A stretch of DNA of 64,000 nt from Christiangramia sediminis (GTDB lineage Bacteria > Bacteroidota > Bacteroidia > Flavobacteriales > Flavobacteriaceae), in contig NZ_JAJBZG010000002.1 of NCBI RefSeq assembly GCF_020552705.1, forward strand, positions 1-64,000, read 5' to 3'. Position numbers and translations under genes: made by a program. Under the pieces are notes generated by a model that saw nothing but the letters and a program-made list of their open reading frames with translations, made no database searches and was not told the DNA's origin. Positions 1 to 64,000 of the stretch are shown piece by piece (positions within the stretch are counted from its first letter, which is position 1; each line of letters begins with the position of its first letter).

Positions 1-67
1 GCTTTTCCTTGCTATTGCTTACTCCCAGTACTCTCAGTGAACTTACGCCTTGCTCTCAAAGCGGCTG

Positions 68-100
68 CAAATATACACCAACTCCTTTCTTTCTACCAAA
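68..100 (-). promoter_or_regulatory. Bacteroidetes-type promoter reading off the left edge
   Basis: On the minus strand a TTTG box (97-100) and a TATATTTG box (68-75) are separated by 21 bp, which fits the Bacteroidetes TTTG-N(about 19-21)-TAnnTTTG promoter. Transcription would start near position 60 and run out of the window. The first 60 transcribed bases contain no convincing reading frame and are GC-richer than the surroundings, so a structured or untranslated leader is possible, but its identity cannot be told from here. Confidence 0.55.
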
Positions 101-174
101 TAATAATCGAGGTTTTTTAAGGGAAAATTAAGATTACTCCTCAATACACTGATGGTCAGAAGCTAAAAAAGGAA

Positions 175-885
175 TTATCTGCTTCTTTTTTTCGAACCAC
201 TCCCAGTATTCCACTTATCACTTAGATCCAGATATTCAAAATCAAGTGCACTGGCCTGTCTTTCTAATATATTATCCCGAAAAGATCGCTGTAAAATATC
301 TTCAATTAAGAAATCTTCCTGATTTGACTCTGGATGATATTCTTCTTTTAAGGAGATGTCAAACATACTGGCGGTGGTATTATACCAAAAAGCTCTCCAT
401 CCACTTTTCAGCTCTTTTACAAGTTCGAAGGTTGTAATCCCGGTTTGTCTATGGATAAGCTTAACCAATATTTGACCTTCGGTCCTGGTCAACTTCTTTA
501 ATTCTGCAGAAAATTCATCTTCAATATAATCCTGTATAATCTTAGTATACTTCTTTCTATCCCGTTTAGACTTAATATCATCTAACCTGGAATTTAATGC
601 CACCAACCTTTCAGAAGCCAGTTTCGCATAAGGATATACTTTTCTGGTTTTTCTCCTTAATATAAGGTAACGTTTTCTATCTGCATTACTGTCAAACTTA
701 AGTTTACGAAGCAATACAACTTCTTCCAGATCTATGGCTTCACGGGGAATAGAATCCCCGGCAATGATCATATAATGCTTTTCAATACTATCATTTTCAA
801 TAGTATCCTTCGGCTCTGATCTATTATCCTGTGAGAATCCACTAAATCCAAATAGCAATATTATTATGTAAAGATTTTTAATCAC
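175..885 (-). CDS. DUF4294 domain-containing exported protein
   Basis: This is a protein of about 236 residues from the flavobacterial DUF4294 family; its biochemical role is not known. The N-terminus (IKNLYIIILLFGFSGFSQ) looks like a signal peptide. The conserved domain covers the C-terminal two thirds, including the YPYAKLASERL segment and a GWRAFWYNTTASMFDISLK block typical of the family. The open frame extends upstream to a TTG at 954 and an ATG at 933, but those codons lie within or just after a TAATTTTG promoter box at 936-943. I therefore prefer the GTG at 885, directly ahead of the signal peptide. It is transcribed divergently from the M42 peptidase gene. The family call is fairly sure, the start less so. 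Confidence 0.8.
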   Translation of the reverse strand: MIKNLYIIILLFGFSGFSQDNRSEPKDTIENDSIEKHYMIIAGDSIPREAIDLEEVVLLRKLKFDSNADRKRYLILRRKTRKVYPYAKLASERLVALNSRLDDIKSKRDRKKYTKIIQDYIEDEFSAELKKLTRTEGQILVKLIHRQTGITTFELVKELKSGWRAFWYNTTASMFDISLKEEYHPESNQEDFLIEDILQRSFRDNILERQASALDFEYLDLSDKWNTGSGSKKRSR

Positions 886-935
886 TTTATATTTAATTTC
901 AAACTTTTCATAAATGAATTTCACCAAAATCATTC

Positions 936-965
936 CAAAATTAATCAATAGCAAGTTGTTACCAA
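936..965 (-). promoter_or_regulatory. Promoter of the DUF4294 gene
   Basis: The minus strand has TTG (963-965), a 19-bp spacer, and TAATTTTG (936-943), matching the Bacteroidetes -33/-7 arrangement. It lies about 50 bp ahead of the preferred GTG start at 885 and argues against the longer upstream starts. Confidence 0.55.
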
Positions 966-1003
966 TCTAAAACTTTTTAAATTCGTGAAAATTTAATTGA
1001 ACT

Positions 1004-2092
1004 ATGAAGAAAAGCGAAGTACTCGACAAAAAGTCATTAAAGTTTTTAGAAACCTATCTCAATAATGCTGCCCCCACAGGCTATGAATCTGAGGGTCAAA
1101 AATTATGGATGGAATACTTAAAGCCTTATGTAGATGAATTTATAACAGACACTTATGGTACTGCCGTTGGTGTGATAAACCCAGACGCTAAATATAAGGT
1201 GGTTATTGAGGGACATGCTGATGAAATTTCATGGTACGTAAATTATATTAGTGATGAAGGTTTGATCTACGTGGTTAGAAATGGTGGGAGTGACCATCAA
1301 ATCGCGGCTTCAAAAAGAGTAAATATCCACACTAAAAAGGGAATTGTAAAAGGTGTTTTTGGCTGGCCTGCAATTCATACGAGGGATAAGGAAAAAGAAC
1401 AATCTCCAAAAATGGACAATATCTGTATAGATGTTGGATGTAATAATAAAAAGGATGTTGAGAAACTTGGAGTACATGTGGGATGTGTAATCACTTATCC
1501 AGACGAATTCTTTGTATTGAATGGTGATAAATTTGTTTGCCGTGCTTTAGATAACCGAATTGGTGGTTTTATGATCGCCCAGGTTGCCAGGCTACTGAAA
1601 GAAAACAAGAAGGAATTACCTTTCGGGCTGTATGTTACAAATTCAGTTCAGGAAGAAATTGGGTTAAGAGGAGCTGAAATGATCACGCATCGAATTCAGC
1701 CAAATGTTGCCATTGTTACCGATGTTACCCATGACACCACCACTCCCATGATCGAGAAAAAGACCAATGGTTTAAATAAGATTGGTGACGGACCAGTAAT
1801 TTCCTATGCACCTGCCGTTCAGAATAAGCTAAGAGAACTTATTATAGATACGGCTGAAAATAAAAAGATCCCATTCCAAAGACATGCATCTTCAAGATTT
1901 ACCGGAACAGATACTGATGCCTTTGCCTACAGTAACGGCGGCGTTCCTTCTGCCCTGATATCCTTACCACTAAGATACATGCACACAACGGTGGAAATGG
2001 TTCACCGCGATGATGTTGAAAATGTGATCAATCTTATCTACGAATCTCTCCTTAATATTAAGGAAGGTGATAGCTTTAGTTATTTCGAATAG
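1004..2092 (+). CDS. M42 family metallopeptidase (aminopeptidase/endoglucanase-like)
   Basis: This is a 362-residue cytoplasmic protein of the M42 family, the co-catalytic metal aminopeptidases related to TET peptidase and to proteins once named endoglucanase M. Metal-binding and catalytic motifs are visible: EGHADEISW (H71, D73), RALDNRIGG (bridging D183), QEEIGLRGA (E217/E218), VTDVTHDT (D240) and a C-terminal MHTTVEMVH. Length and motif order are normal for the family. It has no signal peptide. It stands alone as a transcription unit, ending at a strong terminator (2118-2148). Peptide trimming after proteolysis is the likely role; the substrate cannot be told from sequence. Confidence 0.92.
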   Translation: MKKSEVLDKKSLKFLETYLNNAAPTGYESEGQKLWMEYLKPYVDEFITDTYGTAVGVINPDAKYKVVIEGHADEISWYVNYISDEGLIYVVRNGGSDHQIAASKRVNIHTKKGIVKGVFGWPAIHTRDKEKEQSPKMDNICIDVGCNNKKDVEKLGVHVGCVITYPDEFFVLNGDKFVCRALDNRIGGFMIAQVARLLKENKKELPFGLYVTNSVQEEIGLRGAEMITHRIQPNVAIVTDVTHDTTTPMIEKKTNGLNKIGDGPVISYAPAVQNKLRELIIDTAENKKIPFQRHASSRFTGTDTDAFAYSNGGVPSALISLPLRYMHTTVEMVHRDDVENVINLIYESLLNIKEGDSFSYFE

Positions 2093-2117
2093 ATAAAACG
2101 AAATATAATATATTCTT

Positions 2118-2148
2118 AAACTCCCTGAAAACAGGGAGTTTTTTATTT
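2118..2148 (+). terminator. Rho-independent terminator of the M42 peptidase gene
   Basis: AAACTCCCTG and CAGGGAGTTT form a perfect 10-bp stem around an AAAA loop and are followed by a T-rich run, 26 bases after the stop codon. Confidence 0.85.
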
Positions 2149-2219
2149 CTATTGGCTGAAGTTTCACAATATTTTATATATCACCGATAGGATTTCGACT
2201 TATATTTAAATAAAAAAAT

Positions 2220-3296
2220 ATGACCCTGTCGCCTGATGATGTCGAAACGCTAATTAGTGATTCTCATAAAGCCGTAAAACTTGCCAACCTGAGATACGTT
2301 TCTGAAAACCATTTATCTATTGAAAGAAAAAAAATAGGCCGTGGATTTGCTTATTATAAGAAAGATGAGAAAATTTCAGATCCAGAAACTATGAAACGGA
2401 TCAAAAAATTAGTAATTCCACCAGCATGGAAAAACGTACGGATCACGCACTTTCCAAACGGACATCTTCAAGTAGTGGGCAGAGATGAGAAAAACCGCAA
2501 ACAGTATATGTATCACCCTACCTGGTCTGAAATAAGAAATCAAACAAAATTTTTTAAAATGACCTCCTTCGGAAAAATACTTCCGAAGATCAGGAAACAG
2601 GTAGATGCAGACCTTAGTCTGGAAGGTATGCCGAAAAGGAAAGTTCTGGCGCTGGTAATACGTTTGATGGAGGAAACTCATATTAGAGTTGGAAATCACT
2701 ACTACGCAAAAACCAATAAAACTTATGGTCTTTCAACCTTCCGTACCCGACATGTAAAAACTTTTAAGGATGGATTAAAATTTGAATTTATCGGCAAAAA
2801 AGGGAAAGAGCATTCTATTACTGTGGAAGACCGAAGGCTGATAGACCTTATAAATCAATGTGAAGAGATACCAGGCTGGGAACTTTTCAAATTTTATAAT
2901 GAAGATGGAGAAAAGCAAAGCGTAAATAGTGAAATGATCAACGAATATATTCATGAGCTGAGCGGAGATATGTTCTCTGCAAAGGATTTCAGAACCTGGT
3001 CTGCTACCAAAATATTTTTTGAAACTCTTCTAGAGAAGGGTTATACAGAAGATGAGAAAGCTAATAAGAAAAATATCCTTGAAGGTTTCGATACAGCGGC
3101 GGAAGGTTTAGGAAATACAAGGGCGGTTTGCAGAAGTTACTATGTACACCCAAAAATTATAGAAACTTACGAGAACGGAGAAATTGTTCCTTATTTCAAA
3201 AAAGTTAAGAATGATAAGGCTCCCGCATACACCCAGCTTTCGGAAACTGAAAAAGCAATTCATAAACTCATTAAGGATTATAAAATAGAAGTTTGA
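2220..3296 (+). CDS. DNA topoisomerase IB (poxvirus/bacterial type)
   Basis: This 358-residue protein is a type IB topoisomerase, which relaxes DNA supercoils through a 3'-phosphotyrosine intermediate. Active-site elements are in order: IRVGN (R156), the beta-hairpin lysine region FEFIGKKGKEH, DFRTWSAT (R258), and the nucleophile region GNTRAVCRSYYVHP with Tyr308 as the likely attacking residue. Its size matches bacterial homologues of the vaccinia enzyme. No companion repair gene is adjacent. The 3296-3354 gap has no strong terminator, and the next gene is convergent. Confidence 0.93.
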   Translation: MTLSPDDVETLISDSHKAVKLANLRYVSENHLSIERKKIGRGFAYYKKDEKISDPETMKRIKKLVIPPAWKNVRITHFPNGHLQVVGRDEKNRKQYMYHPTWSEIRNQTKFFKMTSFGKILPKIRKQVDADLSLEGMPKRKVLALVIRLMEETHIRVGNHYYAKTNKTYGLSTFRTRHVKTFKDGLKFEFIGKKGKEHSITVEDRRLIDLINQCEEIPGWELFKFYNEDGEKQSVNSEMINEYIHELSGDMFSAKDFRTWSATKIFFETLLEKGYTEDEKANKKNILEGFDTAAEGLGNTRAVCRSYYVHPKIIETYENGEIVPYFKKVKNDKAPAYTQLSETEKAIHKLIKDYKIEV

Positions 3297-3353
3297 TAAA
3301 CAGGCAAGAATTACCTACTTATCAAACTTCCAGATAAACTATATATTGATTAC

Positions 3354-4028
3354 TTATTGCGTGTAGAATTTAAGAAAATCAATCACATCTTTTTCAGATT
3401 TGATCTTGTGATTATTTAAGTATTCACTAGATCTCGTATCTTTAAAAATCGCACCGACACTTCGCTTATTGATTTTCATTTCCTTTAGAGAGCCCTTATT
3501 TTTCTGAACGAAATATATTTTTTCAAAAGACAATTTTCCAGGTTTATCATTTTCGTAACCAGTTTCTCCAATTCTAGGATATTTATAATCTATTTTATAT
3601 TGAGAGATAAATCTTAAATTCTTATCGGCAAATAATTCAGTAAAATAACCTTCCAGAATTTCATTTTTTTCTGTCTTCAAAGAACCATAAAAGAACTTCT
3701 CCTCGCCGATTAGATATTCTATATTTTTCAGCTTAGGAAGTACAACGGGATTATCTTCACCTTCAACATCAATTTCAATAATATCACGCAGAAAGTGGTA
3801 TCGCAAATTTGCTGATTGATATCTGTTTTTATCAGTATCAATAATTTTTCCAGCAGTAAAAGCAGTCTTTAAATATGGAGATCCCTCAATACTATTTAGA
3901 GATAATACTTCTGTAGAAGTTATTGTCTTTGGCATTCTATATTCAGTAAAAACGATCATGTCACTATTCGCCGTTTGACCAAACGCTATGGATCCACTAA
4001 AAAAAAGGATTAGGAATATATATTTCAT
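3354..4028 (-). CDS. Small secreted protein, paralogue family member A
   Basis: I do not recognise a named family. The protein has 224 residues with a clear signal peptide (MKYIFLILFFSGSIAFGQ). It is homologous over its full length to the products of 4050-4715 and 7539-8207. The shared blocks are GSPYL followed by a short G-K-I-I-(D/N) segment, a LRY(H/N) segment followed by an acidic D-(I/L)-(I/V)-EI strand, LPKL-N-IEY, and a C-terminal IKSEKDVIDFLKFY. The predicted character is a beta-rich periplasmic or surface protein. It lies 21 bp after the 4050-4715 gene and is probably co-transcribed with it. Confidence 0.7.
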   Translation of the reverse strand: MKYIFLILFFSGSIAFGQTANSDMIVFTEYRMPKTITSTEVLSLNSIEGSPYLKTAFTAGKIIDTDKNRYQSANLRYHFLRDIIEIDVEGEDNPVVLPKLKNIEYLIGEEKFFYGSLKTEKNEILEGYFTELFADKNLRFISQYKIDYKYPRIGETGYENDKPGKLSFEKIYFVQKNKGSLKEMKINKRSVGAIFKDTRSSEYLNNHKIKSEKDVIDFLKFYTQ

Positions 4029-4049
4029 AGTAACCGTAGTTAAAGTTAT

Positions 4050-4715
4050 TTACTGAGCGTAGAATTGAAGCATCGCTACAACATCTGATTCATTCTTAAT
4101 CTTATTATTCTTGAAATAAGGCTCCATTTTATCTTTATCTGAAAAATATTTCTCAAAATTACTTTTAGCTAACCTAACCTCTTCAACGTTCTCCTTTTTT
4201 TGCACGTAATAATCATAGTCTAGGAATAGTTTGAGATTATCATCATGAATACTGAATCTTTCTTCCTTTCCTGTCAAAATTGGCTTGGCAACAAATACCA
4301 AATCATCTTTAGAAAAATATTCTATGAAATACCCATTTATTACATCTCCCTTAGTAGTTTCTATCTCATTAAAAACTATTGAATGATCCTCAAAATGATA
4401 TTCTAAATTATCCACTTTTGGTAATACCTGAATTTTAGAATCTTTAGTCAATTTTATTTCAACCAGATCTTCTAAAGCGTTATAGCGCAAAAAAGCTAAT
4501 TGAAACTCATTAGTTTCTGTATTAATGATCTTTCCTTCTACAAAATCATCATTAAGATAGATGCTGCCTAGAATATACTTTGAATTCTGGTTATTTTCAT
4601 AATCAATGTATTTGGTATAATCAATTAAAAGATCCGAACCAGTAACTCCCTGTTCCTGCGATGTACTTTCCAACCCAAAAGCTACTACAAACAATACTAA
4701 AATAAATTTTTTCAT
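4050..4715 (-). CDS. Small secreted protein, paralogue family member B
   Basis: This is a second member of the three-protein paralogous family, about 221 residues. I chose the ATG at 4715 because it begins a normal signal peptide (MKKFILVLFVVAFGLESTSQ); the longer open frame starting at 4805 would place 30 non-signal residues in front. It shares the LRYNALEDLVEIKL, VLPKVDNLEYHF and IKNESDVVAMLQFYAQ blocks with its paralogues. It is the promoter-proximal gene of a pair with 3354-4028. The function is unknown. Conserved spacing of the blocks suggests one domain with no enzyme motif. Confidence 0.7.
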   Translation of the reverse strand: MKKFILVLFVVAFGLESTSQEQGVTGSDLLIDYTKYIDYENNQNSKYILGSIYLNDDFVEGKIINTETNEFQLAFLRYNALEDLVEIKLTKDSKIQVLPKVDNLEYHFEDHSIVFNEIETTKGDVINGYFIEYFSKDDLVFVAKPILTGKEERFSIHDDNLKLFLDYDYYVQKKENVEEVRLAKSNFEKYFSDKDKMEPYFKNNKIKNESDVVAMLQFYAQ

Positions 4716-4892
4716 GATATTTTTATGCTTAACAGTTAATAATCCCAATATAACTATTTTAATGCTTTTTAATTTTATTGTCTGACTAAAAATGTTACAA
4801 ATCATAAAGATTTAAGAAAAATTAAGAAAATGAATCTCTAAATAGGAGATGCTAAGCTTCCATATTTATCCAAATTCAGATAAATTTGGAGT

Positions 4893-6815
4893 ATGACGAA
4901 TTCAATTGCATCCAGAATTGCAGATTTCTTAAGCGACTTCCCTCCTTTCTCATTATTGGAGAAATCACAACTAGAATTAATTGCTACCGAAATAAAGGTC
5001 ATGTATTTTGAACAAGGCCAGACCATTTTTTCCAGAGATGAAAGCGTACATGATTACTTTTATATTGTACAAAAAGGTGCAGTAGATTTACAGAAGATAG
5101 ATAATAACCAGGAGCCAGAAACGATAGATAAATGTGATGAAGGTGATGTTTTTGGCTTGCGTCCACTTTTTGCCAAAGAAAATTACCAGATCAATGCGAT
5201 CACTGATGAGGAAAGTGTGATCTATGCTATTCCTCTTAATATTTTTAAACCTTACGCCATAAGCAACCCCCATGTTGGAAATTTCCTTATGGAAAGTTTC
5301 GCTTCAAATACCAGGAATCCCTATTCTAATGAACATCGTGGCAAACTAATTTCAGATGAAGAAGATATTAGTTTAAAAAAAGAAGCGCTTTTTGAATTAC
5401 AGCCAATCCCGATAATTAAGAAAATGGTTACAGTTTCTCCTGAAACCAGTATTCAGAAATCGGCAATATTAATGAGTAACAAAAAAGTAGGCTCTGTAAT
5501 TGTTGTGGAAGATGAAAAACCTGTGGGAATTGTAACCGACGTAGATTTTCGCGAATTGGTTGCGACCGGGAAACTTCCAATCCAGCATCCTATTAGTGAG
5601 GTTATGAAAACGCCGGTGATCTGTTATTCTAAAAATCTTACTATTGCGCAGGCGCAATTAACTATGATGAAGCATAATATTAATCATATATGCATCACCA
5701 AAGACGGCACTCCTAACACCCAGGTGAAGGGCATAGTTTCTGAACACGATATTATTCTTTCGCAGGGTAATAATCCTGCCGTATTAATGAAAGCGATCAA
5801 TAGAGCCGGTAGTACTAAAAAGCTTAAGCGGATTAGAAATAAAGTAATGATTTTGCTGAATGGATATATTCGAAGTAATATTCCTCTTACTCATATTTCA
5901 AATATTATTTTTGAATTAAACGATGCCACGATTAAACGCACTATTGAGAGGTGTATTGAGAAAATGGACACTCCCCTTCCGGCTAAATTTGCCTGGATGT
6001 CCCTGGGAAGTCAGGGAAGAAAGGAACAGCTTCTCAATACAGATCAGGACAACGCGTTGGTTTTTGAAGATGTTCCTGAAGAAAAACTTGAAGAAACCAG
6101 GGCATATTTTTTAAAGCTTGCCACCAAAGTGACGAAGAGACTTAATATTATTGGTTATGAATTTTGTCCTGCAGAAATGATGGCTCGAAATCCAAAATAT
6201 TGCCTTTCCCTTTCAGAATGGAAAGATCAGTTTTCTGAATGGGTTACTACTTCAGGAAACGACGAGATACTCTTATGCCAGATATTTTTCGATTTCGATA
6301 TTTCTTATGGGGAAGTAAAGCTTACCAACTCAATATCTGATCATATCTTTGATATTTTGAAAGGAAATCGAAACTTCCTGAATAAATTAGCTGCACAAGC
6401 ACTACGGAACCCATCACCATTAGGTTTCTTCAGACAGTTTCTGGTTGAACAGGATGGAGAGAAAAAAGATCTTTTCGATATAAAAAAGAGAGGGATCATG
6501 CCATTAACCGATGCTGCACGCCTTCTTATTCTTGAACACAGAGTGAAAAATATTAGCAATACTTCTGAAAGATTTGAGAAACTGGCCCAGCTGGAACCCA
6601 ATAATAAGGAGATTTATCAGGCTTGTGCTTATTCTTCAAGAGCGCTAATTAAATTCAGAACTAAACAGGGATTGAGACATAAGGATAACGGAAGATTTAT
6701 TAACCTCGAAGATTTAGGCAAAGAAGATAAGATCAAACTAAAACGTTGTTTTAAAAGCATAAAAGAAATTCAGGAGTTAATTAAGATCCGTTTTGAAACC
6801 ACCTATTATTTATGA
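4893..6815 (+). CDS. cNMP-binding / CBS / DUF294 putative nucleotidyltransferase
   Basis: This 640-residue multidomain protein has a cyclic-nucleotide-binding domain (about 12-130, with FEQGQTIFSRDE), two CBS domains (about 175-285, including MVTVSPETSIQ and ISEVMKTPV), a DUF294 nucleotidyltransferase-like domain (SLGSQGRKEQ followed by LLNTDQDNALVFED), and a C-terminal DUF294_C helical domain. Ligand control by nucleotides is likely from the domains, but the reaction is undetermined. Its stop overlaps the start of the DnaQ-like exonuclease (ATGA), so the two are translationally coupled. In many bacteria this pair neighbours acs and an acetate/solute symporter; here acs lies 1.4 kb further, on the other strand. 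A TAAATTTG box ends only 4 bp before the ATG. Confidence 0.88.
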   Translation: MTNSIASRIADFLSDFPPFSLLEKSQLELIATEIKVMYFEQGQTIFSRDESVHDYFYIVQKGAVDLQKIDNNQEPETIDKCDEGDVFGLRPLFAKENYQINAITDEESVIYAIPLNIFKPYAISNPHVGNFLMESFASNTRNPYSNEHRGKLISDEEDISLKKEALFELQPIPIIKKMVTVSPETSIQKSAILMSNKKVGSVIVVEDEKPVGIVTDVDFRELVATGKLPIQHPISEVMKTPVICYSKNLTIAQAQLTMMKHNINHICITKDGTPNTQVKGIVSEHDIILSQGNNPAVLMKAINRAGSTKKLKRIRNKVMILLNGYIRSNIPLTHISNIIFELNDATIKRTIERCIEKMDTPLPAKFAWMSLGSQGRKEQLLNTDQDNALVFEDVPEEKLEETRAYFLKLATKVTKRLNIIGYEFCPAEMMARNPKYCLSLSEWKDQFSEWVTTSGNDEILLCQIFFDFDISYGEVKLTNSISDHIFDILKGNRNFLNKLAAQALRNPSPLGFFRQFLVEQDGEKKDLFDIKKRGIMPLTDAARLLILEHRVKNISNTSERFEKLAQLEPNNKEIYQACAYSSRALIKFRTKQGLRHKDNGRFINLEDLGKEDKIKLKRCFKSIKEIQELIKIRFETTYYL

Positions 6816-7486
6816 TCATGAAATGGTTTAAAAAAAATAGAGTTGATGAAGAGTTACCTTATTTCTGGCAGAATTATGCGAAAAGTTTTGAAGAAAAAAT
6901 ACCAGAAAAAATTTCAGACATTAGGTTTACGGTTTTTGATACTGAAACCACAGGTTTTGATTATGAAGAGGATAGAATTTTAAGTATAGGCGCTGTAAGG
7001 GTTGAACATCAAAGTATCGAGATAAGTGACAATTTTGAAGTGTTTTTGAAACAAATAAAATTCAATCCAGAAACCGTAAAGATCCATGGGATCATTCAAA
7101 ATGAAAAATTTGAAAAAATTTCTGAACTGGAAGCTCTAAAAAGATTTTTAAGCTATATCCAGAATTCAGTGCTTGTTGCGCATCATGCTGGATTCGATAT
7201 TAAAATGCTCAATAAGGCCTTAAAAAGAAATTCGCTTCCGAAGTTAAAAAATAAAGTCCTGGACACCTCCATACTTTACAAAAAGACCCGTATAGTTACC
7301 AACTTAATAGACCGAGATAAAGTTTATACTCTAGACGAGATTGCAGAAGCCTATAATATTGAGCTTACCGACAGGCATACAGCATCTGGGGATGCCTATA
7401 TTACTGCATTAATATTCATGAAATTACTCGGTAAGATTGTAAAATCGGAAAAGTCGACCCTCCGCCACCTACAAAAGAGCCATTAA
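6812..7486 (+). CDS. DEDDh 3'-5' exonuclease, DnaQ/PolC epsilon-like
   Basis: This is a 224-residue exonuclease of the DNA polymerase III epsilon family. It carries Exo I (VFDTETTGFD, D43/E45), Exo II (HHAGFDIKML) and Exo III (HTASGDAYIT) with the DEDDh histidine. It lacks the polymerase-binding extension of true epsilon, so it is a stand-alone nuclease. The start overlaps the previous stop by four bases (ATGA); an ATG six bases further (6818) is an alternative. It is coupled to the CBS/DUF294 protein, an arrangement found near acs in other bacteria, though why a nuclease belongs there is unknown. Confidence 0.9.
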   Translation: MIMKWFKKNRVDEELPYFWQNYAKSFEEKIPEKISDIRFTVFDTETTGFDYEEDRILSIGAVRVEHQSIEISDNFEVFLKQIKFNPETVKIHGIIQNEKFEKISELEALKRFLSYIQNSVLVAHHAGFDIKMLNKALKRNSLPKLKNKVLDTSILYKKTRIVTNLIDRDKVYTLDEIAEAYNIELTDRHTASGDAYITALIFMKLLGKIVKSEKSTLRHLQKSH

Positions 7487-7518
7487 AAAAAGCCTTCAAA
7501 ATTGAAAGCTTTTTTTAA
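7485..7518 (+). terminator. Terminator between the convergent exonuclease and secreted-protein genes
   Basis: AAAAAAAGCCTTCA pairs with TGAAAGCTTTTTTT with one mismatch around a short AAAT loop. The A-run and T-run flank the stem, so it can act in both directions. It begins at the exonuclease stop codon. Confidence 0.75.
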
Positions 7519-7538
7519 TTTATATAATAGATCGAATA

Positions 7539-8207
7539 TTAAGAATTATTATTTTCATAAAACTCAAGCATTTTTACAATATCCATTTCAGATTTAATTT
7601 TGTGTTCATCAAAATATTCTTCCATCCTGTCTGAAGTAAAAATATCTTCAAAATCCTTCTCTTTCAATCTAACTTCTTTATAAAAATTATCTTTAGTAGA
7701 AATATAATATTGCATTTCCACCCCCAGGTTTGCCGGCTTATCTTTTTCATAACCAGTTTTAGCAGTAACGGCTGGAGTAACTTTAGGTACAGGTCTGGCA
7801 ATAAATTTTACTTTATCTCCATCATGAAATCTAGCGAAATAAGCTTCGATATTCCCGTTATCAGTATTTATATTATCTATAAAGTATGTATAATCGCCCA
7901 TTTGATATTCTATATGAGTGAGTTTAGGAAGAAATCTTGACTCCTCATTTTTCTGTAATTTGATTTCCACCACGTCTTCTACTGCATTATATCTTAGCAA
8001 TGCAGGCTGAGAATTTTCTTTATTCATATCATAAATGATACCTCTGCGAAAATCATCCTCAACATATGGAGAGCCAGTATATCTATCTGGAGTTTTAGAT
8101 TTTGTATAAATCTGCATTCCTGTATTTGCGCTCATATTATCAGAAATTTGAGCATTGGAGAGGGATGCAATTAAACTGAATACTAGAAAAGTAATAAGAT
8201 TTTTCAT
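7539..8207 (-). CDS. Small secreted protein, paralogue family member C
   Basis: This is the third member of the paralogous family also found at 3354-4028 and 4050-4715, with 222 residues and a signal peptide (MKNLITFLVFSLIASLSNAQ). Shared blocks are GSPYVEDDFRRG, LLRYNAVEDVVEIKLQ, FLPKLTHIEYQMG and IKSEMDIVKMLEFYEN. It follows acs by 49 bp on the same strand and may be read through from it or have its own promoter; none is obvious. The two-gene CBS/DUF294-exonuclease unit separates it from its sisters. The function is unknown. Confidence 0.7.
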   Translation of the reverse strand: MKNLITFLVFSLIASLSNAQISDNMSANTGMQIYTKSKTPDRYTGSPYVEDDFRRGIIYDMNKENSQPALLRYNAVEDVVEIKLQKNEESRFLPKLTHIEYQMGDYTYFIDNINTDNGNIEAYFARFHDGDKVKFIARPVPKVTPAVTAKTGYEKDKPANLGVEMQYYISTKDNFYKEVRLKEKDFEDIFTSDRMEEYFDEHKIKSEMDIVKMLEFYENNNS

Positions 8208-8256
8208 GAATTAGATTTAAAGTTTATACTAATTAAACAAATATTATACCGAAATC

Positions 8257-10170
8257 CTAGTTATTATTAATTCCTTCAATAATTTCATCAACCACCTCTG
8301 GATTAAGTAAAGTTGAAGTATCTCCAAGATCTGAAATATCATGGGAAGCGATCTTCCTCAAAATTCTTCGCATGATCTTACCGCTCCTGGTTTTTGGAAG
8401 TCCTTCTACAAACTGAATTTTATCCGGTTTCGCTATGGGCCCGATCTTATCAGCGATCTGCTGATTGATCTCTTTTCTAAGATTATCCTGATTCCTGGAT
8501 TCACCAGACTCTTTCAGAATTACAAAACCGTATAAGGCGTTGCCCTTAACTTCATGCGGAAATCCAACCACAGCAGATTCCGCCACCGCCGGATGTTCAT
8601 TGATGGCATCCTCTATTGGTGCAGTACCCAGGTTATGACCAGAAACGATTATAACATCATCTACTCTACCGGTTATTCTGTAATAACCTGTTTCGTCTCT
8701 TAAAGCTCCATCACCGGTAAAGTATTTGTCTTTATAAGCTGAAAAATAAGTGTCGCGGTAACGATCATGATTTCCGTAAATAGTTCTGGCCATAGAAGGC
8801 CACGGAAATTTTATACATAACCTCCCATCTACCTGATTTCCTGTGATCTCCTTCCCTACTTCATCCATAAGCACAGGCTGAATTCCCGGAAAGGGTAATG
8901 TGGCAAAAGTTGGTTTGGTCGGGGTTGCGAAAGGTATTGGAGAGATCATTATTCCTCCGGTTTCTGTTTGCCACCAGGTATCCACTATCGGACTCTTATT
9001 TTTACCAATATGATTATCGTACCAGTGCCAGGCCTCTTCATTAATTGGTTCTCCAACCGTTCCCAGGACTTTGAGCGAAGAGAGATCGTATTTATCTACA
9101 AAATCAAGATTCTTTTTTGCTAAAGCTCGAATAGCTGTCGGTGCCGTATAAAATTGATTTACTTTATGCTTTTCAACTATCTCCCAGAATCTACCGAAAT
9201 CAGGATAGGAAGGAACTCCTTCAAACATTAGCGTTGTTGCCCCATTTAACAGCGGACCGTAAACTATATAAGAATGTCCCGTAATCCAACCAATATCGGC
9301 AGTACACCAGTAAACATCATCATTTTGATAATTGAATATATTTTTAAAAGTATATGCGGTATAAACCATATAACCTGCGGTGGTATGCAGCATCCCTTTC
9401 GGTTTGCCAGTAGATCCTGAAGTATATAGAATGAATAAAGGATCTTCCGCATCCATAATTTCAGGTTTGCAGTTGTCTGCAGCCTTTTCCATCAAAGGTT
9501 CCAGCCATTTATCCCGGCCTTCTTTCATATTAATATCGGCTCCGGTTCTTTTTGCGACCAGTACGGTTTCTACATCTGGACAATCTTCTAAAGCTTTATC
9601 TACAATTCCTTTAAGATCAATTTTTTTATCTCCACGGAAAGAACCATCTGAGGTAATCATCATCTTACAATCTGCATCTAACGTTCTTGTTGCTAAGGCT
9701 GAAGCTGAAAAACCTGCGAATACCACAGAATGAATAGCTCCAATCCTCGCACAGGCGAGTACAGCATAAGCCAGTTCAGGGATCATGGGCAGGTAGATAC
9801 ATACCTTATCCCCTTTTTGAATACCATTATCTTTTAAAACATTGGCGAACTGATTTACTTTTTTATGAAGCTCACTATAACTTAAATGCAAAGCCTCCTC
9901 TTTTGGATCATTTGGTTCCCAGATAATAGCAGTTTTATCGCCCTGGGCAAGAAGATGGCGATCTATACAATTCTCGGTGATATTAAGTTTAGCATTCTCA
10001 AACCATTTTACTTCTGGTTTTGAAAAATCCCAACTAAGTACATTATCCCACTTTTTTCTCCAAACGAAATGTTCTTCGGCAACTTCCTGCCAGAATTTTT
10101 CAGGTTCTCTAACAGACTTTCTATATACCTGAAAATATTCTTCCAGATTCTTTATATGATAATTACTCAT
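8257..10170 (-). CDS. acs: Acetyl-CoA synthetase (AMP-forming)
   Basis: This 637-residue adenylate-forming enzyme activates acetate to acetyl-CoA through acetyl-AMP in the cytoplasm. The P-loop-like motif ILYTSGSTGKPKG, the WWQTETGGIM active-site segment that defines the acetate pocket, YFTGDGALRDETGYY, the hinge GRVDDVIIVSGH, and the C-terminal PKTRSGKIMRRIL with the catalytic, acetylatable lysine are all present. Length is normal. Upstream lies the purC terminator, so acs must have its own promoter in 10171-10328; no clear TAnnTTTG box was found there. The nearby CBS/DUF294-exonuclease pair is a known genomic companion. Confidence 0.97.
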   Translation of the reverse strand: MSNYHIKNLEEYFQVYRKSVREPEKFWQEVAEEHFVWRKKWDNVLSWDFSKPEVKWFENAKLNITENCIDRHLLAQGDKTAIIWEPNDPKEEALHLSYSELHKKVNQFANVLKDNGIQKGDKVCIYLPMIPELAYAVLACARIGAIHSVVFAGFSASALATRTLDADCKMMITSDGSFRGDKKIDLKGIVDKALEDCPDVETVLVAKRTGADINMKEGRDKWLEPLMEKAADNCKPEIMDAEDPLFILYTSGSTGKPKGMLHTTAGYMVYTAYTFKNIFNYQNDDVYWCTADIGWITGHSYIVYGPLLNGATTLMFEGVPSYPDFGRFWEIVEKHKVNQFYTAPTAIRALAKKNLDFVDKYDLSSLKVLGTVGEPINEEAWHWYDNHIGKNKSPIVDTWWQTETGGIMISPIPFATPTKPTFATLPFPGIQPVLMDEVGKEITGNQVDGRLCIKFPWPSMARTIYGNHDRYRDTYFSAYKDKYFTGDGALRDETGYYRITGRVDDVIIVSGHNLGTAPIEDAINEHPAVAESAVVGFPHEVKGNALYGFVILKESGESRNQDNLRKEINQQIADKIGPIAKPDKIQFVEGLPKTRSGKIMRRILRKIASHDISDLGDTSTLLNPEVVDEIIEGINNN

Positions 10171-10191
10171 GCTTTAGTGGGTTTAAATTAA

Positions 10192-10224
10192 AAAGACAAA
10201 ACCGGCTAAACCGGTTCTGTCTTT
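10192..10224 (-). terminator. Terminator of the phoH-purC unit
   Basis: On the minus strand AAAGACAGAACCGG pairs with CCGGTTTTGTCTTT (one mismatch) around a short TTTAG loop and is followed by TTTTTAATTT. It lies downstream of purC and upstream of acs. Confidence 0.8.
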
Positions 10225-10328
10225 AAAATTATTAAATCGAAAGGAATCAAAAAAGAGATAATGAGTTAAAAGAGATAAATTATCCTAATTTGATAAAATA
10301 GCCCTTGCTTTTCTTCCGAAAAACCAGA

Positions 10329-11282
10329 TTAACGGGACTTTAAATAAGATTCTACATTATGCCGAATTCGGGTTTCAATATTTGAAACATCAGCCTTTTC
10401 AAATTTTTCACCGGTGATATTCTCGTAAAGCTCAATATATCTTTCAGAAACAGACTTGATGTATTCGTCACTCATTTCTGGAACAGATTGTCCTTCCAAA
10501 CCTTGAAAGCCATTAGAAATTAACCATTGGCGAACAAATTCTTTGGAAAGTTGCTTCTGAGATTCTCCTTTTTCCTGACGTTCCTCATATCCTTTCTTAT
10601 AGAAATATCGCGAAGAATCAGGAGTATGGATCTCATCTATTAATACGATCTCACCATCTGCAGTTTTTCCAAATTCATATTTGGTATCTACTAATATTAA
10701 ATCTTGTTTAGCGGCGATTTCAGTTCCACGCTGAAACAACTTCCTGGTATAATCTTCAAGTTTTGTATAATCTTCTTCAGATACAATTCCTCTTTTTATG
10801 ATGTTTTCACGCGAAATATCTTCATCGTGATCCCCATGTTCTGCCTTAGTGGCCGGAGTAATAATTGGTTCCGGGAATTTATCGTTCTCCTTTAAATCTT
10901 CAGGCATTGCTACTCCGCATAGTTCCTTTTTTCCGGCCTTATATTCCCTGGCTGCATGCCCAGACATATAACCACGAATCACCATTTCAACTTTAAACGG
11001 CTCGCATTTTTTACCAATTGCTACATTGGGATCTGGGGTTGCCTCCAGCCAGTTTGGTACAATATCACTGGTCTTTTCCATCATTTTTGTGGCGATCTGG
11101 TTAAGGATCTGACCCTTATAAGGAATTCCTTTAGGCATCACCACATCAAAAGCCGAAAGCCTGTCTGATGCGATCATCACCAAAAGATCATTTTCTAAAA
11201 AATACACGTCCCTTACCTTTCCTTTATAAACCGATTGCTGTCCGGGAAAACTGAAATTTGTTGTTGTTATCGTATTACTCAT
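10329..11282 (-). CDS. purC: SAICAR synthase (phosphoribosylaminoimidazole-succinocarboxamide synthase)
   Basis: This 317-residue enzyme joins aspartate to CAIR in de novo purine synthesis. Motifs include [12 protein letters not shown] at the nucleotide-binding start, [26 protein letters not shown], the HDEDIS segment, LVDTKYEFG and [14 protein letters not shown]. It is the longer PurC type rather than the 237-residue enterobacterial form. The ATG lies 21 bp downstream of the phoH stop, so the two are probably one operon, ended by the terminator at 10192-10224. Confidence 0.96.
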
Positions 11283-11303
11283 AAAGAGCTTAAACTTTTA
11301 TAA

Positions 11304-12257
11304 TTAATCGTTGTGTTCAATTGTTTTGTAGGCGGCAATGATCTTCTTCACCAATCTATGTCGAATTACATCCTTATCGTCCAGGTAAACCATACCAACT
11401 CCCTTTACATCTTTTAATACGAGTAGCGCTTCTTTTAATCCTGAAATTGTTCTTCTGGGAAGATCAATCTGTCCCGGGTCCCCGGTGATCATAAATTTAG
11501 CACTCTTACCCATACGGGTTAGAAACATCTTCATTTGCGCATGAGTTGTGTTTTGAGCTTCGTCTAAAATCACAAAGGCATGATCCAGGGTACGTCCACG
11601 CATAAAAGCCAAAGGTGCAATCTGTATAACTCCTTTTTCAATGAAAACTTCTAATTTTTCATGCGGAATCATATCCCGCAAAGCATCATACAAAGGTTGC
11701 ATATAGGGATCCAGTTTTTCCTTAAGATCTCCCGGAAGAAATCCAAGATTCTCCCCTGCTTCTACTGCCGGCCTGGTAAGAATAATTCTTTTAACCTGCT
11801 TTTCTTTTAAAGCTTTTACCGCAAGAGCCACTCCAGTATAGGTTTTACCAGTTCCCGCAGGCCCTATAGCAAATACCAGATCGTTCTTTTTGGAAAGTTC
11901 TACCAGTTTACGCTGGTTGGCGGTCTGGGCTTTGATCACTTTTCCACTTATACCATGCACTATGGTTTCACCGCTCTCTTTTGAACTTTCATAATCTTCT
12001 TCACTATCACTGGTCAAAACCCTTTCAATAGTGTTTTCGTCAAGTTTATTATATTTTCCAAAATGATCCATCAACATCGAAAATCGCTTATCGAATTCTT
12101 CCAGCATTTCTTCATCCCCAAAGACACGTATTTTACTACCCCTGGCGACGATCTTTAATTTTGGAAAATATTTTTTTAAAAGTTCAATGTGTTCATTCTG
12201 CTGCCCGAAAAATTCTCTAGGGCTAATTTCTGAGAGTTCAATAAGAAGTTCGTTCAA
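11304..12257 (-). CDS. phoH: PhoH family ATPase
   Basis: This 317-residue protein has an N-terminal region (about 1-110) typical of PhoH/YbeZ proteins, followed by the PhoH ATPase domain. The ATPase has Walker A (AIGPAGTGKTYTG), RPAVEAGENLGFLPG, Walker B (FVILDEAQNTT) and FMITGDPGQIDLP. The family is implicated in RNA metabolism together with YbeY, but no ybeY is adjacent. It is the first gene of a probable phoH-purC unit. A TAAGTTTG promoter box lies about 160 bp upstream on the same strand. Confidence 0.93.
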   Translation of the reverse strand: MNELLIELSEISPREFFGQQNEHIELLKKYFPKLKIVARGSKIRVFGDEEMLEEFDKRFSMLMDHFGKYNKLDENTIERVLTSDSEEDYESSKESGETIVHGISGKVIKAQTANQRKLVELSKKNDLVFAIGPAGTGKTYTGVALAVKALKEKQVKRIILTRPAVEAGENLGFLPGDLKEKLDPYMQPLYDALRDMIPHEKLEVFIEKGVIQIAPLAFMRGRTLDHAFVILDEAQNTTHAQMKMFLTRMGKSAKFMITGDPGQIDLPRRTISGLKEALLVLKDVKGVGMVYLDDKDVIRHRLVKKIIAAYKTIEHND

Positions 12258-12414
12258 AAGCTGTGGTTTTTAAGATGAAGCATTGTAGATTTTTCAGGTC
12301 ATTTTTATTTGTCCTTCGCATTTCAATATCCTAATTTTGAAATCGAATTAATGGTATTTTTTAGCTTTTAGCCTAAGCGAATACCTAAAAATAAAATTAT
12401 ATTCGCCTTCTATA

Positions 12415-12422
12415 CAAACTTA
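12415..12422 (-). promoter_or_regulatory. Possible -7 box for phoH
   Basis: TAAGTTTG on the minus strand fits TAnnTTTG. No good -33 TTTG is at the right distance, and the leader would be about 150 bases, so this is tentative. Confidence 0.35.
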
Positions 12423-12466
12423 AGGAAAATTACCTGTCTCAGATTAAAAATTATTAACAATCGCCT

Positions 12467-13300
12467 ATGGCAATCATTACTTTAACGACCGATTTCGGAG
12501 AGAAAGATTATTTCGCTGGTGCGGTTAAAGGAGCTATCTATAGCGAATTAAGTGATGTAAGAATTGTTGATATTTCACATTCTGTTTCTCCATTCCATAT
12601 AAGTGAGGCTGCTTATATTATTAAGAATGCCTATAAAAGTTTTCCGAAGGGAAGTATTCATATTATTGGGATTGATTCTGAATTAACCCCGGAAAATAAA
12701 CATCTGGCAGTAAAACTGGATGAACATTACTTTATATGTGCCAATAATGGTATCCTCTCTCTATTGGCTTCAGAAATTAGACCAGAAAAGATCGTAGAGA
12801 TCAATATTCATGATAAAATCCAAACTAACTTCCCGGTTCTGGATGTCTTTGTAAAAGTTGCCTGCCATATTTCACGTGGAGGAACCCTGGAAGTCATAGG
12901 TAAAAGCGTTAGCGAAATAAAACATTTAAAGCAGTTTGAACCGCTAATAAATTCTGAAAAAGACCAGATCCTGGGGCATGTGATCTATGTTGATAATTAC
13001 GGAAATGTGATCACCAATATCACCCGAAAATTATTTGAAACCGTGGGCAAGGGTAGGGATTTTAAGATAAGTGCCCGAAATGTGAATTTTAATGTGATCT
13101 ACGAAACCTATAGCCACGCCATTAATTTTGATGTGGAAAAAGAAAAGCGAAAAGAAGAAGATGGCAAGAAACTGGCGGTATTTAATTCAGCCGGTTATAT
13201 AGAACTGGCCATGTATAAAAGTAATCCAAGTACAGTGGGAAGTGCGGCAAGTTTGTTCGGACTCGAATACCTGGATACCATAACAATAAATTTTGAATAA
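12467..13300 (+). CDS. SAM hydroxide adenosyltransferase (DUF62 family)
   Basis: This 277-residue protein belongs to the family that hydrolyses S-adenosylmethionine to adenosine and methionine and is related to fluorinase and chlorinase. Visible motifs are LTTDFGEKDYFAGAVKG at the N-terminus, VDISHSVSPFHISEAA, HIIGIDSE, ANNGILSLL and YVDNYGNVITNI. The family distinguishes the hydroxide enzymes from halogenases by a catalytic Asp-Arg-His set. I see no halogenase-type extra loop, so halogenation is unlikely. Its stop is immediately followed by the ATG of the ABM gene, in the same transcription unit. Confidence 0.9.
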   Translation: MAIITLTTDFGEKDYFAGAVKGAIYSELSDVRIVDISHSVSPFHISEAAYIIKNAYKSFPKGSIHIIGIDSELTPENKHLAVKLDEHYFICANNGILSLLASEIRPEKIVEINIHDKIQTNFPVLDVFVKVACHISRGGTLEVIGKSVSEIKHLKQFEPLINSEKDQILGHVIYVDNYGNVITNITRKLFETVGKGRDFKISARNVNFNVIYETYSHAINFDVEKEKRKEEDGKKLAVFNSAGYIELAMYKSNPSTVGSAASLFGLEYLDTITINFE

Positions 13301-13597
13301 ATGTTTGTACGTATAGTGAAAATGGGATTTCAGCCCGAAAAGATCGATGAGTTCCTGGCAAATTTTGAAGAAAATAAAACTAAGATCAGAGGTTTTGAAG
13401 GTTGCCAGTTTTTAGAACTCTATAGAGGTAAAGACAATACAAACCAATTTTTCACGTATTCTTACTGGAAAGATGAAGAAGCCCTGGAAAACTACAGACA
13501 TTCTGAACTTTTTAAAAGCGTCTGGGCCAATACGAAAGTCCTGTTCAATGAAAAACCGGAAGCCTGGAGTGTGGATAAGTTAGTAAGTCTTGAGTAG
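13301..13597 (+). CDS. Antibiotic biosynthesis monooxygenase (ABM) domain protein
   Basis: This 98-residue single-domain ABM protein has a ferredoxin-like dimeric alpha/beta fold. It shows the usual order: MFVRIVKMGFQPEKIDEF, GCQFLELYRG, the FFTYSYWKDEEALENYRHS strand-helix, and a final helix with FNEKPEAWSVDKL. These proteins act as quinol monooxygenases, haem-degrading enzymes or small-molecule binders; the substrate is not predictable. It abuts the SAM hydroxide adenosyltransferase gene with no gap and precedes gldF by 141 bp. Confidence 0.85.
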   Translation: MFVRIVKMGFQPEKIDEFLANFEENKTKIRGFEGCQFLELYRGKDNTNQFFTYSYWKDEEALENYRHSELFKSVWANTKVLFNEKPEAWSVDKLVSLE

Positions 13598-13610
13598 TGA
13601 GTAATGAGAA

Positions 13611-13698
13611 TTGTCACAATGAGCACAGTCGAAATGTGAAAGTTTTAATAGGAAATAATTATAATTGAAAAGAGATTTCTCCCTGCGGAAATGACAAA
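13611..13698. repeat. Flavobacterial dispersed inverted-repeat element
   Basis: The outer ends TTGTCA and TGACAA are inverted. Inside lie GAGCACAGTCGAAATG and GAGATTTCTCCCTGCGG, which resemble the dispersed 'gagcgcagtcgaa ... gagatttctc' repeats I know from flavobacterial intergenic regions. It sits in the gap between the ABM gene and gldF. Copy number cannot be tested within this window. Confidence 0.5.
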
Positions 13699-13738
13699 AA
13701 ACAGAAAACACATAACTGATAATTGATAACTGAAAAGT

Positions 13739-14476
13739 ATGCTGGCGATACTAAATAAAGAAATACAATCCTTTTTCTCTTCCCTAACGGGATACCTGGT
13801 GATTGGTCTTTTCCTTATAGCCTGCGGCTTCTTTCTTTTTGTTTTCACAGGAGGTTATAATATTCTGGATAGTGGTTTTGCCGATCTTAAACCTTTCTTC
13901 AATCTCGCTCCGTGGATCTTTTTATTTCTGATCCCGGCAATTAGCATGAAAAGTTTTGCTGATGAAAATCGAATGGGAACTATGGAGCTCCTGCTCACAA
14001 AACCCATCGGGCTATGGAAGCTGATCACCGGAAAATATTTAGGTGTTTTAATTTTAGTTATCCTGGCAATTATTCCAACCTTGCTATATGTTTTAACCAT
14101 TAGTCAGTTGGGTAGACCAGTAGGAAATTTTGATGTTGGCGCCACCCTGGGCTCTTATATAGGACTTCTATTTTTAGGTGGTTGTTATGCCGCGATTGGC
14201 ATTTTCGCTTCCAGTATTTCATCTAATCAGATAGTATCTTTTTTACTGGGAGTTTTCCTATGTTTCGTTTGTTACTATGCTTTTGAAGGCTTAAGCCAGA
14301 CAAACATCTTTGGAAACTCCAGTTATATTCTTGAATCCTTCGGGATTAGCTTTCATTATAAAAGTATAAGCCGTGGTGTGGTAGATACCCGCGACCTTAT
14401 CTATTTTCTAAGTTTAATATTTCTGTTTTTAAAACTGACTCAGATCAGACTTTCAGGAACAAAGAACCGGAGATAA
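13739..14476 (+). CDS. gldF: Gliding motility ABC transporter permease GldF
   Basis: This is a 245-residue integral membrane protein with about six transmembrane segments and the ABC-2 permease core MGTMELLLTKPIGLWKLITG. GldF forms an ABC transporter with GldA and GldG that is needed for, or supports, gliding in some Bacteroidetes. gldA is not in this window, which is common. The stop codon overlaps the gldG ATG (TAATG), so translation is coupled. A flavobacterial repeat lies directly upstream. Confidence 0.95.
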   Translation: MLAILNKEIQSFFSSLTGYLVIGLFLIACGFFLFVFTGGYNILDSGFADLKPFFNLAPWIFLFLIPAISMKSFADENRMGTMELLLTKPIGLWKLITGKYLGVLILVILAIIPTLLYVLTISQLGRPVGNFDVGATLGSYIGLLFLGGCYAAIGIFASSISSNQIVSFLLGVFLCFVCYYAFEGLSQTNIFGNSSYILESFGISFHYKSISRGVVDTRDLIYFLSLIFLFLKLTQIRLSGTKNRR

Positions 14477-16146
14477 TGAAGAAACCAACTAAGATAAAAT
14501 CCCTACTTATTTTACTGGTTATTCTTGTAGCCGCGAATTTTATGGCTTCAGAATTTTACCTGAGGTATGACCTTACCCAGGATCAGCGATACAGTCTCTC
14601 CCAGGCTGCCAAGGAAATTGTTACCGATGTTGAGCAACCGATTATTATTGATGTTTTTCTTGAAGGCAGTTTTCCCTCTAAATTCAGAAGATTACAGAAT
14701 GAAACCAGGCAAATGCTGGAAGAATTTTCGGCTTATAACCGAAATATAAAATTCAATTTTGTTGATCCTTTAGCAGAAGGTGGGGATGCCAATGCCATTG
14801 CCGAGGAATTCTATAAAATGGGAATGACTCCGGCAAGATTGAATGTTCAGGAAAATGGGAAGAACAGCGAAAGTATCATTTTTCCCTGGGCGATTGCCAA
14901 TTACGGTGATAAAACGGTGAAAATTCCTTTACTGAAAAACCAGATCGGTGCTACCGATGAAGAACGGGTAAATGCTTCGGTACAACAACTGGAATATTCT
15001 TTGGCCGACGGTTTGAGCAAGCTTATCTATCCGCGAAAAAAGAAGATTGCAGTAATGCGCGGTAACGGCGAACTTCCCGATGGCAAAATTGCAGATTTTA
15101 TTAAAACTATTCAGGAGTACTATTTTATGGCTCCTTTTACCCTGGATTCCGCAGCCATTAATCCACAAAAAACACTGGCAGATCTAAAGGAATATGATCT
15201 TATTTTAGAACCAAAACCAACCCAGGCTTATTCTGAAAATGAAAAATACATTCTGGATCAATATTTAATGCAGGGTGGAAAAATATTATGGATGGCTGAA
15301 GTTACCAATATGGAAAATGACAGCCTTTTCAACGAACGCGGAACTGCTATCGCCCTGCCCAGAAACCTCAATCTTGGTGATTACTTTTTCTCTTATGGGC
15401 TTCGTATTAATCCGGAAATTGTAAATGACCTCTACTCTGCTCCTATTATTCTGGCCAGCGGAGAAGGAGAAAATACAAGGTTTAATCCTTATCCATGGTT
15501 CTATAGCCCGTTAACGAGTTCTCCAAATGAACACCCGATCATCAACAATATTGAGGCGGTAAAATTTGAATATGCGAACCCTATAGATACCCTGGCAAAT
15601 GATATTCAAAAGACTATTCTTTTAAGCAGTTCTCCTAAAACTAAACTTGAAGGAGTTCCGGCACAGATAAGCCTTAATATGGTAGGAGAAAAACCGGATA
15701 TCAGCACCTATAATGCCGGGGAGCAATCATTGGCGGTACTTTTGGAGGGTAAGTTTAAATCTGTATATAAGAACAGAGTAAAGCCTTTTGAAATCTCAGA
15801 CCATGTAAACAAGGGAGAGGATTCAAAAATGCTGGTGATCTCTGATGGAGATGTTATAAAAAACGATATTCAGGGAGGAAAGGCTATGGAACTGGGTTTT
15901 CAGCGTTATACAGGTAACACCTACGGAAATAAAGAATTTCTTCTCAATGCCGTGAATTATCTTCTGGATGATACCGGCCTTATAGATATACGTTCCAAAG
16001 AGATCAATCTGGCCTTCCTGGATAAGGAGAAAACTGCGGAACAAAGGGCTCAATGGCAATTGATCAATCTTGCCGGCCCGATCATTCTATTACTGATTTT
16101 CGGAATTACTTTCAGATTCTACAGAAAGCAGAAATATGTAAAGTAA
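14476..16146 (+). CDS. gldG: Gliding motility ABC transporter substrate-binding component GldG
   Basis: This 556-residue protein is anchored by an N-terminal transmembrane segment (about 8-26) and a C-terminal one (about 530-548). The extracytoplasmic part is a GldG/DUF4350-like domain with motifs such as YDLTQDQRYSLS and FVDPLAEGG, and a late LVISDGDVIKND stretch. It is translationally coupled to gldF. Together with GldA they form the Gld ABC transporter. Length and order match flavobacterial GldG. Confidence 0.95.
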   Translation: MKKPTKIKSLLILLVILVAANFMASEFYLRYDLTQDQRYSLSQAAKEIVTDVEQPIIIDVFLEGSFPSKFRRLQNETRQMLEEFSAYNRNIKFNFVDPLAEGGDANAIAEEFYKMGMTPARLNVQENGKNSESIIFPWAIANYGDKTVKIPLLKNQIGATDEERVNASVQQLEYSLADGLSKLIYPRKKKIAVMRGNGELPDGKIADFIKTIQEYYFMAPFTLDSAAINPQKTLADLKEYDLILEPKPTQAYSENEKYILDQYLMQGGKILWMAEVTNMENDSLFNERGTAIALPRNLNLGDYFFSYGLRINPEIVNDLYSAPIILASGEGENTRFNPYPWFYSPLTSSPNEHPIINNIEAVKFEYANPIDTLANDIQKTILLSSSPKTKLEGVPAQISLNMVGEKPDISTYNAGEQSLAVLLEGKFKSVYKNRVKPFEISDHVNKGEDSKMLVISDGDVIKNDIQGGKAMELGFQRYTGNTYGNKEFLLNAVNYLLDDTGLIDIRSKEINLAFLDKEKTAEQRAQWQLINLAGPIILLLIFGITFRFYRKQKYVK

Positions 16147-16309
16147 AGCCTTCGTAGAAACTACAGAAGCTTTGCACTGGCACATATTAACAATTACAAA
16201 TCAGTTTGATTTTACAAACACTTATTTTACAGAGTTTTGCGTCATTTTAACAATCAAAGTCTGTTAATAAAAACTCGGTGAACACCCCCTGATTTTTGAC
16301 TTATTAAAA

Positions 16310-16317
16310 TATATTTG
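16310..16317 (+). promoter_or_regulatory. Promoter -7 box of dnaN
   Basis: TATATTTG lies 30 bp before the dnaN ATG. A TTTTTG run sits upstream but nearer than the usual spacing, so only the -7 element is a good match. Confidence 0.5.
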
Positions 16318-16347
16318 TAATTGATTCAAATTAATCAATAAAAGCCG

Positions 16348-17466
16348 ATGAAATTTATTGTATCCAGCAATTACCTGCTGAAACAGCTACAAATACTTGG
16401 AGGGGTAATTAACAATAGTAACACATTACCAATATTAGACAATTTCCTTTTCGATCTTAATAACGACGAACTAACGGTTTCAGCATCAGACCTTGAAACC
16501 ACTATGTCTGCTAAACTTAAGGTAGAGTCAGATTCTGAAGGGAAAATTGCAGTTCCTGCAAAATTACTTTTAGATACGTTAAAGACTTTTCCGGAGCAGC
16601 CCCTAACCTTTGTAGTTGAAGATAACAATACCATAGAATTAAGTTCAAACCACGGTAAATATGCCCTGGCGTATGCTGATGGTGAAGAATTCCCAAATCC
16701 GGTTGAGCTTGAAGATCCTAGCAGTACTGTGGTTGAGGCAGATATTCTTGCTTCTGCTATTTCAAAGACGATTTTCGCTTCAGGAAATGACGATCTTAGA
16801 CCGGTAATGAGCGGTGTTTTCTTTCAATTCAAAGAAGAAGGTTTAACCTTCGTTGCTACAGACGCGCATAAGCTAGTAAAATATTCCAGAGATGATATTA
16901 AGGCAAACCAGGCAGCTGAATTTATCATGCCTAAAAAACCTTTAAACCTTTTGAAAGGAATCCTTGCCGGAAGTGAATCTGAAGTGTTGATAGAATACAA
17001 CGACTCTAACGCTAAGTTTACTTTTGACGAAACTCAGTTGATCTGTAGATTGATCGACGGGAAATACCCGAATTACGAGGCGGTAATCCCTAAGGAAAAT
17101 CCAAATAAACTTACGATTGAAAGAAACCAGTTCTTAAGTTCTGTAAGAAGGGTTTCTATTTTCTCAAATAAAACCACGCACCAGGTAAGGTTGAAGATCG
17201 CTGGAGCCGAGCTTAATATTTCTGCAGAAGATGTAGATTATAGCAATAAGGCCGAAGAGCGTTTAACCTGTTCTTACCAGGGAGACGATATGCAAATTGG
17301 TTTCAACTCAAGATTTCTTATTGAAATGTTAGGTAATCTTACCGCAGACGAAGTAATGCTGGAAATGAGCTTACCAAATAGAGCGGGTATCCTTACTCCG
17401 GTTGACGGACTGGATCCTGGAGAGAAGATCACCATGCTGGTAATGCCGGTAATGCTTAACAATTAA
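16348..17466 (+). CDS. dnaN: DNA polymerase III sliding clamp, beta subunit
   Basis: This 372-residue protein is the ring-shaped processivity factor that tethers DNA polymerase to DNA. It has three clamp domains of about 120 residues each. It begins with MKFIVSSNYLLKQLQILGG and contains LPILDNFLFDL, RPVMSGVFFQF, ATDAHKLVKYS and a C-terminal LVMPVMLNN, which matches the MPMR-type end of bacterial clamps. It is not next to dnaA as in many bacteria; in flavobacteria it often follows gldFG, as here. A promoter box lies 30 bp upstream and a strong terminator follows. Confidence 0.97.
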   Translation: MKFIVSSNYLLKQLQILGGVINNSNTLPILDNFLFDLNNDELTVSASDLETTMSAKLKVESDSEGKIAVPAKLLLDTLKTFPEQPLTFVVEDNNTIELSSNHGKYALAYADGEEFPNPVELEDPSSTVVEADILASAISKTIFASGNDDLRPVMSGVFFQFKEEGLTFVATDAHKLVKYSRDDIKANQAAEFIMPKKPLNLLKGILAGSESEVLIEYNDSNAKFTFDETQLICRLIDGKYPNYEAVIPKENPNKLTIERNQFLSSVRRVSIFSNKTTHQVRLKIAGAELNISAEDVDYSNKAEERLTCSYQGDDMQIGFNSRFLIEMLGNLTADEVMLEMSLPNRAGILTPVDGLDPGEKITMLVMPVMLNN

Positions 17467-17524
17467 GCCCTCCCCGGCCCTCCCATAAGGAGGGAGCAAA
17501 AAGAAAATTGGGCATCCAATATAA

Positions 17525-17562
17525 AAAAAGCCCGTTCATTTATTTGAACGGGCTTTTTCGTA
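17525..17562 (+). terminator. Rho-independent terminator of dnaN
   Basis: A perfect 14-bp stem (AAAAAGCCCGTTCA / TGAACGGGCTTTTT) closes a 6-base loop. The A-run and T-run flank it, so it probably also terminates the convergent DUF4870 gene. A weaker CCCTCC/GGAGGG hairpin precedes it at 17478-17494. Confidence 0.9.
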
Positions 17563-17589
17563 TTAACTGAAAAAAACTAATTACTAAAA

Positions 17590-17928
17590 TTATTTTAAGA
17601 ATTCTATGCTTAACGGATAGTATGGCATTTCGCCATTACTAACCTTTAAGGCATTCATTATAGGTAATATCAAGGCGATCAATCCTATAACGATCAACCC
17701 TAGAAATCCTAGTCCGAATAAAAAAATCAGGGGAATACAGATAATGGAATAAATGAAAAGACTTATTTGAAAATTAAGAATCATTTTTCCATGCATATCC
17801 ATTCCTGCTACTTTATCTTTTTGCGTTAGCCATAGGATCAGCGGAACTATAAATCCGCCTATTCCCGTCACCAGGTCTAGTAACTGACTTAAATGCGTCA
17901 TGACTAACATTTGGTTGTCTTCTCTCAT
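17590..17928 (-). CDS. DUF4870 domain-containing membrane protein
   Basis: This 112-residue protein has three or four hydrophobic segments and the DUF4870 pattern: an N-terminal MTHLSQLLDLVTGIGGFIVPLILWL segment split by a short break, the charged KDKVAGMDMHGKMILNFQIS loop, and a final LALILPIMNALKVSNGE region. The function is unknown. It is convergent with dnaN and shares its terminator; the mnmE gene starts divergently about 100 bp away. Confidence 0.85.
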   Translation of the reverse strand: MREDNQMLVMTHLSQLLDLVTGIGGFIVPLILWLTQKDKVAGMDMHGKMILNFQISLFIYSIICIPLIFLFGLGFLGLIVIGLIALILPIMNALKVSNGEMPYYPLSIEFLK

Positions 17929-18022
17929 TTTTAAATTTTTGATGGTTAATGATGGTCTCTATTTAAAAGACGAAGAAAACAGAGGTTTGTTACAGAATAG
18001 AGCTCCGCAAGGATTTCTTTTA

Positions 18023-18030
18023 TAAATTTG
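18023..18030 (+). promoter_or_regulatory. TAnnTTTG box immediately before mnmE
   Basis: TAAATTTG ends four bases before the mnmE ATG. If used, the transcript would be essentially leaderless. No -33 element at the right distance was found. Confidence 0.4.
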
Positions 18031-18034
18031 CCAC

Positions 18035-19459
18035 ATGAAATTGAATGATACCATTGTTGCCCTTGCTACCCCTTCTGGTGCCGGTGCGATTGCCATAATT
18101 AGAGTTTCAGGCCCGGATGCACTTAACATTGTTGCTCCGCTTTTCAAGGCCAAAAGCAAAAAAGACCTTTTTAAGCAACCTACGCATACGCTTCATTTGG
18201 GAAATGTGATGGATGGAGAAAGGACTATTGATGAAGTGCTGGCTTCTGTTTTTCGTGCACCAAAATCCTATACTGGTGAAGAAACGGTAGAATTATCCTG
18301 TCACGGCAGCCCGTATATTCAACAGGAGATCATTCAATTATTGATCAGAAAAGGTTGCCGTTCTGCCGAAGCAGGAGAATTTACACTTCGCGCTTTCCTG
18401 AATGCCAAAATGGACCTAAGTCAGGCCGAAGCCGTGGCCGATCTTATTAATTCTGAAAATGCCGCTTCACACCAAATGGCCATGCAGCAGATGCGTGGTG
18501 GGTTCTCTAATGAAATTCAGAAACTACGGGAAGAATTACTGAATTTCGCTTCGCTTATAGAACTGGAGCTGGACTTTGCCGAAGAAGATGTAGAATTTGC
18601 TAACAGAGATCAATTCAAAGACTTGATTTCAAAAATACAAACCGTTCTAAAAAGACTTATCGATTCTTTTGCTACGGGTAATGTATTGAAAAATGGAATT
18701 CCTGTGGCCATTGTTGGGGAACCAAATGTTGGTAAGTCTACTTTGCTAAATGCCTTATTGAATGAGGAACGTGCTATCGTTTCTGAAATTGCCGGAACCA
18801 CCAGGGATACAATTGAAGATGAAATGAGTATTGGCGGAGTTGGATTCAGGTTTATTGATACAGCAGGAATTAGGGAAACCAAAGATGTGGTGGAAAGTAT
18901 CGGTATCAAAAAAACTTTTGAAAAGATAAGTCAGGCGCAGGTGGTGGTTTACCTGGTAGACAGTTCGCAAATTGCGGTTAACAGGGAAAGGCTTCAGGAA
19001 GTTCGTATTGAGATTGAAAAAATCAAGAACAAATTTCCCCAAAAACCTTTATTGATCATCGCCAATAAGACCGACCGACTTGCCGAAGAAGAGATAATAA
19101 ATCTAAAAACAAAACTGGAGGATATTTCCAGTCATGCTGAACGGGCACAATTTTTATTATTATCGGCCAAAACGAATTTAGGAGTAGAAGAATTAAAAGA
19201 AAGACTTCTGGAATTTGTGAATACCGGCGCATTGCGTAATAGTGATACCATTGTCACCAACTCAAGGCATTATGCCGCTCTTTTAAAGGCTTTAGAGGAA
19301 ATCAATAAGGTAGAAGACGGCTTAAATGCGGAACTATCTGGAGATTTACTGGCTATCGATATTCGGCAGGCACTACAGCATTTTGGTGAGATCACCGGAG
19401 AGATCACTAATGATGATCTCCTCGGAAATATTTTCGCGAATTTTTGTATTGGGAAATAA
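18035..19459 (+). CDS. mnmE: tRNA modification GTPase MnmE
   Basis: This is a 474-residue GTPase that works with MnmG to make the 5-carboxymethylaminomethyl group on U34 of tRNA. The N-terminal folate-binding domain begins MKLNDTIVALATPSGAGAIA. The G domain has G1 GEPNVGKST, the TTRDT switch, DTAGIRET and NKTD. The protein ends FANFCIGK, giving the conserved C-terminal CxGK cysteine. Length is standard. It is monocistronic and convergent with the histidine kinase gene. Confidence 0.97.
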   Translation: MKLNDTIVALATPSGAGAIAIIRVSGPDALNIVAPLFKAKSKKDLFKQPTHTLHLGNVMDGERTIDEVLASVFRAPKSYTGEETVELSCHGSPYIQQEIIQLLIRKGCRSAEAGEFTLRAFLNAKMDLSQAEAVADLINSENAASHQMAMQQMRGGFSNEIQKLREELLNFASLIELELDFAEEDVEFANRDQFKDLISKIQTVLKRLIDSFATGNVLKNGIPVAIVGEPNVGKSTLLNALLNEERAIVSEIAGTTRDTIEDEMSIGGVGFRFIDTAGIRETKDVVESIGIKKTFEKISQAQVVVYLVDSSQIAVNRERLQEVRIEIEKIKNKFPQKPLLIIANKTDRLAEEEIINLKTKLEDISSHAERAQFLLLSAKTNLGVEELKERLLEFVNTGALRNSDTIVTNSRHYAALLKALEEINKVEDGLNAELSGDLLAIDIRQALQHFGEITGEITNDDLLGNIFANFCIGK

Positions 19460-19605
19460 ACAGAAGAATATCTTTCTTTAATTCCAGAGATCTAAAGGTT
19501 ATTTACGACTGCTAGACCACACTTTTAAAAATTTCTATGCTTACTTACGATACCAAAATTCATGTAGATTATAAGGTAACTACAGATTTTTTTAATAGAG
19601 GACTC

Positions 19606-20931
19606 TTAAAAAACCAAAGAAACCTGAGCACCCTTACCCTGAATATTATCGATCTGAATTTTTCCCCCATGTAGCGTCATTATCTGCCGGGAAAGACTTA
19701 AACCTATTCCACTACCATTCTTCTTAGTAGTAAAGAATGGAACAAAGATCTGGTCCTTTATTTCCTGTGGGATTCCGGAGCCATTATCAAGCACAGCAAT
19801 CATGATCTTATCATTCGTTTTTTTAACCGCCTTAACGAGAACTTCTGGCTGAGCCACCTTCTCACTGGCTTCAATTGCATTCAGAATTAAATTAATAAGG
19901 ACTTGTTCCAGCAAATAAGAATCAGCTTCCACCTCCAGCTTAGGATCTTCCAGCTCGAATTTTAAACCCGTTTTGTTTCTCATGAGCTGCTCAATATCAC
20001 TAAAGAGATCTTTTAGAAGAATATGCTCTTTATTGAGACTGGTAACTTTATTGAGGCTTCTATAAGTCTTGGCAAACTTCATGAGGCCGTCGCTTCTTTT
20101 TTCAATACTGCTTAAACCGGCATCCAAATCTTCAAGGTCTATTTCTGAAAGTGGATCTTTTATATTGTTTCTTACGGCATCTTTAAGCGTATTTGCCAGG
20201 GATGAAATTGGAGCAATGGAATTCATGATTTCGTGGGTCATGACACTAAGCAATTTTTTCCATGCTTCAGATTCCGTTTTATTTACCGTATCATCAATAT
20301 TGTGAGTAACAATAAGCTTACAGGCATGATCCTCAACTCTAAAAATACTATGTGACGTAAGAACTTTTAAGTTTTCATTTCTAATTTTCAAGTCGACGGC
20401 TACCGCCTCTAAATAATTCTTCTCAAAGATCTTCTCATAAATTTCAGGCGTTCGGGATTCAACGAATTTAATATTCTTGAATTGAGGAAAATCCATCATA
20501 TTCTGAAATGCTTCATTCACCCATAAGGTTTTCCCGGTTTCAATATCATAAGCCAGGATTCCAACGTTAATCAATTCAAGAATCTTCTGAAGATAGAGAT
20601 ATTGCATCTCTTTTTCAGATTTCATCACACGCACTGTTTGATTTACCGTATTAAAACCTGAATAAAGCCGACTAATATCTTCCGACTTATTTTCTGCAAG
20701 ATAATTTCTTGAAAAATCGCGGTATTTCACAGCTTCAAAAAAATCATCAATAACCTCAAAACGTTTGCTGAAAAAACGAAAGAAGAAATAAATAGAAAGC
20801 AAAAAAAACAGGGCACTAATTGTCGCTGCAATCCAGTATTGTTTCAGGATACAGTAGGATAATCCCAGCGATATGACCGCCAGTAGAAAGGCGCGCAGTA
20901 ATATGGATATGTGATAGCTTTTAAAGATCAT
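19606..20931 (-). CDS. NtrY-like membrane sensor histidine kinase
   Basis: This 441-residue kinase has two N-terminal transmembrane helices (about 9-50) with almost no periplasmic loop, a HAMP-like linker, a PAS domain (about 105-200, NVGILAYDIETGKTLWVNEA), a HisKA domain with the H-box MTHEIMNSIAPI, and an HATPase domain with N-box LINLILNAIEA, G1 LDNGSGIP and G2 GSGIGLSLSRQ. The missing sensor loop suggests intramembrane or cytoplasmic sensing, for example of envelope stress. Its start overlaps the end of the regulator gene by 11 bases, so they form one unit and presumably one phosphorelay controlling the divergent transporter operon. Confidence 0.92.
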   Translation of the reverse strand: MIFKSYHISILLRAFLLAVISLGLSYCILKQYWIAATISALFFLLSIYFFFRFFSKRFEVIDDFFEAVKYRDFSRNYLAENKSEDISRLYSGFNTVNQTVRVMKSEKEMQYLYLQKILELINVGILAYDIETGKTLWVNEAFQNMMDFPQFKNIKFVESRTPEIYEKIFEKNYLEAVAVDLKIRNENLKVLTSHSIFRVEDHACKLIVTHNIDDTVNKTESEAWKKLLSVMTHEIMNSIAPISSLANTLKDAVRNNIKDPLSEIDLEDLDAGLSSIEKRSDGLMKFAKTYRSLNKVTSLNKEHILLKDLFSDIEQLMRNKTGLKFELEDPKLEVEADSYLLEQVLINLILNAIEASEKVAQPEVLVKAVKKTNDKIMIAVLDNGSGIPQEIKDQIFVPFFTTKKNGSGIGLSLSRQIMTLHGGKIQIDNIQGKGAQVSLVF

Positions 20932-22264
20932 ATTTATCCAGCCTTCTATAAAGAGCTGCCCTGGTGATCCCTAATTCCTTTGCCGACTTTGAGATATTTC
21001 CCCTGTTTTTATCGATTACTTTTAAGATGGTATTCTTTTCAACCGTTTCCAGCCGTAGATCATCTATTTCCTGTTTGCCGGAAGCAGACTCGATTGCTGA
21101 AAAAGAAAGATCTTCATCTTCCAGTACTGAATTTTCAGACATGATCACTGCTCTTTCAACTACATATTGAAGTTCACGAACATTTCCCGGGAAAGAATGC
21201 TTTTTCAGCTTGTCCAAAAAGCTTTTCTCTACCTTAAAAGCTGCTTTCGAATATTTATCTGAATAAAAATCCAGAAAAAAACGGGTGAGTAGCGTAATAT
21301 CTGTTCCTCTCGCCCGTAATGGTGGAATAATAATATCTACCGTATTGATGCGATAGATAAGATCCTTTCTGAATTTATTTTCATCTGATAACTCAGAAAT
21401 TTTAAGGTTAGTGGCACAGATGAGCCGTATATCTACTTCTACCGAATCATTGGAACCAAGTGGAGTGATCTTTCTATTCTGAAGAACCGTTAATAACCGA
21501 GCCTGTTGCCGCAGACTAATATTCCCGATTTCATCCAGAAAAAGAGTTCCTCCGTTTGCGGCTTCAAAACGTCCTTTTCGATCCTCGCGAGCATCTGTAA
21601 AAGCTCCTTTTTTGTAACCAAAAAGTTCACTTTCGAACAAAGAAGAGGTGAGCGCTCCCACATCTACTTTAACAAAGGGCTTATTCCTACGTGTTGAGTT
21701 TTCGTGAATCGCCCTTGCAACCAGATCTTTCCCTGTTCCATTCTCACCAAGTATCAAAATATTGGCATCTGTTGGAGCGACCTTTTCTATTTTAGAAAAT
21801 ACCTGCTTAATTTCTTCACTTTCACCAATGATTTTCGTTTCTCCAGTATTTATGGCAGAACGACTTCCAGGTTTTTTTCTTTTTTTGACGATTTTGGTGA
21901 GAGACTCGATGAGCTTATCATTCTTCCAGGGCTTAATAATAAAGTCTGAAGCGCCTTCTTTCAACGATCGTATGGCAAGCTCAATATCGCCGTAAGCTGT
22001 AATGAGAATAACATCGGTTTCCGGAGAAAGTTCTTTAATTCGGTTTAACCAAAAGATTCCCTCGTTACCGGTATTCACAAGTCCGTTGAAATTCATATCC
22101 AAAATGATTACATCGAACTTTTTCTCTGAAATTTTAGCTGGTAAATTACTCGGATTTTTTTCAGCAGTAATCTCAGCGACATGAGATTTCAATAGAAGTC
22201 TCATCGCTATAAGTACATCTGGATCATCATCAATAACGAGAATCTTAGAATCCTTTAACTGCAT
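20921..22264 (-). CDS. Sigma-54-dependent response regulator (NtrC family)
   Basis: This 447-residue protein has a receiver domain (about 5-120; phospho-acceptor in VIILDMNFNG), an AAA+ domain (about 145-375) with Walker A GENGTGKD, the sigma-54 contact loop GAFTDA instead of GAFTGA, and Walker B GGTLFLDEIGN, then a Fis-type HTH at the C-terminus (GNISKSAKELGITRAALYRR). It activates RNA polymerase with sigma-54 by ATP hydrolysis. It is transcribed divergently from the adaptor/ABC operon, and a palindrome in the gap could be its binding site. It is translated ahead of, and overlaps, the kinase. Confidence 0.95.
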   Translation of the reverse strand: MQLKDSKILVIDDDPDVLIAMRLLLKSHVAEITAEKNPSNLPAKISEKKFDVIILDMNFNGLVNTGNEGIFWLNRIKELSPETDVILITAYGDIELAIRSLKEGASDFIIKPWKNDKLIESLTKIVKKRKKPGSRSAINTGETKIIGESEEIKQVFSKIEKVAPTDANILILGENGTGKDLVARAIHENSTRRNKPFVKVDVGALTSSLFESELFGYKKGAFTDAREDRKGRFEAANGGTLFLDEIGNISLRQQARLLTVLQNRKITPLGSNDSVEVDIRLICATNLKISELSDENKFRKDLIYRINTVDIIIPPLRARGTDITLLTRFFLDFYSDKYSKAAFKVEKSFLDKLKKHSFPGNVRELQYVVERAVIMSENSVLEDEDLSFSAIESASGKQEIDDLRLETVEKNTILKVIDKNRGNISKSAKELGITRAALYRRLDKYDL

Positions 22265-22352
22265 AAGTGCAATATTACAATTTATTCAAAGCTTCCAACA
22301 TTTTGACTTCATGAAAAAAACATCACTTTAAAATTGTCTTAAAACCGAACAG

Positions 22353-22377
22353 GAAGTGTCACGCTACCGAACACTTC
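22353..22377. promoter_or_regulatory. Palindromic candidate enhancer (UAS) for the NtrC-like regulator
   Basis: GAAGTGT and ACACTTC form a 7-bp inverted repeat with an 11-bp spacer. ACCGAACA also occurs twice in and beside it. The centre is about 60 bp upstream of the candidate sigma-54 -24 element, a normal enhancer distance. It lies in the 203-bp divergent gap between regulator and transporter operon. Confidence 0.45.
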
Positions 22378-22426
22378 TTATTTTAAATAAAACACTAATT
22401 AATTGATAATAAGTACTTTAAAATCT

Positions 22427-22441
22427 TGGCATTAATTTGAC
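22427..22441 (+). promoter_or_regulatory. Candidate sigma-54 (-24/-12) promoter of the efflux operon
   Basis: TGGCATTAATTTGAC resembles TGGCAC-N5-TTGC. The -24 half (TGGCA) is excellent. The -12 half is imperfect: TTGA with a spacing one base short, or TGAC at the correct spacing. It ends 26 bp before the adaptor ATG. Confidence 0.45.
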
Positions 22442-22467
22442 TATAGACAGTTTGAAATTAATCATTT

Positions 22468-23721
22468 ATGGACATACCATTAGAAAAGAAAAGGTTTACT
22501 ACAAAGAAAATTGCCATCATTCTTGGAGTTGCAATGTTAGCAATTCTTATTTTATTCGTGATATTTTCCTCTACTGGAAATTCTAAACTGAACGTAGAAA
22601 ATGAACGTATAACCATCAGTACTGTTCAAGCCGGGAATTTTCAGGAAAATATTCCTGTGAATGGAGTGGTTCTCCCAATTAAAACAATTTATCTGGATGC
22701 TATTGAAGGCGGTCGGGTTGAAGAACGGTTTGTTGAAGACGGTGCGATGATGAAAAAAGGGGAACCTATTATTCGGTTATCTAATACCGATTTGGAATTA
22801 AGTCTGGTAAATCAGGAAACTCAAGTTTATAATCTTCTAACTCAAATACAGCGAACACAAAATGCTTCAAGGCAGAATACCATTAATAGGTTAAATCAAT
22901 TAACCGATGTGAAAAATAGTCTGAAAGAAGCCAAAAGAAAGTATGAGTTGAATTCTAAACTTTATGAAAAAGGCGCTATAGGAAGACAGGATTTTGAAGA
23001 ATCTGAGAATAATTACGATTATCAAAAAGAAAGACTGGAACTAACACAACGGGTTTTAGATCAGGATTCGGTATCCTCGAAGCAGGAAACAAATCAGGCA
23101 CATGAATCTTATCAACGTACCAGGAAAGCACTGGAATTAATGCGAAGAAAAGTTGGTGATCTTGTGGTAAAGGCTCCGGTTGACGGACAGTTGACTGCGC
23201 TAGATGCAGAAATTGGTCAGTCAAAATCCAAAGGGGAGCGTTTGGGACAAATCGATGTGATTAGCTCTTACAAAGTTCAGGCGGAAATTGACGAACACTA
23301 TATTTCCAGGATCTTCAATGGGCAAATTGGTTCTTTCGCTTTCAACGGAAAAGAGTATCAGCTGGAAATCAAAAAAGTCTATACTCAGGTATCTAACGGA
23401 AGGTTTAGAGTAGATATGCACTTTTTAGATGGTGTTCCAGAAAATATTAGACGTGGTCAAAGTCTTCAGATCAAACTGGCATTAAGCCAGGAGAAAGAAG
23501 CAATTTTGGTATCCAAAGGAGGTTTCTTTCAGCAAACAGGAGGAAACTGGATTTTTAAAGTTTCCGAAGATGGAGAATCAGCATATAAATCATCTATAAA
23601 ACTGGGAAGTCAGAATACCGAATTTTATGAAGTGCTAGAGGGGCTTGAGCCAGGAGAGAAAGTGATCACTTCGAGTTATTCCAATTTTGGAGATATTGAC
23701 GAACTTGTCATCAACAAATAA
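22468..23721 (+). CDS. Periplasmic adaptor subunit (HlyD/MacA-type membrane fusion protein)
   Basis: This 417-residue protein has an N-terminal transmembrane anchor (about 13-33), a lipoyl-like half (GGRVEERFVEDGAMMKKGEPI), a long coiled-coil hairpin (about 115-230), the second lipoyl half (LVVKAPVDGQLTALDAEIG), and beta-barrel and membrane-proximal domains. Such adaptors bridge an inner-membrane ABC (MacB-like) or RND pump to TolC. It is the first gene of the long operon; an ATPase, permeases and a TolC follow, so it most likely serves an ABC pump here. Confidence 0.92.
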   Translation: MDIPLEKKRFTTKKIAIILGVAMLAILILFVIFSSTGNSKLNVENERITISTVQAGNFQENIPVNGVVLPIKTIYLDAIEGGRVEERFVEDGAMMKKGEPIIRLSNTDLELSLVNQETQVYNLLTQIQRTQNASRQNTINRLNQLTDVKNSLKEAKRKYELNSKLYEKGAIGRQDFEESENNYDYQKERLELTQRVLDQDSVSSKQETNQAHESYQRTRKALELMRRKVGDLVVKAPVDGQLTALDAEIGQSKSKGERLGQIDVISSYKVQAEIDEHYISRIFNGQIGSFAFNGKEYQLEIKKVYTQVSNGRFRVDMHFLDGVPENIRRGQSLQIKLALSQEKEAILVSKGGFFQQTGGNWIFKVSEDGESAYKSSIKLGSQNTEFYEVLEGLEPGEKVITSSYSNFGDIDELVINK

Positions 23722-23752
23722 TCAATCAGGAAACGGACAAATACTATTGAAA

Positions 23753-24430
23753 ATGATAAAAATAACCAATCTAGAAAAATATTATAAAACGGAAGAGGTA
23801 CAAACAATCGCCTTGAATAAACTTTCTTTTGAAGTAAAAGAAGGAGAATTCGCCGCTATCATGGGGCCTTCTGGATGCGGTAAATCTACGCTTCTTAATA
23901 TTTTAGGTATGCTGGACGATCCTGATGGCGGTAGCTACCTTTTTAATGGGATTGAAGTTGCTGGCTATAATGAACGTCAGAGAGCCAAGCTTAGAAAGCA
24001 CAATATCGGCTTCGTTTTCCAAAGCTTTAACCTCATCGACGAACTCAGTGTTTTTGAAAACGTGGAACTTCCATTGATCTACACCGGTGTAAAACCTGCC
24101 GAACGTAAAGAGAAAGTGCATGAAGTACTGGAAAAAATGCAGATTATGCATAGAAGAAAACATTTTCCTCAACAATTATCTGGAGGTCAACAACAACGTG
24201 TGGCTGTGGCCAGGGCTGTGGTAAATAATCCAAAGATGATTCTCGCGGATGAGCCAACTGGAAATCTAGATAGTAGCAACGGTAACGAAGTAATGGATCT
24301 ATTAACTGAGTTAAACGAAGCAGGAACCACCATCATCATGGTAACGCATAGCGAACACGACGCCAAATTCAGTCATCGAATCATCAGGATGCTGGACGGG
24401 CAAAAAGTGACAGAAAATGTTTTAGTCTAA
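23753..24430 (+). CDS. ABC transporter ATPase (MacB/LolD/FtsE type), first copy
   Basis: This 225-residue ATPase has Walker A GPSGCGKST, Q-loop region VFQSFNLIDELSVFENV, signature LSGGQQQRVAVARA, Walker [13 protein letters not shown] and the H-loop histidine in VTHSEHD. I chose the ATG at 23753 because the longer frame starting at 23687 would overlap the adaptor and add 22 residues with no similarity to the family; an AGGA sequence lies about 20 bp upstream of the chosen start. It should energise the downstream permeases, which have no ATPase domains of their own. Confidence 0.93.
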   Translation: MIKITNLEKYYKTEEVQTIALNKLSFEVKEGEFAAIMGPSGCGKSTLLNILGMLDDPDGGSYLFNGIEVAGYNERQRAKLRKHNIGFVFQSFNLIDELSVFENVELPLIYTGVKPAERKEKVHEVLEKMQIMHRRKHFPQQLSGGQQQRVAVARAVVNNPKMILADEPTGNLDSSNGNEVMDLLTELNEAGTTIIMVTHSEHDAKFSHRIIRMLDGQKVTENVLV

Positions 24431-24456
24431 GGGGATCATTCATCAATCAAAAAATC

Positions 24457-26781
24457 ATGATCAAAAATTATCTCAAAATAGCGTGTCGCAATCTCTGGAA
24501 AAACAAACTTTTTTCATTAATCAATGTAATCAGTCTGTCCCTAAGTATGGCGGTTGGAGTTATAATTTTTACAGATGTTAAATCAACTTTCGATACAGAC
24601 CATTTTCACCCAGAGTTAGATCAGATAATACGAATAATTACACAGGAAACTAGGGAGAAAGAACAGACAAAATGGGCTTCGGCCCCATTGGTATTAGCTT
24701 CTCATTTGGAAAATGTCTCTTTTATAGAAAATACGGTAAAAGTACGCATGGCTGGAAAATATAACCTCCAAACCGATAAAGGTGATGTCCCAATTGACAT
24801 AAAATTTTCCGAGACTTCTTTTTTTGATGTTTTTGGTTTTAAACTTTTGGCGGGTAGTGTACAAAGCCTCAACAATCCCTCTACTTTATTTTTAACTGAA
24901 AAAACAGCAGAGAGGATATTTGGCGCTAGCAAGGCTCTTGGTCAAACTGTCAAATTAGAGAATTTAGGTTCCTATACTGTAGGTGGAATTATCCAAGATC
25001 CACCATTAAAAACACATTTGCCGATTGAAGCATTGCTCTCGATGAATTCGGCTAGAATGCTTGAGAAAGAAGGAAGAATTAGTAATATTTCAAATAATTG
25101 GGGAGATTTTAAAAGTTCAGCAGTTTACGCATATGTAAACTCCGAAAGTAATTTAAAACAGTTGAATGCAACATTGCAAAATTTTAATCGGAATTTGGTT
25201 GAAACTAATCTTCAATTCCTTGCGCAACCGATTGAAGATATAACACCTAGAAGTAATGATATATTTAATGATCGTGATGCGGGAAATAATTGGGAGAGTA
25301 TAAAAATACAGCTATTTATTATTTTATCTCTAACCCTTTTATCAGCTTTCAACTATATCAGTTTATCTCTAGCCCGGGGTTTCTCAAGGGCGCAAGAGGT
25401 GGGGATTCGCAAAACCATTGGCGCTACAAGAAGACAAATTATCTTTCAATTTTTGGTGGAATCCACTATGGTTGCACTATTTGCAATATTCCTCACAGTC
25501 CCCTGTGTCTATTATTTAATGTATCATATTCCCGATATGGAATTGACCTTTTACTGGGATCCTATATTAATTGTAGGCTTGTTACTATACGCTGTGATCA
25601 CAGGAATAGTTGCTGGGGCATTTCCATCATGGCTCTTGTCAATATTCAAACCGATTCAGGTTTTGCGTAAAATGCAAAATATACAGCTTTTCCGGGGTGT
25701 CACCATTTACAAAGCTGTGATTGTCTTACAATTTTCAGTGACTATTATGCTTATGATACTAGTCGTCATATTAGCCGATTATGAAATAAAAAATCACTCA
25801 ATCATTAGCTCAACAGTGCCCCCCAATGTTTTGAAACTTGATTTAAAGGGTGAAAAGTATGAAACTCTGCAAAACGAAATAAGTCGGTTAGGTCAGGTGG
25901 AAACTACTTTGGCCACTAACTGGTATTTTAAACCAATTAAACTGGGTAAATCTACCGTAAAACTGAAAGATAAGAAACTGGGAATAAATTACGTAAGTAT
26001 TGATCCAAAAACAATTGAAACTGAAGGTATCAAATTTAAATCGGGACACAACTTCCCTGACAATATACCTCACAATACTGAACAGTACGTACTTGTAAAT
26101 GAAGCCGCTGTGAATTTATTGCGATCCGGTTCAGAGACTATCCTGGGCCATAATTTATTACTGGACTCTAATTATGTGCAAGTTATTGGTATCATGCCAA
26201 ATGAAATTATTGGTGAAAGACGTCCAATAATTTATAGGTATTTGCCAAATGAAATAACCACCTTAATTATAAAAACAAAACCAAATACGGAATTGGCAGT
26301 CACCAAATCCATTCAATCCATTTGGACAGATAATTTTCCCGAGAAAACAACAAATCTTCAGAGTTTAAGGGATGATTATTCAAGCAGTAGAGAAAGAATA
26401 AGCTTTTTTGGATTCTTTGCCCTCGTAGTTTTCATAATTGCTGGTTTAGGTATCCTAGGCATAGCTAGCTATTCCGTGGAAAAACGTAAAAAAGAACTTG
26501 GTGTAAGATATGTTTTAGGAGCGAATAAAATAAAACTAGTATGGATAGCTACTAAAAATTTTGGTGTTCTAATGTTAATTGCCGGAGTTATTGGTATTCC
26601 TGCCGGTTTATTTGGAGGTAATATGATAAAACAGGACTTAGGCAGCAACCTTGTCGATTTGAGTTTTATAAATATAGGCATAGGATTTACTCTGGTTGTT
26701 ATTCTTGGACTGCTGATTGTTTTATCTCAAACCATACGGGCAGGTCAAATTGAACCTGTAAAAATTTTAAAAGTTGAATAA
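24457..26781 (+). CDS. MacB/FtsX-type ABC permease 1
   Basis: This 774-residue permease has an N-terminal transmembrane helix (about 20-40), a MacB-like periplasmic domain, a first FtsX domain (about 280-420), a second periplasmic domain, and a C-terminal FtsX domain (about 640-770). It carries two coupling-helix motifs, EVGIRKTIGATRRQI and ELGVRYVLGANKIKL. It is the most divergent of the six in this operon: the shortest, visibly more AT-rich, and ending VKILKVE instead of (R/K)TE. It follows the ATPase by 26 bp. Its cargo is unknown. Confidence 0.9.
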   Translation: MIKNYLKIACRNLWKNKLFSLINVISLSLSMAVGVIIFTDVKSTFDTDHFHPELDQIIRIITQETREKEQTKWASAPLVLASHLENVSFIENTVKVRMAGKYNLQTDKGDVPIDIKFSETSFFDVFGFKLLAGSVQSLNNPSTLFLTEKTAERIFGASKALGQTVKLENLGSYTVGGIIQDPPLKTHLPIEALLSMNSARMLEKEGRISNISNNWGDFKSSAVYAYVNSESNLKQLNATLQNFNRNLVETNLQFLAQPIEDITPRSNDIFNDRDAGNNWESIKIQLFIILSLTLLSAFNYISLSLARGFSRAQEVGIRKTIGATRRQIIFQFLVESTMVALFAIFLTVPCVYYLMYHIPDMELTFYWDPILIVGLLLYAVITGIVAGAFPSWLLSIFKPIQVLRKMQNIQLFRGVTIYKAVIVLQFSVTIMLMILVVILADYEIKNHSIISSTVPPNVLKLDLKGEKYETLQNEISRLGQVETTLATNWYFKPIKLGKSTVKLKDKKLGINYVSIDPKTIETEGIKFKSGHNFPDNIPHNTEQYVLVNEAAVNLLRSGSETILGHNLLLDSNYVQVIGIMPNEIIGERRPIIYRYLPNEITTLIIKTKPNTELAVTKSIQSIWTDNFPEKTTNLQSLRDDYSSSRERISFFGFFALVVFIIAGLGILGIASYSVEKRKKELGVRYVLGANKIKLVWIATKNFGVLMLIAGVIGIPAGLFGGNMIKQDLGSNLVDLSFINIGIGFTLVVILGLLIVLSQTIRAGQIEPVKILKVE

Positions 26782-26787
26782 ATCATC

Positions 26788-29205
26788 ATGATCAAGAATT
26801 ATCTAAAAATCGCCTGGCGCAGTCTCTGGAAAGAGAAAACCTTTACGTTTCTAAACGTCTTCGGACTCTCCGTAGCGTTTGGAGCGGCCATCCTACTCTC
26901 TATGTATGCATTATTTGGACTTTCTTATAATCAATTTCATGAGAATGCAGATGATATCTACCAGGTATACCACACCTCATATACTCCCAAAGGACCGGAA
27001 CCGGGAATCTCACAGCCGCTCCCCTTTGCGGCAGCCCTTCAGGATGAAGTTCCGGGAGTAGAAAAGATAACCCGCTTTAATGGCGGAGGTGTTTTGGCCA
27101 GTATCGGCGAAAATCAAGTGCATTTACAATCTGCCTTTGTAGATCCGGAATTTTTCTCCTTATTTACATTTCCGGTCACGAAGGGAGATCAAAATCCGGT
27201 AACCGGAAAATCCGAAGTTGCCCTTACGGAGAAAGCCGCAAATACACTTTTCGGAAAAGAAGAAGCGCTGGGAAAATCAGTCAACATTTTTATCGATGAG
27301 CAGGAAGTCCCCTTCACTGTTACTTCTATTTTGAAAAATATTCCTGAAGAAAGCAACATTGGATTTGATATCGCACTTAATTTTAAAAGTCAGCCCTACC
27401 ACGCCTATGAAAGAAATATCGGAAGATGGGATAATTCCAATCATGAAGTATACCTGCAACTTGCCGAAGGAATTTCCACCGCTCAATTCGAAAAATCTAC
27501 CCGTGATTTTTCAAAACTCCATTACAAAGACGAGATAGAAAATGCTAAAAGAGACGGTGCCAAAGCCAATGAAAATGGAGAGTTTATTCAGCAACGACTT
27601 CTATCTGTAAAAGATCTGAATTTCGTTAAGGTCGAAAACGGAATGGCAGTACCTAGCAGAACCTATCCTTACCTCATTTTAGGGATCGCCTTCCTTATTT
27701 TATTTATTGCTAGCGTGAATTTCATCAATATGAATATTGCTAAAAGTTCCCAGCGTCTTCGCGAGATCGGGATGCGTAAAACTCTTGGTGCCGGAAATTC
27801 TCAATTATTTTTTCAGTTCTGGGGAGAAAGTCTGCTGGTATTTCTAGGTGCATTATTAATCGGGCTATTTTTTTCCTATATTTTACTTGAACCTTTTCAA
27901 ACACTTTTTAATACTCGTGCTTCTTTTGAAAATGTGATGAGCTTCCAGAACATCTTCGGGTTTATAGCTGCCATGGCTCTTATTACATTTATTGCAGGTG
28001 GATATCCGGCATTGTTATTAAGCAAACTCGGAACTTTAAAAGCACTAAAAGGCAAACTAAATATTAATGGCGGAAATGCCGTTCGTAACACTTTAATCGT
28101 CGTACAATTCAGCATTGCTATTTTATTGATTAGCGGAACGCTTGTTCTTTGGAATCAATTAGAATTCATGCGGAATAAAGACCTTGGCTTTAATAAAGAG
28201 CAGGTACTTTCCTTTCCGCTAAATGGGAAAAAAGAGGATTTCCGTGCCATGGAATTGCTTCGAAATGAGCTTAGCGATAAACCTGAAATTGTAAGTATCT
28301 CTGCCGGTAATAATATCCTTGGAATGGGAAAAGATCGTACTACCTCTACCAGTGTTTCCGGTTTTGAATATAAAGGCCGCCAGGTAAAAACCAATATGCT
28401 GGCAGTGGACTACGATTATCCCGAAACCGTAGGTCTTGAAGTTATAAACGGAAGAAGTTTTGAAAAATCACGGCCTTCAGATACCACTGCGGTAGTGATT
28501 AACGAAACTATGGCCAGGGAACTAAATGAAAAACAAATTTTATCTACTCAGCTTGATCTTGGTGATAGTATTCCCTACTCGGTTATTGGAGTGGTAAAAG
28601 ATTTCAATTTTCAGTCTCTGGATAAGGAAGTAGAGCCTCTTACTATTTTCTTAAAACCAAAATGGAATATGCGGTATGCTTTTGTAAAAGTAGCGCCTCA
28701 AAATCTTACCGGTTCTTACAATGAGGTGAAAAGCGCCTGGAATAAAATTGAACCAAATTCTGAGTTTCTGGGTTCTTTTCTAGATGAAAATATAGACCGC
28801 ACACTTCAAAAAGAAAGAAGTATGACAACGATGATCACCACCGGTTCTATCATCGCAATCATACTTAGCTGCGTTGGTTTGTTTGCCATCTCGCTCCTAG
28901 TTGTTTCTCAACGTAGGAAAGAAATTGGAATTCGCAAGGTGGTAGGTGCCAGTGTGAGTAAACTCACCATCATGCTTACTTCAGATTTTTTAAAACTTGT
29001 TGGTATTGCCTTTTTGATCGCGACCCCAATTGCTTGGTATTTCAGCAGTGAATGGCTTCAGAATTATCCTTACCGAATGAATTTAAGCCTGTGGATTTTT
29101 GCCGCTGCCGGAATCATTGCGTTATTCATAGCCGTACTAACCATTAGTTTTAGAACCATTCGTGCTGCTATGCAAAATCCGGTTAAATCTTTAAGAACCG
29201 AATAA
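26788..29205 (+). CDS. MacB/FtsX-type ABC permease 2
   Basis: This 805-residue permease has the same architecture as its neighbours: TM1 near 20-40, a MacB-like periplasmic domain, central FtsX helices (about 290-430), a second periplasmic domain, and C-terminal FtsX helices (about 685-795). The coupling motifs are EIGMRKTLGAGNSQL and EIGIRKVVGASVSKL. It starts MIKNYLKIAWRSLWKEK and ends VKSLRTE. Only six bases separate it from permease 1 and two from permease 3, which indicates one message. Confidence 0.92.
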   Translation: MIKNYLKIAWRSLWKEKTFTFLNVFGLSVAFGAAILLSMYALFGLSYNQFHENADDIYQVYHTSYTPKGPEPGISQPLPFAAALQDEVPGVEKITRFNGGGVLASIGENQVHLQSAFVDPEFFSLFTFPVTKGDQNPVTGKSEVALTEKAANTLFGKEEALGKSVNIFIDEQEVPFTVTSILKNIPEESNIGFDIALNFKSQPYHAYERNIGRWDNSNHEVYLQLAEGISTAQFEKSTRDFSKLHYKDEIENAKRDGAKANENGEFIQQRLLSVKDLNFVKVENGMAVPSRTYPYLILGIAFLILFIASVNFINMNIAKSSQRLREIGMRKTLGAGNSQLFFQFWGESLLVFLGALLIGLFFSYILLEPFQTLFNTRASFENVMSFQNIFGFIAAMALITFIAGGYPALLLSKLGTLKALKGKLNINGGNAVRNTLIVVQFSIAILLISGTLVLWNQLEFMRNKDLGFNKEQVLSFPLNGKKEDFRAMELLRNELSDKPEIVSISAGNNILGMGKDRTTSTSVSGFEYKGRQVKTNMLAVDYDYPETVGLEVINGRSFEKSRPSDTTAVVINETMARELNEKQILSTQLDLGDSIPYSVIGVVKDFNFQSLDKEVEPLTIFLKPKWNMRYAFVKVAPQNLTGSYNEVKSAWNKIEPNSEFLGSFLDENIDRTLQKERSMTTMITTGSIIAIILSCVGLFAISLLVVSQRRKEIGIRKVVGASVSKLTIMLTSDFLKLVGIAFLIATPIAWYFSSEWLQNYPYRMNLSLWIFAAAGIIALFIAVLTISFRTIRAAMQNPVKSLRTE

Positions 29206-29207
29206 TT

Positions 29208-31631
29208 ATGTTTAGAACTCATTTGAAAATAGCATATCGAAATTTATTGAAAAACAGAACGTATTCTCTGATCAACATCATTGGACTTAGCATAGGACTA
29301 GCTGCCAGTCTTTGTGTAATTACCGTTCTCATTGATGAATCCTCATTTGATAAAGATTGGACTAAGGCAGATCAGATTTTTAGATTAAATACGATTACTA
29401 CAAGAGATGGAGAGTTTGTAGAAAAAGGAGATTATGCACTCTCAGGTATGCAAACCGCTCTTGCTGGTTTCCCAGAAGTAGATGCAGTAAGTCCTGTAAA
29501 TTTATATGAAACTAATTTCAATTTTGAGGGTGTTCAGGGAAGTGGGATCAATACACAGGTTCTATCTGCCAACCCGGATTTTCTAGATATTTTTAATATT
29601 CAAATTACTTCGGGGAATCCAGCAAATCTTACTTCAGGGATGACCAATATTGTGATTTCGGAATCATTCTCTAAAAAATTTTTCACCGAAATGGATCCTG
29701 TCGGGAAAATTATTGAAGATTTTAGCGCGTATGGTGAAAAACCAGGAGAATATCTAATTACCGGGATATTCAAAGATCTTCCTGCTAATTCACATCTAAA
29801 AGCCAACATACTTTCTCTAAGAGAAGCTTCTGCAACACCACTCAATAAGAATCAGTTTGGAATGTTCCAGACATTTTATTTAACCTTAAAAAAGGGTACT
29901 AATAAGGCTAGTTTCGAATCCAAATTCAATAAATGGTATGCAAATTATGTTGAAGTTGATCACCCGGATAAATTTGAACTTCAGGGAATAAAGGATATTT
30001 ATTTACATTCAGAGTTTGCCACTAATCAAACATTTAAAGGTAGCGCAGAGAAATTATATATACTGGGCGGGATAGCAATTTTACTTTTGGTCATTGCCTG
30101 CATCAACTACATTAACCTTACCACTGCCAGGGCTGCTCACAAGTTGCAGGAAAACGGAATAAGAAAAATACTTGGTGCCAAAAGATTTCAGCTTGTCAGC
30201 CAGTATTTAGCAGAATCTACCCTATTTTTCTTTATCTCTGGAGTGCTCGCATTTATAATCTATGCACTAAGTCTCGCAGGCATCGAATCCTATATAGGTC
30301 ATTCATTAGTTCTAACTTTCACTGCAAATCCTTTACTTTTCTTATCTGCGTTATTAGGTATAATTGCATTAAGTATTGTGACCGGATTATATCCTGCGAT
30401 GTTGATATCCGGAATCAAACCAACAGCATCGCTTCACAAAAAATTTCTAAACAATGCTGCGTCTAATGGTCATCCCATAAGGAAAGTCCTGGTTATTTTT
30501 CAATTTTCAATTTCCCTGATTGTCTTAATCGCCATGATTATAGTTAATCAACAGGTAGAACTTTTAAAGACCAAGGACATAGGTTTTAATCCTCAGGATC
30601 TTATAAGTACTAACTACGCTACCTGGGATGGAAAAGGAGAAACTTTTAAAAATGAGCTCTTATCAAATCCATATGTTGAAAATGTGAGCATTTCTTCCTG
30701 GGTTCCATCAAACGGAGGTGGGAACATGCATAGAAAAATTGAAGATCCGCTGAATCCGAATAAGGAAATACAGGTATGGTACTTATTTGGAGATTCAGAT
30801 TTAGCCCGAACTTTAGGTCTGGAGCTTCATAAAGGAAGATTTCTGAACAAAAATTTTAGTTATGACGCTGCAGACAGTAGTTTTTCTAACATATCTGATT
30901 CTACTGGTACTTCCAAATCCATGAGATCTGCCCTGATTACCGCTCAAACATCTGAACTTCTGCAAATAAAACAATTAGATAAAATCAATAAATCTCTGGA
31001 AACTACTCCTGTTGGCATTATCAATAATTTCAACAATGAAGACTTGAGAACAGAAGCAAAACCTGTAGTGATCCAAGCTGATAAAAACCCTGATCGTGGA
31101 GCCATGCTCATAAAGATCAAACCTAGTTCTGAACCAAAGGTAATTGCCGAGATTAACAAATTATGGCAGAAATTTTATCCGTATAAATTATTAGAACTTA
31201 ATAATGTTTCTGAACAGCTGCAAAAGCAGTACTTGGCTGAGACCAAACTTCTTCAGTTTTTTAGCTTTTTTGGTGCTCTCACTTTATTTCTTGCTGCCCT
31301 TGGAGTTTTTGGTCTTATAGTTCAAATCACGGAACAACGCGTAAAAGAAATTGGTATTCGTAAGGTTTTGGGAGCATCTGTAAATTCCATCATTATACTT
31401 TTTTCCACGGATTTTTTAAAAATTGTAATAATTGCCATACTAATAGCATCCCCCATAGCCTGGTATGCTATGAGCCTATGGCTTCAAAATTATGCCTATC
31501 GTGTGGAGATGCAATGGTGGTATTTCGCTCTCGCTTCCGTTATAGTTACTGGGATTGCCCTATTAACAGTAGGAACTCAATCTGCAAGGAAATCATACGC
31601 AAACCCGGCAGATAATTTAAGAACCGAATAA
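29208..31631 (+). CDS. MacB/FtsX-type ABC permease 3
   Basis: This 807-residue paralogue begins MFRTHLKIAYRNLLKNR and ends ADNLRTE. The coupling motifs are ENGIRKILGAKRFQL in the first FtsX domain and EIGIRKVLGASVNSI in the second. The two large periplasmic domains differ strongly in sequence from those of the other copies, while the membrane helices are well conserved. It has no ATPase domain and must share the ATPases encoded in the operon. Spacing is 2 bp to the preceding gene and 10 bp to the next. Confidence 0.92.
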   Translation: MFRTHLKIAYRNLLKNRTYSLINIIGLSIGLAASLCVITVLIDESSFDKDWTKADQIFRLNTITTRDGEFVEKGDYALSGMQTALAGFPEVDAVSPVNLYETNFNFEGVQGSGINTQVLSANPDFLDIFNIQITSGNPANLTSGMTNIVISESFSKKFFTEMDPVGKIIEDFSAYGEKPGEYLITGIFKDLPANSHLKANILSLREASATPLNKNQFGMFQTFYLTLKKGTNKASFESKFNKWYANYVEVDHPDKFELQGIKDIYLHSEFATNQTFKGSAEKLYILGGIAILLLVIACINYINLTTARAAHKLQENGIRKILGAKRFQLVSQYLAESTLFFFISGVLAFIIYALSLAGIESYIGHSLVLTFTANPLLFLSALLGIIALSIVTGLYPAMLISGIKPTASLHKKFLNNAASNGHPIRKVLVIFQFSISLIVLIAMIIVNQQVELLKTKDIGFNPQDLISTNYATWDGKGETFKNELLSNPYVENVSISSWVPSNGGGNMHRKIEDPLNPNKEIQVWYLFGDSDLARTLGLELHKGRFLNKNFSYDAADSSFSNISDSTGTSKSMRSALITAQTSELLQIKQLDKINKSLETTPVGIINNFNNEDLRTEAKPVVIQADKNPDRGAMLIKIKPSSEPKVIAEINKLWQKFYPYKLLELNNVSEQLQKQYLAETKLLQFFSFFGALTLFLAALGVFGLIVQITEQRVKEIGIRKVLGASVNSIIILFSTDFLKIVIIAILIASPIAWYAMSLWLQNYAYRVEMQWWYFALASVIVTGIALLTVGTQSARKSYANPADNLRTE

Positions 31632-31641
31632 TTCCTGAGAT

Positions 31642-34029
31642 ATGATCAAACATCATTTTAAAATAGCCTGGAGAAGTCTATGGAATACAAAATCATATAC
31701 TTTTATAAATATCGTGGGATTGTCTGCTGGTCTGGCTAGTTTTATAATCGTGCTTTTGTATCTCAATTATGAGCTAAGCTACGATACCTGGTCTCCGGAA
31801 CTGGAGAATGTCTACCGTGTGGGCATGGAAAATGACGGTGATGTACAAAATCAAACTCCTGCACCATTAGCTTCATTTCTAGGCAAAAAGTATCCAAAGA
31901 TCGAGGCGTCCACCTCTATGCAGGGAGCCGGGGAATATGAAGTTCTCATAAGTACAGCAGGTAAAAGCGTTTATTACAAAGGTTTTGCATCTGCAGACTC
32001 ACTTTTTTTAAAGGTTTTCCCATATCAACTTATACAGGGTGAACGAAGTACTGCGCTAAATCCTCCAAATTCAGTCATTCTAAGTAAGGAACTCGCTACC
32101 ACTCTTTTTGGTGAAACCAATCCTATGGGACAAACCGTCAAAGTTTTTGATGCCATGGAGGGAGTGGTGACGGGAATTATTCAATTACCAAAGACACCTT
32201 CTCACCGTCCGGTTCATTTAATCATGCGGGATCCATATGAGAAACAGAATTTTTTCTGGAATAATCATTCCTACGAGACCTATATCAAAGTAAATCAAAA
32301 CATAGCTTCTACGCAGCTGGAAGAAGAACTTAATCGTTTTTATTTTGAAGAGAGAATAAAAAAAACCGAAGAACTAAATGAGGCTTATTTAGAGACAGGG
32401 GATAAATTCACACTTTTCACGGACGCAGTACCGGATATTCAGAATTTTTCAAAATACGGTACAAGGAACATTAAAACTTTATCTATACTCTTTATACTTG
32501 CGGTCTTGCTGCTACTTGCCGGAGCTATTAACTTCAGTAATCTCAACGTTGCGAAATCTATAGGCCGGGCTAAAGAGGTTGGAGTAAGAAAAGTACTTGG
32601 GTCAGGTAAAAGAAATCTTGTTTTTCAGTTCATGGCAGAAACAGCACTTCAATGCATGATTAGTTTTGTTATTGCTGCTGTATTAATTTTGTTGTTTCTA
32701 CCCTATGTAAACAACGCTCTAAATCTTCAGCTTAGTTTCTGGCAGCAAAATTCCTGGGGGCTTTTAGGGCAAATAGGAATCTGTCTAATAGTGATCATAC
32801 TACTTTCTGGGATTTACCCATCATTTTATCTTTCAAGATTTAATATCATCAATGTTTTAAAAGATAATTTTTCTGGCGGAAATAAACGGACAGGGCTTCG
32901 GAATGTCTTGCTGGTATTTCAATTTGTGGTAACCGCTTTTTTTATTGTCGCCATTTTAGGAGTAAATAAGCAGCTTGATTTTATGCAACGTGCTGATAAA
33001 GGCTTCTCCGAAGACCAGATATTGCGAATAGAAACCACACAGGCAACTCGTGAACAGGGATTCCAGAAAACCAGAAGAGAATTGCTGGCTATTCCCGGAG
33101 TGAGCAATGTTGTTAAAACTACCACGGTTCCAGGCGATAAAATTGCTGATTCCTCTACCTACAATTTTGAATTTCAGGGAGAAAAGATACGCATGGGATC
33201 GGTAAAAGTAAGTACAGATTATTTCGAGGCGTTAGAAGTCCCTTTGATAAATGGCAGGTATTTTAATGAAAGTTATGCCGATCAAAATACGCGGAGTGCT
33301 ATTATCAATCAAACTGCTGCTAGAAAATTGGGCGTAGGCAATCCGCTGGGAAAAACCATCTCGTTTGGTGGCTGTGATGAAGGTGATGTGAACATAGTGG
33401 GAGTTGTGAAAGACATTAATGTGCACGGATTTGAAACTGCTATAAAACCTATGGCCTATACTATAGAAAATAAAGCCTGTATGTATCAATCTGGCGGAGC
33501 CATTTTATTGAAGTTAAAGTCAGATAAAGTACAGGCCACAGTTGCTGCAATTTCCAGTACATGGAAATCTATAGAACCAAATTTTCCTATTCGCTATACT
33601 TTTCTGGACAGCAATTTTCAGGAATTATTTATCTCCTACTTCAGGCTTCAAAAAATCCTGAATTTCTTCGGAATTGTCGCTATTCTAATTTCAGTCATGG
33701 GATTATTTGCTCTCACTGCTTTCACAATTAAACAAAGGGATAAAGAAATTGGCATTCGGAAAGTCCTGGGCGCTACGGTCTCAAGTATTGTGGCTCTTAT
33801 TACCAAAGATTTTATCATGCTACTAATGCTGGCTATACTCATTGCGATCCCTCTGGGTTGGTATGCGATGGATAAATGGCTTGAAAATTTCGCCTATAAA
33901 ACCCAGCTCAACTGGTGGATATTTATCGTGGCAGCAGTTTTTATTTTTGGAATAGCAGTATTAACGGTAAGTATGAAAACTATTAGAACCGCTATGAAAA
34001 ACCCGGTTAAAAGTTTAAGAACTGAATAA
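31642..34029 (+). CDS. MacB/FtsX-type ABC permease 4
   Basis: This 795-residue paralogue begins MIKHHFKIAWRSLWNTK and ends VKSLRTE. It has coupling motifs EVGVRKVLGSGKRNL and EIGIRKVLGATVSSI. The second periplasmic domain has a pair of cysteines (in GGCDEGD and NKACMYQ) that could form a disulphide. Its architecture is as in the neighbouring copies: TM1, MacB-like domain, three-helix FtsX unit, second extracytoplasmic domain, three-helix FtsX unit. Confidence 0.92.
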   Translation: MIKHHFKIAWRSLWNTKSYTFINIVGLSAGLASFIIVLLYLNYELSYDTWSPELENVYRVGMENDGDVQNQTPAPLASFLGKKYPKIEASTSMQGAGEYEVLISTAGKSVYYKGFASADSLFLKVFPYQLIQGERSTALNPPNSVILSKELATTLFGETNPMGQTVKVFDAMEGVVTGIIQLPKTPSHRPVHLIMRDPYEKQNFFWNNHSYETYIKVNQNIASTQLEEELNRFYFEERIKKTEELNEAYLETGDKFTLFTDAVPDIQNFSKYGTRNIKTLSILFILAVLLLLAGAINFSNLNVAKSIGRAKEVGVRKVLGSGKRNLVFQFMAETALQCMISFVIAAVLILLFLPYVNNALNLQLSFWQQNSWGLLGQIGICLIVIILLSGIYPSFYLSRFNIINVLKDNFSGGNKRTGLRNVLLVFQFVVTAFFIVAILGVNKQLDFMQRADKGFSEDQILRIETTQATREQGFQKTRRELLAIPGVSNVVKTTTVPGDKIADSSTYNFEFQGEKIRMGSVKVSTDYFEALEVPLINGRYFNESYADQNTRSAIINQTAARKLGVGNPLGKTISFGGCDEGDVNIVGVVKDINVHGFETAIKPMAYTIENKACMYQSGGAILLKLKSDKVQATVAAISSTWKSIEPNFPIRYTFLDSNFQELFISYFRLQKILNFFGIVAILISVMGLFALTAFTIKQRDKEIGIRKVLGATVSSIVALITKDFIMLLMLAILIAIPLGWYAMDKWLENFAYKTQLNWWIFIVAAVFIFGIAVLTVSMKTIRTAMKNPVKSLRTE

Positions 34030-34047
34030 TCTTCAACACTATTCGTC

Positions 34048-36459
34048 ATGATTCGAAATTATTTAAAAACAGGCTGGAGGAATATCGAAAAAAACAAAGG
34101 CACGTCTACAGTTAATATTGCTGGCCTTGCATTGGGAATAGCATCAGTGATCATGATCATGCTATATGTTTCTGACGAATTGAGCTATGACCGGTTCAAC
34201 AAAAAAGCTGACAGGATTGTTAGGGTTGTATTCAATGCCAATGTTAATGGCGAAGAGATGAAGGAAGCCGTAGTTATGGCTCCCGTGGCACAAACATTAA
34301 AAAATGATCTACCGGAAGTTGTTGATGCCACGCGTCTTGCGAAATCTTATAATAACAGGCTTGATTATAACGGATCTTACTATGGCCAGAGCAGTTTAGG
34401 GTATGTAGATCCTAACTTCTTCGATGTCTTTACCCTCCCAATTACCAGCGGAAATAAAAATAACCCTCTGAATAAGCCGAATTCAGTAGTTATATCTGAA
34501 ACTCTAGCGAAAAATATCTTTGGAAATGCAGATCCTGTTGGAAAAATAATTACTGTCACTAACCGAGATGAACAACTAAATGTTTCTGCGGTAATGCAAG
34601 ATATTCCTGAAAATTCGCATTTCCATTTTGATCTGCTCGTTTCAACATTGGGTTATGCCCAGGCCAGAAAAACCAGCTGGATGGAATCTGATTTTTTTAC
34701 TTATCTGGTTCTGAAGGAAGGGGTCGCTATTAGCGAAGTTGAAGCTAAACTTCCCGCGATCAATAAGAAATATATGGGTCCGCAAATGATGGATGCCATC
34801 GGGATGTCTTATGACGAATTTCAGAAAGACAACAGCATTGGACTCTTTCTGCAACCTTTAACAGATATACATTTACATTCAGATTTTTCTGATTCTACCA
34901 CGCTGGAACAAGGCGGAGATATCAAATACATCTATATTTTTAGCGCTATTGCCATTTTTATGTTGGTGATTGCATGTATCAATTTTATGAACCTGGCCAC
35001 AGCTTCAGCTTCGAAAAGATCTAAAGAAGTTGGAATACGAAAGGTGCTGGGTTCTAATAAAAATCAATTGATTTATCAATTTCTGGCAGAAGCCTTTATT
35101 TCCACCTTGGTCGCCACTATTCTGGCTATCGTCCTTTTCCTACTTACGCTTCCTTTTTTCAATCAACTGGCAGGAAAAGCGATAGAATTCTCCTCTCTTT
35201 TAAAACCCGGCTACCTTTTATCTCTTTTCGGACTGATCCTCCTTATCACTATTCTGGCGGGCAGTTATCCGGCCTTTTACCTTTCATCATTTAATCCACT
35301 GAATGCTTTAAAAGCTAAATTTTCAGGAAACGGCAAAGGCTCCGGAATTCGAAGCGGCCTGGTAATCTTCCAGTTTGTGATTTCCGCAGGACTTATAGTC
35401 GCGACTTTGGTGGTTAGAGAACAGATGAATTATATTCAGAATAAAGACCTGGGATATCAAAAAGATCAGCTACTCGTAGTTCGAAATACCTATCTGCTGC
35501 AAAACAACGAAGATAATTTTATACAGGAAATTGAAAATGATCCGCGAGTGGCCAGTGTTACACATTCGGCGTTTGTTCCGGCCGGAGAAAGTGATAACGA
35601 GGTTGGCGGAATTTTCCAGAATGGTGAATTTCTTCGGCGCATGTATTTTTACAATATAGACGAGAACTACATTCCAACCATGGGCATGAATTTACTGCAG
35701 GGAAGGAATTTTTCGGACGAATTCGGAAACGAAAGCAATAAGGTGATCATTAATGAAAAGGCGGCAGAGATTCTTGGCTTCGGAAAAGATGCCGTGGGAA
35801 AAACATTTCAGCGTGATACCAATGAAGGTCTTCGAGATATCACTGTTATTGGAGTTATTCAGAATTTCAACTGGAAATCTCTTCACCAGGAAATTGAACC
35901 ACTTATTCTAAAAAAGAATCCATACGGTGGTATTATTATTCGATCAAAAACAGCAGATATGTCTGGGGTTATTGAGAATTTGGACCTCATATGGAATCAA
36001 TTCCATCCCAAAGAAGCACTGGACTACAGTGTACTGGATGATGCTTATAACTACACCTATATCAAAGAACGTAAAATGGGAACCATTCTCACACATTTTG
36101 CAGTTCTAACCATTATTGTGGCCTGTTTAGGCTTATTCGGACTCGTGACGTTTACTTCTGAACAACGATTTAAAGAAATAGGGATAAGGAAAGTACTGGG
36201 TTCTTCAGCAACACAAATCGTAGCCTTGCTATCTAAAGATTTTATAAAACTGGTGGGGATTTCATTTGTCATCGCTTTTCCCCTCAGTTATTACCTGATG
36301 AATAAGTGGTTACAGGATTTCGCTTACCGAATAGACATTCAATGGCAGTTATTCCTGCTGGCAGCGGTCATTACTATGGGAATCGCATTTTTAACCATCG
36401 GAATTAAAAGTTTTAAAGCTGCCTGCGCCAATCCAATAAAAAGTTTGAAAACCGAATAA
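34048..36459 (+). CDS. MacB/FtsX-type ABC permease 5
   Basis: This 803-residue paralogue begins MIRNYLKTGWRNIEKNKG and ends IKSLKTE. Its coupling motifs are EVGIRKVLGSNKNQL and EIGIRKVLGSSATQI. It is typical of the FtsX/MacB_PCD permeases that Bacteroidetes often carry in multiple copies. It is followed after 11 bp by the DUF2807 gene, so that gene is read in the same unit. Confidence 0.92.
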   Translation: MIRNYLKTGWRNIEKNKGTSTVNIAGLALGIASVIMIMLYVSDELSYDRFNKKADRIVRVVFNANVNGEEMKEAVVMAPVAQTLKNDLPEVVDATRLAKSYNNRLDYNGSYYGQSSLGYVDPNFFDVFTLPITSGNKNNPLNKPNSVVISETLAKNIFGNADPVGKIITVTNRDEQLNVSAVMQDIPENSHFHFDLLVSTLGYAQARKTSWMESDFFTYLVLKEGVAISEVEAKLPAINKKYMGPQMMDAIGMSYDEFQKDNSIGLFLQPLTDIHLHSDFSDSTTLEQGGDIKYIYIFSAIAIFMLVIACINFMNLATASASKRSKEVGIRKVLGSNKNQLIYQFLAEAFISTLVATILAIVLFLLTLPFFNQLAGKAIEFSSLLKPGYLLSLFGLILLITILAGSYPAFYLSSFNPLNALKAKFSGNGKGSGIRSGLVIFQFVISAGLIVATLVVREQMNYIQNKDLGYQKDQLLVVRNTYLLQNNEDNFIQEIENDPRVASVTHSAFVPAGESDNEVGGIFQNGEFLRRMYFYNIDENYIPTMGMNLLQGRNFSDEFGNESNKVIINEKAAEILGFGKDAVGKTFQRDTNEGLRDITVIGVIQNFNWKSLHQEIEPLILKKNPYGGIIIRSKTADMSGVIENLDLIWNQFHPKEALDYSVLDDAYNYTYIKERKMGTILTHFAVLTIIVACLGLFGLVTFTSEQRFKEIGIRKVLGSSATQIVALLSKDFIKLVGISFVIAFPLSYYLMNKWLQDFAYRIDIQWQLFLLAAVITMGIAFLTIGIKSFKAACANPIKSLKTE

Positions 36460-36470
36460 AAATAACAAAT

Positions 36471-37235
36471 ATGAAAAAATTAATCTTAACTCAGAATAAA
36501 ATGCTCATTACTTTAATTGTAGCCCTTTTAAGTTTCGGTCTATCTAATGCACAATCTGAAACTGTGGAAGTTTCCAGTTTTTCAGAAGTCACCATAAGTC
36601 CTTATATAAAAGTGGATTTTAAACAAGCTGGTACCGAATCGGTAATTATTCAGAATACAAAAGTAGATCGCGAAAAGATCAATATTGAGGTGGAAGGTAA
36701 AGAACTTCATATCTACCTGGAAGACGCAAAGATCGTTGCCAAAGAAGAGGAAGTGAAGGTAAACGGGCGTGAAATGGATCGTTCTATTTATAATGGTACG
36801 GAGGTTCACATCACCGTCAACTACAAAAATCTGGAAGCTGTGGAAATACGCAGTGAAGAAATCATCAATTTTGAAGATGCCATCAGCGTAAAAGATTTTG
36901 ACCTTGATATTTACGGCTCACCTAAAGTATATTTTGAAAGTATTACTGCAGATGATTTTAAAGTAGCCATTTATGGAGAAAGTTACCTGGAAGTGAAAGC
37001 TGGTAATGTTGATTTTCAGCGCTATCGATGCTACGGAAAAAGCGAGGTAAATGCAATTGATCTTCAATCTTCGGAAACCAAAATTGCTGCTTACGGCAAC
37101 AATCATATCGTAGTAAATGTTTCTGAAAAACTGAAGGTTTCAGCTTTTGGAGAAGCCCGAATTCAGTACAAAGGGGATGCAAAAGTGAATGACGGACTCA
37201 AAATAGGAGAAACCGTGGTTCAGAAAATCGATTAA
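36471..37235 (+). CDS. Secreted DUF2807 (head GIN domain) protein
   Basis: This 254-residue exported protein has a signal peptide ending near NAQSE (about residue 27) and a DUF2807 beta-helix-like domain. That domain is recognisable from repeated short strands such as FDLDIYGSPKVYFE, FKVAIYGESYLEVKAG and LKVSAFGEARIQYKG. The family is common in Bacteroidetes, and its role (adhesion or envelope binding) is unproven. Its place between permeases 5 and 6, with gaps of 11 and 19 bp, suggests it is an accessory periplasmic or surface factor of the transporter. Confidence 0.88.
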   Translation: MKKLILTQNKMLITLIVALLSFGLSNAQSETVEVSSFSEVTISPYIKVDFKQAGTESVIIQNTKVDREKINIEVEGKELHIYLEDAKIVAKEEEVKVNGREMDRSIYNGTEVHITVNYKNLEAVEIRSEEIINFEDAISVKDFDLDIYGSPKVYFESITADDFKVAIYGESYLEVKAGNVDFQRYRCYGKSEVNAIDLQSSETKIAAYGNNHIVVNVSEKLKVSAFGEARIQYKGDAKVNDGLKIGETVVQKID

Positions 37236-37254
37236 ATCTTTTATAAAATCATCT

Positions 37255-39639
37255 ATGCTTAAAAATTTCATCAAAATATCCTGGCGAAGAATCAAAGCCG
37301 ATAAAACATTCTCTTTCATCAATATTCTTGGACTTTCGATTGGATTAACCATAACCATCTTACTATTCCTGTTTGTATTGCAGGAGCGAAGTTTTGATAC
37401 GATGTATGCTAATAAAGAACGTATCTACCGGGTGATCTTTAATACCTCTGAGGAGCGAAATAATGAAGTTTGGGCAACAGTACCCGCCGCGCTAAAACCC
37501 GCTGCTGCTATTGAAATTCCGGAAATACAGAAATCTGCCAGATTATGGGATCATGATTTTGGAAAAACCGCGTCTATTGAAGCCAACAATCAGCAATTCA
37601 CCGAGCAAAAATTATATTACGCGGATGCAGAATTCCTGGATATTTTTCAACCTGAATTTATCTACGGAAATTCAAAAAGTGCTCTGGAAAGACCTAATAC
37701 CATTGTTATTTCTGAATCTACCGCTGAAAAGTATTTCGGGAAAACGAATCCTATCGGGCAGATGATTGGTATAGACAATAAGCAAAAAATGGAGATCACC
37801 GGGGTTTATATGGACTTTCCGGCAAATTCCAGCCTGGATGGTAATATGATCGCCTCTTTTAATTCCATCGGTTTTTATGATGATCCTACCTGGGGAAATG
37901 CCAGTTTTGAGACTTATTTTCTTCTGAACGAGCAAGCAAACCGTACACAGGTTACCAAAAAAATGCAACAACTTGTTGATGCTAATGTGGAAAAAGAACA
38001 CCAATGGTATACCTTATCGCTACAACCTTTGGAGAAAATGCACCTCTACTCTTCAGATATCAAAAGTGCTTTCTCCTCAAAAACTGGAAGTATTGAGGAA
38101 GTTCGAAATTTCAGCTTACTGGCAATTTTAATTTTATTGATCGCCTGTATTAATTATATGAATCTTGCCACGGCGAGATCCCAAAAAAGTACCAAAGACG
38201 TAGGGATCAATAAAACGCTTGGTGCATCCAGCAAAATATTGATCTTGCGATTCTTTACCGAAACAGGTTTTGTTACTTTACTGTCTATCTTTCTTGCTTT
38301 GATTTTTACAGTTTTGGCGATTCCTTTTTTTGAGAGTATCGTGGGCGTAGATCTTTCCACTAAATTTCTTTGGTCTTCTGAATTTGCTATCGCGCTTATC
38401 GCTATTTGGATGATCACCACGCTCATTGCGGGTTCTTTCCCAGCATTTCACCTTTCAAAATTTTCCCCGATGGAAGTGATCAGGTCTGGAACCAATAAAA
38501 ATAGTTTTACAGCGATCTTAAGAAAAGGCCTAGTAATTGTCCAGTTTTCCGCCTCTGTGATATTGATCATCAGCGCGATTGTGATTTACAATCAGCTGGA
38601 ATTTATGAGGAATAAGAATCTTGGATACAATCCTGATAATACTGTGGCGATCTCAATCGCTGCTGTAAATTCTGAAAGGGAAATGCAAATGCTTAGAAAT
38701 GAATTTGAAAGTCTATCTGAAGTTTCCTCTACAACCATGACTCAGGGATTCCCGGGAATCAGCGTTAGTGGGCGTTCGCTTTATAGAAACATGAATTCAG
38801 ACGAAGCGATGTCTCTGCAAACTAATCGTACCACGGGTGGGATTGTGGAAACACTTCAACTTAAATTACTGGCTGGAAAAGATTTACCAGCAACTAAACA
38901 GGAAGGCGATTCTATAGTAGATGTCCTACTCAATAAAAAAGCGGTGGAATTCCTTGGAATGGAACCACAGGAAGCAATAGGTAAGAATCTAATTGCCCAA
39001 TTAGGACCTAATGCCTATGTGATTGGGGTGGTAGATGATTTCAATTTTTCATCCTTGCGTTCTCCAATTGGTGGTTATGCTTTTAATAATGGTTTTGAGC
39101 CGCTTCAATATATGCTGGTTCGGTTTGAAAGTGAAGAACTGCCGGCCACGGTGGAAAAATTCAGAAGTAAATTTGCGGAAGTGGTACCATCTTCTGCATT
39201 TGATTATACGTTTCTAGATAAGAATGTAGAACAGATGTATTCCAGGGATCGTCGCACGGCGACCGTTGCGCTCATTTTTGCCGGGCTTGCAATTTTTGTA
39301 GCCTGCCTGGGACTTTTTGGTCTTGCCGCATTTATGGCGGAACAACGTACCAAGGAAATTGGAATTCGAAAAATATTAGGTGCCAGCATTACTGGTATTA
39401 TTGGACTGCTTTCCAAAGATTTCGTAAAACTAGTATTCTTTGCACTCATCATCGCTTTCCCGCTGGCTTATTGGTTTGCGTATAAATGGCTTCAGGAATT
39501 TGTGTACCGCATCGAGATTAACTGGCAAATTTTTCTATACGCCGGGCTGATCGCACTGCTCATAGCAATTACAACGGTAAGTTTCCAGGCTCTCAAAGCA
39601 GCGATTTCTAATCCTGTTAATTCATTAAAAAACGATTAA
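37255..39639 (+). CDS. MacB/FtsX-type ABC permease 6
   Basis: This 794-residue paralogue begins MLKNFIKISWRRIKADK and ends VNSLKND. The first coupling motif is altered to DVGINKTLGASSKIL (N replaces the usual R); the second, EIGIRKILGASITGI, is standard. It is separated from permeases 1-5 by the DUF2807 gene and followed after 11 bp by the second ATPase, so it may be that ATPase's preferred partner. Confidence 0.92.
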   Translation: MLKNFIKISWRRIKADKTFSFINILGLSIGLTITILLFLFVLQERSFDTMYANKERIYRVIFNTSEERNNEVWATVPAALKPAAAIEIPEIQKSARLWDHDFGKTASIEANNQQFTEQKLYYADAEFLDIFQPEFIYGNSKSALERPNTIVISESTAEKYFGKTNPIGQMIGIDNKQKMEITGVYMDFPANSSLDGNMIASFNSIGFYDDPTWGNASFETYFLLNEQANRTQVTKKMQQLVDANVEKEHQWYTLSLQPLEKMHLYSSDIKSAFSSKTGSIEEVRNFSLLAILILLIACINYMNLATARSQKSTKDVGINKTLGASSKILILRFFTETGFVTLLSIFLALIFTVLAIPFFESIVGVDLSTKFLWSSEFAIALIAIWMITTLIAGSFPAFHLSKFSPMEVIRSGTNKNSFTAILRKGLVIVQFSASVILIISAIVIYNQLEFMRNKNLGYNPDNTVAISIAAVNSEREMQMLRNEFESLSEVSSTTMTQGFPGISVSGRSLYRNMNSDEAMSLQTNRTTGGIVETLQLKLLAGKDLPATKQEGDSIVDVLLNKKAVEFLGMEPQEAIGKNLIAQLGPNAYVIGVVDDFNFSSLRSPIGGYAFNNGFEPLQYMLVRFESEELPATVEKFRSKFAEVVPSSAFDYTFLDKNVEQMYSRDRRTATVALIFAGLAIFVACLGLFGLAAFMAEQRTKEIGIRKILGASITGIIGLLSKDFVKLVFFALIIAFPLAYWFAYKWLQEFVYRIEINWQIFLYAGLIALLIAITTVSFQALKAAISNPVNSLKND

Positions 39640-39650
39640 AATATATAGTA

Positions 39651-40316
39651 ATGTTAAAATTAAATCACCTCTATAAATGGGTTAAATCTGGCGGAAAAAG
39701 AATTTTTCTGCTGAACGATCTAAGCCTGAACGTCAAACAAGGAGAGTTTCTTTCCATCATGGGACCTTCTGGTTCTGGAAAATCTACTTTACTGAACATT
39801 ATTGCCATGCTAGATGAATTCCAGGAAGGTGAATATTATTTTGAAGACGAAGCGATCCACCAGCTTAAACCGAAAAAAAGAACAGAGATCTTCAACGAGA
39901 ATATCGGGTTTATTTTCCAGGCGTATCATTTGCTGGACGATCTAACCGTATATGAAAATATTGAAACACCCCTACTCTATAAAAATGTAAAAAGCTCAGA
40001 AAGAAAAGCTTTGGTGGCTGACATTCTGGATCGTTTTAATATCGTTGGTAAAAAGGATCTTTTCCCTCATCAATTAAGTGGTGGGCAACAACAACTTGTA
40101 GGTATTGCGCGTGCCCTAATCATCAAACCAAAGCTGATCCTGGCAGATGAACCTACCGGAAATCTCAACTCCAAACAAAGCGACGAAATCATGCAGCTTT
40201 TCAATGAACTAAACCAGGAAGGCGTCACCATCATCCAGGCGACTCACTCTGAAAGCAATGCCGAATATGGCTCACGAACTATTCATCTTTTAGACGGCAG
40301 CGCCACAAAACTATAA
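39651..40316 (+). CDS. ABC transporter ATPase (MacB/LolD type), second copy
   Basis: This 221-residue ATPase has Walker [10 protein letters not shown], signature [14 protein letters not shown], Walker [13 protein letters not shown] and H-loop ATHSES. In the signature the usual R after QQQ is L. In Walker B the D-loop Asp (NLD) is Asn (NLN); both differ from the first ATPase. It is therefore a diverged paralogue rather than a recent copy. It lies between permease 6 and the TolC gene. Confidence 0.92.
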
Positions 40317-40326
40317 AATCACTATT

Positions 40327-41745
40327 TTGAAAAAATTCATCATATTATTTCTTATCATCACAAATGTATTATCCGCACAGAATTCTTCAGAAAATGGATT
40401 ATCCCTGGAAGAATGTATCAACCTGGCCATCGATAATAACATAAATTTTAAAAGATCCAGTTTGCGGTCTGAAACAGAAGAACTCAATTTTCGTGCAACG
40501 AAGTCCCAGGTGCTACCAACTATTAACGGAAGTTACAGTTATGCTGTAAATAAAGGGCGGAGTATAGATCCTTACACAAACGATGTGATCGACCAGCAGT
40601 TTAGTTTTAGTAATGCCGGTTTGCGTTTAAATGCCCGGATTTTTAATGGTTTTGAACTTAGAAACAGTATTCAGCGGGACCGTTATAATATGGAAGCTGC
40701 TGAAGCCGAAAAGGAAGCCGAGAGGCAACAATTAATTCTTGATGTTACGCTGGCTTATTTTCAGATTCTTAATAATCGTGATCTACTGGAACTTGCTAAA
40801 CTTAGGCTGGAAAGTACAAAAAAGCAGACCAATCGGGTTCAAACACTTAATGAACAGGGCGAAGGTAATCCGGCAGATTATACAGATATTCAAGGACAAA
40901 TAAGCAATGACAGGTCTGCGGTGATCGCTGCTGAGAATCAGTTGAAACAATCTAATCTGGAACTTGCTCAGTTGCTAAATATAGATTCTCAAATTAGCAT
41001 TGAAAATTTCCAGGTGTTACCTGAAATTACAGCATACGATCTTACTGCGGAAGAAGTCTATTCAGAATCCCTGGAAAACCTGGAGGTTTTTGAAGGACGA
41101 CGATTGCGACTGGATGCAGCGGAAGAAGATGTTGCCGTAGCCAGATCCCTATTTTCTCCTGAAGTTTCCCTGTTCGCACAGATGAATACCAATTTTTCCA
41201 GTCTGGCCAGCCTGCTCAATGAAACCGGTACTCAGGTAGTTGAGACCGGTCAGTTTATAAATATTGATGGAATCAATTATGCGGTACAATCAAACCAAAG
41301 CCAGTTTTCTCAGCAGAATATTCCATATATCGATCAGTTAAACAATAACCTCAGTTCAGTTGCCGGAGTAAGTATCAATATTCCTGTATTCAACGGTTTC
41401 AGGGCTAAAAGAGAGGTGACTCTAAAAAAGATTCAACTTAAAGATGCTGAACTGGAGCTGGAAGACACTAAAAACCAATATCAGCAGGCCATTAAGCAAG
41501 CCTATAATGCCATGCAGGCAGCATATGATAACTACTTTGTTTTACAGGAACAGGTAGCTTCTTACGAGGAATCTTATCGCGTGAATGAGATCCGTTTTCA
41601 GAATGGAGTCTCCAATATTGTGGAATTTATTATTAGCAAAAACAACCTCGATCGCTCGAGGATCAATCTGGCGAATACCAAATATGAGTTTTTAATCCGG
41701 GTTAAAGTTCTGGATTATTATCGAGGCGCCAATTTTTCCAGCTAA
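40327..41745 (+). CDS. TolC family outer-membrane efflux protein
   Basis: This 472-residue protein starts at a TTG codon directly before a signal peptide (KKFIILFLIITNVLSAQ). It has two outer-membrane efflux repeats of about 200 residues each, rich in coiled-coil (for example LELAKLRLESTKKQTNRVQTL and a later LKDAELELEDTKNQYQQA), with the typical GVSNIVEFIISKNNLDRSR region near the C-terminus. It completes an adaptor-ABC-TolC tripartite exporter and ends the operon; an inverted repeat lies about 80 bp downstream. Confidence 0.93.
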   Translation: MKKFIILFLIITNVLSAQNSSENGLSLEECINLAIDNNINFKRSSLRSETEELNFRATKSQVLPTINGSYSYAVNKGRSIDPYTNDVIDQQFSFSNAGLRLNARIFNGFELRNSIQRDRYNMEAAEAEKEAERQQLILDVTLAYFQILNNRDLLELAKLRLESTKKQTNRVQTLNEQGEGNPADYTDIQGQISNDRSAVIAAENQLKQSNLELAQLLNIDSQISIENFQVLPEITAYDLTAEEVYSESLENLEVFEGRRLRLDAAEEDVAVARSLFSPEVSLFAQMNTNFSSLASLLNETGTQVVETGQFINIDGINYAVQSNQSQFSQQNIPYIDQLNNNLSSVAGVSINIPVFNGFRAKREVTLKKIQLKDAELELEDTKNQYQQAIKQAYNAMQAAYDNYFVLQEQVASYEESYRVNEIRFQNGVSNIVEFIISKNNLDRSRINLANTKYEFLIRVKVLDYYRGANFSS

Positions 41746-41822
41746 TTGTTCTATTCCTTATCCTCTACTCATGTTAGCAGTCATTTTGTATTAATAAAGT
41801 GGAGATCATAAGTGCGTCCTAT

Positions 41823-41867
41823 GCTGTTTTTACTTTACGCTTATCTACTGAACACTATAAAAACAGC
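41823..41867. repeat. Inverted repeat after the TolC gene
   Basis: GCTGTTTTTA and TAAAAACAGC are perfect 10-bp arms around a 25-base loop. No strong T-run follows, so it is a weak terminator candidate; an mRNA-end stabilising hairpin is also possible. Confidence 0.4.
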
Positions 41868-42004
41868 AAAGTTTCCATGCGCAAGGTTAGTTCTGGGAGA
41901 AATGGGGCCTTAAACTTCCTATGTACATTAATCAAAATTTCCTGCTTCCTGCAGCTATTAATTTAAAATTGATTACTACAAAAATTCAATTTTCTAAAAT
42001 TATC

Positions 42005-43036
42005 CTATAACTTGATAACATCAATAATAGCAATCATCGATGAAAGATCCTCTGGATTTGCAATTGGAGTGATATTAAAATCATTTGAATAATAATCGTA
42101 ACTAAATAAGTTAAGTCCATTCTGCCCTATTAATGAAATTATTTTATCATTGTATGGGTTCACAAAAGTTTTGTGCGCGAAATGAATAGCAGAGATCCGT
42201 GGAATAGATGCTAACTCCTCCAAACTTTCAGAGCCTATATCATAGATATATGGCTTTACAGCCCCACCGTAACCTGAATTCAACAGAGGAGCAAAACCAA
42301 GTAATTTATTAGTATTTGGTATTGCAGCAAGATTCATGAGACCTGTCTCAATGTTCTCCTGTGATAAAACCTTAATGGTTTTATTGGAAAGATCAACTTC
42401 CAGAAGATCAGCATCGCTCACTCGGGAATTTTTCGATGCGCTAACATATATTTTTTGATTAATTAATTGGGAGGAGAATACATTTTGATAACCCAGCGTA
42501 TTTAAATCAATATCCTCTAAGACCAGAATGTTATATGTGTCCGGATCCAACCTGGCAATCTTTATTGGTTTGTTCATAGTAGGACTATCAAATTCATGTC
42601 TAATGATTCCTACTAGATTATTTTGTCTTTCATCCCAATCCAATGACATAAAGCCAGGAACACTTCCGAACTCTTCCGGAAAATCTAATTCAATCATTTC
42701 ACTATTTCCGGTCTCTCGGTTTCGTATAAATAATCGTGGTTGTGGTGGATCAAACCAGGATTCGTAGATATAAGTATTTTCTGAAGAAGAGGTTACAGTA
42801 TTGAATATAGTATTAAACTCCAAGCCCGGAATATTTCCTGCGAGCTCCACTACTCCACTTTGATCTCCAATAGTAAATAGTTTCCCATCATTTCTTAGGG
42901 CAATATATTGAAACTCATCCTCTATTAACGGTTCTTCAGGTTGCGGTGTTTCTTCATTGGGTTCAGAATCTTTAGAACAAGAAACAAAGATTAAACTAAG
43001 AATCAGTAAAAGGTGAAATCTTGAAAATTTTAACAT
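42005..43036 (-). CDS. Lipoprotein with probable beta-propeller-like repeats, function unknown
   Basis: This 343-residue protein has a lipoprotein signal (LLLILSLIFVSC, Cys20) followed by an acidic linker (KDSEPNEETPQPEEPLIEDE). The mature part has repeated strand segments such as LFTIGDQSGVVELAGNIPG, LFIRNRETGNSEMIEL and YIYDIGSESLEELASIP, which look like propeller blades. I do not recognise a named family. It is monocistronic and convergent with the efflux operon; no promoter box is evident upstream. Confidence 0.75.
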   Translation of the reverse strand: MLKFSRFHLLLILSLIFVSCSKDSEPNEETPQPEEPLIEDEFQYIALRNDGKLFTIGDQSGVVELAGNIPGLEFNTIFNTVTSSSENTYIYESWFDPPQPRLFIRNRETGNSEMIELDFPEEFGSVPGFMSLDWDERQNNLVGIIRHEFDSPTMNKPIKIARLDPDTYNILVLEDIDLNTLGYQNVFSSQLINQKIYVSASKNSRVSDADLLEVDLSNKTIKVLSQENIETGLMNLAAIPNTNKLLGFAPLLNSGYGGAVKPYIYDIGSESLEELASIPRISAIHFAHKTFVNPYNDKIISLIGQNGLNLFSYDYYSNDFNITPIANPEDLSSMIAIIDVIKL

Positions 43037-43370
43037 CGTTAGCGTTATGTTTTTAGGTGATGAAAATAGTACATTTTCATTTTAATTATTTAGCCATGCA
43101 CAAAAAAATCATACTTACCAGAAATGAGCTCTTTTCCCTAGTGTAAGAGTATCCCCTGACCTATTTCACTGAAAAATATATGTTTCGTTCTATAGCATTA
43201 AACGAATTTGCGAATGTTTTTGAAACTCCTTTACCACCAAACGGTTACTGATCAAAGAAAAATTTTATCGTCGGCCCCTTCCGGAAGTTTTGAGCAGGCT
43301 ATTCTGATATTCTAATATCATCAAACGTTAAACCTATTCTAAACCCAATTCCAGAACCTAATACTATTTA
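43037..43370. other. Gene-free stretch between divergent genes
   Basis: I see no reading frame longer than about 20 codons and no recognisable RNA in this interval. It is AT-rich and separates the minus-strand lipoprotein gene from the promoter of the DoxX operon. Confidence 0.6.
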
Positions 43371-43378
43371 TATATTTG
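43371..43378 (+). promoter_or_regulatory. Promoter -7 box of the DoxX/MarR operon
   Basis: TATATTTG fits TAnnTTTG and lies 40 bp before the preferred GTG start. The palindrome at 43385-43401 begins seven bases downstream, at the expected transcription start. Confidence 0.6.
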
Positions 43379-43384
43379 CATCGC

Positions 43385-43401
43385 ACACGATATAGTCGTG
43401 T
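43385..43401. promoter_or_regulatory. Palindromic operator candidate for the OhrR-like MarR protein
   Basis: ACACGA-TATAG-TCGTGT is a perfect 6-bp inverted repeat with a 5-bp centre, placed just after the promoter -7 box. MarR proteins typically bind such 15-20 bp palindromes overlapping their own promoter, and a MarR gene is second in this operon. Confidence 0.6.
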
Positions 43402-43418
43402 TTATAAATAAATATAGT

Positions 43419-43844
43419 GTGAAAAATTTTATTCAAACCACTACCCTACAGAAAGTTTTTAGAATCCTACTGGCAATATTTATGATCTATGCTGGATTTA
43501 GTCACCTAACTTTTAATCGCATCGAATTTCAGAGTCAGGTACCAGATTGGGTTCCAGTGAGTAAAGATATTGTGGTCATACTTTCAGGTATCGTAGAGAT
43601 GATACTTGGTCTTACGCTGCTATTCTGGAAAAAACAACGTGTAAATATAGGATGGTTACTGGCCCTGTTTTTCGTACTGATCTTTCCCGGCAACGTAGCC
43701 CAGTATCTGGACGGCAGAGATGCATTTGGAGTGTTAGATTCAGACAGAGCCAGACTTATCAGGTTATTTTTTCAGCCGGTACTAATTGCATGGGCCCTCT
43801 GGTCTACCGGAGCCTGGCAAGCCCGGAGAATTTCAAAAAAATAA
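43419..43844 (+). CDS. DoxX-like membrane protein
   Basis: This is a protein of about 141 residues with four hydrophobic helices and DoxX-type features: IFMIYAGFSHLTF, VVILSGIVEMILGLTLLF and a DGRDAFGVLD loop. I prefer the GTG at 43419 (VKNFIQTTTL). The longer frame from GTG 43398 would start inside the palindromic operator and at the likely transcript start. Its stop is 3 bp before the MarR gene. DoxX proteins are linked to redox and thiol chemistry in other bacteria; the precise reaction is unknown. Confidence 0.82.
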   Translation: MKNFIQTTTLQKVFRILLAIFMIYAGFSHLTFNRIEFQSQVPDWVPVSKDIVVILSGIVEMILGLTLLFWKKQRVNIGWLLALFFVLIFPGNVAQYLDGRDAFGVLDSDRARLIRLFFQPVLIAWALWSTGAWQARRISKK

Positions 43845-43847
43845 CAC

Positions 43848-44315
43848 ATGGAAAAGGAGGAACAACTTAAGCTTGAAAATCAGATCTGTTTTCCAATCTA
43901 TTCGGTTTCCAGGCTGATCACCAGGGCCTACAAGCCGTACCTGGAGAAACTAGATCTAACCTATCCGCAGTATTTGGTATTACTGGTATTATGGGAAGAG
44001 AACAGTCTTTCGGTAAATAAGATCGGCCAAAAATTATTATTGAATACCAATACGCTTTCTCCACTTATTAAAAGAATGGAGAAAAATGAATTGCTAACGC
44101 GAAACAGATCTAAGGATGATGAGCGAACTGTGTTAGTGAGTTTGACGGAAAAGGGTTTAAGCCTAAAAGATAAGGCATCCTCCATTCCGCAAGATTTGTT
44201 AAATATATTACTTAATCAAGACGTGGAATTTTCAGATGTTATTCTATTGAAAAAAACCCTTGACTCCTGGATCGATATCCTGGCACAGGATTCTGAAAGC
44301 ACTACTAATAAATAA
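43848..44315 (+). CDS. OhrR-like MarR family redox regulator
   Basis: This 155-residue winged-helix repressor has the OhrR N-terminal pattern QICFPIYSVSRLITRAYKPY. Cys14, Tyr28 and Tyr39 align, offset by one, with the Cys15/Tyr29/Tyr40 redox centre of Bacillus OhrR. The DNA-binding part contains LLLNTNTLSPLIKRMEKNEL and the wing RSKDDERTVLVSLT. No additional C-terminal cysteine is present, so it would be the one-Cys type. It probably represses its own operon at 43385-43401. There is no ohr gene here; the targets are a DoxX, a quinone-oxidoreductase-like enzyme and an SDR, which suggests sensing of quinones or other electrophiles. Confidence 0.88.
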   Translation: MEKEEQLKLENQICFPIYSVSRLITRAYKPYLEKLDLTYPQYLVLLVLWEENSLSVNKIGQKLLLNTNTLSPLIKRMEKNELLTRNRSKDDERTVLVSLTEKGLSLKDKASSIPQDLLNILLNQDVEFSDVILLKKTLDSWIDILAQDSESTTNK

Positions 44316-44326
44316 AAAATAATCTT

Positions 44327-45328
44327 ATGAAAGCATTACAAATTACAAAATACGGAGATCTAAAAGACAGCCTTAAATTTGCTGAAGTTGATAAACCCAA
44401 AATTTCAGATTCTGAGATCCTGATCGCGGTAAAAGCTGCCGCGCTCAATCCCATCGATTATAAAATTGTCCAGGGACACTTGAAAGAAATACTTCAACTT
44501 GATCTTCCTGCAAGTATTGGATACGATGTAAGTGGTGAAATTGTGGAAATAGGTTCAGGGGTCAAAGGTTTTGAAGTTGGAGACGAAGTTTTCAGTAGGG
44601 TTCCGCAGGAATATATGGGAACAGTAGCCGAATTCGTTGCCGTAGATAGCAAAGTGGTTGCTCAAAAACCTGAAAACGTGACTTTTGAAAAAGCCGCTTC
44701 ACTGCCTCTAACTGGCCTTACCGCTATACAGGCCTTGGAAAAAGTTGATCTGAAAAAAGATGACAGAATTTTAATCCACGCGGGTTCCGGCGGAGTGGGA
44801 AGTTTTGCCGTGCAATACGCGAAAGCTAAAGGCGCTATTGTTTATACTACAACCAGCAGCACTAACCTTGACTGGGTAAAAGCTCTGGGTGCAGACCGAG
44901 TGATTGATTATAAGAACGAGGATTATAAGGAGGTGGCCAATAACCTGGATATCGTTTTCGATACTTTGGGTAACGACTATACTTTTGAGGCTTTCGACAT
45001 CATTAAAAAAGGCGGAAGAGTAGCGACCATAGTAGGTCCACCAGATACCGAAAGCGCTAAAAAAATGGGGATAAAGAATTACGAGATGCCCGAAAAACTG
45101 AATAAGCTTATCGAAGAAAAATCAGCTAAGTACAGGCATACCTGGATGCAACCAAATGCCGGTCAATTGAAGGAGATCAAAGCAATGGTCGAGGATCGTA
45201 CGATTAGACCAATTATCGATCTTGTTTATTCTTTTGAAGATGCTGTAAAAGCATTCGAATATTTAGCTACCAGAAGAGCTCAGGGAAAAGTAATTGTTAG
45301 CCTGGCTGAAACTTTCGAGAATCAATAA
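44327..45328 (+). CDS. NADP-dependent zinc-free oxidoreductase (quinone reductase-like MDR)
   Basis: This 333-residue medium-chain dehydrogenase/reductase has a GroES-like N-terminal domain (AAALNPIDYKIVQGHL, GYDVSGEIVEIGSGVKGFEVGDEVF) and a Rossmann domain with ILIHAGSGGVGSFAVQYAKAKGA. The catalytic zinc ligands of alcohol dehydrogenases are absent, as in quinone oxidoreductases and enone reductases. It sits third in the OhrR-like operon, 11 bp after the regulator, consistent with detoxifying reactive carbonyls or quinones. Confidence 0.9.
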   Translation: MKALQITKYGDLKDSLKFAEVDKPKISDSEILIAVKAAALNPIDYKIVQGHLKEILQLDLPASIGYDVSGEIVEIGSGVKGFEVGDEVFSRVPQEYMGTVAEFVAVDSKVVAQKPENVTFEKAASLPLTGLTAIQALEKVDLKKDDRILIHAGSGGVGSFAVQYAKAKGAIVYTTTSSTNLDWVKALGADRVIDYKNEDYKEVANNLDIVFDTLGNDYTFEAFDIIKKGGRVATIVGPPDTESAKKMGIKNYEMPEKLNKLIEEKSAKYRHTWMQPNAGQLKEIKAMVEDRTIRPIIDLVYSFEDAVKAFEYLATRRAQGKVIVSLAETFENQ

Positions 45329-45361
45329 TTAATAGAATTATCAATATAAAAAAGAAAAATT

Positions 45362-45991
45362 ATGAATAAGGAAAATGTATTAGTAGCAGGTGCCAACGGT
45401 ACCACGGGAAGAATCATTATTGATCTTTTAAAGGAATCCAAAACCTATAATCCTGTGGCGATGGTTCGCAAAAAGGAACAGAAGGAAGATTTTGAAAAAA
45501 ATAATGTATCCGCAATCCTTGCCGACCTGGAAGAAGATCTGAGCCACACCACTAAAAATGTACAGAAAGTGATCTTTGCGGCCGGTTCTAAAGGAAAAAA
45601 TATAATAGGTGTAGACCAGGAAGGTGCTAAAAAACTGACCGATGCTGCAAAAAACTCAGGTGCCTCAAAATTTGTGATGTTAAGCTCTATGGGTGCCGAT
45701 AATCCCTCAGTAAGTGACGATCTCAAGGATTACCTAGAAGCGAAGCAGAATGCTGATGAGTATTTAAAATCTAGTGGTATAGACTACAGTATTGTTAGAC
45801 CAGGATCATTGAACGATGATGAAGGTTCAGGTAAAATTAAGCTGGAGAAGAAATTTGATGAATTTGGAGAAATTTCACGAGCAGATGTAGCTAAAACCTT
45901 AATTGAAGTACTGGATGATAAAGTTCGGCATAACGAAGTTTTTGAAATCCTTTCAGGAGATACTGAAATCGAGAAAGCAGTAAGATCATAA
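45362..45991 (+). CDS. Atypical SDR NAD(P)H-binding protein
   Basis: This 209-residue single-domain atypical short-chain dehydrogenase has the nucleotide-binding motif LVAGANGTTGRIIIDLL and the segments KFVMLSSMGADNP and YSIVRPGSLNDDEG. It resembles the YwnB/BLVRB-like or NAD(P)H-binding regulator group, where no classic YxxxK catalytic pair is expected. It is last in the OhrR-like operon, which ends at the terminator 46061-46094. Confidence 0.87.
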   Translation: MNKENVLVAGANGTTGRIIIDLLKESKTYNPVAMVRKKEQKEDFEKNNVSAILADLEEDLSHTTKNVQKVIFAAGSKGKNIIGVDQEGAKKLTDAAKNSGASKFVMLSSMGADNPSVSDDLKDYLEAKQNADEYLKSSGIDYSIVRPGSLNDDEGSGKIKLEKKFDEFGEISRADVAKTLIEVLDDKVRHNEVFEILSGDTEIEKAVRS

Positions 45992-46060
45992 ATTGATCAA
46001 ATTTTAAATTTTAATCTTTTAAAGATTTTCAGGGTTCAACTGAATTTTAAAAAAGAATAA

Positions 46061-46094
46061 AAAGAGCTGAACTTAAACATTCAGCTCTTTTTTT
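46061..46094 (+). terminator. Rho-independent terminator of the OhrR-like operon
   Basis: AAAGAGCTGA and TCAGCTCTTT are perfect 10-bp arms with a 10-base loop, followed by a T-run. Confidence 0.85.
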
Positions 46095-46180
46095 ATGCAG
46101 GAAGATAGTGCCATAAAAAAGAAATATATCATGGTAGAAATAATTTAAACCACTATTGCGTATATTAATAAAAAAAAGAA

Positions 46181-46363
46181 ATGTTTGGATTATTTAAGAA
46201 AAAATCAGAAGTCGAGAAGCTACAACTAGAATACAAGAAGCTTATGGAAGAAGCCCATAAACTATCTACAACGAATCGCAAAATGAGTGATAACAAAACC
46301 TACGAAGCAAACGAAGTTTTAAAAGAGATAGATAAAATCAAAGCACAAAAGAAGAATCCTTAA
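46181..46363 (+). CDS. Lacal_2735 family small protein
   Basis: This 60-residue charged, helical protein (MFGLFKKKSEVEKLQLEYKK...) matches the flavobacterial Lacal_2735 family by start and by the long coiled-coil-like helix. It has no transmembrane segment or catalytic motif. Its function is unknown. It stands alone between a terminator and the porin-like gene. Confidence 0.85.
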   Translation: MFGLFKKKSEVEKLQLEYKKLMEEAHKLSTTNRKMSDNKTYEANEVLKEIDKIKAQKKNP

Positions 46364-46585
46364 AGACTTTAATCTTTTCAATTGTTTTTTTACCAAGTCC
46401 TGGGCTCATGATTTCTGGTAGTTTTATCCTATAAGTCTGTTCTATCCGCTTATTCCAAATAAATTATAGTAAATTTATATTTAACACGGTCAGCAAGAAA
46501 GTTTCGTTATTGAACTGAATATCCTTCACTAGTGAAACCCCTGGAACGATCAAGTACCTATCTAATTGTAAATTTCTATTCTTTC

Positions 46586-47740
46586 ATGGTGAAATTATAT
46601 CTAATAAGTATCGCGTTATTATTACCTCTAATGGGTTTTTCTCAAATAAGTGATAGTATTTCTGAGCCAATAATTCCCATCGAAAAAACAGCCCTCCTAA
46701 AAAATTTAAATATCACCTTCGATTTGCGTACAGAGTTCCAGGCATATACTTTTAGAGGTGGTGACCGCTATTACAACGGTGTACAATTTGAAAACGGGTT
46801 CACAGCCCTTGGAATTTCAGCAAAACTACACGAACGGGTAAACTTTAATTTTAGAAACCGATTTAATAAAGGGAGCGTTGTACAGAGCCTGGATCAACTG
46901 GGCAGCAATATTGAATTGGCCTATATAGACATAAAAGCCAGTCCCAAACTTAATATTATATTGGGAAAAACCTATGCATTCTATGGGGGTTATGAATATG
47001 AATTCAAGGCCCTTGAGGTGTTGGAGTATAATGATATTCAAAGCAATGCCCTGGCCTTTGTGACCGGCGCGGGAATTACCTATCAGAGTTCAGAAAATCA
47101 TAAATTTGGCTTTCAGCTGTTGAACTCGCGTACCATGCTGTATGACGACCTGTATGGGGATGTAGTAGCAGAAAACATTGAAGAACCTGTCTGGCCCGTA
47201 GCGGTAGTTAGTAACTGGCGAGGAAGCTTCTTCGATGGAAAGTTCCAGACTATTTACAGCCTGAGTTATTCTAACCAGGTAAAAAGAAAAGGAACCTATT
47301 TTTTTACCCTGGGGAATAAATATCAGAATAAGAACCTCAGCCTGATGTATGATTTTAATTATAGCTATGAAGAGGTAGACACTAAAGGGATTGTGACTAC
47401 AATCCTCGGTAGCGACACAGTGGCCGAAGATGCGCTTTATATTGAAAACTGGATAAGGGCAGAATACCGCTTCAATCCAAAATTCAAAGGTCTATTAAGC
47501 CTTATGACCAGTAGTGCCTACAGTAATGTTCAAAACGACAAAAATCACCTGAGAAGAAGCTATGGAATGGTCCCTACCCTATACTATAGTCCCTTCAAGA
47601 GCATAGATATCCGGTTTTTTCTGGCCTATATCGGCCGTTTTTATGATTATACCAATTATGCTGAACAACAACTGGGTGCTGCTGATTATAACAGAAATGA
47701 AGTACGAGTTGGTATCATCGCTCCCCTATTGTTATTATAA
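46586..47740 (+). CDS. Outer-membrane porin-like beta-barrel protein
   Basis: This is a protein of about 384 residues with a signal peptide (MVKLYLISIALLLPLMGFSQ). I chose the ATG at 46586 because the longer frame, from a GTG at 46532, adds 18 residues ahead of it. The mature part alternates aromatic and hydrophobic residues in strand-length segments, for example LNITFDLRTEFQAYTF, NFRNRFNKGS and FMTSSAYSN-like stretches, and ends with a hydrophobic IIAPLLLL. This looks like a 16-18-strand porin of the OprO/OprP-like group in Bacteroidetes. The substrate is unknown, and there is no SusC/SusD pair or TonB box. Confidence 0.7.
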   Translation: MVKLYLISIALLLPLMGFSQISDSISEPIIPIEKTALLKNLNITFDLRTEFQAYTFRGGDRYYNGVQFENGFTALGISAKLHERVNFNFRNRFNKGSVVQSLDQLGSNIELAYIDIKASPKLNIILGKTYAFYGGYEYEFKALEVLEYNDIQSNALAFVTGAGITYQSSENHKFGFQLLNSRTMLYDDLYGDVVAENIEEPVWPVAVVSNWRGSFFDGKFQTIYSLSYSNQVKRKGTYFFTLGNKYQNKNLSLMYDFNYSYEEVDTKGIVTTILGSDTVAEDALYIENWIRAEYRFNPKFKGLLSLMTSSAYSNVQNDKNHLRRSYGMVPTLYYSPFKSIDIRFFLAYIGRFYDYTNYAEQQLGAADYNRNEVRVGIIAPLLLL

Positions 47741-47952
47741 AGTAACACCAAACTAATAGAATTCTTTTCATTTTCTGCAAGCATTATTATCCCTATACGA
47801 TTCTGTTTATAATTTCAGGCATTATTAATTGTAATTAGAATATGAATAATTGAATTTCAGATACTTATAATTATATTCAGCATTTATTATAAGGAATTTC
47901 GTGTATCTTTAAGTATCGATTTAGTTCATTCACAACCGATATTTCTAGGGGT

Positions 47953-49839
47953 ATGTCAAAACTCATTTCTGCAATTTTACTGGTATGCTTTATTCCCATG
48001 TTCGGTTTTGCCCAATCTAAAGCTTTTGGTGAGAGTCTAAATAAGCAATTGGTAGACTCCAGTGCGGCGTGGCTACGTGCAAACACCACTTCAGAAAAGT
48101 TTGTAGATGAATTCCATAAAATAGGCTTAAAAACATTACAGCGAGGTTTGAAAACGGAGAATGACAGTTTAATCGCTGAAATTCATGAATCTCTCGCCTC
48201 ATGGCATGCTTATAATGGATTTTTTTCACCAGATTCGGTAGTTTATCATGCTGAAAAAGCACTATTGTATCATCTGAAAGGAAATGATAAAAAGAGAATT
48301 GCAGATACTTATAGATCTCTTTCCATAGATTATTTAAATACGGGACAATTTGATAAAGCTCAGGAGGTGCTTTTTAAAGCTATTGATTTATATGAAGAGC
48401 TTAATGATGATGCAGGTCTTGGAAGCGCCTATCGCACTTTAGGAGTTCAATATCGTGTGATGAATGATTTTGAAAAATCTATATCCTATACTAATCAGGC
48501 AATTCCGCTACTGAAAAAAACTGAAAATTATAGTGAATTGGCCATTGCGCAGTTTAATTTGATCATAGGCTATGGCGAAACAGGAGAATTTGAAAAAGCC
48601 TATGCAGCCACGGAATATTGTCTTGAAATTGTTAGAACAAAAGTTCCTGATGAAATTTTTGTTCCGGTTAGAGCATATTCCTACCGGGGAGATGTTTATA
48701 TCAAGGTCAAAGATTATGAAAATGCGCTAAAAGACTATTTAGCAGCCTGGGAATTATGTAAAGAACATATAGGCGAAGAACGCTGTGCCACCTATAGAAC
48801 TGAAATTGGACATATTTACCTTTTACAGGGAAATTATGAGGAAGCCCAGGAACATTTGCTGGCTGGTATAAATGCTCATGACGACAAAGGCCAGATAGGA
48901 CTTATACAGCCATACTTAGATTTGGCAGAAACTTATATTCAACTAGGTGATTATAAAAATGCCTTAGTATATAAAGACAGGGCCTACAACAATTCCAAGA
49001 ATCTTTTAGAAGGTAAGATAGCCAATATTGAATCTGAAATGGCGATTAAATATGAAACCGAAAAAAAAGATGAGGCTCTGGAATCTCAGGCTGCTTTGAT
49101 CGATCAAAAAAATAAGACCCAACTACTTTTTATCGTGATCGCATCCCTATTATTGATATTCCTGCTTTCATTACTATACTTTTTCTACAAAAGCAAAAAA
49201 GCCACCCGAATTATTCGAGCGAAAAATTCTGAGAATGAACTGCTCCTAAAAGAAATACATCACCGAGTAAAGAACAACCTGGAAATGGTAAAAAGCCTGA
49301 TCGCCTTACAATCGGCACAGATTGAAGATCCTGCTACAAAAGACGCGATGATCTCCAGCCAGAACCGGGTGCAATCCATGGGCATTATTCATCAAAAATT
49401 GTATCAGGGAACCAATCTAGGAAGTATAGAGATGAAAGACTACTTTTTAAACCTGAGTGAAGGGATTCTCGACAGCTTCAATGCAGAAGAGCGGGTGAAA
49501 ATTGAGTGCGCTATGGATAAACTGGAACTGGATGTGGATACAGCCGTTCCCATTGGCCTCATTGTAAATGAGCTGCTTACTAATGCTTTGAAATATGCAT
49601 TTCCACAACAGCAACAGGGCTTTATCAACATAAGCCTGGAAAAGGACAGGTATCAAAATTTAAAACTGGAGGTGAAAGATAATGGAATTGGTAAAACAGC
49701 AGGTCTTGCTCCAAAGGGAACAGGATTCGGTTCACAACTGGTAGAATTACTAACCCGTCAACTTAACGGGAAGATGGTAGAACGCAGTGAAAAAGGAACG
49801 CATTTAGAATTTGATTTTGTAATCCAGAAAAGTGCGTAA
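47953..49839 (+). CDS. TPR sensor histidine kinase 1 (HisKA_2 type)
   Basis: This 628-residue protein has a signal peptide (about 1-21), a periplasmic array of about seven TPR repeats (about 70-350, for example NTGQFDKAQEVLFKAIDLYEE), a coiled-coil, one transmembrane helix (about 391-412) and a cytoplasmic HisKA_2/HATPase module. The H-box is LLKEIHHRVKNNLEMVKSL; the ATP motifs are VNELLTNALKYAFP, VKDNGIGK and GTGFGSQLVELL. Its kinase half is nearly identical to that of the next gene, while the TPR halves differ. The nearby LytTR regulator is its likely partner. Confidence 0.92.
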   Translation: MSKLISAILLVCFIPMFGFAQSKAFGESLNKQLVDSSAAWLRANTTSEKFVDEFHKIGLKTLQRGLKTENDSLIAEIHESLASWHAYNGFFSPDSVVYHAEKALLYHLKGNDKKRIADTYRSLSIDYLNTGQFDKAQEVLFKAIDLYEELNDDAGLGSAYRTLGVQYRVMNDFEKSISYTNQAIPLLKKTENYSELAIAQFNLIIGYGETGEFEKAYAATEYCLEIVRTKVPDEIFVPVRAYSYRGDVYIKVKDYENALKDYLAAWELCKEHIGEERCATYRTEIGHIYLLQGNYEEAQEHLLAGINAHDDKGQIGLIQPYLDLAETYIQLGDYKNALVYKDRAYNNSKNLLEGKIANIESEMAIKYETEKKDEALESQAALIDQKNKTQLLFIVIASLLLIFLLSLLYFFYKSKKATRIIRAKNSENELLLKEIHHRVKNNLEMVKSLIALQSAQIEDPATKDAMISSQNRVQSMGIIHQKLYQGTNLGSIEMKDYFLNLSEGILDSFNAEERVKIECAMDKLELDVDTAVPIGLIVNELLTNALKYAFPQQQQGFINISLEKDRYQNLKLEVKDNGIGKTAGLAPKGTGFGSQLVELLTRQLNGKMVERSEKGTHLEFDFVIQKSA

Positions 49840-49889
49840 GCGGGTGAAAATATCAAATATTAACAACCTGGTTTTATATTAAACCTTAT

Positions 49890-51932
49890 ATGATAAAAAG
49901 AATTACTGTACATATTAATCTAACAGATAAGTTCAAGATCAAAACCTATATAACATACATTATAGGGTGTATTATCATGCTCTTGCAGGTGAGCTTATTT
50001 TCACAAAGCTCCCAGGTTATAAATAGTGTAAAAATTCCATTTGAAATAAGTGCTGGCCAGGACCTTTCTTCAGCTGAAATTATTGCTTTGAGTAAAGTCT
50101 ACCAGGACAAAGCATTATGGTATAAAGAAATGCCTCATTTTAACCGGGACAGTACTGTTTTTTATTTTGATAAGGCCGCACACCTACTTCAGAATAGTCA
50201 CCCCTTACCATATGAACGTTTGGCTTATTTGTACCGTGACATTACAGATAGAGCTAACAGGTCTCATAATTTTAATGTAGTGGATTCGCTGGCACCAATA
50301 GGCTGGAGTTATTACGAAAAAATTCCGGAAAGCAAAAAAGATAAAGTTTTAGGATATGATTTATTGATCAATTGGGCTCTGATAAAAATTATAAGAGGAG
50401 AACCAAAACCGGGGCTCGAACTTTTTGTAAAGGCCCTGGACTTGCTAAAAGATGATAGTCGACCTGAAATTCAGCTTAAAATATTGAAAGATAAAGGCAG
50501 ATTTCTTTTTCAATATGGGTTGCCGGAAGAGCAAGAAAAATCTTTTCAGTTTTTAAAAGAAAGTATGATAGGTTATCAGAATTCAGATTATCCGGAAAAG
50601 AATGAGGCACTTATTACAACCTATAAACTTCTATGTTACCATTACGCAGAATCGAATCCTGATTCAAGTGACTATTATATGTCTCAGATAAAAGAGCTGT
50701 TACCTCAAATCACTAATCCCTTTCATCATACCTGGTACTATTACTCCATGGGCAATAACCTAATTGAAAGAGAAAAATATGAGGAAGCAGAATCTTACCT
50801 GATCAAAACCATAAAACTGTTAGAGGGATATAATTTAACTACGATTGATACATATCAATTTGCACATTCCCGTATAGGAGATATTGCCATGGCACAAGGC
50901 AGATATGATGAAGCAATTGCTTATTATGAAAAAGCCAGGAATTCCTCAATTGCAATTAACACCAAAGCAAATACAGCATATTTCATCAAGAAATTATTCA
51001 ATATTTATGAGCTTAAAGGAGATTATAAGACTGCTCTTGAATACCATAAAGAGTGGGCAGATGCGAACAATATTATCGAAGTAGAAAGAAACGAAAGAAG
51101 CCTTCGTGAAAATGAATTACAGGTAAATCTTCTCAAACAAGAGAAAGAGCTCACTGCTAAACAGCAACAACAAAGCATTTATATTGTTGCCTTAATTATT
51201 GGTGCTTTGTTGCTCGCTCTATTGTATCGGAATTTTAGACTTAAACAAAGGAGCAATCAGAAATTAAAAACATTAAATGCAGAGTTAGCGCATAAAAATG
51301 TGTTGCTTGATAAACACAATGCGGAAAATGAACTCCTTCTCAAAGAAATTCATCATCGTGTCAAGAACAATTTAGAGTTGGTTAAAAGCCTGATCGCTTT
51401 ACAGTCGGCTCAGATAGACGATCCTGCTACAAAAGAAGCGATGATTGCCAGTCAGAATCGGGTGCAATCCATGGGCATTATTCATCAAAAATTGTATCAG
51501 GGAACCACTCTAGGAAGTATAGAGATGAAAGACTACTTTCTTAACCTGAGCGAAGGAATTCTGGACACATTTAATGCAGAAGAAAAGGTGAAAATTGAAT
51601 GTGCCATGGATAATTTAGACCTGGATGTAGATACCGCTGTACCTATAGGTCTCATTGTAAACGAGCTGCTTACCAATGCTTTGAAATATGCATTCCCTGA
51701 AAATGAACAGGGGGTCATACAATTAAGTTTAGAACAAGATGCAGAGCAGAATCTAAAATTAATGGTAAAGGATAATGGGATTGGAAAAAAAGAGGGGCTT
51801 GCTCCAAAGGGAACAGGATTCGGTTCACAATTAGTCAAATTATTAACTCAGCAGTTAAATGGTAATATGAAAGAATACAACACTCATGGAACCCATATAG
51901 AATTTGACTTTCAAATTAGAAAAAGTGCATGA
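49890..51932 (+). CDS. TPR sensor histidine kinase 2 (HisKA_2 type)
   Basis: This 680-residue paralogue of the preceding kinase has a hydrophobic segment (about 22-38) as signal or anchor, TPR-like helices up to about 410 (for example MAQGRYDEAIAYYEKARN), a transmembrane helix (about 430-448), a coiled-coil, and the same kinase module with H-box LLKEIHHRVKNNLELVKSL. Its stop overlaps the start of the LytTR regulator (ATGA), so the two are coupled. An 81-bp stretch of the kinase is identical to kinase 1 except at one base. Confidence 0.92.
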   Translation: MIKRITVHINLTDKFKIKTYITYIIGCIIMLLQVSLFSQSSQVINSVKIPFEISAGQDLSSAEIIALSKVYQDKALWYKEMPHFNRDSTVFYFDKAAHLLQNSHPLPYERLAYLYRDITDRANRSHNFNVVDSLAPIGWSYYEKIPESKKDKVLGYDLLINWALIKIIRGEPKPGLELFVKALDLLKDDSRPEIQLKILKDKGRFLFQYGLPEEQEKSFQFLKESMIGYQNSDYPEKNEALITTYKLLCYHYAESNPDSSDYYMSQIKELLPQITNPFHHTWYYYSMGNNLIEREKYEEAESYLIKTIKLLEGYNLTTIDTYQFAHSRIGDIAMAQGRYDEAIAYYEKARNSSIAINTKANTAYFIKKLFNIYELKGDYKTALEYHKEWADANNIIEVERNERSLRENELQVNLLKQEKELTAKQQQQSIYIVALIIGALLLALLYRNFRLKQRSNQKLKTLNAELAHKNVLLDKHNAENELLLKEIHHRVKNNLELVKSLIALQSAQIDDPATKEAMIASQNRVQSMGIIHQKLYQGTTLGSIEMKDYFLNLSEGILDTFNAEEKVKIECAMDNLDLDVDTAVPIGLIVNELLTNALKYAFPENEQGVIQLSLEQDAEQNLKLMVKDNGIGKKEGLAPKGTGFGSQLVKLLTQQLNGNMKEYNTHGTHIEFDFQIRKSA

Positions 51933-52675
51933 TGGAAAGAAAAATCAAGATACTTATTGTGGAGGATGAAATGATTATTGCAGCCAATATTTCTTTACAA
52001 CTAACGGAATTGGGCTATGAAGTTACCGGAATTGTTCCCAGAGGGGAAGAGGCTTTAATGCACATAAAATCTGAAATCCCTGATATATTGTTGCTGGACA
52101 TTAATCTTAAAGGCGATTTAGATGGAATAGAAACCGCATTAGCAATGCAGAAATCACACGATATTCCTGTTATCTATTTAACTGCTAATTCTGATAATGC
52201 ACATTTTGAAAGAGCTAAAGAAACACATCCCTATGGTTTCATAGCAAAACCTTTCAAAAAATTAGATCTTCAACGTGCGATCCAGCTCACTATAACTCAA
52301 GTAAACTCTAAAAACGGGAGAGATTCAGAATCAAGACCCCAGGAAAGTAATCCCTCCATCTTAAATGATTGTATTTTTGTCCGGCACCTGAATTCCATGG
52401 TTAAGGTGAACATTGAGGACATTCTTTATATTGAAGCTGAACGGAATTACTGCCGCATATTTACACGGAACAAGGAATATCTCCTGGTAATCACGCTCAA
52501 AGAAATGGATAAGAAATTGCCATCTAAGCACTTTTTAAGGATTCACCGGTCTTATATAATCAATATTTCGCAAATCAAGGAAATAGCCACAAGTCATATA
52601 GTAATTGCCAGGAAAGCGATTCCTATTGGCAAATCATTGAAGAATGAATTGCTAAAACGTCTGCAAACCATTTAG
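51929..52675 (+). CDS. LytTR family response regulator
   Basis: This 248-residue regulator has a receiver domain (1-125; acceptor Asp in LLLDINLKGDLDG, with the phospho-switch T and K residues in YLTANSDN and FIAKPFKKLDL) and a C-terminal LytTR DNA-binding domain (about 145-248, VKVNIEDILYIEAERNYCRI and FLRIHRSYIINISQIKEI). It is translationally coupled to kinase 2. An ATG three bases later (51932) is an alternative start. It probably serves both TPR kinases upstream. No target site was identified. Confidence 0.95.
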   Translation: MMERKIKILIVEDEMIIAANISLQLTELGYEVTGIVPRGEEALMHIKSEIPDILLLDINLKGDLDGIETALAMQKSHDIPVIYLTANSDNAHFERAKETHPYGFIAKPFKKLDLQRAIQLTITQVNSKNGRDSESRPQESNPSILNDCIFVRHLNSMVKVNIEDILYIEAERNYCRIFTRNKEYLLVITLKEMDKKLPSKHFLRIHRSYIINISQIKEIATSHIVIARKAIPIGKSLKNELLKRLQTI

Positions 52676-52805
52676 TTTTTTCCGTTAAATAAAACCACTT
52701 CCTGGGACAGCACATTAATACTTTCGTCCTTCATCGTTTATTTTAATCACTGATTATTAGTTATTTAGAGTTATACTAAACTATGTATCAACCAAAAAAT
52801 AACGT

Positions 52806-53540
52806 ATGAAAACTATTAAAATTTTTACGGTCATTATTGCAGCAATCTTTAGCATGAGTATTTTAAATGCTCAGGAAAATGAAGGAGAAATTTTAACCAC
52901 CACTGAAATTACGGTAAAACAAGGACATAACGCCCAGTTTATAGAAGGGGTAAAAGCCTGGAAAGCTTGTTACCTGGAAAATAATGGTAAAGAAGATTGG
53001 AACATGTGGCACCGGCAACAGGGAGAAGGTAATTTCTACATCATGTCTGGTAATTTGTCTAATTGGGCAGAAATGGATAAAGAAGATCCGTCTAGTGAAG
53101 CATGTTATATTACGCTGATCAATTTGATAATGCCGCATATTGAAAAAGTAAGTTCAAGAATTGCCAGACATATGCCAAATGTGAGCAGTAAATCGTCGGC
53201 TACTCCAAAATATATTAATGTCACCTATTACCAGGTCCATAAGGAATATCTTTTTGAAGAGGTCGTTTCCACAGTAACCGAAGCTATAAAAAGTAAAGAA
53301 GAAGCTCCCCGGGGAGAATGGTATCATATTAAATTCGGAGGTCCGGAAGCTGCAGATTTTATCTTTGCATATCCATTTAATAAATATGCCGAAATGGATG
53401 TTAAAAGAGATAGCCCGGCAAAAATCTATACAGATCTGGTAGGAGAAGAAAAAGCTGCCGCACTTTGGGAAAAGTGGTTCGAAACTTTAGAAAATAGCTG
53501 GTCTTATACCTACAAACTAAATTCTGATATGAGTAATTAA
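52806..53540 (+). CDS. Secreted protein with two ABM-like repeats
   Basis: This 244-residue protein has a signal peptide (MKTIKIFTVIIAAIFSMSILNAQ). Two similar halves are visible (about 30-115 and 135-235). Each starts with a beta strand and helix, and each reaches a WAEMDK or YAEMDV segment. The pattern resembles duplicated dimeric alpha/beta-barrel (ABM-like) domains. I do not know a named family. It follows the LytTR regulator by 130 bp with no terminator and might be controlled by it. A binding or stress role is possible but unproven. Confidence 0.7.
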   Translation: MKTIKIFTVIIAAIFSMSILNAQENEGEILTTTEITVKQGHNAQFIEGVKAWKACYLENNGKEDWNMWHRQQGEGNFYIMSGNLSNWAEMDKEDPSSEACYITLINLIMPHIEKVSSRIARHMPNVSSKSSATPKYINVTYYQVHKEYLFEEVVSTVTEAIKSKEEAPRGEWYHIKFGGPEAADFIFAYPFNKYAEMDVKRDSPAKIYTDLVGEEKAAALWEKWFETLENSWSYTYKLNSDMSN

Positions 53541-53890
53541 TATCTCAAAAATCTAATTAAGTCATGAACCGTTTCATCAACTCTAGAAAGTCTATTCTCA
53601 TCAAACAGGCTTAACAATATTCCTGAAATAGCAACTATTTTCTGCTATCATGGGAAATAAGAAGGGGGGTCATAAAATCAATCAAAAAAAGTTGAATATC
53701 TAGAGTTAGATTCAAAAAGCCCCCCACTCCTCAATTCACACCCTATTAATTATTCATAAATGAAGAAAGATAGCCATAAGGATAATAAGCAACATTTTAG
53801 TATGCCCCACCTCCCGATATAATATATTAAGGTTATTTCATTATTAGCCTTAATTCCGTTTAAATCAATCAGGATCGAATTAATGTTAGT
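53541..53890. other. Gene-free stretch containing a nested inverted repeat
   Basis: No reading frame longer than about 20 codons stands out; the longest I noted is a 20-codon ATG frame at 53761-53823. At 53664-53725 a GGGGGG run (53664-53669) faces a CCCCCC run (53720-53725), and inside them TTGAATATCT pairs with AGATTCAA with one bulged A. This could be a folded RNA end or a recombination scar; it lacks a T-tail. Confidence 0.4.
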
Positions 53891-54373
53891 ATGAGGTTTA
53901 GGCAATTCTTATATACTGGAGTAATTATCATTCTTCTTTCAGGATGCGGAAAAAATACGCGTGATTCAGGAATTGTTATTCCTAAGATTCCGAGAATTGT
54001 TGAATTTCAAGGAAATAATGACAGAGAAAAAGTATCTATCGACGGTCAATATATTTCTGAAGCTTCCCAGGATAAAGAATTTTACAGGAAAGTGATCAAC
54101 GTAAAATCTATCTCTACGGAAAGAATTTTAATAAAAGCTCACTTCTACAAGAACAAAAAATCCGCAGTCTATGGATTTCAGAAAATATTCTTCAAAAAGA
54201 GTGCTCAGCTGCACTCAGGTAAATTAAAAGGTAAAACAATCTTTATCAATTTTAGGAAAGATGAACTTTCTATTGAATTAAAAAATTCGGAAATCCCCAC
54301 TTCTAAATGTTCCCGCAAGAATTCCCTGGAAGGAGTTTATAAAAAGATGGATGGCTCATTGCGTGGCGGTTAA
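53891..54373 (+). CDS. Small lipoprotein of unknown function
   Basis: This 160-residue protein has a lipoprotein signal (TGVIIILLSGC, lipid-modified Cys19). The mature part is basic and beta-rich, with segments VSIDGQYISEAS, RILIKAHFYKNKKSAVYGF and KTIFINFRKDELSIEL. No family or catalytic motif is recognised. It stands alone between two non-coding gaps and precedes the PLP enzyme by about 170 bp. Confidence 0.65.
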   Translation: MRFRQFLYTGVIIILLSGCGKNTRDSGIVIPKIPRIVEFQGNNDREKVSIDGQYISEASQDKEFYRKVINVKSISTERILIKAHFYKNKKSAVYGFQKIFFKKSAQLHSGKLKGKTIFINFRKDELSIELKNSEIPTSKCSRKNSLEGVYKKMDGSLRGG

Positions 54374-54542
54374 AATATCAGAAAGACCTGGGTGATAAAT
54401 CTTAGTCGACACTATCTTCAGTAGCTATATAAACTTAAAATATTCCATTCATTTAACTAAAAATTAATGAGAAAACGAACTCAAATTTCTTTCTGAAATA
54501 ATCTTATTCAATTATATTCCCGTCGATCTAAAATTAGAGATT

Positions 54543-56393
54543 ATGAAAGAGAAAAAAGTGACCGCATATATAGAAAATGTACTGGGAAATATGCCGGAAG
54601 ACTGGTTGAAACTTACTACGCATCGTTTGGATATTTATAATGAAAAACTTGCCAAAACAGAGTTTCTTGAGCAGTTCGAAAATTTATATAAAACCAATAA
54701 TGCTGAAAAGTCAGCGCTAAGCGAATTACCCACTGCCTTTGATTATATTCGATTGGGGCATCCTCTATCTTCAGTGTTGGAATGGGGAATCGCTAAAATA
54801 AATAATTTAAAACCAGATAATATCATCAGTTTTTCTTCCCGTACAGCGCCTGTTCTGGCTGTACTTAGAAAAAATTTATTTGATGCTCGGAAAACCCGAA
54901 TCGCATATATAGATGAACTTCCTGAATTTTTCGATTTTGAAGCATTAAAGCATGTTTACGGTTATGATTTTGAACTTTTAAAAGTAGAGAAACTAGAGGA
55001 TATCAAAGAGTTTGAAGGCAGTACTATTTTCATTACTAAGGCTGATAAAACTTCAGATCTGCAACTAAATTCTAATGTTGATTTTTTAATTAGCCTTCAG
55101 GGCGAACTGGGAAGTATTATTATAATTAACGGAGAAAAGAATGAATCTTATATTTCCGAAATTCAGCATGTAAGAAGAAGGGAAACCATTGCCATGACCC
55201 CGGCCGACTCTTTTACGGCTTTGCAGACTTTAGTTGGGAAGAAACCTTCTACTTCTCAAAATACGAACTACAAGAATAATAAAGAAAGTGTCACGAATTC
55301 TGTTCAGGAAATTACTGCTACCTCTTCTAAAGTTTTACTTGGCTTCTGCGGACTGTCAGTTCAATATGCTATAATGATGGGCTTAATTGATGAAGCTCTG
55401 GAAAAACATAAGGGAAAGCAAATAAAAATCATTGTACCTCCAAACTGTTATGGAGGCACAAATGATCAGGCGAGACGGGTGGCGGCCTGTATTGATAATG
55501 TTGAGATTCTGGACTTACCTGTTGATGGTGATAACGATATGGTGCAAAGCACCGATAAAGTTCTCCAACAAGTAGCAGAAGAAGGAGCCGTTCCATTTAT
55601 AATTGCTGAAATCCCTACTAATCCAAGAGTTGAAGTTCCCGACCTGGAAAAATTAAGGGAAGTCTTAAGTAAAGAGCGTAAAACTTCCTCTGGTGAAGTA
55701 GCTAATGATCCGGTATTTATTTTAGATCAAACCTTTTGCCCGAATATTCAATTTTGCGGGGAAGATGGAATTCTAGCTTCAATTAGAACTATTTCCTACG
55801 TTAGCGGGTCCAAATTTCCAAGTGGTGGAAAATGTACCGCCGGCTATTGTGTGGCCAATAAAAAAGCAGATTCATTAATGCATAATATAGACAAGCACTT
55901 ACAGCTTTGTGATAATGAAGCTACAGCCCTTCAGGTTGAAATTTTAGCTGAACAGCTGCCTTCTATGAATCAAAGAATTAAAGATGCTTATAAAAATACT
56001 CGCGAATTTGTAAGTTTTATTGAGGCAACATTACCCGAAGCTAAAATTAACTTCGTTTCAGAAGAACTGGCGAATGAAGGATTTACACCTTCGGTATTCT
56101 CTTTAGATCTACCTACCAAAGGAAATACCGCGGAAGAAAGAGAATCATATAAAAGGGCTTTAAATCTAAAGCTTATTGATATGATGATAAGTAGAATTCC
56201 CAATGAAAGCAAGTACTGCGTGAGTTACGGACAACTAAAAGGCTGTTACTGGACGATTCCCGCCACTTCCACACAGGGAACTACGAAGGAAGATGATAAG
56301 GATTATATTGCCCGAGTTTCGGTTTCACCCGATCTGGATCTGGAACTTCATAAAAAAGTGTTTTCAGATTTTGTGAAACAGATATCGAATTAA
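54543..56393 (+). CDS. Long PLP-dependent enzyme of the Cys/Met-metabolism family
   Basis: This is a 616-residue protein. Its C-terminal about 360 residues match fold-type I Cys/Met enzymes: PPNCYGGTNDQ (near 299), AEIPTNPRVEVPDL (355-368), ILDQTFCP with the pyridine-N Asp395, and VSGSKFPSGGK, where Lys424 should bind PLP. Usual family members have about 400 residues; this one carries an N-terminal about 240-residue part. That part contains LGHPLSSVLEWGIAKINNL and ISFSSRTAPVLAVLR, which resemble the N-terminal segments of the same fold, so it may be a split or duplicated PLP architecture. The reaction (lyase or transferase on a sulfur amino acid) is not determined. A copy of its last 27 codons lies 3.3 kb downstream. 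Confidence 0.85.
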   Translation: MKEKKVTAYIENVLGNMPEDWLKLTTHRLDIYNEKLAKTEFLEQFENLYKTNNAEKSALSELPTAFDYIRLGHPLSSVLEWGIAKINNLKPDNIISFSSRTAPVLAVLRKNLFDARKTRIAYIDELPEFFDFEALKHVYGYDFELLKVEKLEDIKEFEGSTIFITKADKTSDLQLNSNVDFLISLQGELGSIIIINGEKNESYISEIQHVRRRETIAMTPADSFTALQTLVGKKPSTSQNTNYKNNKESVTNSVQEITATSSKVLLGFCGLSVQYAIMMGLIDEALEKHKGKQIKIIVPPNCYGGTNDQARRVAACIDNVEILDLPVDGDNDMVQSTDKVLQQVAEEGAVPFIIAEIPTNPRVEVPDLEKLREVLSKERKTSSGEVANDPVFILDQTFCPNIQFCGEDGILASIRTISYVSGSKFPSGGKCTAGYCVANKKADSLMHNIDKHLQLCDNEATALQVEILAEQLPSMNQRIKDAYKNTREFVSFIEATLPEAKINFVSEELANEGFTPSVFSLDLPTKGNTAEERESYKRALNLKLIDMMISRIPNESKYCVSYGQLKGCYWTIPATSTQGTTKEDDKDYIARVSVSPDLDLELHKKVFSDFVKQISN

Positions 56394-56402
56394 GAAATTA
56401 TC

Positions 56403-56528
56403 GGTCTCGGTTATCGCCAGTTGCGGATTTAGAGATACTGATTTGCAGCCATAGTATTGATTCGTTGATCATGCTAATTATTTTCTTTCTAACGCTGCCG
56501 CAATTGGCGATGAATCGTTGGTTAGACC
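56403..56528. repeat. Inverted-repeat-bounded 126-bp element
   Basis: Ends GGTCT and AGACC are inverted. Inside them CGCCAGTTGCGG (56415-56426) and CCGCAATTGGCG (56498-56509) pair over 12 bp with one mismatch. The element starts nine bases after the stop of the PLP gene and has no coding capacity. It looks like a small non-autonomous element or a dispersed palindrome, but I cannot test for further copies. Confidence 0.45.
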
Positions 56529-56646
56529 AGTTTTAAGTATATAAACCTATTTTAAAATCTAATTATCTTATTTAAATTTTCGGTTACCTAAATCTATGTA
56601 ACCAAAGTTACATCCTAGTCTAATTCAACATTCTATTTTCGCCTTT

Positions 56647-57006
56647 GTGAGTTTAAAGAAACTTATATTATTATTATTACTTCCCGTCTTTCTTGGGAAG
56701 CTATTCATGGTGGATGCAAGCGCCATTAACCTTTTATCACAAGGAAATATAACTTTCGTAAAACCATTTTGCAAGAAGAAAAAATCAAATTCAGATAGTA
56801 CGAAAACTTATGAATTTGAAAAAAAGGTGGAAACGAATAATAGCTGGGTTGAAATTAGCAGTTTTTGCACTCCGCAATTCAATTTCAATGCCTACTCGTG
56901 GAATTTCAGTAATTCTGAAGTCATCAGCGCAGAAGACGTACTCTTCACTTCAAGATTAAGCTATCTATACCTGGATAGCCATTCACCGCCTCCCAAGTTT
57001 GTGTAA
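56647..57006 (+). CDS. Small exported hypothetical protein
   Basis: This 119-residue protein starts at a GTG followed by a hydrophobic segment (KKLILLLLLPVFLGKLF). The mature part has two cysteines, a lysine-rich CKKKKSNSD stretch and a conserved-looking end, LSYLYLDSHSPPPKFV. Proteins with such a PPP-type tail are often found at the head of small flavobacterial operons encoding efflux or redox proteins; no function is established. It is 74 bp ahead of the DoxX-like gene and may be co-transcribed. Confidence 0.6.
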   Translation: MSLKKLILLLLLPVFLGKLFMVDASAINLLSQGNITFVKPFCKKKKSNSDSTKTYEFEKKVETNNSWVEISSFCTPQFNFNAYSWNFSNSEVISAEDVLFTSRLSYLYLDSHSPPPKFV

Positions 57007-57080
57007 TTAAAATTTAGTGCATCCTGGAGCTAAGTAATAACTGGCTTCAGGACAGATTATTAATTACAATAGCATCTTAA

Positions 57081-57485
57081 ATGACGAACAAAATTCAGAT
57101 TAGTCGTCGTTCCATACAGTTATTGCGCATCCTGGTTAGCGGTATTTTCCTTGTCGCAGGCAGCAATCATTTGCTGAATACCTCGAAAACAGTCCGAAGG
57201 CTTGAACAGGCCAGTTTTAAAGGAATCGCCTATTTTTTTGGTGACCCTGAGTGGCTGGTCATACTTTCCGGAGTCGTAATGCTTGCAGCAGGTTTTTTAT
57301 TCCTTATAGGATTTAAAACCCGATGGGCGGCAATGGTATTACTACTTGTATTAATACCTATTACTCTATCTGTACAGGTAGGACAGATAAACACGCTTGG
57401 ACCACTTTTTAAAAACATAGCAATTCTAGGTGGCCTGCTGTTTTTTATAATAAATGACACAGACAAACTCTTTAAAATCAAATAA
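57081..57485 (+). CDS. DoxX-like membrane protein
   Basis: This 134-residue protein has four hydrophobic helices and DoxX-type segments: LLRILVSGIFLVAGSNHLL, FGDPEWLVILSGVVMLAAG and LFLIGFKTRWAAMVLLL. It differs from the DoxX-like protein at 43419. Its stop is one base before the DsrE-like gene, so they form an operon. DoxX/DoxD proteins occur with thiosulfate and thiol metabolism in several bacteria, and the DsrE-like and SoxB-like neighbours make a sulfur role plausible here, by inference only. Confidence 0.82.
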   Translation: MTNKIQISRRSIQLLRILVSGIFLVAGSNHLLNTSKTVRRLEQASFKGIAYFFGDPEWLVILSGVVMLAAGFLFLIGFKTRWAAMVLLLVLIPITLSVQVGQINTLGPLFKNIAILGGLLFFIINDTDKLFKIK

Positions 57486-57486
57486 A

Positions 57487-57909
57487 ATGAAAACTATTCT
57501 TTATAGCATTATCTTACTGACACTTACACTTTTTACAGGAACTAAAGTGAATGCACAGCAGGTGCAGGATTCCAAACATAATTACGTGGTACTCACAAAA
57601 AAAGTTCCCCAACTTCAGCCAATATTAATAACAGCGGAAAAACTCAAGGAAGAAGATGGTTCCAATTTTGGAAAATTCGAGATCATTATCTGCGGTAAGA
57701 ATATTGGTGATATTACCGATCCTGCCAAAATGGAAAAATTCATCACCAAAGCTGAAAATTTAGGTGTTAAGCTCGTAGCCTGTGGATTTTCGATGAACAA
57801 ATTCAAAGTAGACAAAAAGGATGTGCCCGGGAAGATGGAAATAGTTGAGAATGGGATTCTTTATAATTTCCAACTTCAGAAAAAGGGATATATAAGTTTA
57901 AGCCTGTAA
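57487..57909 (+). CDS. DsrE-family secreted protein
   Basis: This 140-residue protein has a signal peptide (MKTILYSIILLTLTLFTGTKVNAQ) and a DsrE-like alpha/beta domain with GKFEIIICGKNIGDI, LGVKLVACGFSMNKF and a C-terminal VENGILYNFQLQKKGY. The cysteines in IICG and VACGFS are at positions used in sulfur-carrier relatives, but periplasmic Bacteroidetes members are uncharacterised. I start it at the ATG 57487; the longer frame starting at 57454 overlaps DoxX without a signal sequence. It lies 1 bp after DoxX and 2 bp before the SoxB-like gene. Confidence 0.8.
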   Translation: MKTILYSIILLTLTLFTGTKVNAQQVQDSKHNYVVLTKKVPQLQPILITAEKLKEEDGSNFGKFEIIICGKNIGDITDPAKMEKFITKAENLGVKLVACGFSMNKFKVDKKDVPGKMEIVENGILYNFQLQKKGYISLSL

Positions 57910-57911
57910 GT

Positions 57912-59564
57912 ATGAAAGGATCTAGAACCCAAATTATTAGCTCAATAAGTTTGTTTGGACTACTTCTTCTAACGATGAGTTGCAAAACAGATGGAGAAAG
58001 TAAGAACAAAGCTTCAGAATCGCAGGATACATTAAGTATCAATATTTTGCAAACTGCCGATATACATGGACAGCTGGATACGCATCCGGAACTTTTCTGG
58101 GAAGATGGCGAGATCATCTTTAAGGATAGAGGTGGCCTGGCCAACATAAAAACGCTATTTGAGAAGGAACGTCAACAAAACCCAAATACAATAATCGTTG
58201 ATGGCGGTGACCTAATCCAGGGAAGTGGTTACGCTGCTCTTTCTAAAGGCAGGGTTATTCCAGAAATCATTAAAAATATGGGATACGATGTCATAATCCC
58301 TGGTAACTGGGAAGTTGTTTATGGAAAAGAGATCATGCTGGAGGTGATGAATTCTTATGAGACTCAGGTGGTTGCCCATAATATGTTCCACGAAGAAAGC
58401 GAGGAGCCGCTTTTCCCTCCTTATTGGATCAGGGAAATCGAAGGTATTAAGATCGGTTTCGTTGGACTCAATGACCCAGATGTACAGGTACGGCAAAACC
58501 CTATTTTTAGCAAGGGTATCGGGTTTACTGGATTAAATAAAGAATTTGAAAATACACTGAATAAGCTCAAAAAAGAGAAAGGAGTAGATGTTCTATTCCT
58601 TGTAACCCATATTGGTGTATTCAAACAGGTAGAACTGGCTAATAATCCTATTGCCAAGGATGTGGATTATATCCTGGGAAATGACACCCATGAAAGAATA
58701 AGGCAGCCTGTACAGGGGAAATATGCGAAGGTGACCGAACCCGGAGCTTTTGGGTCATTTGTAGGAAAACTAAAGCTTGATTTTGTAAATGGAAAATTGG
58801 TTCAGGATTCCTATGAGCTCATAGAAGTAGATCCAAATAAATACCCAGCTAATAAAGAATTACAAGCGATGGTAGACAATGCCAAGACTCCATATAAAGA
58901 GAACCTGGAAACAGTAATTGGCTATACCAAAACTCCACTTTACAGGTATCTTACGGTAGAAAACCCCATGGATAATATGATCACCGATGCGGCGAGATGG
59001 AAGACGGGAGTGGATATCTCAATTTCGAACGGATTTAGATTTGGAAATCCTATTGTACCAGAAAACGGCAAGCCTGCTCCTATCACCAGGGCGAACTTGT
59101 GGAACTTGTTACCCGTAAATGAAAAACTTAAAACCGGGAAAGCATCTGGAAAACAGATAAAGGACTGGCTGGAACAGGAAATGCACAATACTTTTTCTAA
59201 GCAACCTCTGGACCGTTTTGGTGGCTGGTTAGTCCGGTTTTCAGGAATGAAAGTGGAATTTGATAGCCAAAAGCCAAAAGGTGAACGTATAGATAAGATT
59301 ACCGTTAATGGAGAACCTATACAGGATGATAAGCTTTACAGTATTTCTGCCTGTGTGCGTCCCGGCGATCCATTAGACAATCTCTGCCGGATGCCTAACG
59401 TGAAGGATGTAGAAGTAATGGATTATACTATTCATGATGTTGTTGAAGAGTATTTAAAGAAGCATTCACCGGTATCTCCAGGGTTAGAAGGTCGTGCCTA
59501 CTGTGAATCCCTTGGAGAATACTCTTTCTCTACAGTTCCCGGTACCGAATATAATTTCCAATAA
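57912..59564 (+). CDS. SoxB/5'-nucleotidase-like metallophosphoesterase lipoprotein
   Basis: This is a 550-residue lipoprotein (SISLFGLLLLTMSC) with an N-terminal dinuclear metal domain and a C-terminal 5'-nucleotidase domain. Metal ligands are in ILQTADIHGQL, IVDGGDLIQGSG, IIPGNWEVVYG, LVTHIG and LGNDTHER. In ordinary UshA-type nucleotidases the third motif is GNHE, with a catalytic His. Here it is GNWE, which, as I recall, resembles the WE-containing motif of the SoxB sulfohydrolases. The C-terminal half has SISNGFRFGNPI and NLWNLLPVNEKL. It closes a tight operon with DoxX- and DsrE-like genes. It could act on nucleotides or on a thiosulfate-type group; the W substitution favours the second. 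Confidence 0.82.
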   Translation: MKGSRTQIISSISLFGLLLLTMSCKTDGESKNKASESQDTLSINILQTADIHGQLDTHPELFWEDGEIIFKDRGGLANIKTLFEKERQQNPNTIIVDGGDLIQGSGYAALSKGRVIPEIIKNMGYDVIIPGNWEVVYGKEIMLEVMNSYETQVVAHNMFHEESEEPLFPPYWIREIEGIKIGFVGLNDPDVQVRQNPIFSKGIGFTGLNKEFENTLNKLKKEKGVDVLFLVTHIGVFKQVELANNPIAKDVDYILGNDTHERIRQPVQGKYAKVTEPGAFGSFVGKLKLDFVNGKLVQDSYELIEVDPNKYPANKELQAMVDNAKTPYKENLETVIGYTKTPLYRYLTVENPMDNMITDAARWKTGVDISISNGFRFGNPIVPENGKPAPITRANLWNLLPVNEKLKTGKASGKQIKDWLEQEMHNTFSKQPLDRFGGWLVRFSGMKVEFDSQKPKGERIDKITVNGEPIQDDKLYSISACVRPGDPLDNLCRMPNVKDVEVMDYTIHDVVEEYLKKHSPVSPGLEGRAYCESLGEYSFSTVPGTEYNFQ

Positions 59565-59580
59565 TCTCAATTTTTAAGAC

Positions 59581-59694
59581 ATGAATAAAACCAAAAAAAC
59601 TATACAATTTGCCGTAATTGCTATTATAGTCCCGAATTATAGGCGACCGCACTACATTCCAAATGTGATAGGCTTTGTCCAGCGAGATTCCTGA
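59581..59694 (+). pseudogene. Probable 5' remnant of a disrupted gene
   Basis: An ATG opens a 37-codon frame beginning MNKTKKTIQFAVIAIIV, which looks like a normal signal-anchor start. It then changes to a non-hydrophobic stretch (PNYRRPHYIPNVIG) and stops. It follows the SoxB-like gene by 16 bp in operon orientation. I read it as the truncated head of a former downstream gene, broken at about 59630; a genuine tiny peptide is less likely. Confidence 0.4.
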
Positions 59695-59709
59695 TTTAAG
59701 GAAAAAAGA

Positions 59710-59793
59710 ATGATTGTCCGGACATCGGTTTCCCCCGATCTGGATCTGGAACTTCATAAAAAAGTGTTTTCAGATTTTGTAACGCAAATTTAA
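59710..59793 (+). pseudogene. Duplicated 3' end of the PLP enzyme gene
   Basis: This 27-codon frame encodes a tail (SVSPDLDLELHKKVFSDFV) that is identical, apart from a few flanking residues, to the C-terminus of the PLP enzyme at 54543-56393. The DNA matches 56320-56375 almost base for base. Similarity fades at both ends: no similarity continues past the stop, and upstream the match ends within a few codons. It is a gene fragment left by duplication, deletion or recombination. Confidence 0.8.
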
Positions 59794-59905
59794 ATCTCTT
59801 AAGCTTAAAGCTCTTCCTTTTGCAGGTTCGGAATTTTTATAAATCACTCCTATTCGAAGTGAAAAATACCTTTTTTGAGGTATAGTACTAAACCTGGTTG
59901 ATTGA

Positions 59906-59913
59906 TATATTTG
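59906..59913 (+). promoter_or_regulatory. Promoter -7 box of the 44-residue membrane protein
   Basis: TATATTTG fits TAnnTTTG and lies 18 bp before the ATG at 59932. A -33 match at the usual spacing is not clear. Confidence 0.45.
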
Positions 59914-59931
59914 TTCATAGGAATTAAATCA

Positions 59932-60066
59932 ATGAAAAAACTAATTAAACAGGACAAAGAATTCAAAGAAGAATATTTAGCAACAAAAGAAAGTATACTC
60001 GTTCTTAGTTTGACGATTATTGCTATTTCTTCACTTTTGATTACAGTTATAATTAAATACCTATAA
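59932..60066 (+). CDS. Small single-pass membrane protein (44 residues)
   Basis: The frame begins MKKLIKQDKEFKEEYLATKE, a charged amphipathic N-terminus, followed by a single hydrophobic helix (about 21-41, LVLSLTIIAISSLLITVIIK). It has a TATATTTG promoter box 18 bp upstream and a good position between gene remnants and the convergent UvrA-like gene. I know no family. It could be a small regulatory membrane protein or a toxin-like peptide; nothing in the sequence decides this. Confidence 0.45.
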   Translation: MKKLIKQDKEFKEEYLATKESILVLSLTIIAISSLLITVIIKYL

Positions 60067-60137
60067 AACAAATTCTTTCAAGCCAATTTACCGCTTCTAA
60101 TTTAGTATATAAGAGGTCTTTTAGATTCGAGTAACAA

Positions 60138-63100
60138 TTACTTCAATACTACCCCTACTCCAATTTTATCCAGCAAATAAGGATTATGATCAATGATTAG
60201 TATGTCATTGGCTTTACTTAGTTTCTTCAGAATAGTATACAAAAGATCAATATCGGCATAATGCAATCCTGTGCTGGGCTCATCTAAAATATAAAGTACA
60301 TTTTTAGCCTGATCCTGCAGCCAGTTTAAAAGCAATAATCGTTGCCGCTCTCCAGATGAGAGGGATTGTACAGGCTGATCTAACCTGAGATGTGCCAGGC
60401 CTATTCCCTCTAATTGATCTAAAAACTCAAGATTTTTAGCTGATATTTTATTCTGTAACAACCAACTTCTTAACTCGAGTATATTTAAAGCAAGTACCTG
60501 AGCTATATTTTTTGATTGAACTGTCTGAGCTAAGATGTGATCCTGATAGCGTTGCCCCTTACATATTTCACATTTTTCAATTGCATTTGCCGCTACATCT
60601 AAACTTGTTTCTATATAGCCTTTCCCCTTACAATTTGGACATTGACTGGTTTTTGTCTTATAAGAAAAGTCACGAGGCTTCAAACTGGATTCCGCAGCAA
60701 AAATTTTACTGATGTCTGCTAGCAAATTCAAATAAGAAACTAACAAAGTATTCTTATGTGATCTCAATTTTTTAGATTCAAAATAGTGCGCTTCCTTATA
60801 CTCCTTCGGAAAACTGATGCTTTCGCAATTCACCGGTTTTTTAGTCTCTATACTGGGAATTAGTATATCTTTGACCAAAGTAGTTTTCCCAATTCCCGAT
60901 TTACCGCTAATAGCAGTAATTCCTCCAACATAGACATCCAGTTTATTTTTCACTAACGTATGCCTGGACAGTTTATTAATACCAATAGTTTCTTTAGCAG
61001 TCTTCAAACTAACAGCTCTGGAGGGAGCTTTTAGGTAAGGGTGACTTTCACTTTGTTTCAGAAAATCCTGGGGTGTTCCCTGAAAAGTAATATTGCCTCC
61101 AAGTTTACCGGCTTGCGGTCCCAGCTCAATTAACCTATCTGCAGCCAGAATGATCTCCTTGTTATGTTCTATTACCAGAACCGTGTTCCCTTTTTCAATA
61201 AGTTCTTTCAGAATGTTAATCAGGTCCGGGATATTGTTGTTGGATAATCCTGCGGAAGGTTCATCCAGAAGATAAGTGATGCCTTTTAAGGGGCTGTTCA
61301 ATTGTTTGATCAAAGCAACGCGTTGATTTTCTCCCCCAGAAAGCGTGGTAGATTTTCGATTTAATTGCAAATGATCTATATGCAACTGCTTTGCTCGTTT
61401 TATAGTATTAATTAGATAGGATTCAATTTTAGAAATCAATTTTTGATCTATTTCTTCATAATTTTCAATTACAGATATCCATTCTTTAACTGCTTTAAAA
61501 TCAAGGGATTTTATATCATGAATCGATTTTTTACCAATCTGAAATTCTAAACGCTCAGGTTTTAGTCCACTTCCATCACAATGACTACATTTTGCAGAAG
61601 TAAATAATGATGTAAGCCTTTCAATATGTTTGTTTTTTCGGGTCTTATAATATTCTTCTTTTAAGTACTGGAAAAGTCCCTGCCATTTCATGCTCACCGC
61701 TTGAGTACCTTCTCTGGTTTTAGTTTTAAATGTCCATTCGGTTTTCCAAACTTTATCTCCTGTACCCTTAAATAATATTTCTTTTTGCTCATCTGTTAGT
61801 TCTTTAAAAGGAGTTTCCAGTGTAAACCCTTGTACTTTTCCCAACTCTTTCACGACTGCCATGTACTGACTGCTGGCCTGCCCGTAATAAGCTAAAGATT
61901 TATTGTGCTCAAAAAGTCCGTCATTAATACTTCTATTTGGATCAAGGACGATTTTATCAAGATCTGGTAGCAGCTCTTCGCCCAATCCATCGCAAATAGC
62001 ACATTTTCCTAATTCATGATTATTGGAAAAATGACTGGCAGATAATTCTTCTCCTTTATACTGGGCTTTCCTGGAAAAGGCAAATCGCAACAACTTATCT
62101 ATTCCGGTCTGTTTGGAAATATCTGAACGTTCGGTAAAACTTTTTTGTTTTCGAGTGACACAAATTGTGGGGCTTAAACCTTCAATATGATCCACTTCAA
62201 ACTGAAAATTCACCCCAACCCTGGATTGCTGATAAGAGGAGAATTGCTTGGTCATCTCCTGTAATCCAAAGCCATGTAGTGTATCAATAACCAAAGAAGA
62301 TTTTCCTGAGCCTGAAATTCCCGTGATTACCGATAATTGATTCTTCGGAAAATCTATATCCAGATCTTTTAAATAATGGGTTCGAGCACCCTTTATAGAA
62401 ATTCTATCTCGTAATTGATCATTTACTTCTTTAAACTCTTGTTTATCGGCTTTCAAGGCATTCTTTACCTGCGTATCACAGGAAGCATTGAAAAGAGGAT
62501 GATTTTCAAAACATATAATACCGGCAGTTTGTTTTTTAAGTTCATGCATCGCCTTTATTAACTGACGTACATTTTGCTGGTGTAAACCTATACTGGGTTC
62601 TTCAAGCAACAATAATGTCTTTTTAGATTGTTTGGCGAAATGCTTGGTAAGTTTAATTCGTTGTGCTTCTCCACCAGATAAAGTATTAGACGGTTGTCCC
62701 AGTTTTACATATCCCAAACCTAACTGTAACATCAGGGATAATATTTTTGTGATCTGCTTTTCCTCGTTAAAAAAGTCGAAAGCCTCCTCTATACTTAGAT
62801 CATAGATCTCTGCGATAGTTTTATTATTCCAATGCACTTGCAGTACTTCAGGCTTAAAACGTTTCCCATTACAGCTCGGACAGATCTGATTGATCGTACC
62901 CATAACGTTCATTGAAAGTGTGATAACCCCGGCTCCTTCACATGTTTCACATCTTCCGGTCTTGTTATTAAATGAGAAAGCTCCTTTTGCTAATTTCAAC
63001 TTTTTAGCCTCGGCAGATTTAGCCAGAAGATCCCGTATCTTATCGGCTAATCCTGTATAAGTTGCAGGATTACTACGTGGGGTTTTACCAATAGGTTGAT

Positions 63101-64000
63101 CTGAAACTGTTAGCAGATTCAAATCTTTCTTTTCGGCGAACTCAGAAAGCAACTCCATTATTTCAGGTGTTTTTCTGCTAATTACGGTCAATTCTCCATT
63201 TTGAGGTTGAAAAGAACCTGCTGAAGTTTGCTTTGGTCTTTTATCAGTTTCTGAAATGGATTTCTTTAATTCAGAAAGTGTTGGACTAAAAAGATCTTCC
63301 GCATTTAAAAATTCCTGAATAGGACCATTGAAGATTACTTCTCCTCCATTTACCCCGGCTTCAGGACCTAATTCAACGATCCATTCAGCAGATCTTATAA
63401 AGTCCAGATCATGCTCCACTACCATCACCGTATTCCCACGACTAATCAATCTTTTCAGAATATGTCTCAAATAATACTGATAATCTTCAGATAAGCCGAT
63501 AGAGGGTTCATCAAATACATATAGAATGCCCTGCAGACTGCTGTTTACCTGCTTGATCAATTTAATTCGCTGGCCATCACCCGAAGAGATATCCAGGCTT
63601 GGAGTGCTTAGCTTATATTCACTCATTCCCAAACGTATCAGATCGTACAATTGAACACAGATCTTATCGGCTAATACCTGCTCCCCTGCAGTATATTTCT
63701 GCTTCGTAAGTAAATCGTACAATTCACTTAAAGAAAGTTCCATCCAATCATTAAAATTCAATCCTTTCCATTTGAATTTTAAATGTTCAGCTTTAATTCG
63801 TGCTCCCTTACAACTGGGACAAACACTGGAACTGGCAAATTTTAGGATATTTGGGTTACGATCCCTCTTCAGAATATCGCTCATAATTGGAAGAATTCCT
63901 TTATAAAACCCTTCTTCCCGGGGCTTTGCTTTAAAACCTTCCCATCTTAAACGCGACTCCAAAGTATGTTTCCCATAAAAAACTTTAATGCGTTCACTCC
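60138..64000 (-). CDS. Double-length UvrA-type ABC protein, N-terminus outside the window
   Basis: The frame is open to the right edge (in-frame codons read SERIKVFYGKHTLESRL), so the start lies beyond 64000. The visible 1,287 residues hold four ABC modules; an ordinary UvrA has two. Numbered from the TTG at 63962 they are: module 1, signature SSGDGQR (126-132) and FDEPS; module 2, zinc knuckle CETCEGAG...CPSCNGKR (338-368), GKTPRSNPATYTG (292-304), LSGGEAQR and LEEPS, without a recognisable Walker A; module 3, Walker A GISGSGKSS (548-556), CAICDG and CSHCDG, LSGGENQR, LDEPS; module 4, Walker A SGKSGIGKTT, CPNCKGKG...CEICKGQR, LSSGERQR, LDEPS. UvrA recognises DNA lesions for excision repair; this looks like two UvrA units in one chain, perhaps a UvrA2-like protection or repair factor. 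Confidence 0.88.
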   Translation of the reverse strand, partial: SERIKVFYGKHTLESRLRWEGFKAKPREEGFYKGILPIMSDILKRDRNPNILKFASSSVCPSCKGARIKAEHLKFKWKGLNFNDWMELSLSELYDLLTKQKYTAGEQVLADKICVQLYDLIRLGMSEYKLSTPSLDISSGDGQRIKLIKQVNSSLQGILYVFDEPSIGLSEDYQYYLRHILKRLISRGNTVMVVEHDLDFIRSAEWIVELGPEAGVNGGEVIFNGPIQEFLNAEDLFSPTLSELKKSISETDKRPKQTSAGSFQPQNGELTVISRKTPEIMELLSEFAEKKDLNLLTVSDQPIGKTPRSNPATYTGLADKIRDLLAKSAEAKKLKLAKGAFSFNNKTGRCETCEGAGVITLSMNVMGTINQICPSCNGKRFKPEVLQVHWNNKTIAEIYDLSIEEAFDFFNEEKQITKILSLMLQLGLGYVKLGQPSNTLSGGEAQRIKLTKHFAKQSKKTLLLLEEPSIGLHQQNVRQLIKAMHELKKQTAGIICFENHPLFNASCDTQVKNALKADKQEFKEVNDQLRDRISIKGARTHYLKDLDIDFPKNQLSVITGISGSGKSSLVIDTLHGFGLQEMTKQFSSYQQSRVGVNFQFEVDHIEGLSPTICVTRKQKSFTERSDISKQTGIDKLLRFAFSRKAQYKGEELSASHFSNNHELGKCAICDGLGEELLPDLDKIVLDPNRSINDGLFEHNKSLAYYGQASSQYMAVVKELGKVQGFTLETPFKELTDEQKEILFKGTGDKVWKTEWTFKTKTREGTQAVSMKWQGLFQYLKEEYYKTRKNKHIERLTSLFTSAKCSHCDGSGLKPERLEFQIGKKSIHDIKSLDFKAVKEWISVIENYEEIDQKLISKIESYLINTIKRAKQLHIDHLQLNRKSTTLSGGENQRVALIKQLNSPLKGITYLLDEPSAGLSNNNIPDLINILKELIEKGNTVLVIEHNKEIILAADRLIELGPQAGKLGGNITFQGTPQDFLKQSESHPYLKAPSRAVSLKTAKETIGINKLSRHTLVKNKLDVYVGGITAISGKSGIGKTTLVKDILIPSIETKKPVNCESISFPKEYKEAHYFESKKLRSHKNTLLVSYLNLLADISKIFAAESSLKPRDFSYKTKTSQCPNCKGKGYIETSLDVAANAIEKCEICKGQRYQDHILAQTVQSKNIAQVLALNILELRSWLLQNKISAKNLEFLDQLEGIGLAHLRLDQPVQSLSSGERQRLLLLNWLQDQAKNVLYILDEPSTGLHYADIDLLYTILKKLSKANDILIIDHNPYLLDKIGVGVVLK

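Follow-up and report, generated by a model that had tools for sequence, protein, structure and literature searches.

A double-length UvrA of Christiangramia sediminis predicted to have one degenerate ATP site and no UvrB-binding domains

Introduction

We examined the first 64,000 nucleotides of a contig of Christiangramia sediminis (the window, NZ_JAJBZG010000002.1), at whose edge lies an open reading frame that appears to hold two UvrA proteins in one chain. Is this a genuine protein with unequal ATP sites and, if so, what might such a protein do?

Results

The frame at 60138-63998 (-) encodes 1,286 residues and a stop and continues beyond the window edge. A preliminary description had read it as a double-length UvrA with four ABC modules in one open frame. 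This was confirmed when the frame was extended on its own genome, which recovered the N-terminus (the first 210 codons, with an intact Walker A I, GLSGSGKS, at residue 28) and gave a complete protein of 1,496 aa with an ATG start (G000:C3 60138-64628 (-)), in which a motif scan found four ABC modules within the single chain (Table 1). Its identity as a UvrA is not due to chance, because the whole protein scores 1,075 bits against the UvrA family model TIGR00630, for which the curated cut-off is 729.8. Pfam UvrA_DNA-bind was matched twice and eight CxxC pairs were found. A search of the same genome for a separate normal uvrA found two ordinary full-length UvrAs of 943 and 929 aa, next to which the double-length protein is an accessory third UvrA.

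Table 1 Features of the double-length UvrA gene within the window
Feature	Motif	Residues	Position	Strand	Remark
Double-length UvrA, in-window part		211-1496 + stop	60138..64000	-	first 210 codons beyond window, up to G000:C3 64628
Insertion domain I (DNA-binding), in-window part, and second CxxC of half-1 zinc module		211-273	63810..63998	-	
Signature I, degenerate	ISSGDGQR	347-354	63567..63590	-	predicted dead distal site, half 1
Walker B I, intact	LYVFDEPSIGLS	369-380	63489..63524	-	proximal site, half 1
H-loop I, intact	VVEHDLD	403-409	63402..63422	-	motif
ATP-binding lobe II, putative remnant		478-507	63108..63197	-	short strand-helix-strand replaces Walker A lobe; model of orthologue L121 half 1
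Module 2 zinc module	two CxxC	560-586	62871..62951	-	motif
Signature II, intact	LSGGEAQR	650-657	62658..62681	-	proximal site, half 1
Walker B II, degenerate (Asp to Glu)	LLLLEEPSIGLH	672-683	62580..62615	-	predicted dead distal site, half 1
H-loop II, degenerate (His to Asn)	CFENHPLF	706-713	62490..62513	-	predicted dead distal site, half 1
Inter-half linker		716-740	62409..62483	-	1/25 positions invariant in 46 short-clade rows
Walker A III, intact	GISGSGKS	770-777	62298..62321	-	proximal site, half 2
Half-2 zinc module and DNA-binding insertion domain		876-1017	61578..62003	-	CxxC motif and Pfam
Signature III, intact	LSGGENQR	1096-1103	61320..61343	-	distal site, half 2
Walker B III, intact	TYLLDEPSAGLS	1118-1129	61242..61277	-	motif
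H-loop III, intact	VIEHNKE	1152-1158	61155..61175	-	motif
Walker A IV, intact	GKSGIGKT	1242-1249	60882..60905	-	distal site, half 2
Module 4 zinc module	two CxxC	1330-1356	60561..60641	-	motif
Signature IV	LSSGERQR	1423-1430	60339..60362	-	passes permissive signature rule; proximal site, half 2
Walker B IV, intact	LYILDEPSTGLH	1445-1456	60261..60296	-	motif
H-loop IV, His kept	IIDHNPY	1478-1484	60177..60197	-	motif

The preliminary description had also reported a lost Walker A in module 2, a degenerate signature in module 1 and both motifs kept in modules 3 and 4, and the motif scan agreed on each point (no Walker A in module 2; SSGDGQR at residue 348; Walker A and signature at 770/1096 and 1242/1423). 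It should be added that module 2 has also lost its Walker B aspartate (it reads LLLLEEPS) and its H-loop histidine. Passages of PMC6486640 describe a proximal site formed by ATP-binding domain I and signature II and a distal site formed by ATP-binding domain II and signature I; because of this pairing the losses in modules 2 and 1 share one composite site, and the lost Walker A II and degenerate signature I are two faces of the half-1 distal site.

We scored the ATP sites in the short clade of double proteins (46 proteins including that of the window, 41 clusters at 97%) using permissive pass rules: Walker A Gx[SA]GxGK[ST], signature [LIVC]S[GSAP]GE, Walker B xDEP and an H-loop His, under which variants such as LSSGE and CSAGE counted as intact. 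Walker A, signature, Walker B and H-loop of the half-1 distal site all fail in 46/46 proteins and the other three sites pass in 46/46. Judged by these motifs, the half-1 distal site appears to have been lost as a unit, and three sites are predicted to work, the two of half 2 and the proximal one of half 1 (Walker A I and signature II). In more distant double proteins the half-1 distal site is partly lost or intact. The site counts leave out rows L061, L066, L068, L086, L092, L095, L102, L108, L118, L119 and L122 and the pieces L028-L030; most of these rows are truncated by a contig end, and L066 stops near its contig end. L061 has a stop within module 1, and L108 a frame change within module 2, at a locus with 38 Ns.

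In class I UvrAs the stretch from Walker A I to the following zinc module holds a UvrB-binding domain, and neither half of the double-length protein has one. From Walker A to the first CxxC we counted 104 residues in half 1 of 45/46 short-clade proteins (137 in L039) and 106 in half 2 of all 46; this distance is 246 and 243 residues in the host's two ordinary (class I) UvrAs, and spans 104-109 in the four class II UvrAs that could be compared (a fifth, L185, is without its N-terminal part). One of the 40 long-clade proteins, L078, has extra residues at this place, in half 2. The UvrB-binding domain is thus predicted, from these distances, to be absent from both halves, a trait by which passages of PMC5128194 and PMC10192343 define class II UvrAs. 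Class II UvrAs are also single-length two-module chains, from which four modules in one frame depart.

The two halves were folded separately rather than as the whole 1,496-aa chain, half 1 being represented by the orthologue L121. By Z, the class II UvrA Ecm16 headed the matches of the half-1 model (Z 34.3, rmsd 2.3, 557 residues) in a tie with class I UvrAs, and the model's best Foldseek matches by E-value were class I UvrAs; the half-2 model matches UvrAs, with Ecm16 at Z 32.5. As the matches extend across nearly the whole of each half, each half is predicted to fold like one UvrA protomer without the UvrB-binding domain. Together with the conservation of the motif pattern among relatives, this supports the earlier reading that two UvrAs are covalently joined and have unequal ATP sites. 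The grouping of the losses into one composite site, the predicted absence of UvrB-binding domains and the two ordinary UvrAs of the genome go beyond that reading.

Among 24 genomes of the genus, that of the window counted, 20 contain the double-length UvrA, 18 of them as an uninterrupted single frame. Four genus genomes had no match, one of which is 73% complete; G002, G008 and G021, which are without the double protein, have two ordinary UvrAs each. At least one single-length full UvrA was present in 27 of 28 genomes searched (25 with a double protein), and the 28th, G1156, has a separate double class I UvrA instead. Relatives are spread across Bacteroidota: a genome contig search using a single sequence as query found none, and the insertion-domain alignment found them. 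All counts leave out 79 further relatives from the Bacteroidota-wide search.

Among 28 orthologues 521/1,496 positions are invariant, as are 75/155 positions of the insertion-domain region (residues 121-275) in the 46 short-clade rows. In eight orthologue pairs dN/dS was about 0.08-0.14 over the whole gene, 0.09-0.16 over the dead module and about 0.1 in both halves, values that indicate purifying selection on the gene.

In the phylogeny of the two halves, a check which had been suggested earlier, first halves formed one clade and second halves another, and these two clades point to one old fusion behind the double proteins. The halves may stem either from a single gene that was duplicated or from two distinct UvrAs; a tree constrained to unite them carries a penalty of 12.8 log units (p-AU 0.07). 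Class II UvrA rows fall in two places in the trees, apart from the double proteins (five rows, one gappy; three in the second tree), and the likeness to class II UvrAs appears to be one of architecture rather than demonstrated descent. Half 1 of one double protein, from a MAG with the label Acidobacteriota, retains a UvrB-binding region, and the ancestor may therefore have acted together with UvrB.

The preliminary description had also raised a specialised role in lesion or drug protection; we compared the surroundings of 33 short-clade and 30 long-clade loci, and found no neighbour common to most of them which would hint at a lesion or drug. After clustering of neighbouring ORFs, the commonest cluster lay near 8/33 short-clade and 5/30 long-clade loci, at varying positions. 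An example from the long-clade cluster is a Tet-like ribosomal protection GTPase; its exact GTPase motif occurs at 3/63 loci (L116, L071 and L081), too few for a resistance role to be drawn from it. A match to the PADLOC defence system mad3 (270 bits) was set aside as a generic ABC match, as one of the genome's ordinary UvrAs scored higher (325 bits). With the insertion-domain alignment as query, viral_contigs yielded no confirmed relative, a 90-residue query found none in phages, and every plasmid match (901 and 867 records) was below 60% identity, the six inspected loci each encoding a single-length UvrA, of class II type in five and class I in one; a mobile-element gene was rejected on these grounds.

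Discussion

Double-length UvrAs are already known from Chlamydia and UvrB-less UvrAs from Streptomyces and Deinococcus. To our knowledge the chlamydial protein is the only UvrA of its genome, and we take NF001885 / PRK00635 (1,809 positions) to be its family. The window's protein is likewise one chain with two UvrA-like halves, but scores 686 bits against NF001885, for which the cut-off is 3,054 (four other double proteins score 932-1,308 bits). It is predicted to have no UvrB-binding domains and, alongside the two ordinary UvrAs, makes up a third paralogue in its genome. It is also about 290 residues shorter than the Chlamydia trachomatis uvrA product (ct333), given as 1,786 aa in part of PMC6686042, a comparison made by the NF001885 model and length rather than with chlamydial sequences. 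The class II UvrAs Ecm16 (PDB 7SH1), DrrC and Deinococcus UvrA2 (2VF7) are likewise without the UvrB-binding domain and keep the insertion domain and two zinc modules, but are single-length with two modules, whereas the window's protein appears to be two fused protomers with one dead site. Ordinary class I UvrA (TIGR00630) shares the ABC modules, zinc modules, insertion domain, signature and Walker motifs; by comparison the window's chain is doubled, has one dead composite site and is predicted to be without the UvrB-binding domain. A composite site lost as a unit beside a partner that is kept is also seen in asymmetric ABC heterodimers such as TM287/288, CFTR and the MRP-type proteins, in which one site is degenerate; these are membrane proteins, while here the pattern is seen in a UvrA-type DNA-binding ABC with four modules rather than two. 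We found no description of a double-length, UvrB-less UvrA with one dead site, nor of its lineage, in the open literature, with subscription papers mostly outside this search.

We put at about even the chance that two UvrB-less protomers in one chain form a UvrA 'dimer' that is built in, always asymmetric and active without UvrB. Halves 1 and 2 would come together as a pair around DNA; half 1, whose insertion domain is more conserved, would mainly read and hold distorted or ligand-carrying DNA, and half 2 alone would be able to run a fast distal ATP cycle. Just as Ecm16, a class II UvrA, works without UvrB, so would this protein, finding, shielding or stripping bulky DNA-bound lesions or small molecules; Ecm16 protected uvrB-knockout E. 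coli K12 according to a section of PMC10192343.

A nucleotide-excision-repair helper that does use UvrB, via signature domain II or by pairing with ordinary UvrAs, and so widens the lesion range, seems unlikely to us. UvrB contact is conceivable even with the UvrB-binding domain absent, because signature domain II, which is retained, also contributes to the UvrB interface of ordinary UvrA in passages of PMC6486640. Partners exist in nearly every genome searched as single-length UvrAs and in G1156 as the separate double class I protein, and the Acidobacteriota-labelled protein retains the UvrB-binding region. Against this, neither half of the 46 short-clade proteins has room for a UvrB-binding domain, and just 1/40 long-clade proteins has extra residues there. 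We likewise doubt that chains, instead of folding back on themselves, dimerise with a second chain or, through one half, with an ordinary UvrA, forming larger assemblies which the dead site would regulate in place of creating an asymmetric dimer within the chain. All solved UvrA dimers that we know of join separate chains, but a short and variable 25-residue linker (one position invariant) and the single frame in every complete relative counted favour a pair in cis.

A decaying duplicate without function might be suggested by the destroyed ATP site and the four genus genomes with no match (one incomplete), yet dN/dS values, which are as low in the dead module as in both halves, the invariance among orthologues and the three sites that pass throughout make this very improbable. 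That two genes were fused in assembly or sequencing, the refuter which the preliminary description had itself named, has practically no chance of being correct: 18 whole frames among 24 genomes exclude it, and uninterrupted frames of nearly equal length recur in other genomes.

Beyond the single protein, and somewhat more tentatively than for the asymmetric pair itself, we propose that single-chain UvrA heterodimers independent of UvrB form a lineage widespread in Bacteroidota. In it the same ATP site out of four would have been switched off, with this loss completed separately in two sub-lineages. The outcome would be a directional sensor of damage or ligands in which one half reads and the other serves as motor, unlike the symmetric UvrA of classical excision repair. 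The double protein also gives many Bacteroidota genomes a third UvrA, which a family search labels simply UvrA. In the symmetric UvrA dimer, the role of each of the four ATP sites and the reading of an asymmetric lesion are probed with mutants that hit both protomers simultaneously. In a natural chain where three sites are live and one is dead, a single site could be altered at a time, with relatives that have four motif-complete sites as a matched control.

The whole protein and the reality of the gene

Extension past the window into its own genome (3.25 Mb, 5 contigs), from which the remainder of the gene was read, gave the N-terminus of the double-length UvrA and a whole protein of 1,496 aa. 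It carries eight CxxC pairs, three Walker A motifs, four signature-like motifs and two Pfam matches to the UvrA DNA-binding domain, and scored 1,075 bits against the UvrA model TIGR00630 (cut-off 729.8). The closest solved chain by sequence was Deinococcus UvrA2 (2VF7). Against the double-length model NF001885, a chlamydial family, it reached 686 bits (cut-off 3,054). It shares its double length with Chlamydia trachomatis uvrA (5,361 bp and 1,786 aa; PMC6686042) but misses that cut-off.

Positions of the gene, its motifs and related open reading frames
Feature	Position	Strand	Remark
Window-side frame	60138-63998	-	Open up to window edge
Start codon (ATG)	G000:C3 64628		Window's own genome
Walker A motifs	Residues 28, 770, 1242
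Signature-like motifs	Residues 348, 650, 1096, 1423
Region with insertion domain I	Residues 121-275
Predicted dead module	Residues 441-738
Short strand-helix-strand	480-507		Half-1 model
Double UvrA, MAG labelled Acidobacteriota	L172:3132-8423	-	1,764 aa; UvrB-binding region in half 1, none in half 2
Frame in MAG 'bacterium isolate Co_bin.47'	L171:12007-18192	+	2,062 aa; two full class I UvrA halves
UvrA on Parabacteroides distasonis plasmid	L183:3001-5244		Single-length, no UvrB-binding domain

The preliminary description had named a fusion of two genes by sequencing or assembly as what would refute its reading. Matches were found in 20 of 24 genus genomes (own included), and 18 of these hold an uninterrupted frame of about equal length; the other two are split over two contigs (G012) or cut by a contig end (G020). 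With whole frames in 18/24 genus genomes, own included, such a fusion is ruled out and the gene is no artefact.

One composite ATP site is predicted to be dead

In UvrA, the proximal site combines ATP-binding I with signature II and the distal site ATP-binding II with signature I (PMC6486640). By this definition, the Walker A missing from module 2 and the decayed signature in module 1 belong to opposite sides of a single site, the distal one of half 1, and the damage to half 1 is, on its motifs, one putatively dead composite site and not scattered loss. This site also lacks the Walker B aspartate, the H-loop histidine and the adenine-stacking arginine. The unequal ATP sites first proposed were supported across the short clade, whose 46 proteins, the window's among them, fall into 41 clusters at 97% identity: the half-1 distal site failed all four motif tests in 46/46, and the proximal site of half 1 and the proximal and distal sites of half 2 passed all four in 46/46.

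In 39 of the 44 long-clade proteins, which are about 1,590 aa in length, the half-1 distal site retains Walker A, its signature, Walker B and H-loop being lost; it fails on all four motifs in 4 more, and in 1 only the H-loop passes. The remaining three sites pass in 44/44, 43/44 and 44/44. The tests also covered 13 further double proteins, of which 12 belong to these two clades as deep members and one (L168d) is a double class I protein. All four motifs of the half-1 distal site pass in 7/13. Of the rest, L111 and L113 each fail one motif, L112 fails two, L109 and L114 fail three, and L110 fails all four, part of its sequence being hidden by an N gap. At the remaining three sites 12/13, 10/13 and 12/13 pass, the five failures being due to Ns (L110), a contig end (L129, twice) or signature IV variants (L112, L115).

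Pairwise dN/dS (Nei-Gojobori) was about 0.08-0.14 for the whole gene and 0.09-0.16 for the predicted dead module, from eight short-clade orthologue pairs, two of them near-repeats and none including the window's own gene. In the region with insertion domain I, 75/155 positions were invariant, and 37/157 in its half-2 counterpart.

Predicted structures

Half 1 was modelled from the orthologue L121 (739 residues; pLDDT 81.9, pTM 0.72) and half 2 from the window (757 residues; pLDDT 86.9, pTM 0.77). The half-2 counterpart of the short strand-helix-strand is a full sheet with the Walker A helix. By Z, Ecm16, a class II UvrA, came first for half 1 (34.3, rmsd 2.3, 557 residues), tied with class I UvrAs because these lie within one Z unit; by Foldseek E-value class I UvrAs lead. 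Half 2 was closest to C. thermocellum UvrA (Z 35.4, rmsd 3.7, 620 residues; Ecm16 Z 32.5). Neither half has room for a UvrB-binding domain. In one long-clade protein, L078 (1,696 aa), the stretch from Walker A III to the following zinc module is longer by about 110 residues, at the place that this domain takes in class I UvrAs.

Origin of the two halves

In the phylogeny of the two halves called for initially, a careful tree of 44 rows, all first halves formed one clade and all second halves another (100/99 each), in agreement with a second tree; therefore one old fusion suffices and would explain these proteins, including that from the MAG labelled Acidobacteriota, which stands midway from class I to the window type. 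In a tree of joined halves (quick method, SH-aLRT support only), motif-complete deep members fell outside, the window's clade was sister to L109 + L112 (support 99), and the long clade branched outside the group formed by these sisters. The H-loop histidine is kept in L109 and L112, and Walker B is also intact in L112. If this topology holds, loss of the half-1 distal site would be graded, with Walker B and H-loop lost twice, separately in the long and short lineages.

The 2,062-aa frame of Co_bin.47 lies about 5 kb from that MAG's UvrB-less double UvrA, on the opposite strand; its halves branch next to class I at modest support values (83 and 90), and a search of that genome found no single-length UvrA. 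In Roseivirga spongicola (L103), a 170-aa ORF, a near-copy of roughly the first 130 residues, sits directly upstream of the full-length gene and looks like the product of a recent partial duplication.

Distribution and genomic context

Matches were found in 12/299 genomes of the family sample (E ≤ 1e-150), 2/395 of the phylum sample and 2/246 of the order sample (both E ≤ 1e-125), own genome counted; the second match in the latter two was one family member (G662), and thresholds this strict leave out distant members. In the class sample, a profile built on the insertion domain of half 1 found 5/295 genomes, own included, one with a broken frame only (G1045). The same domain in a one-genome-per-species scan gave 159 relatives, of which 80 were kept, from Salegentibacter, Christiangramia (formerly Gramella), Salinimicrobium, Robertkochia, Marivirga, Lewinella, Fulvivirga, Roseivirga, Kordia and Crocinitomix, many Bacteroidota MAGs, some MAGs called only 'bacterium' and the one labelled Acidobacteriota. 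Orthologues from three genomes of the same genus (L011, L017 and L021) share 97% identity or more with their counterparts in Christiangramia crocea (L121), Gramella jeungdoensis (L134) and C. aestuarii (L137), so that the window belongs to Christiangramia.

A separate normal uvrA, which it had been suggested to look for, is present: the own genome has two ordinary UvrAs (943 and 929 aa). At least one single-length full UvrA was found in 27/28 genomes searched, G1156 having a double class I UvrA instead; three searched genus genomes lacking the double protein have two ordinary UvrAs each. Clustering of flanking ORFs found no neighbour gene common to most double-uvrA loci. Genes for Tet-like ribosomal protection GTPases, identified by motif, lie within 3 ORFs in 3/63 loci (L116, L071, L081), and a looser ORF cluster places one near 5/30 long-clade loci. 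The Parabacteroides plasmid UvrA is flanked by a ThuA-domain gene and a sugar-binding-domain gene.

Proposed working of the double protein

UvrAs without the UvrB domain are already known (PMC5128194 and PMC10192343), as is double length; in the open-access literature searched we found no paper that describes a double UvrA lacking the UvrB domain, or a UvrA that has lost one composite site. Ecm16 depends on its insertion domain to bind DNA, gives protection to E. coli K12 with UvrB absent too, and has an ATPase stimulated by echinomycin-bound DNA (PMC10192343). Distal sites of ordinary UvrA bind nucleotide tightly, show a fast burst and depend on ATP at the proximal sites (PMC6486640). The double protein is probably a built-in asymmetric UvrA dimer with no handover to UvrB. 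A fast distal ATP cycle would be possible in half 2 only and half 1 would be held in a distal-empty state, from which we infer a possible division of labour, with one half reading and the other acting as the motor.
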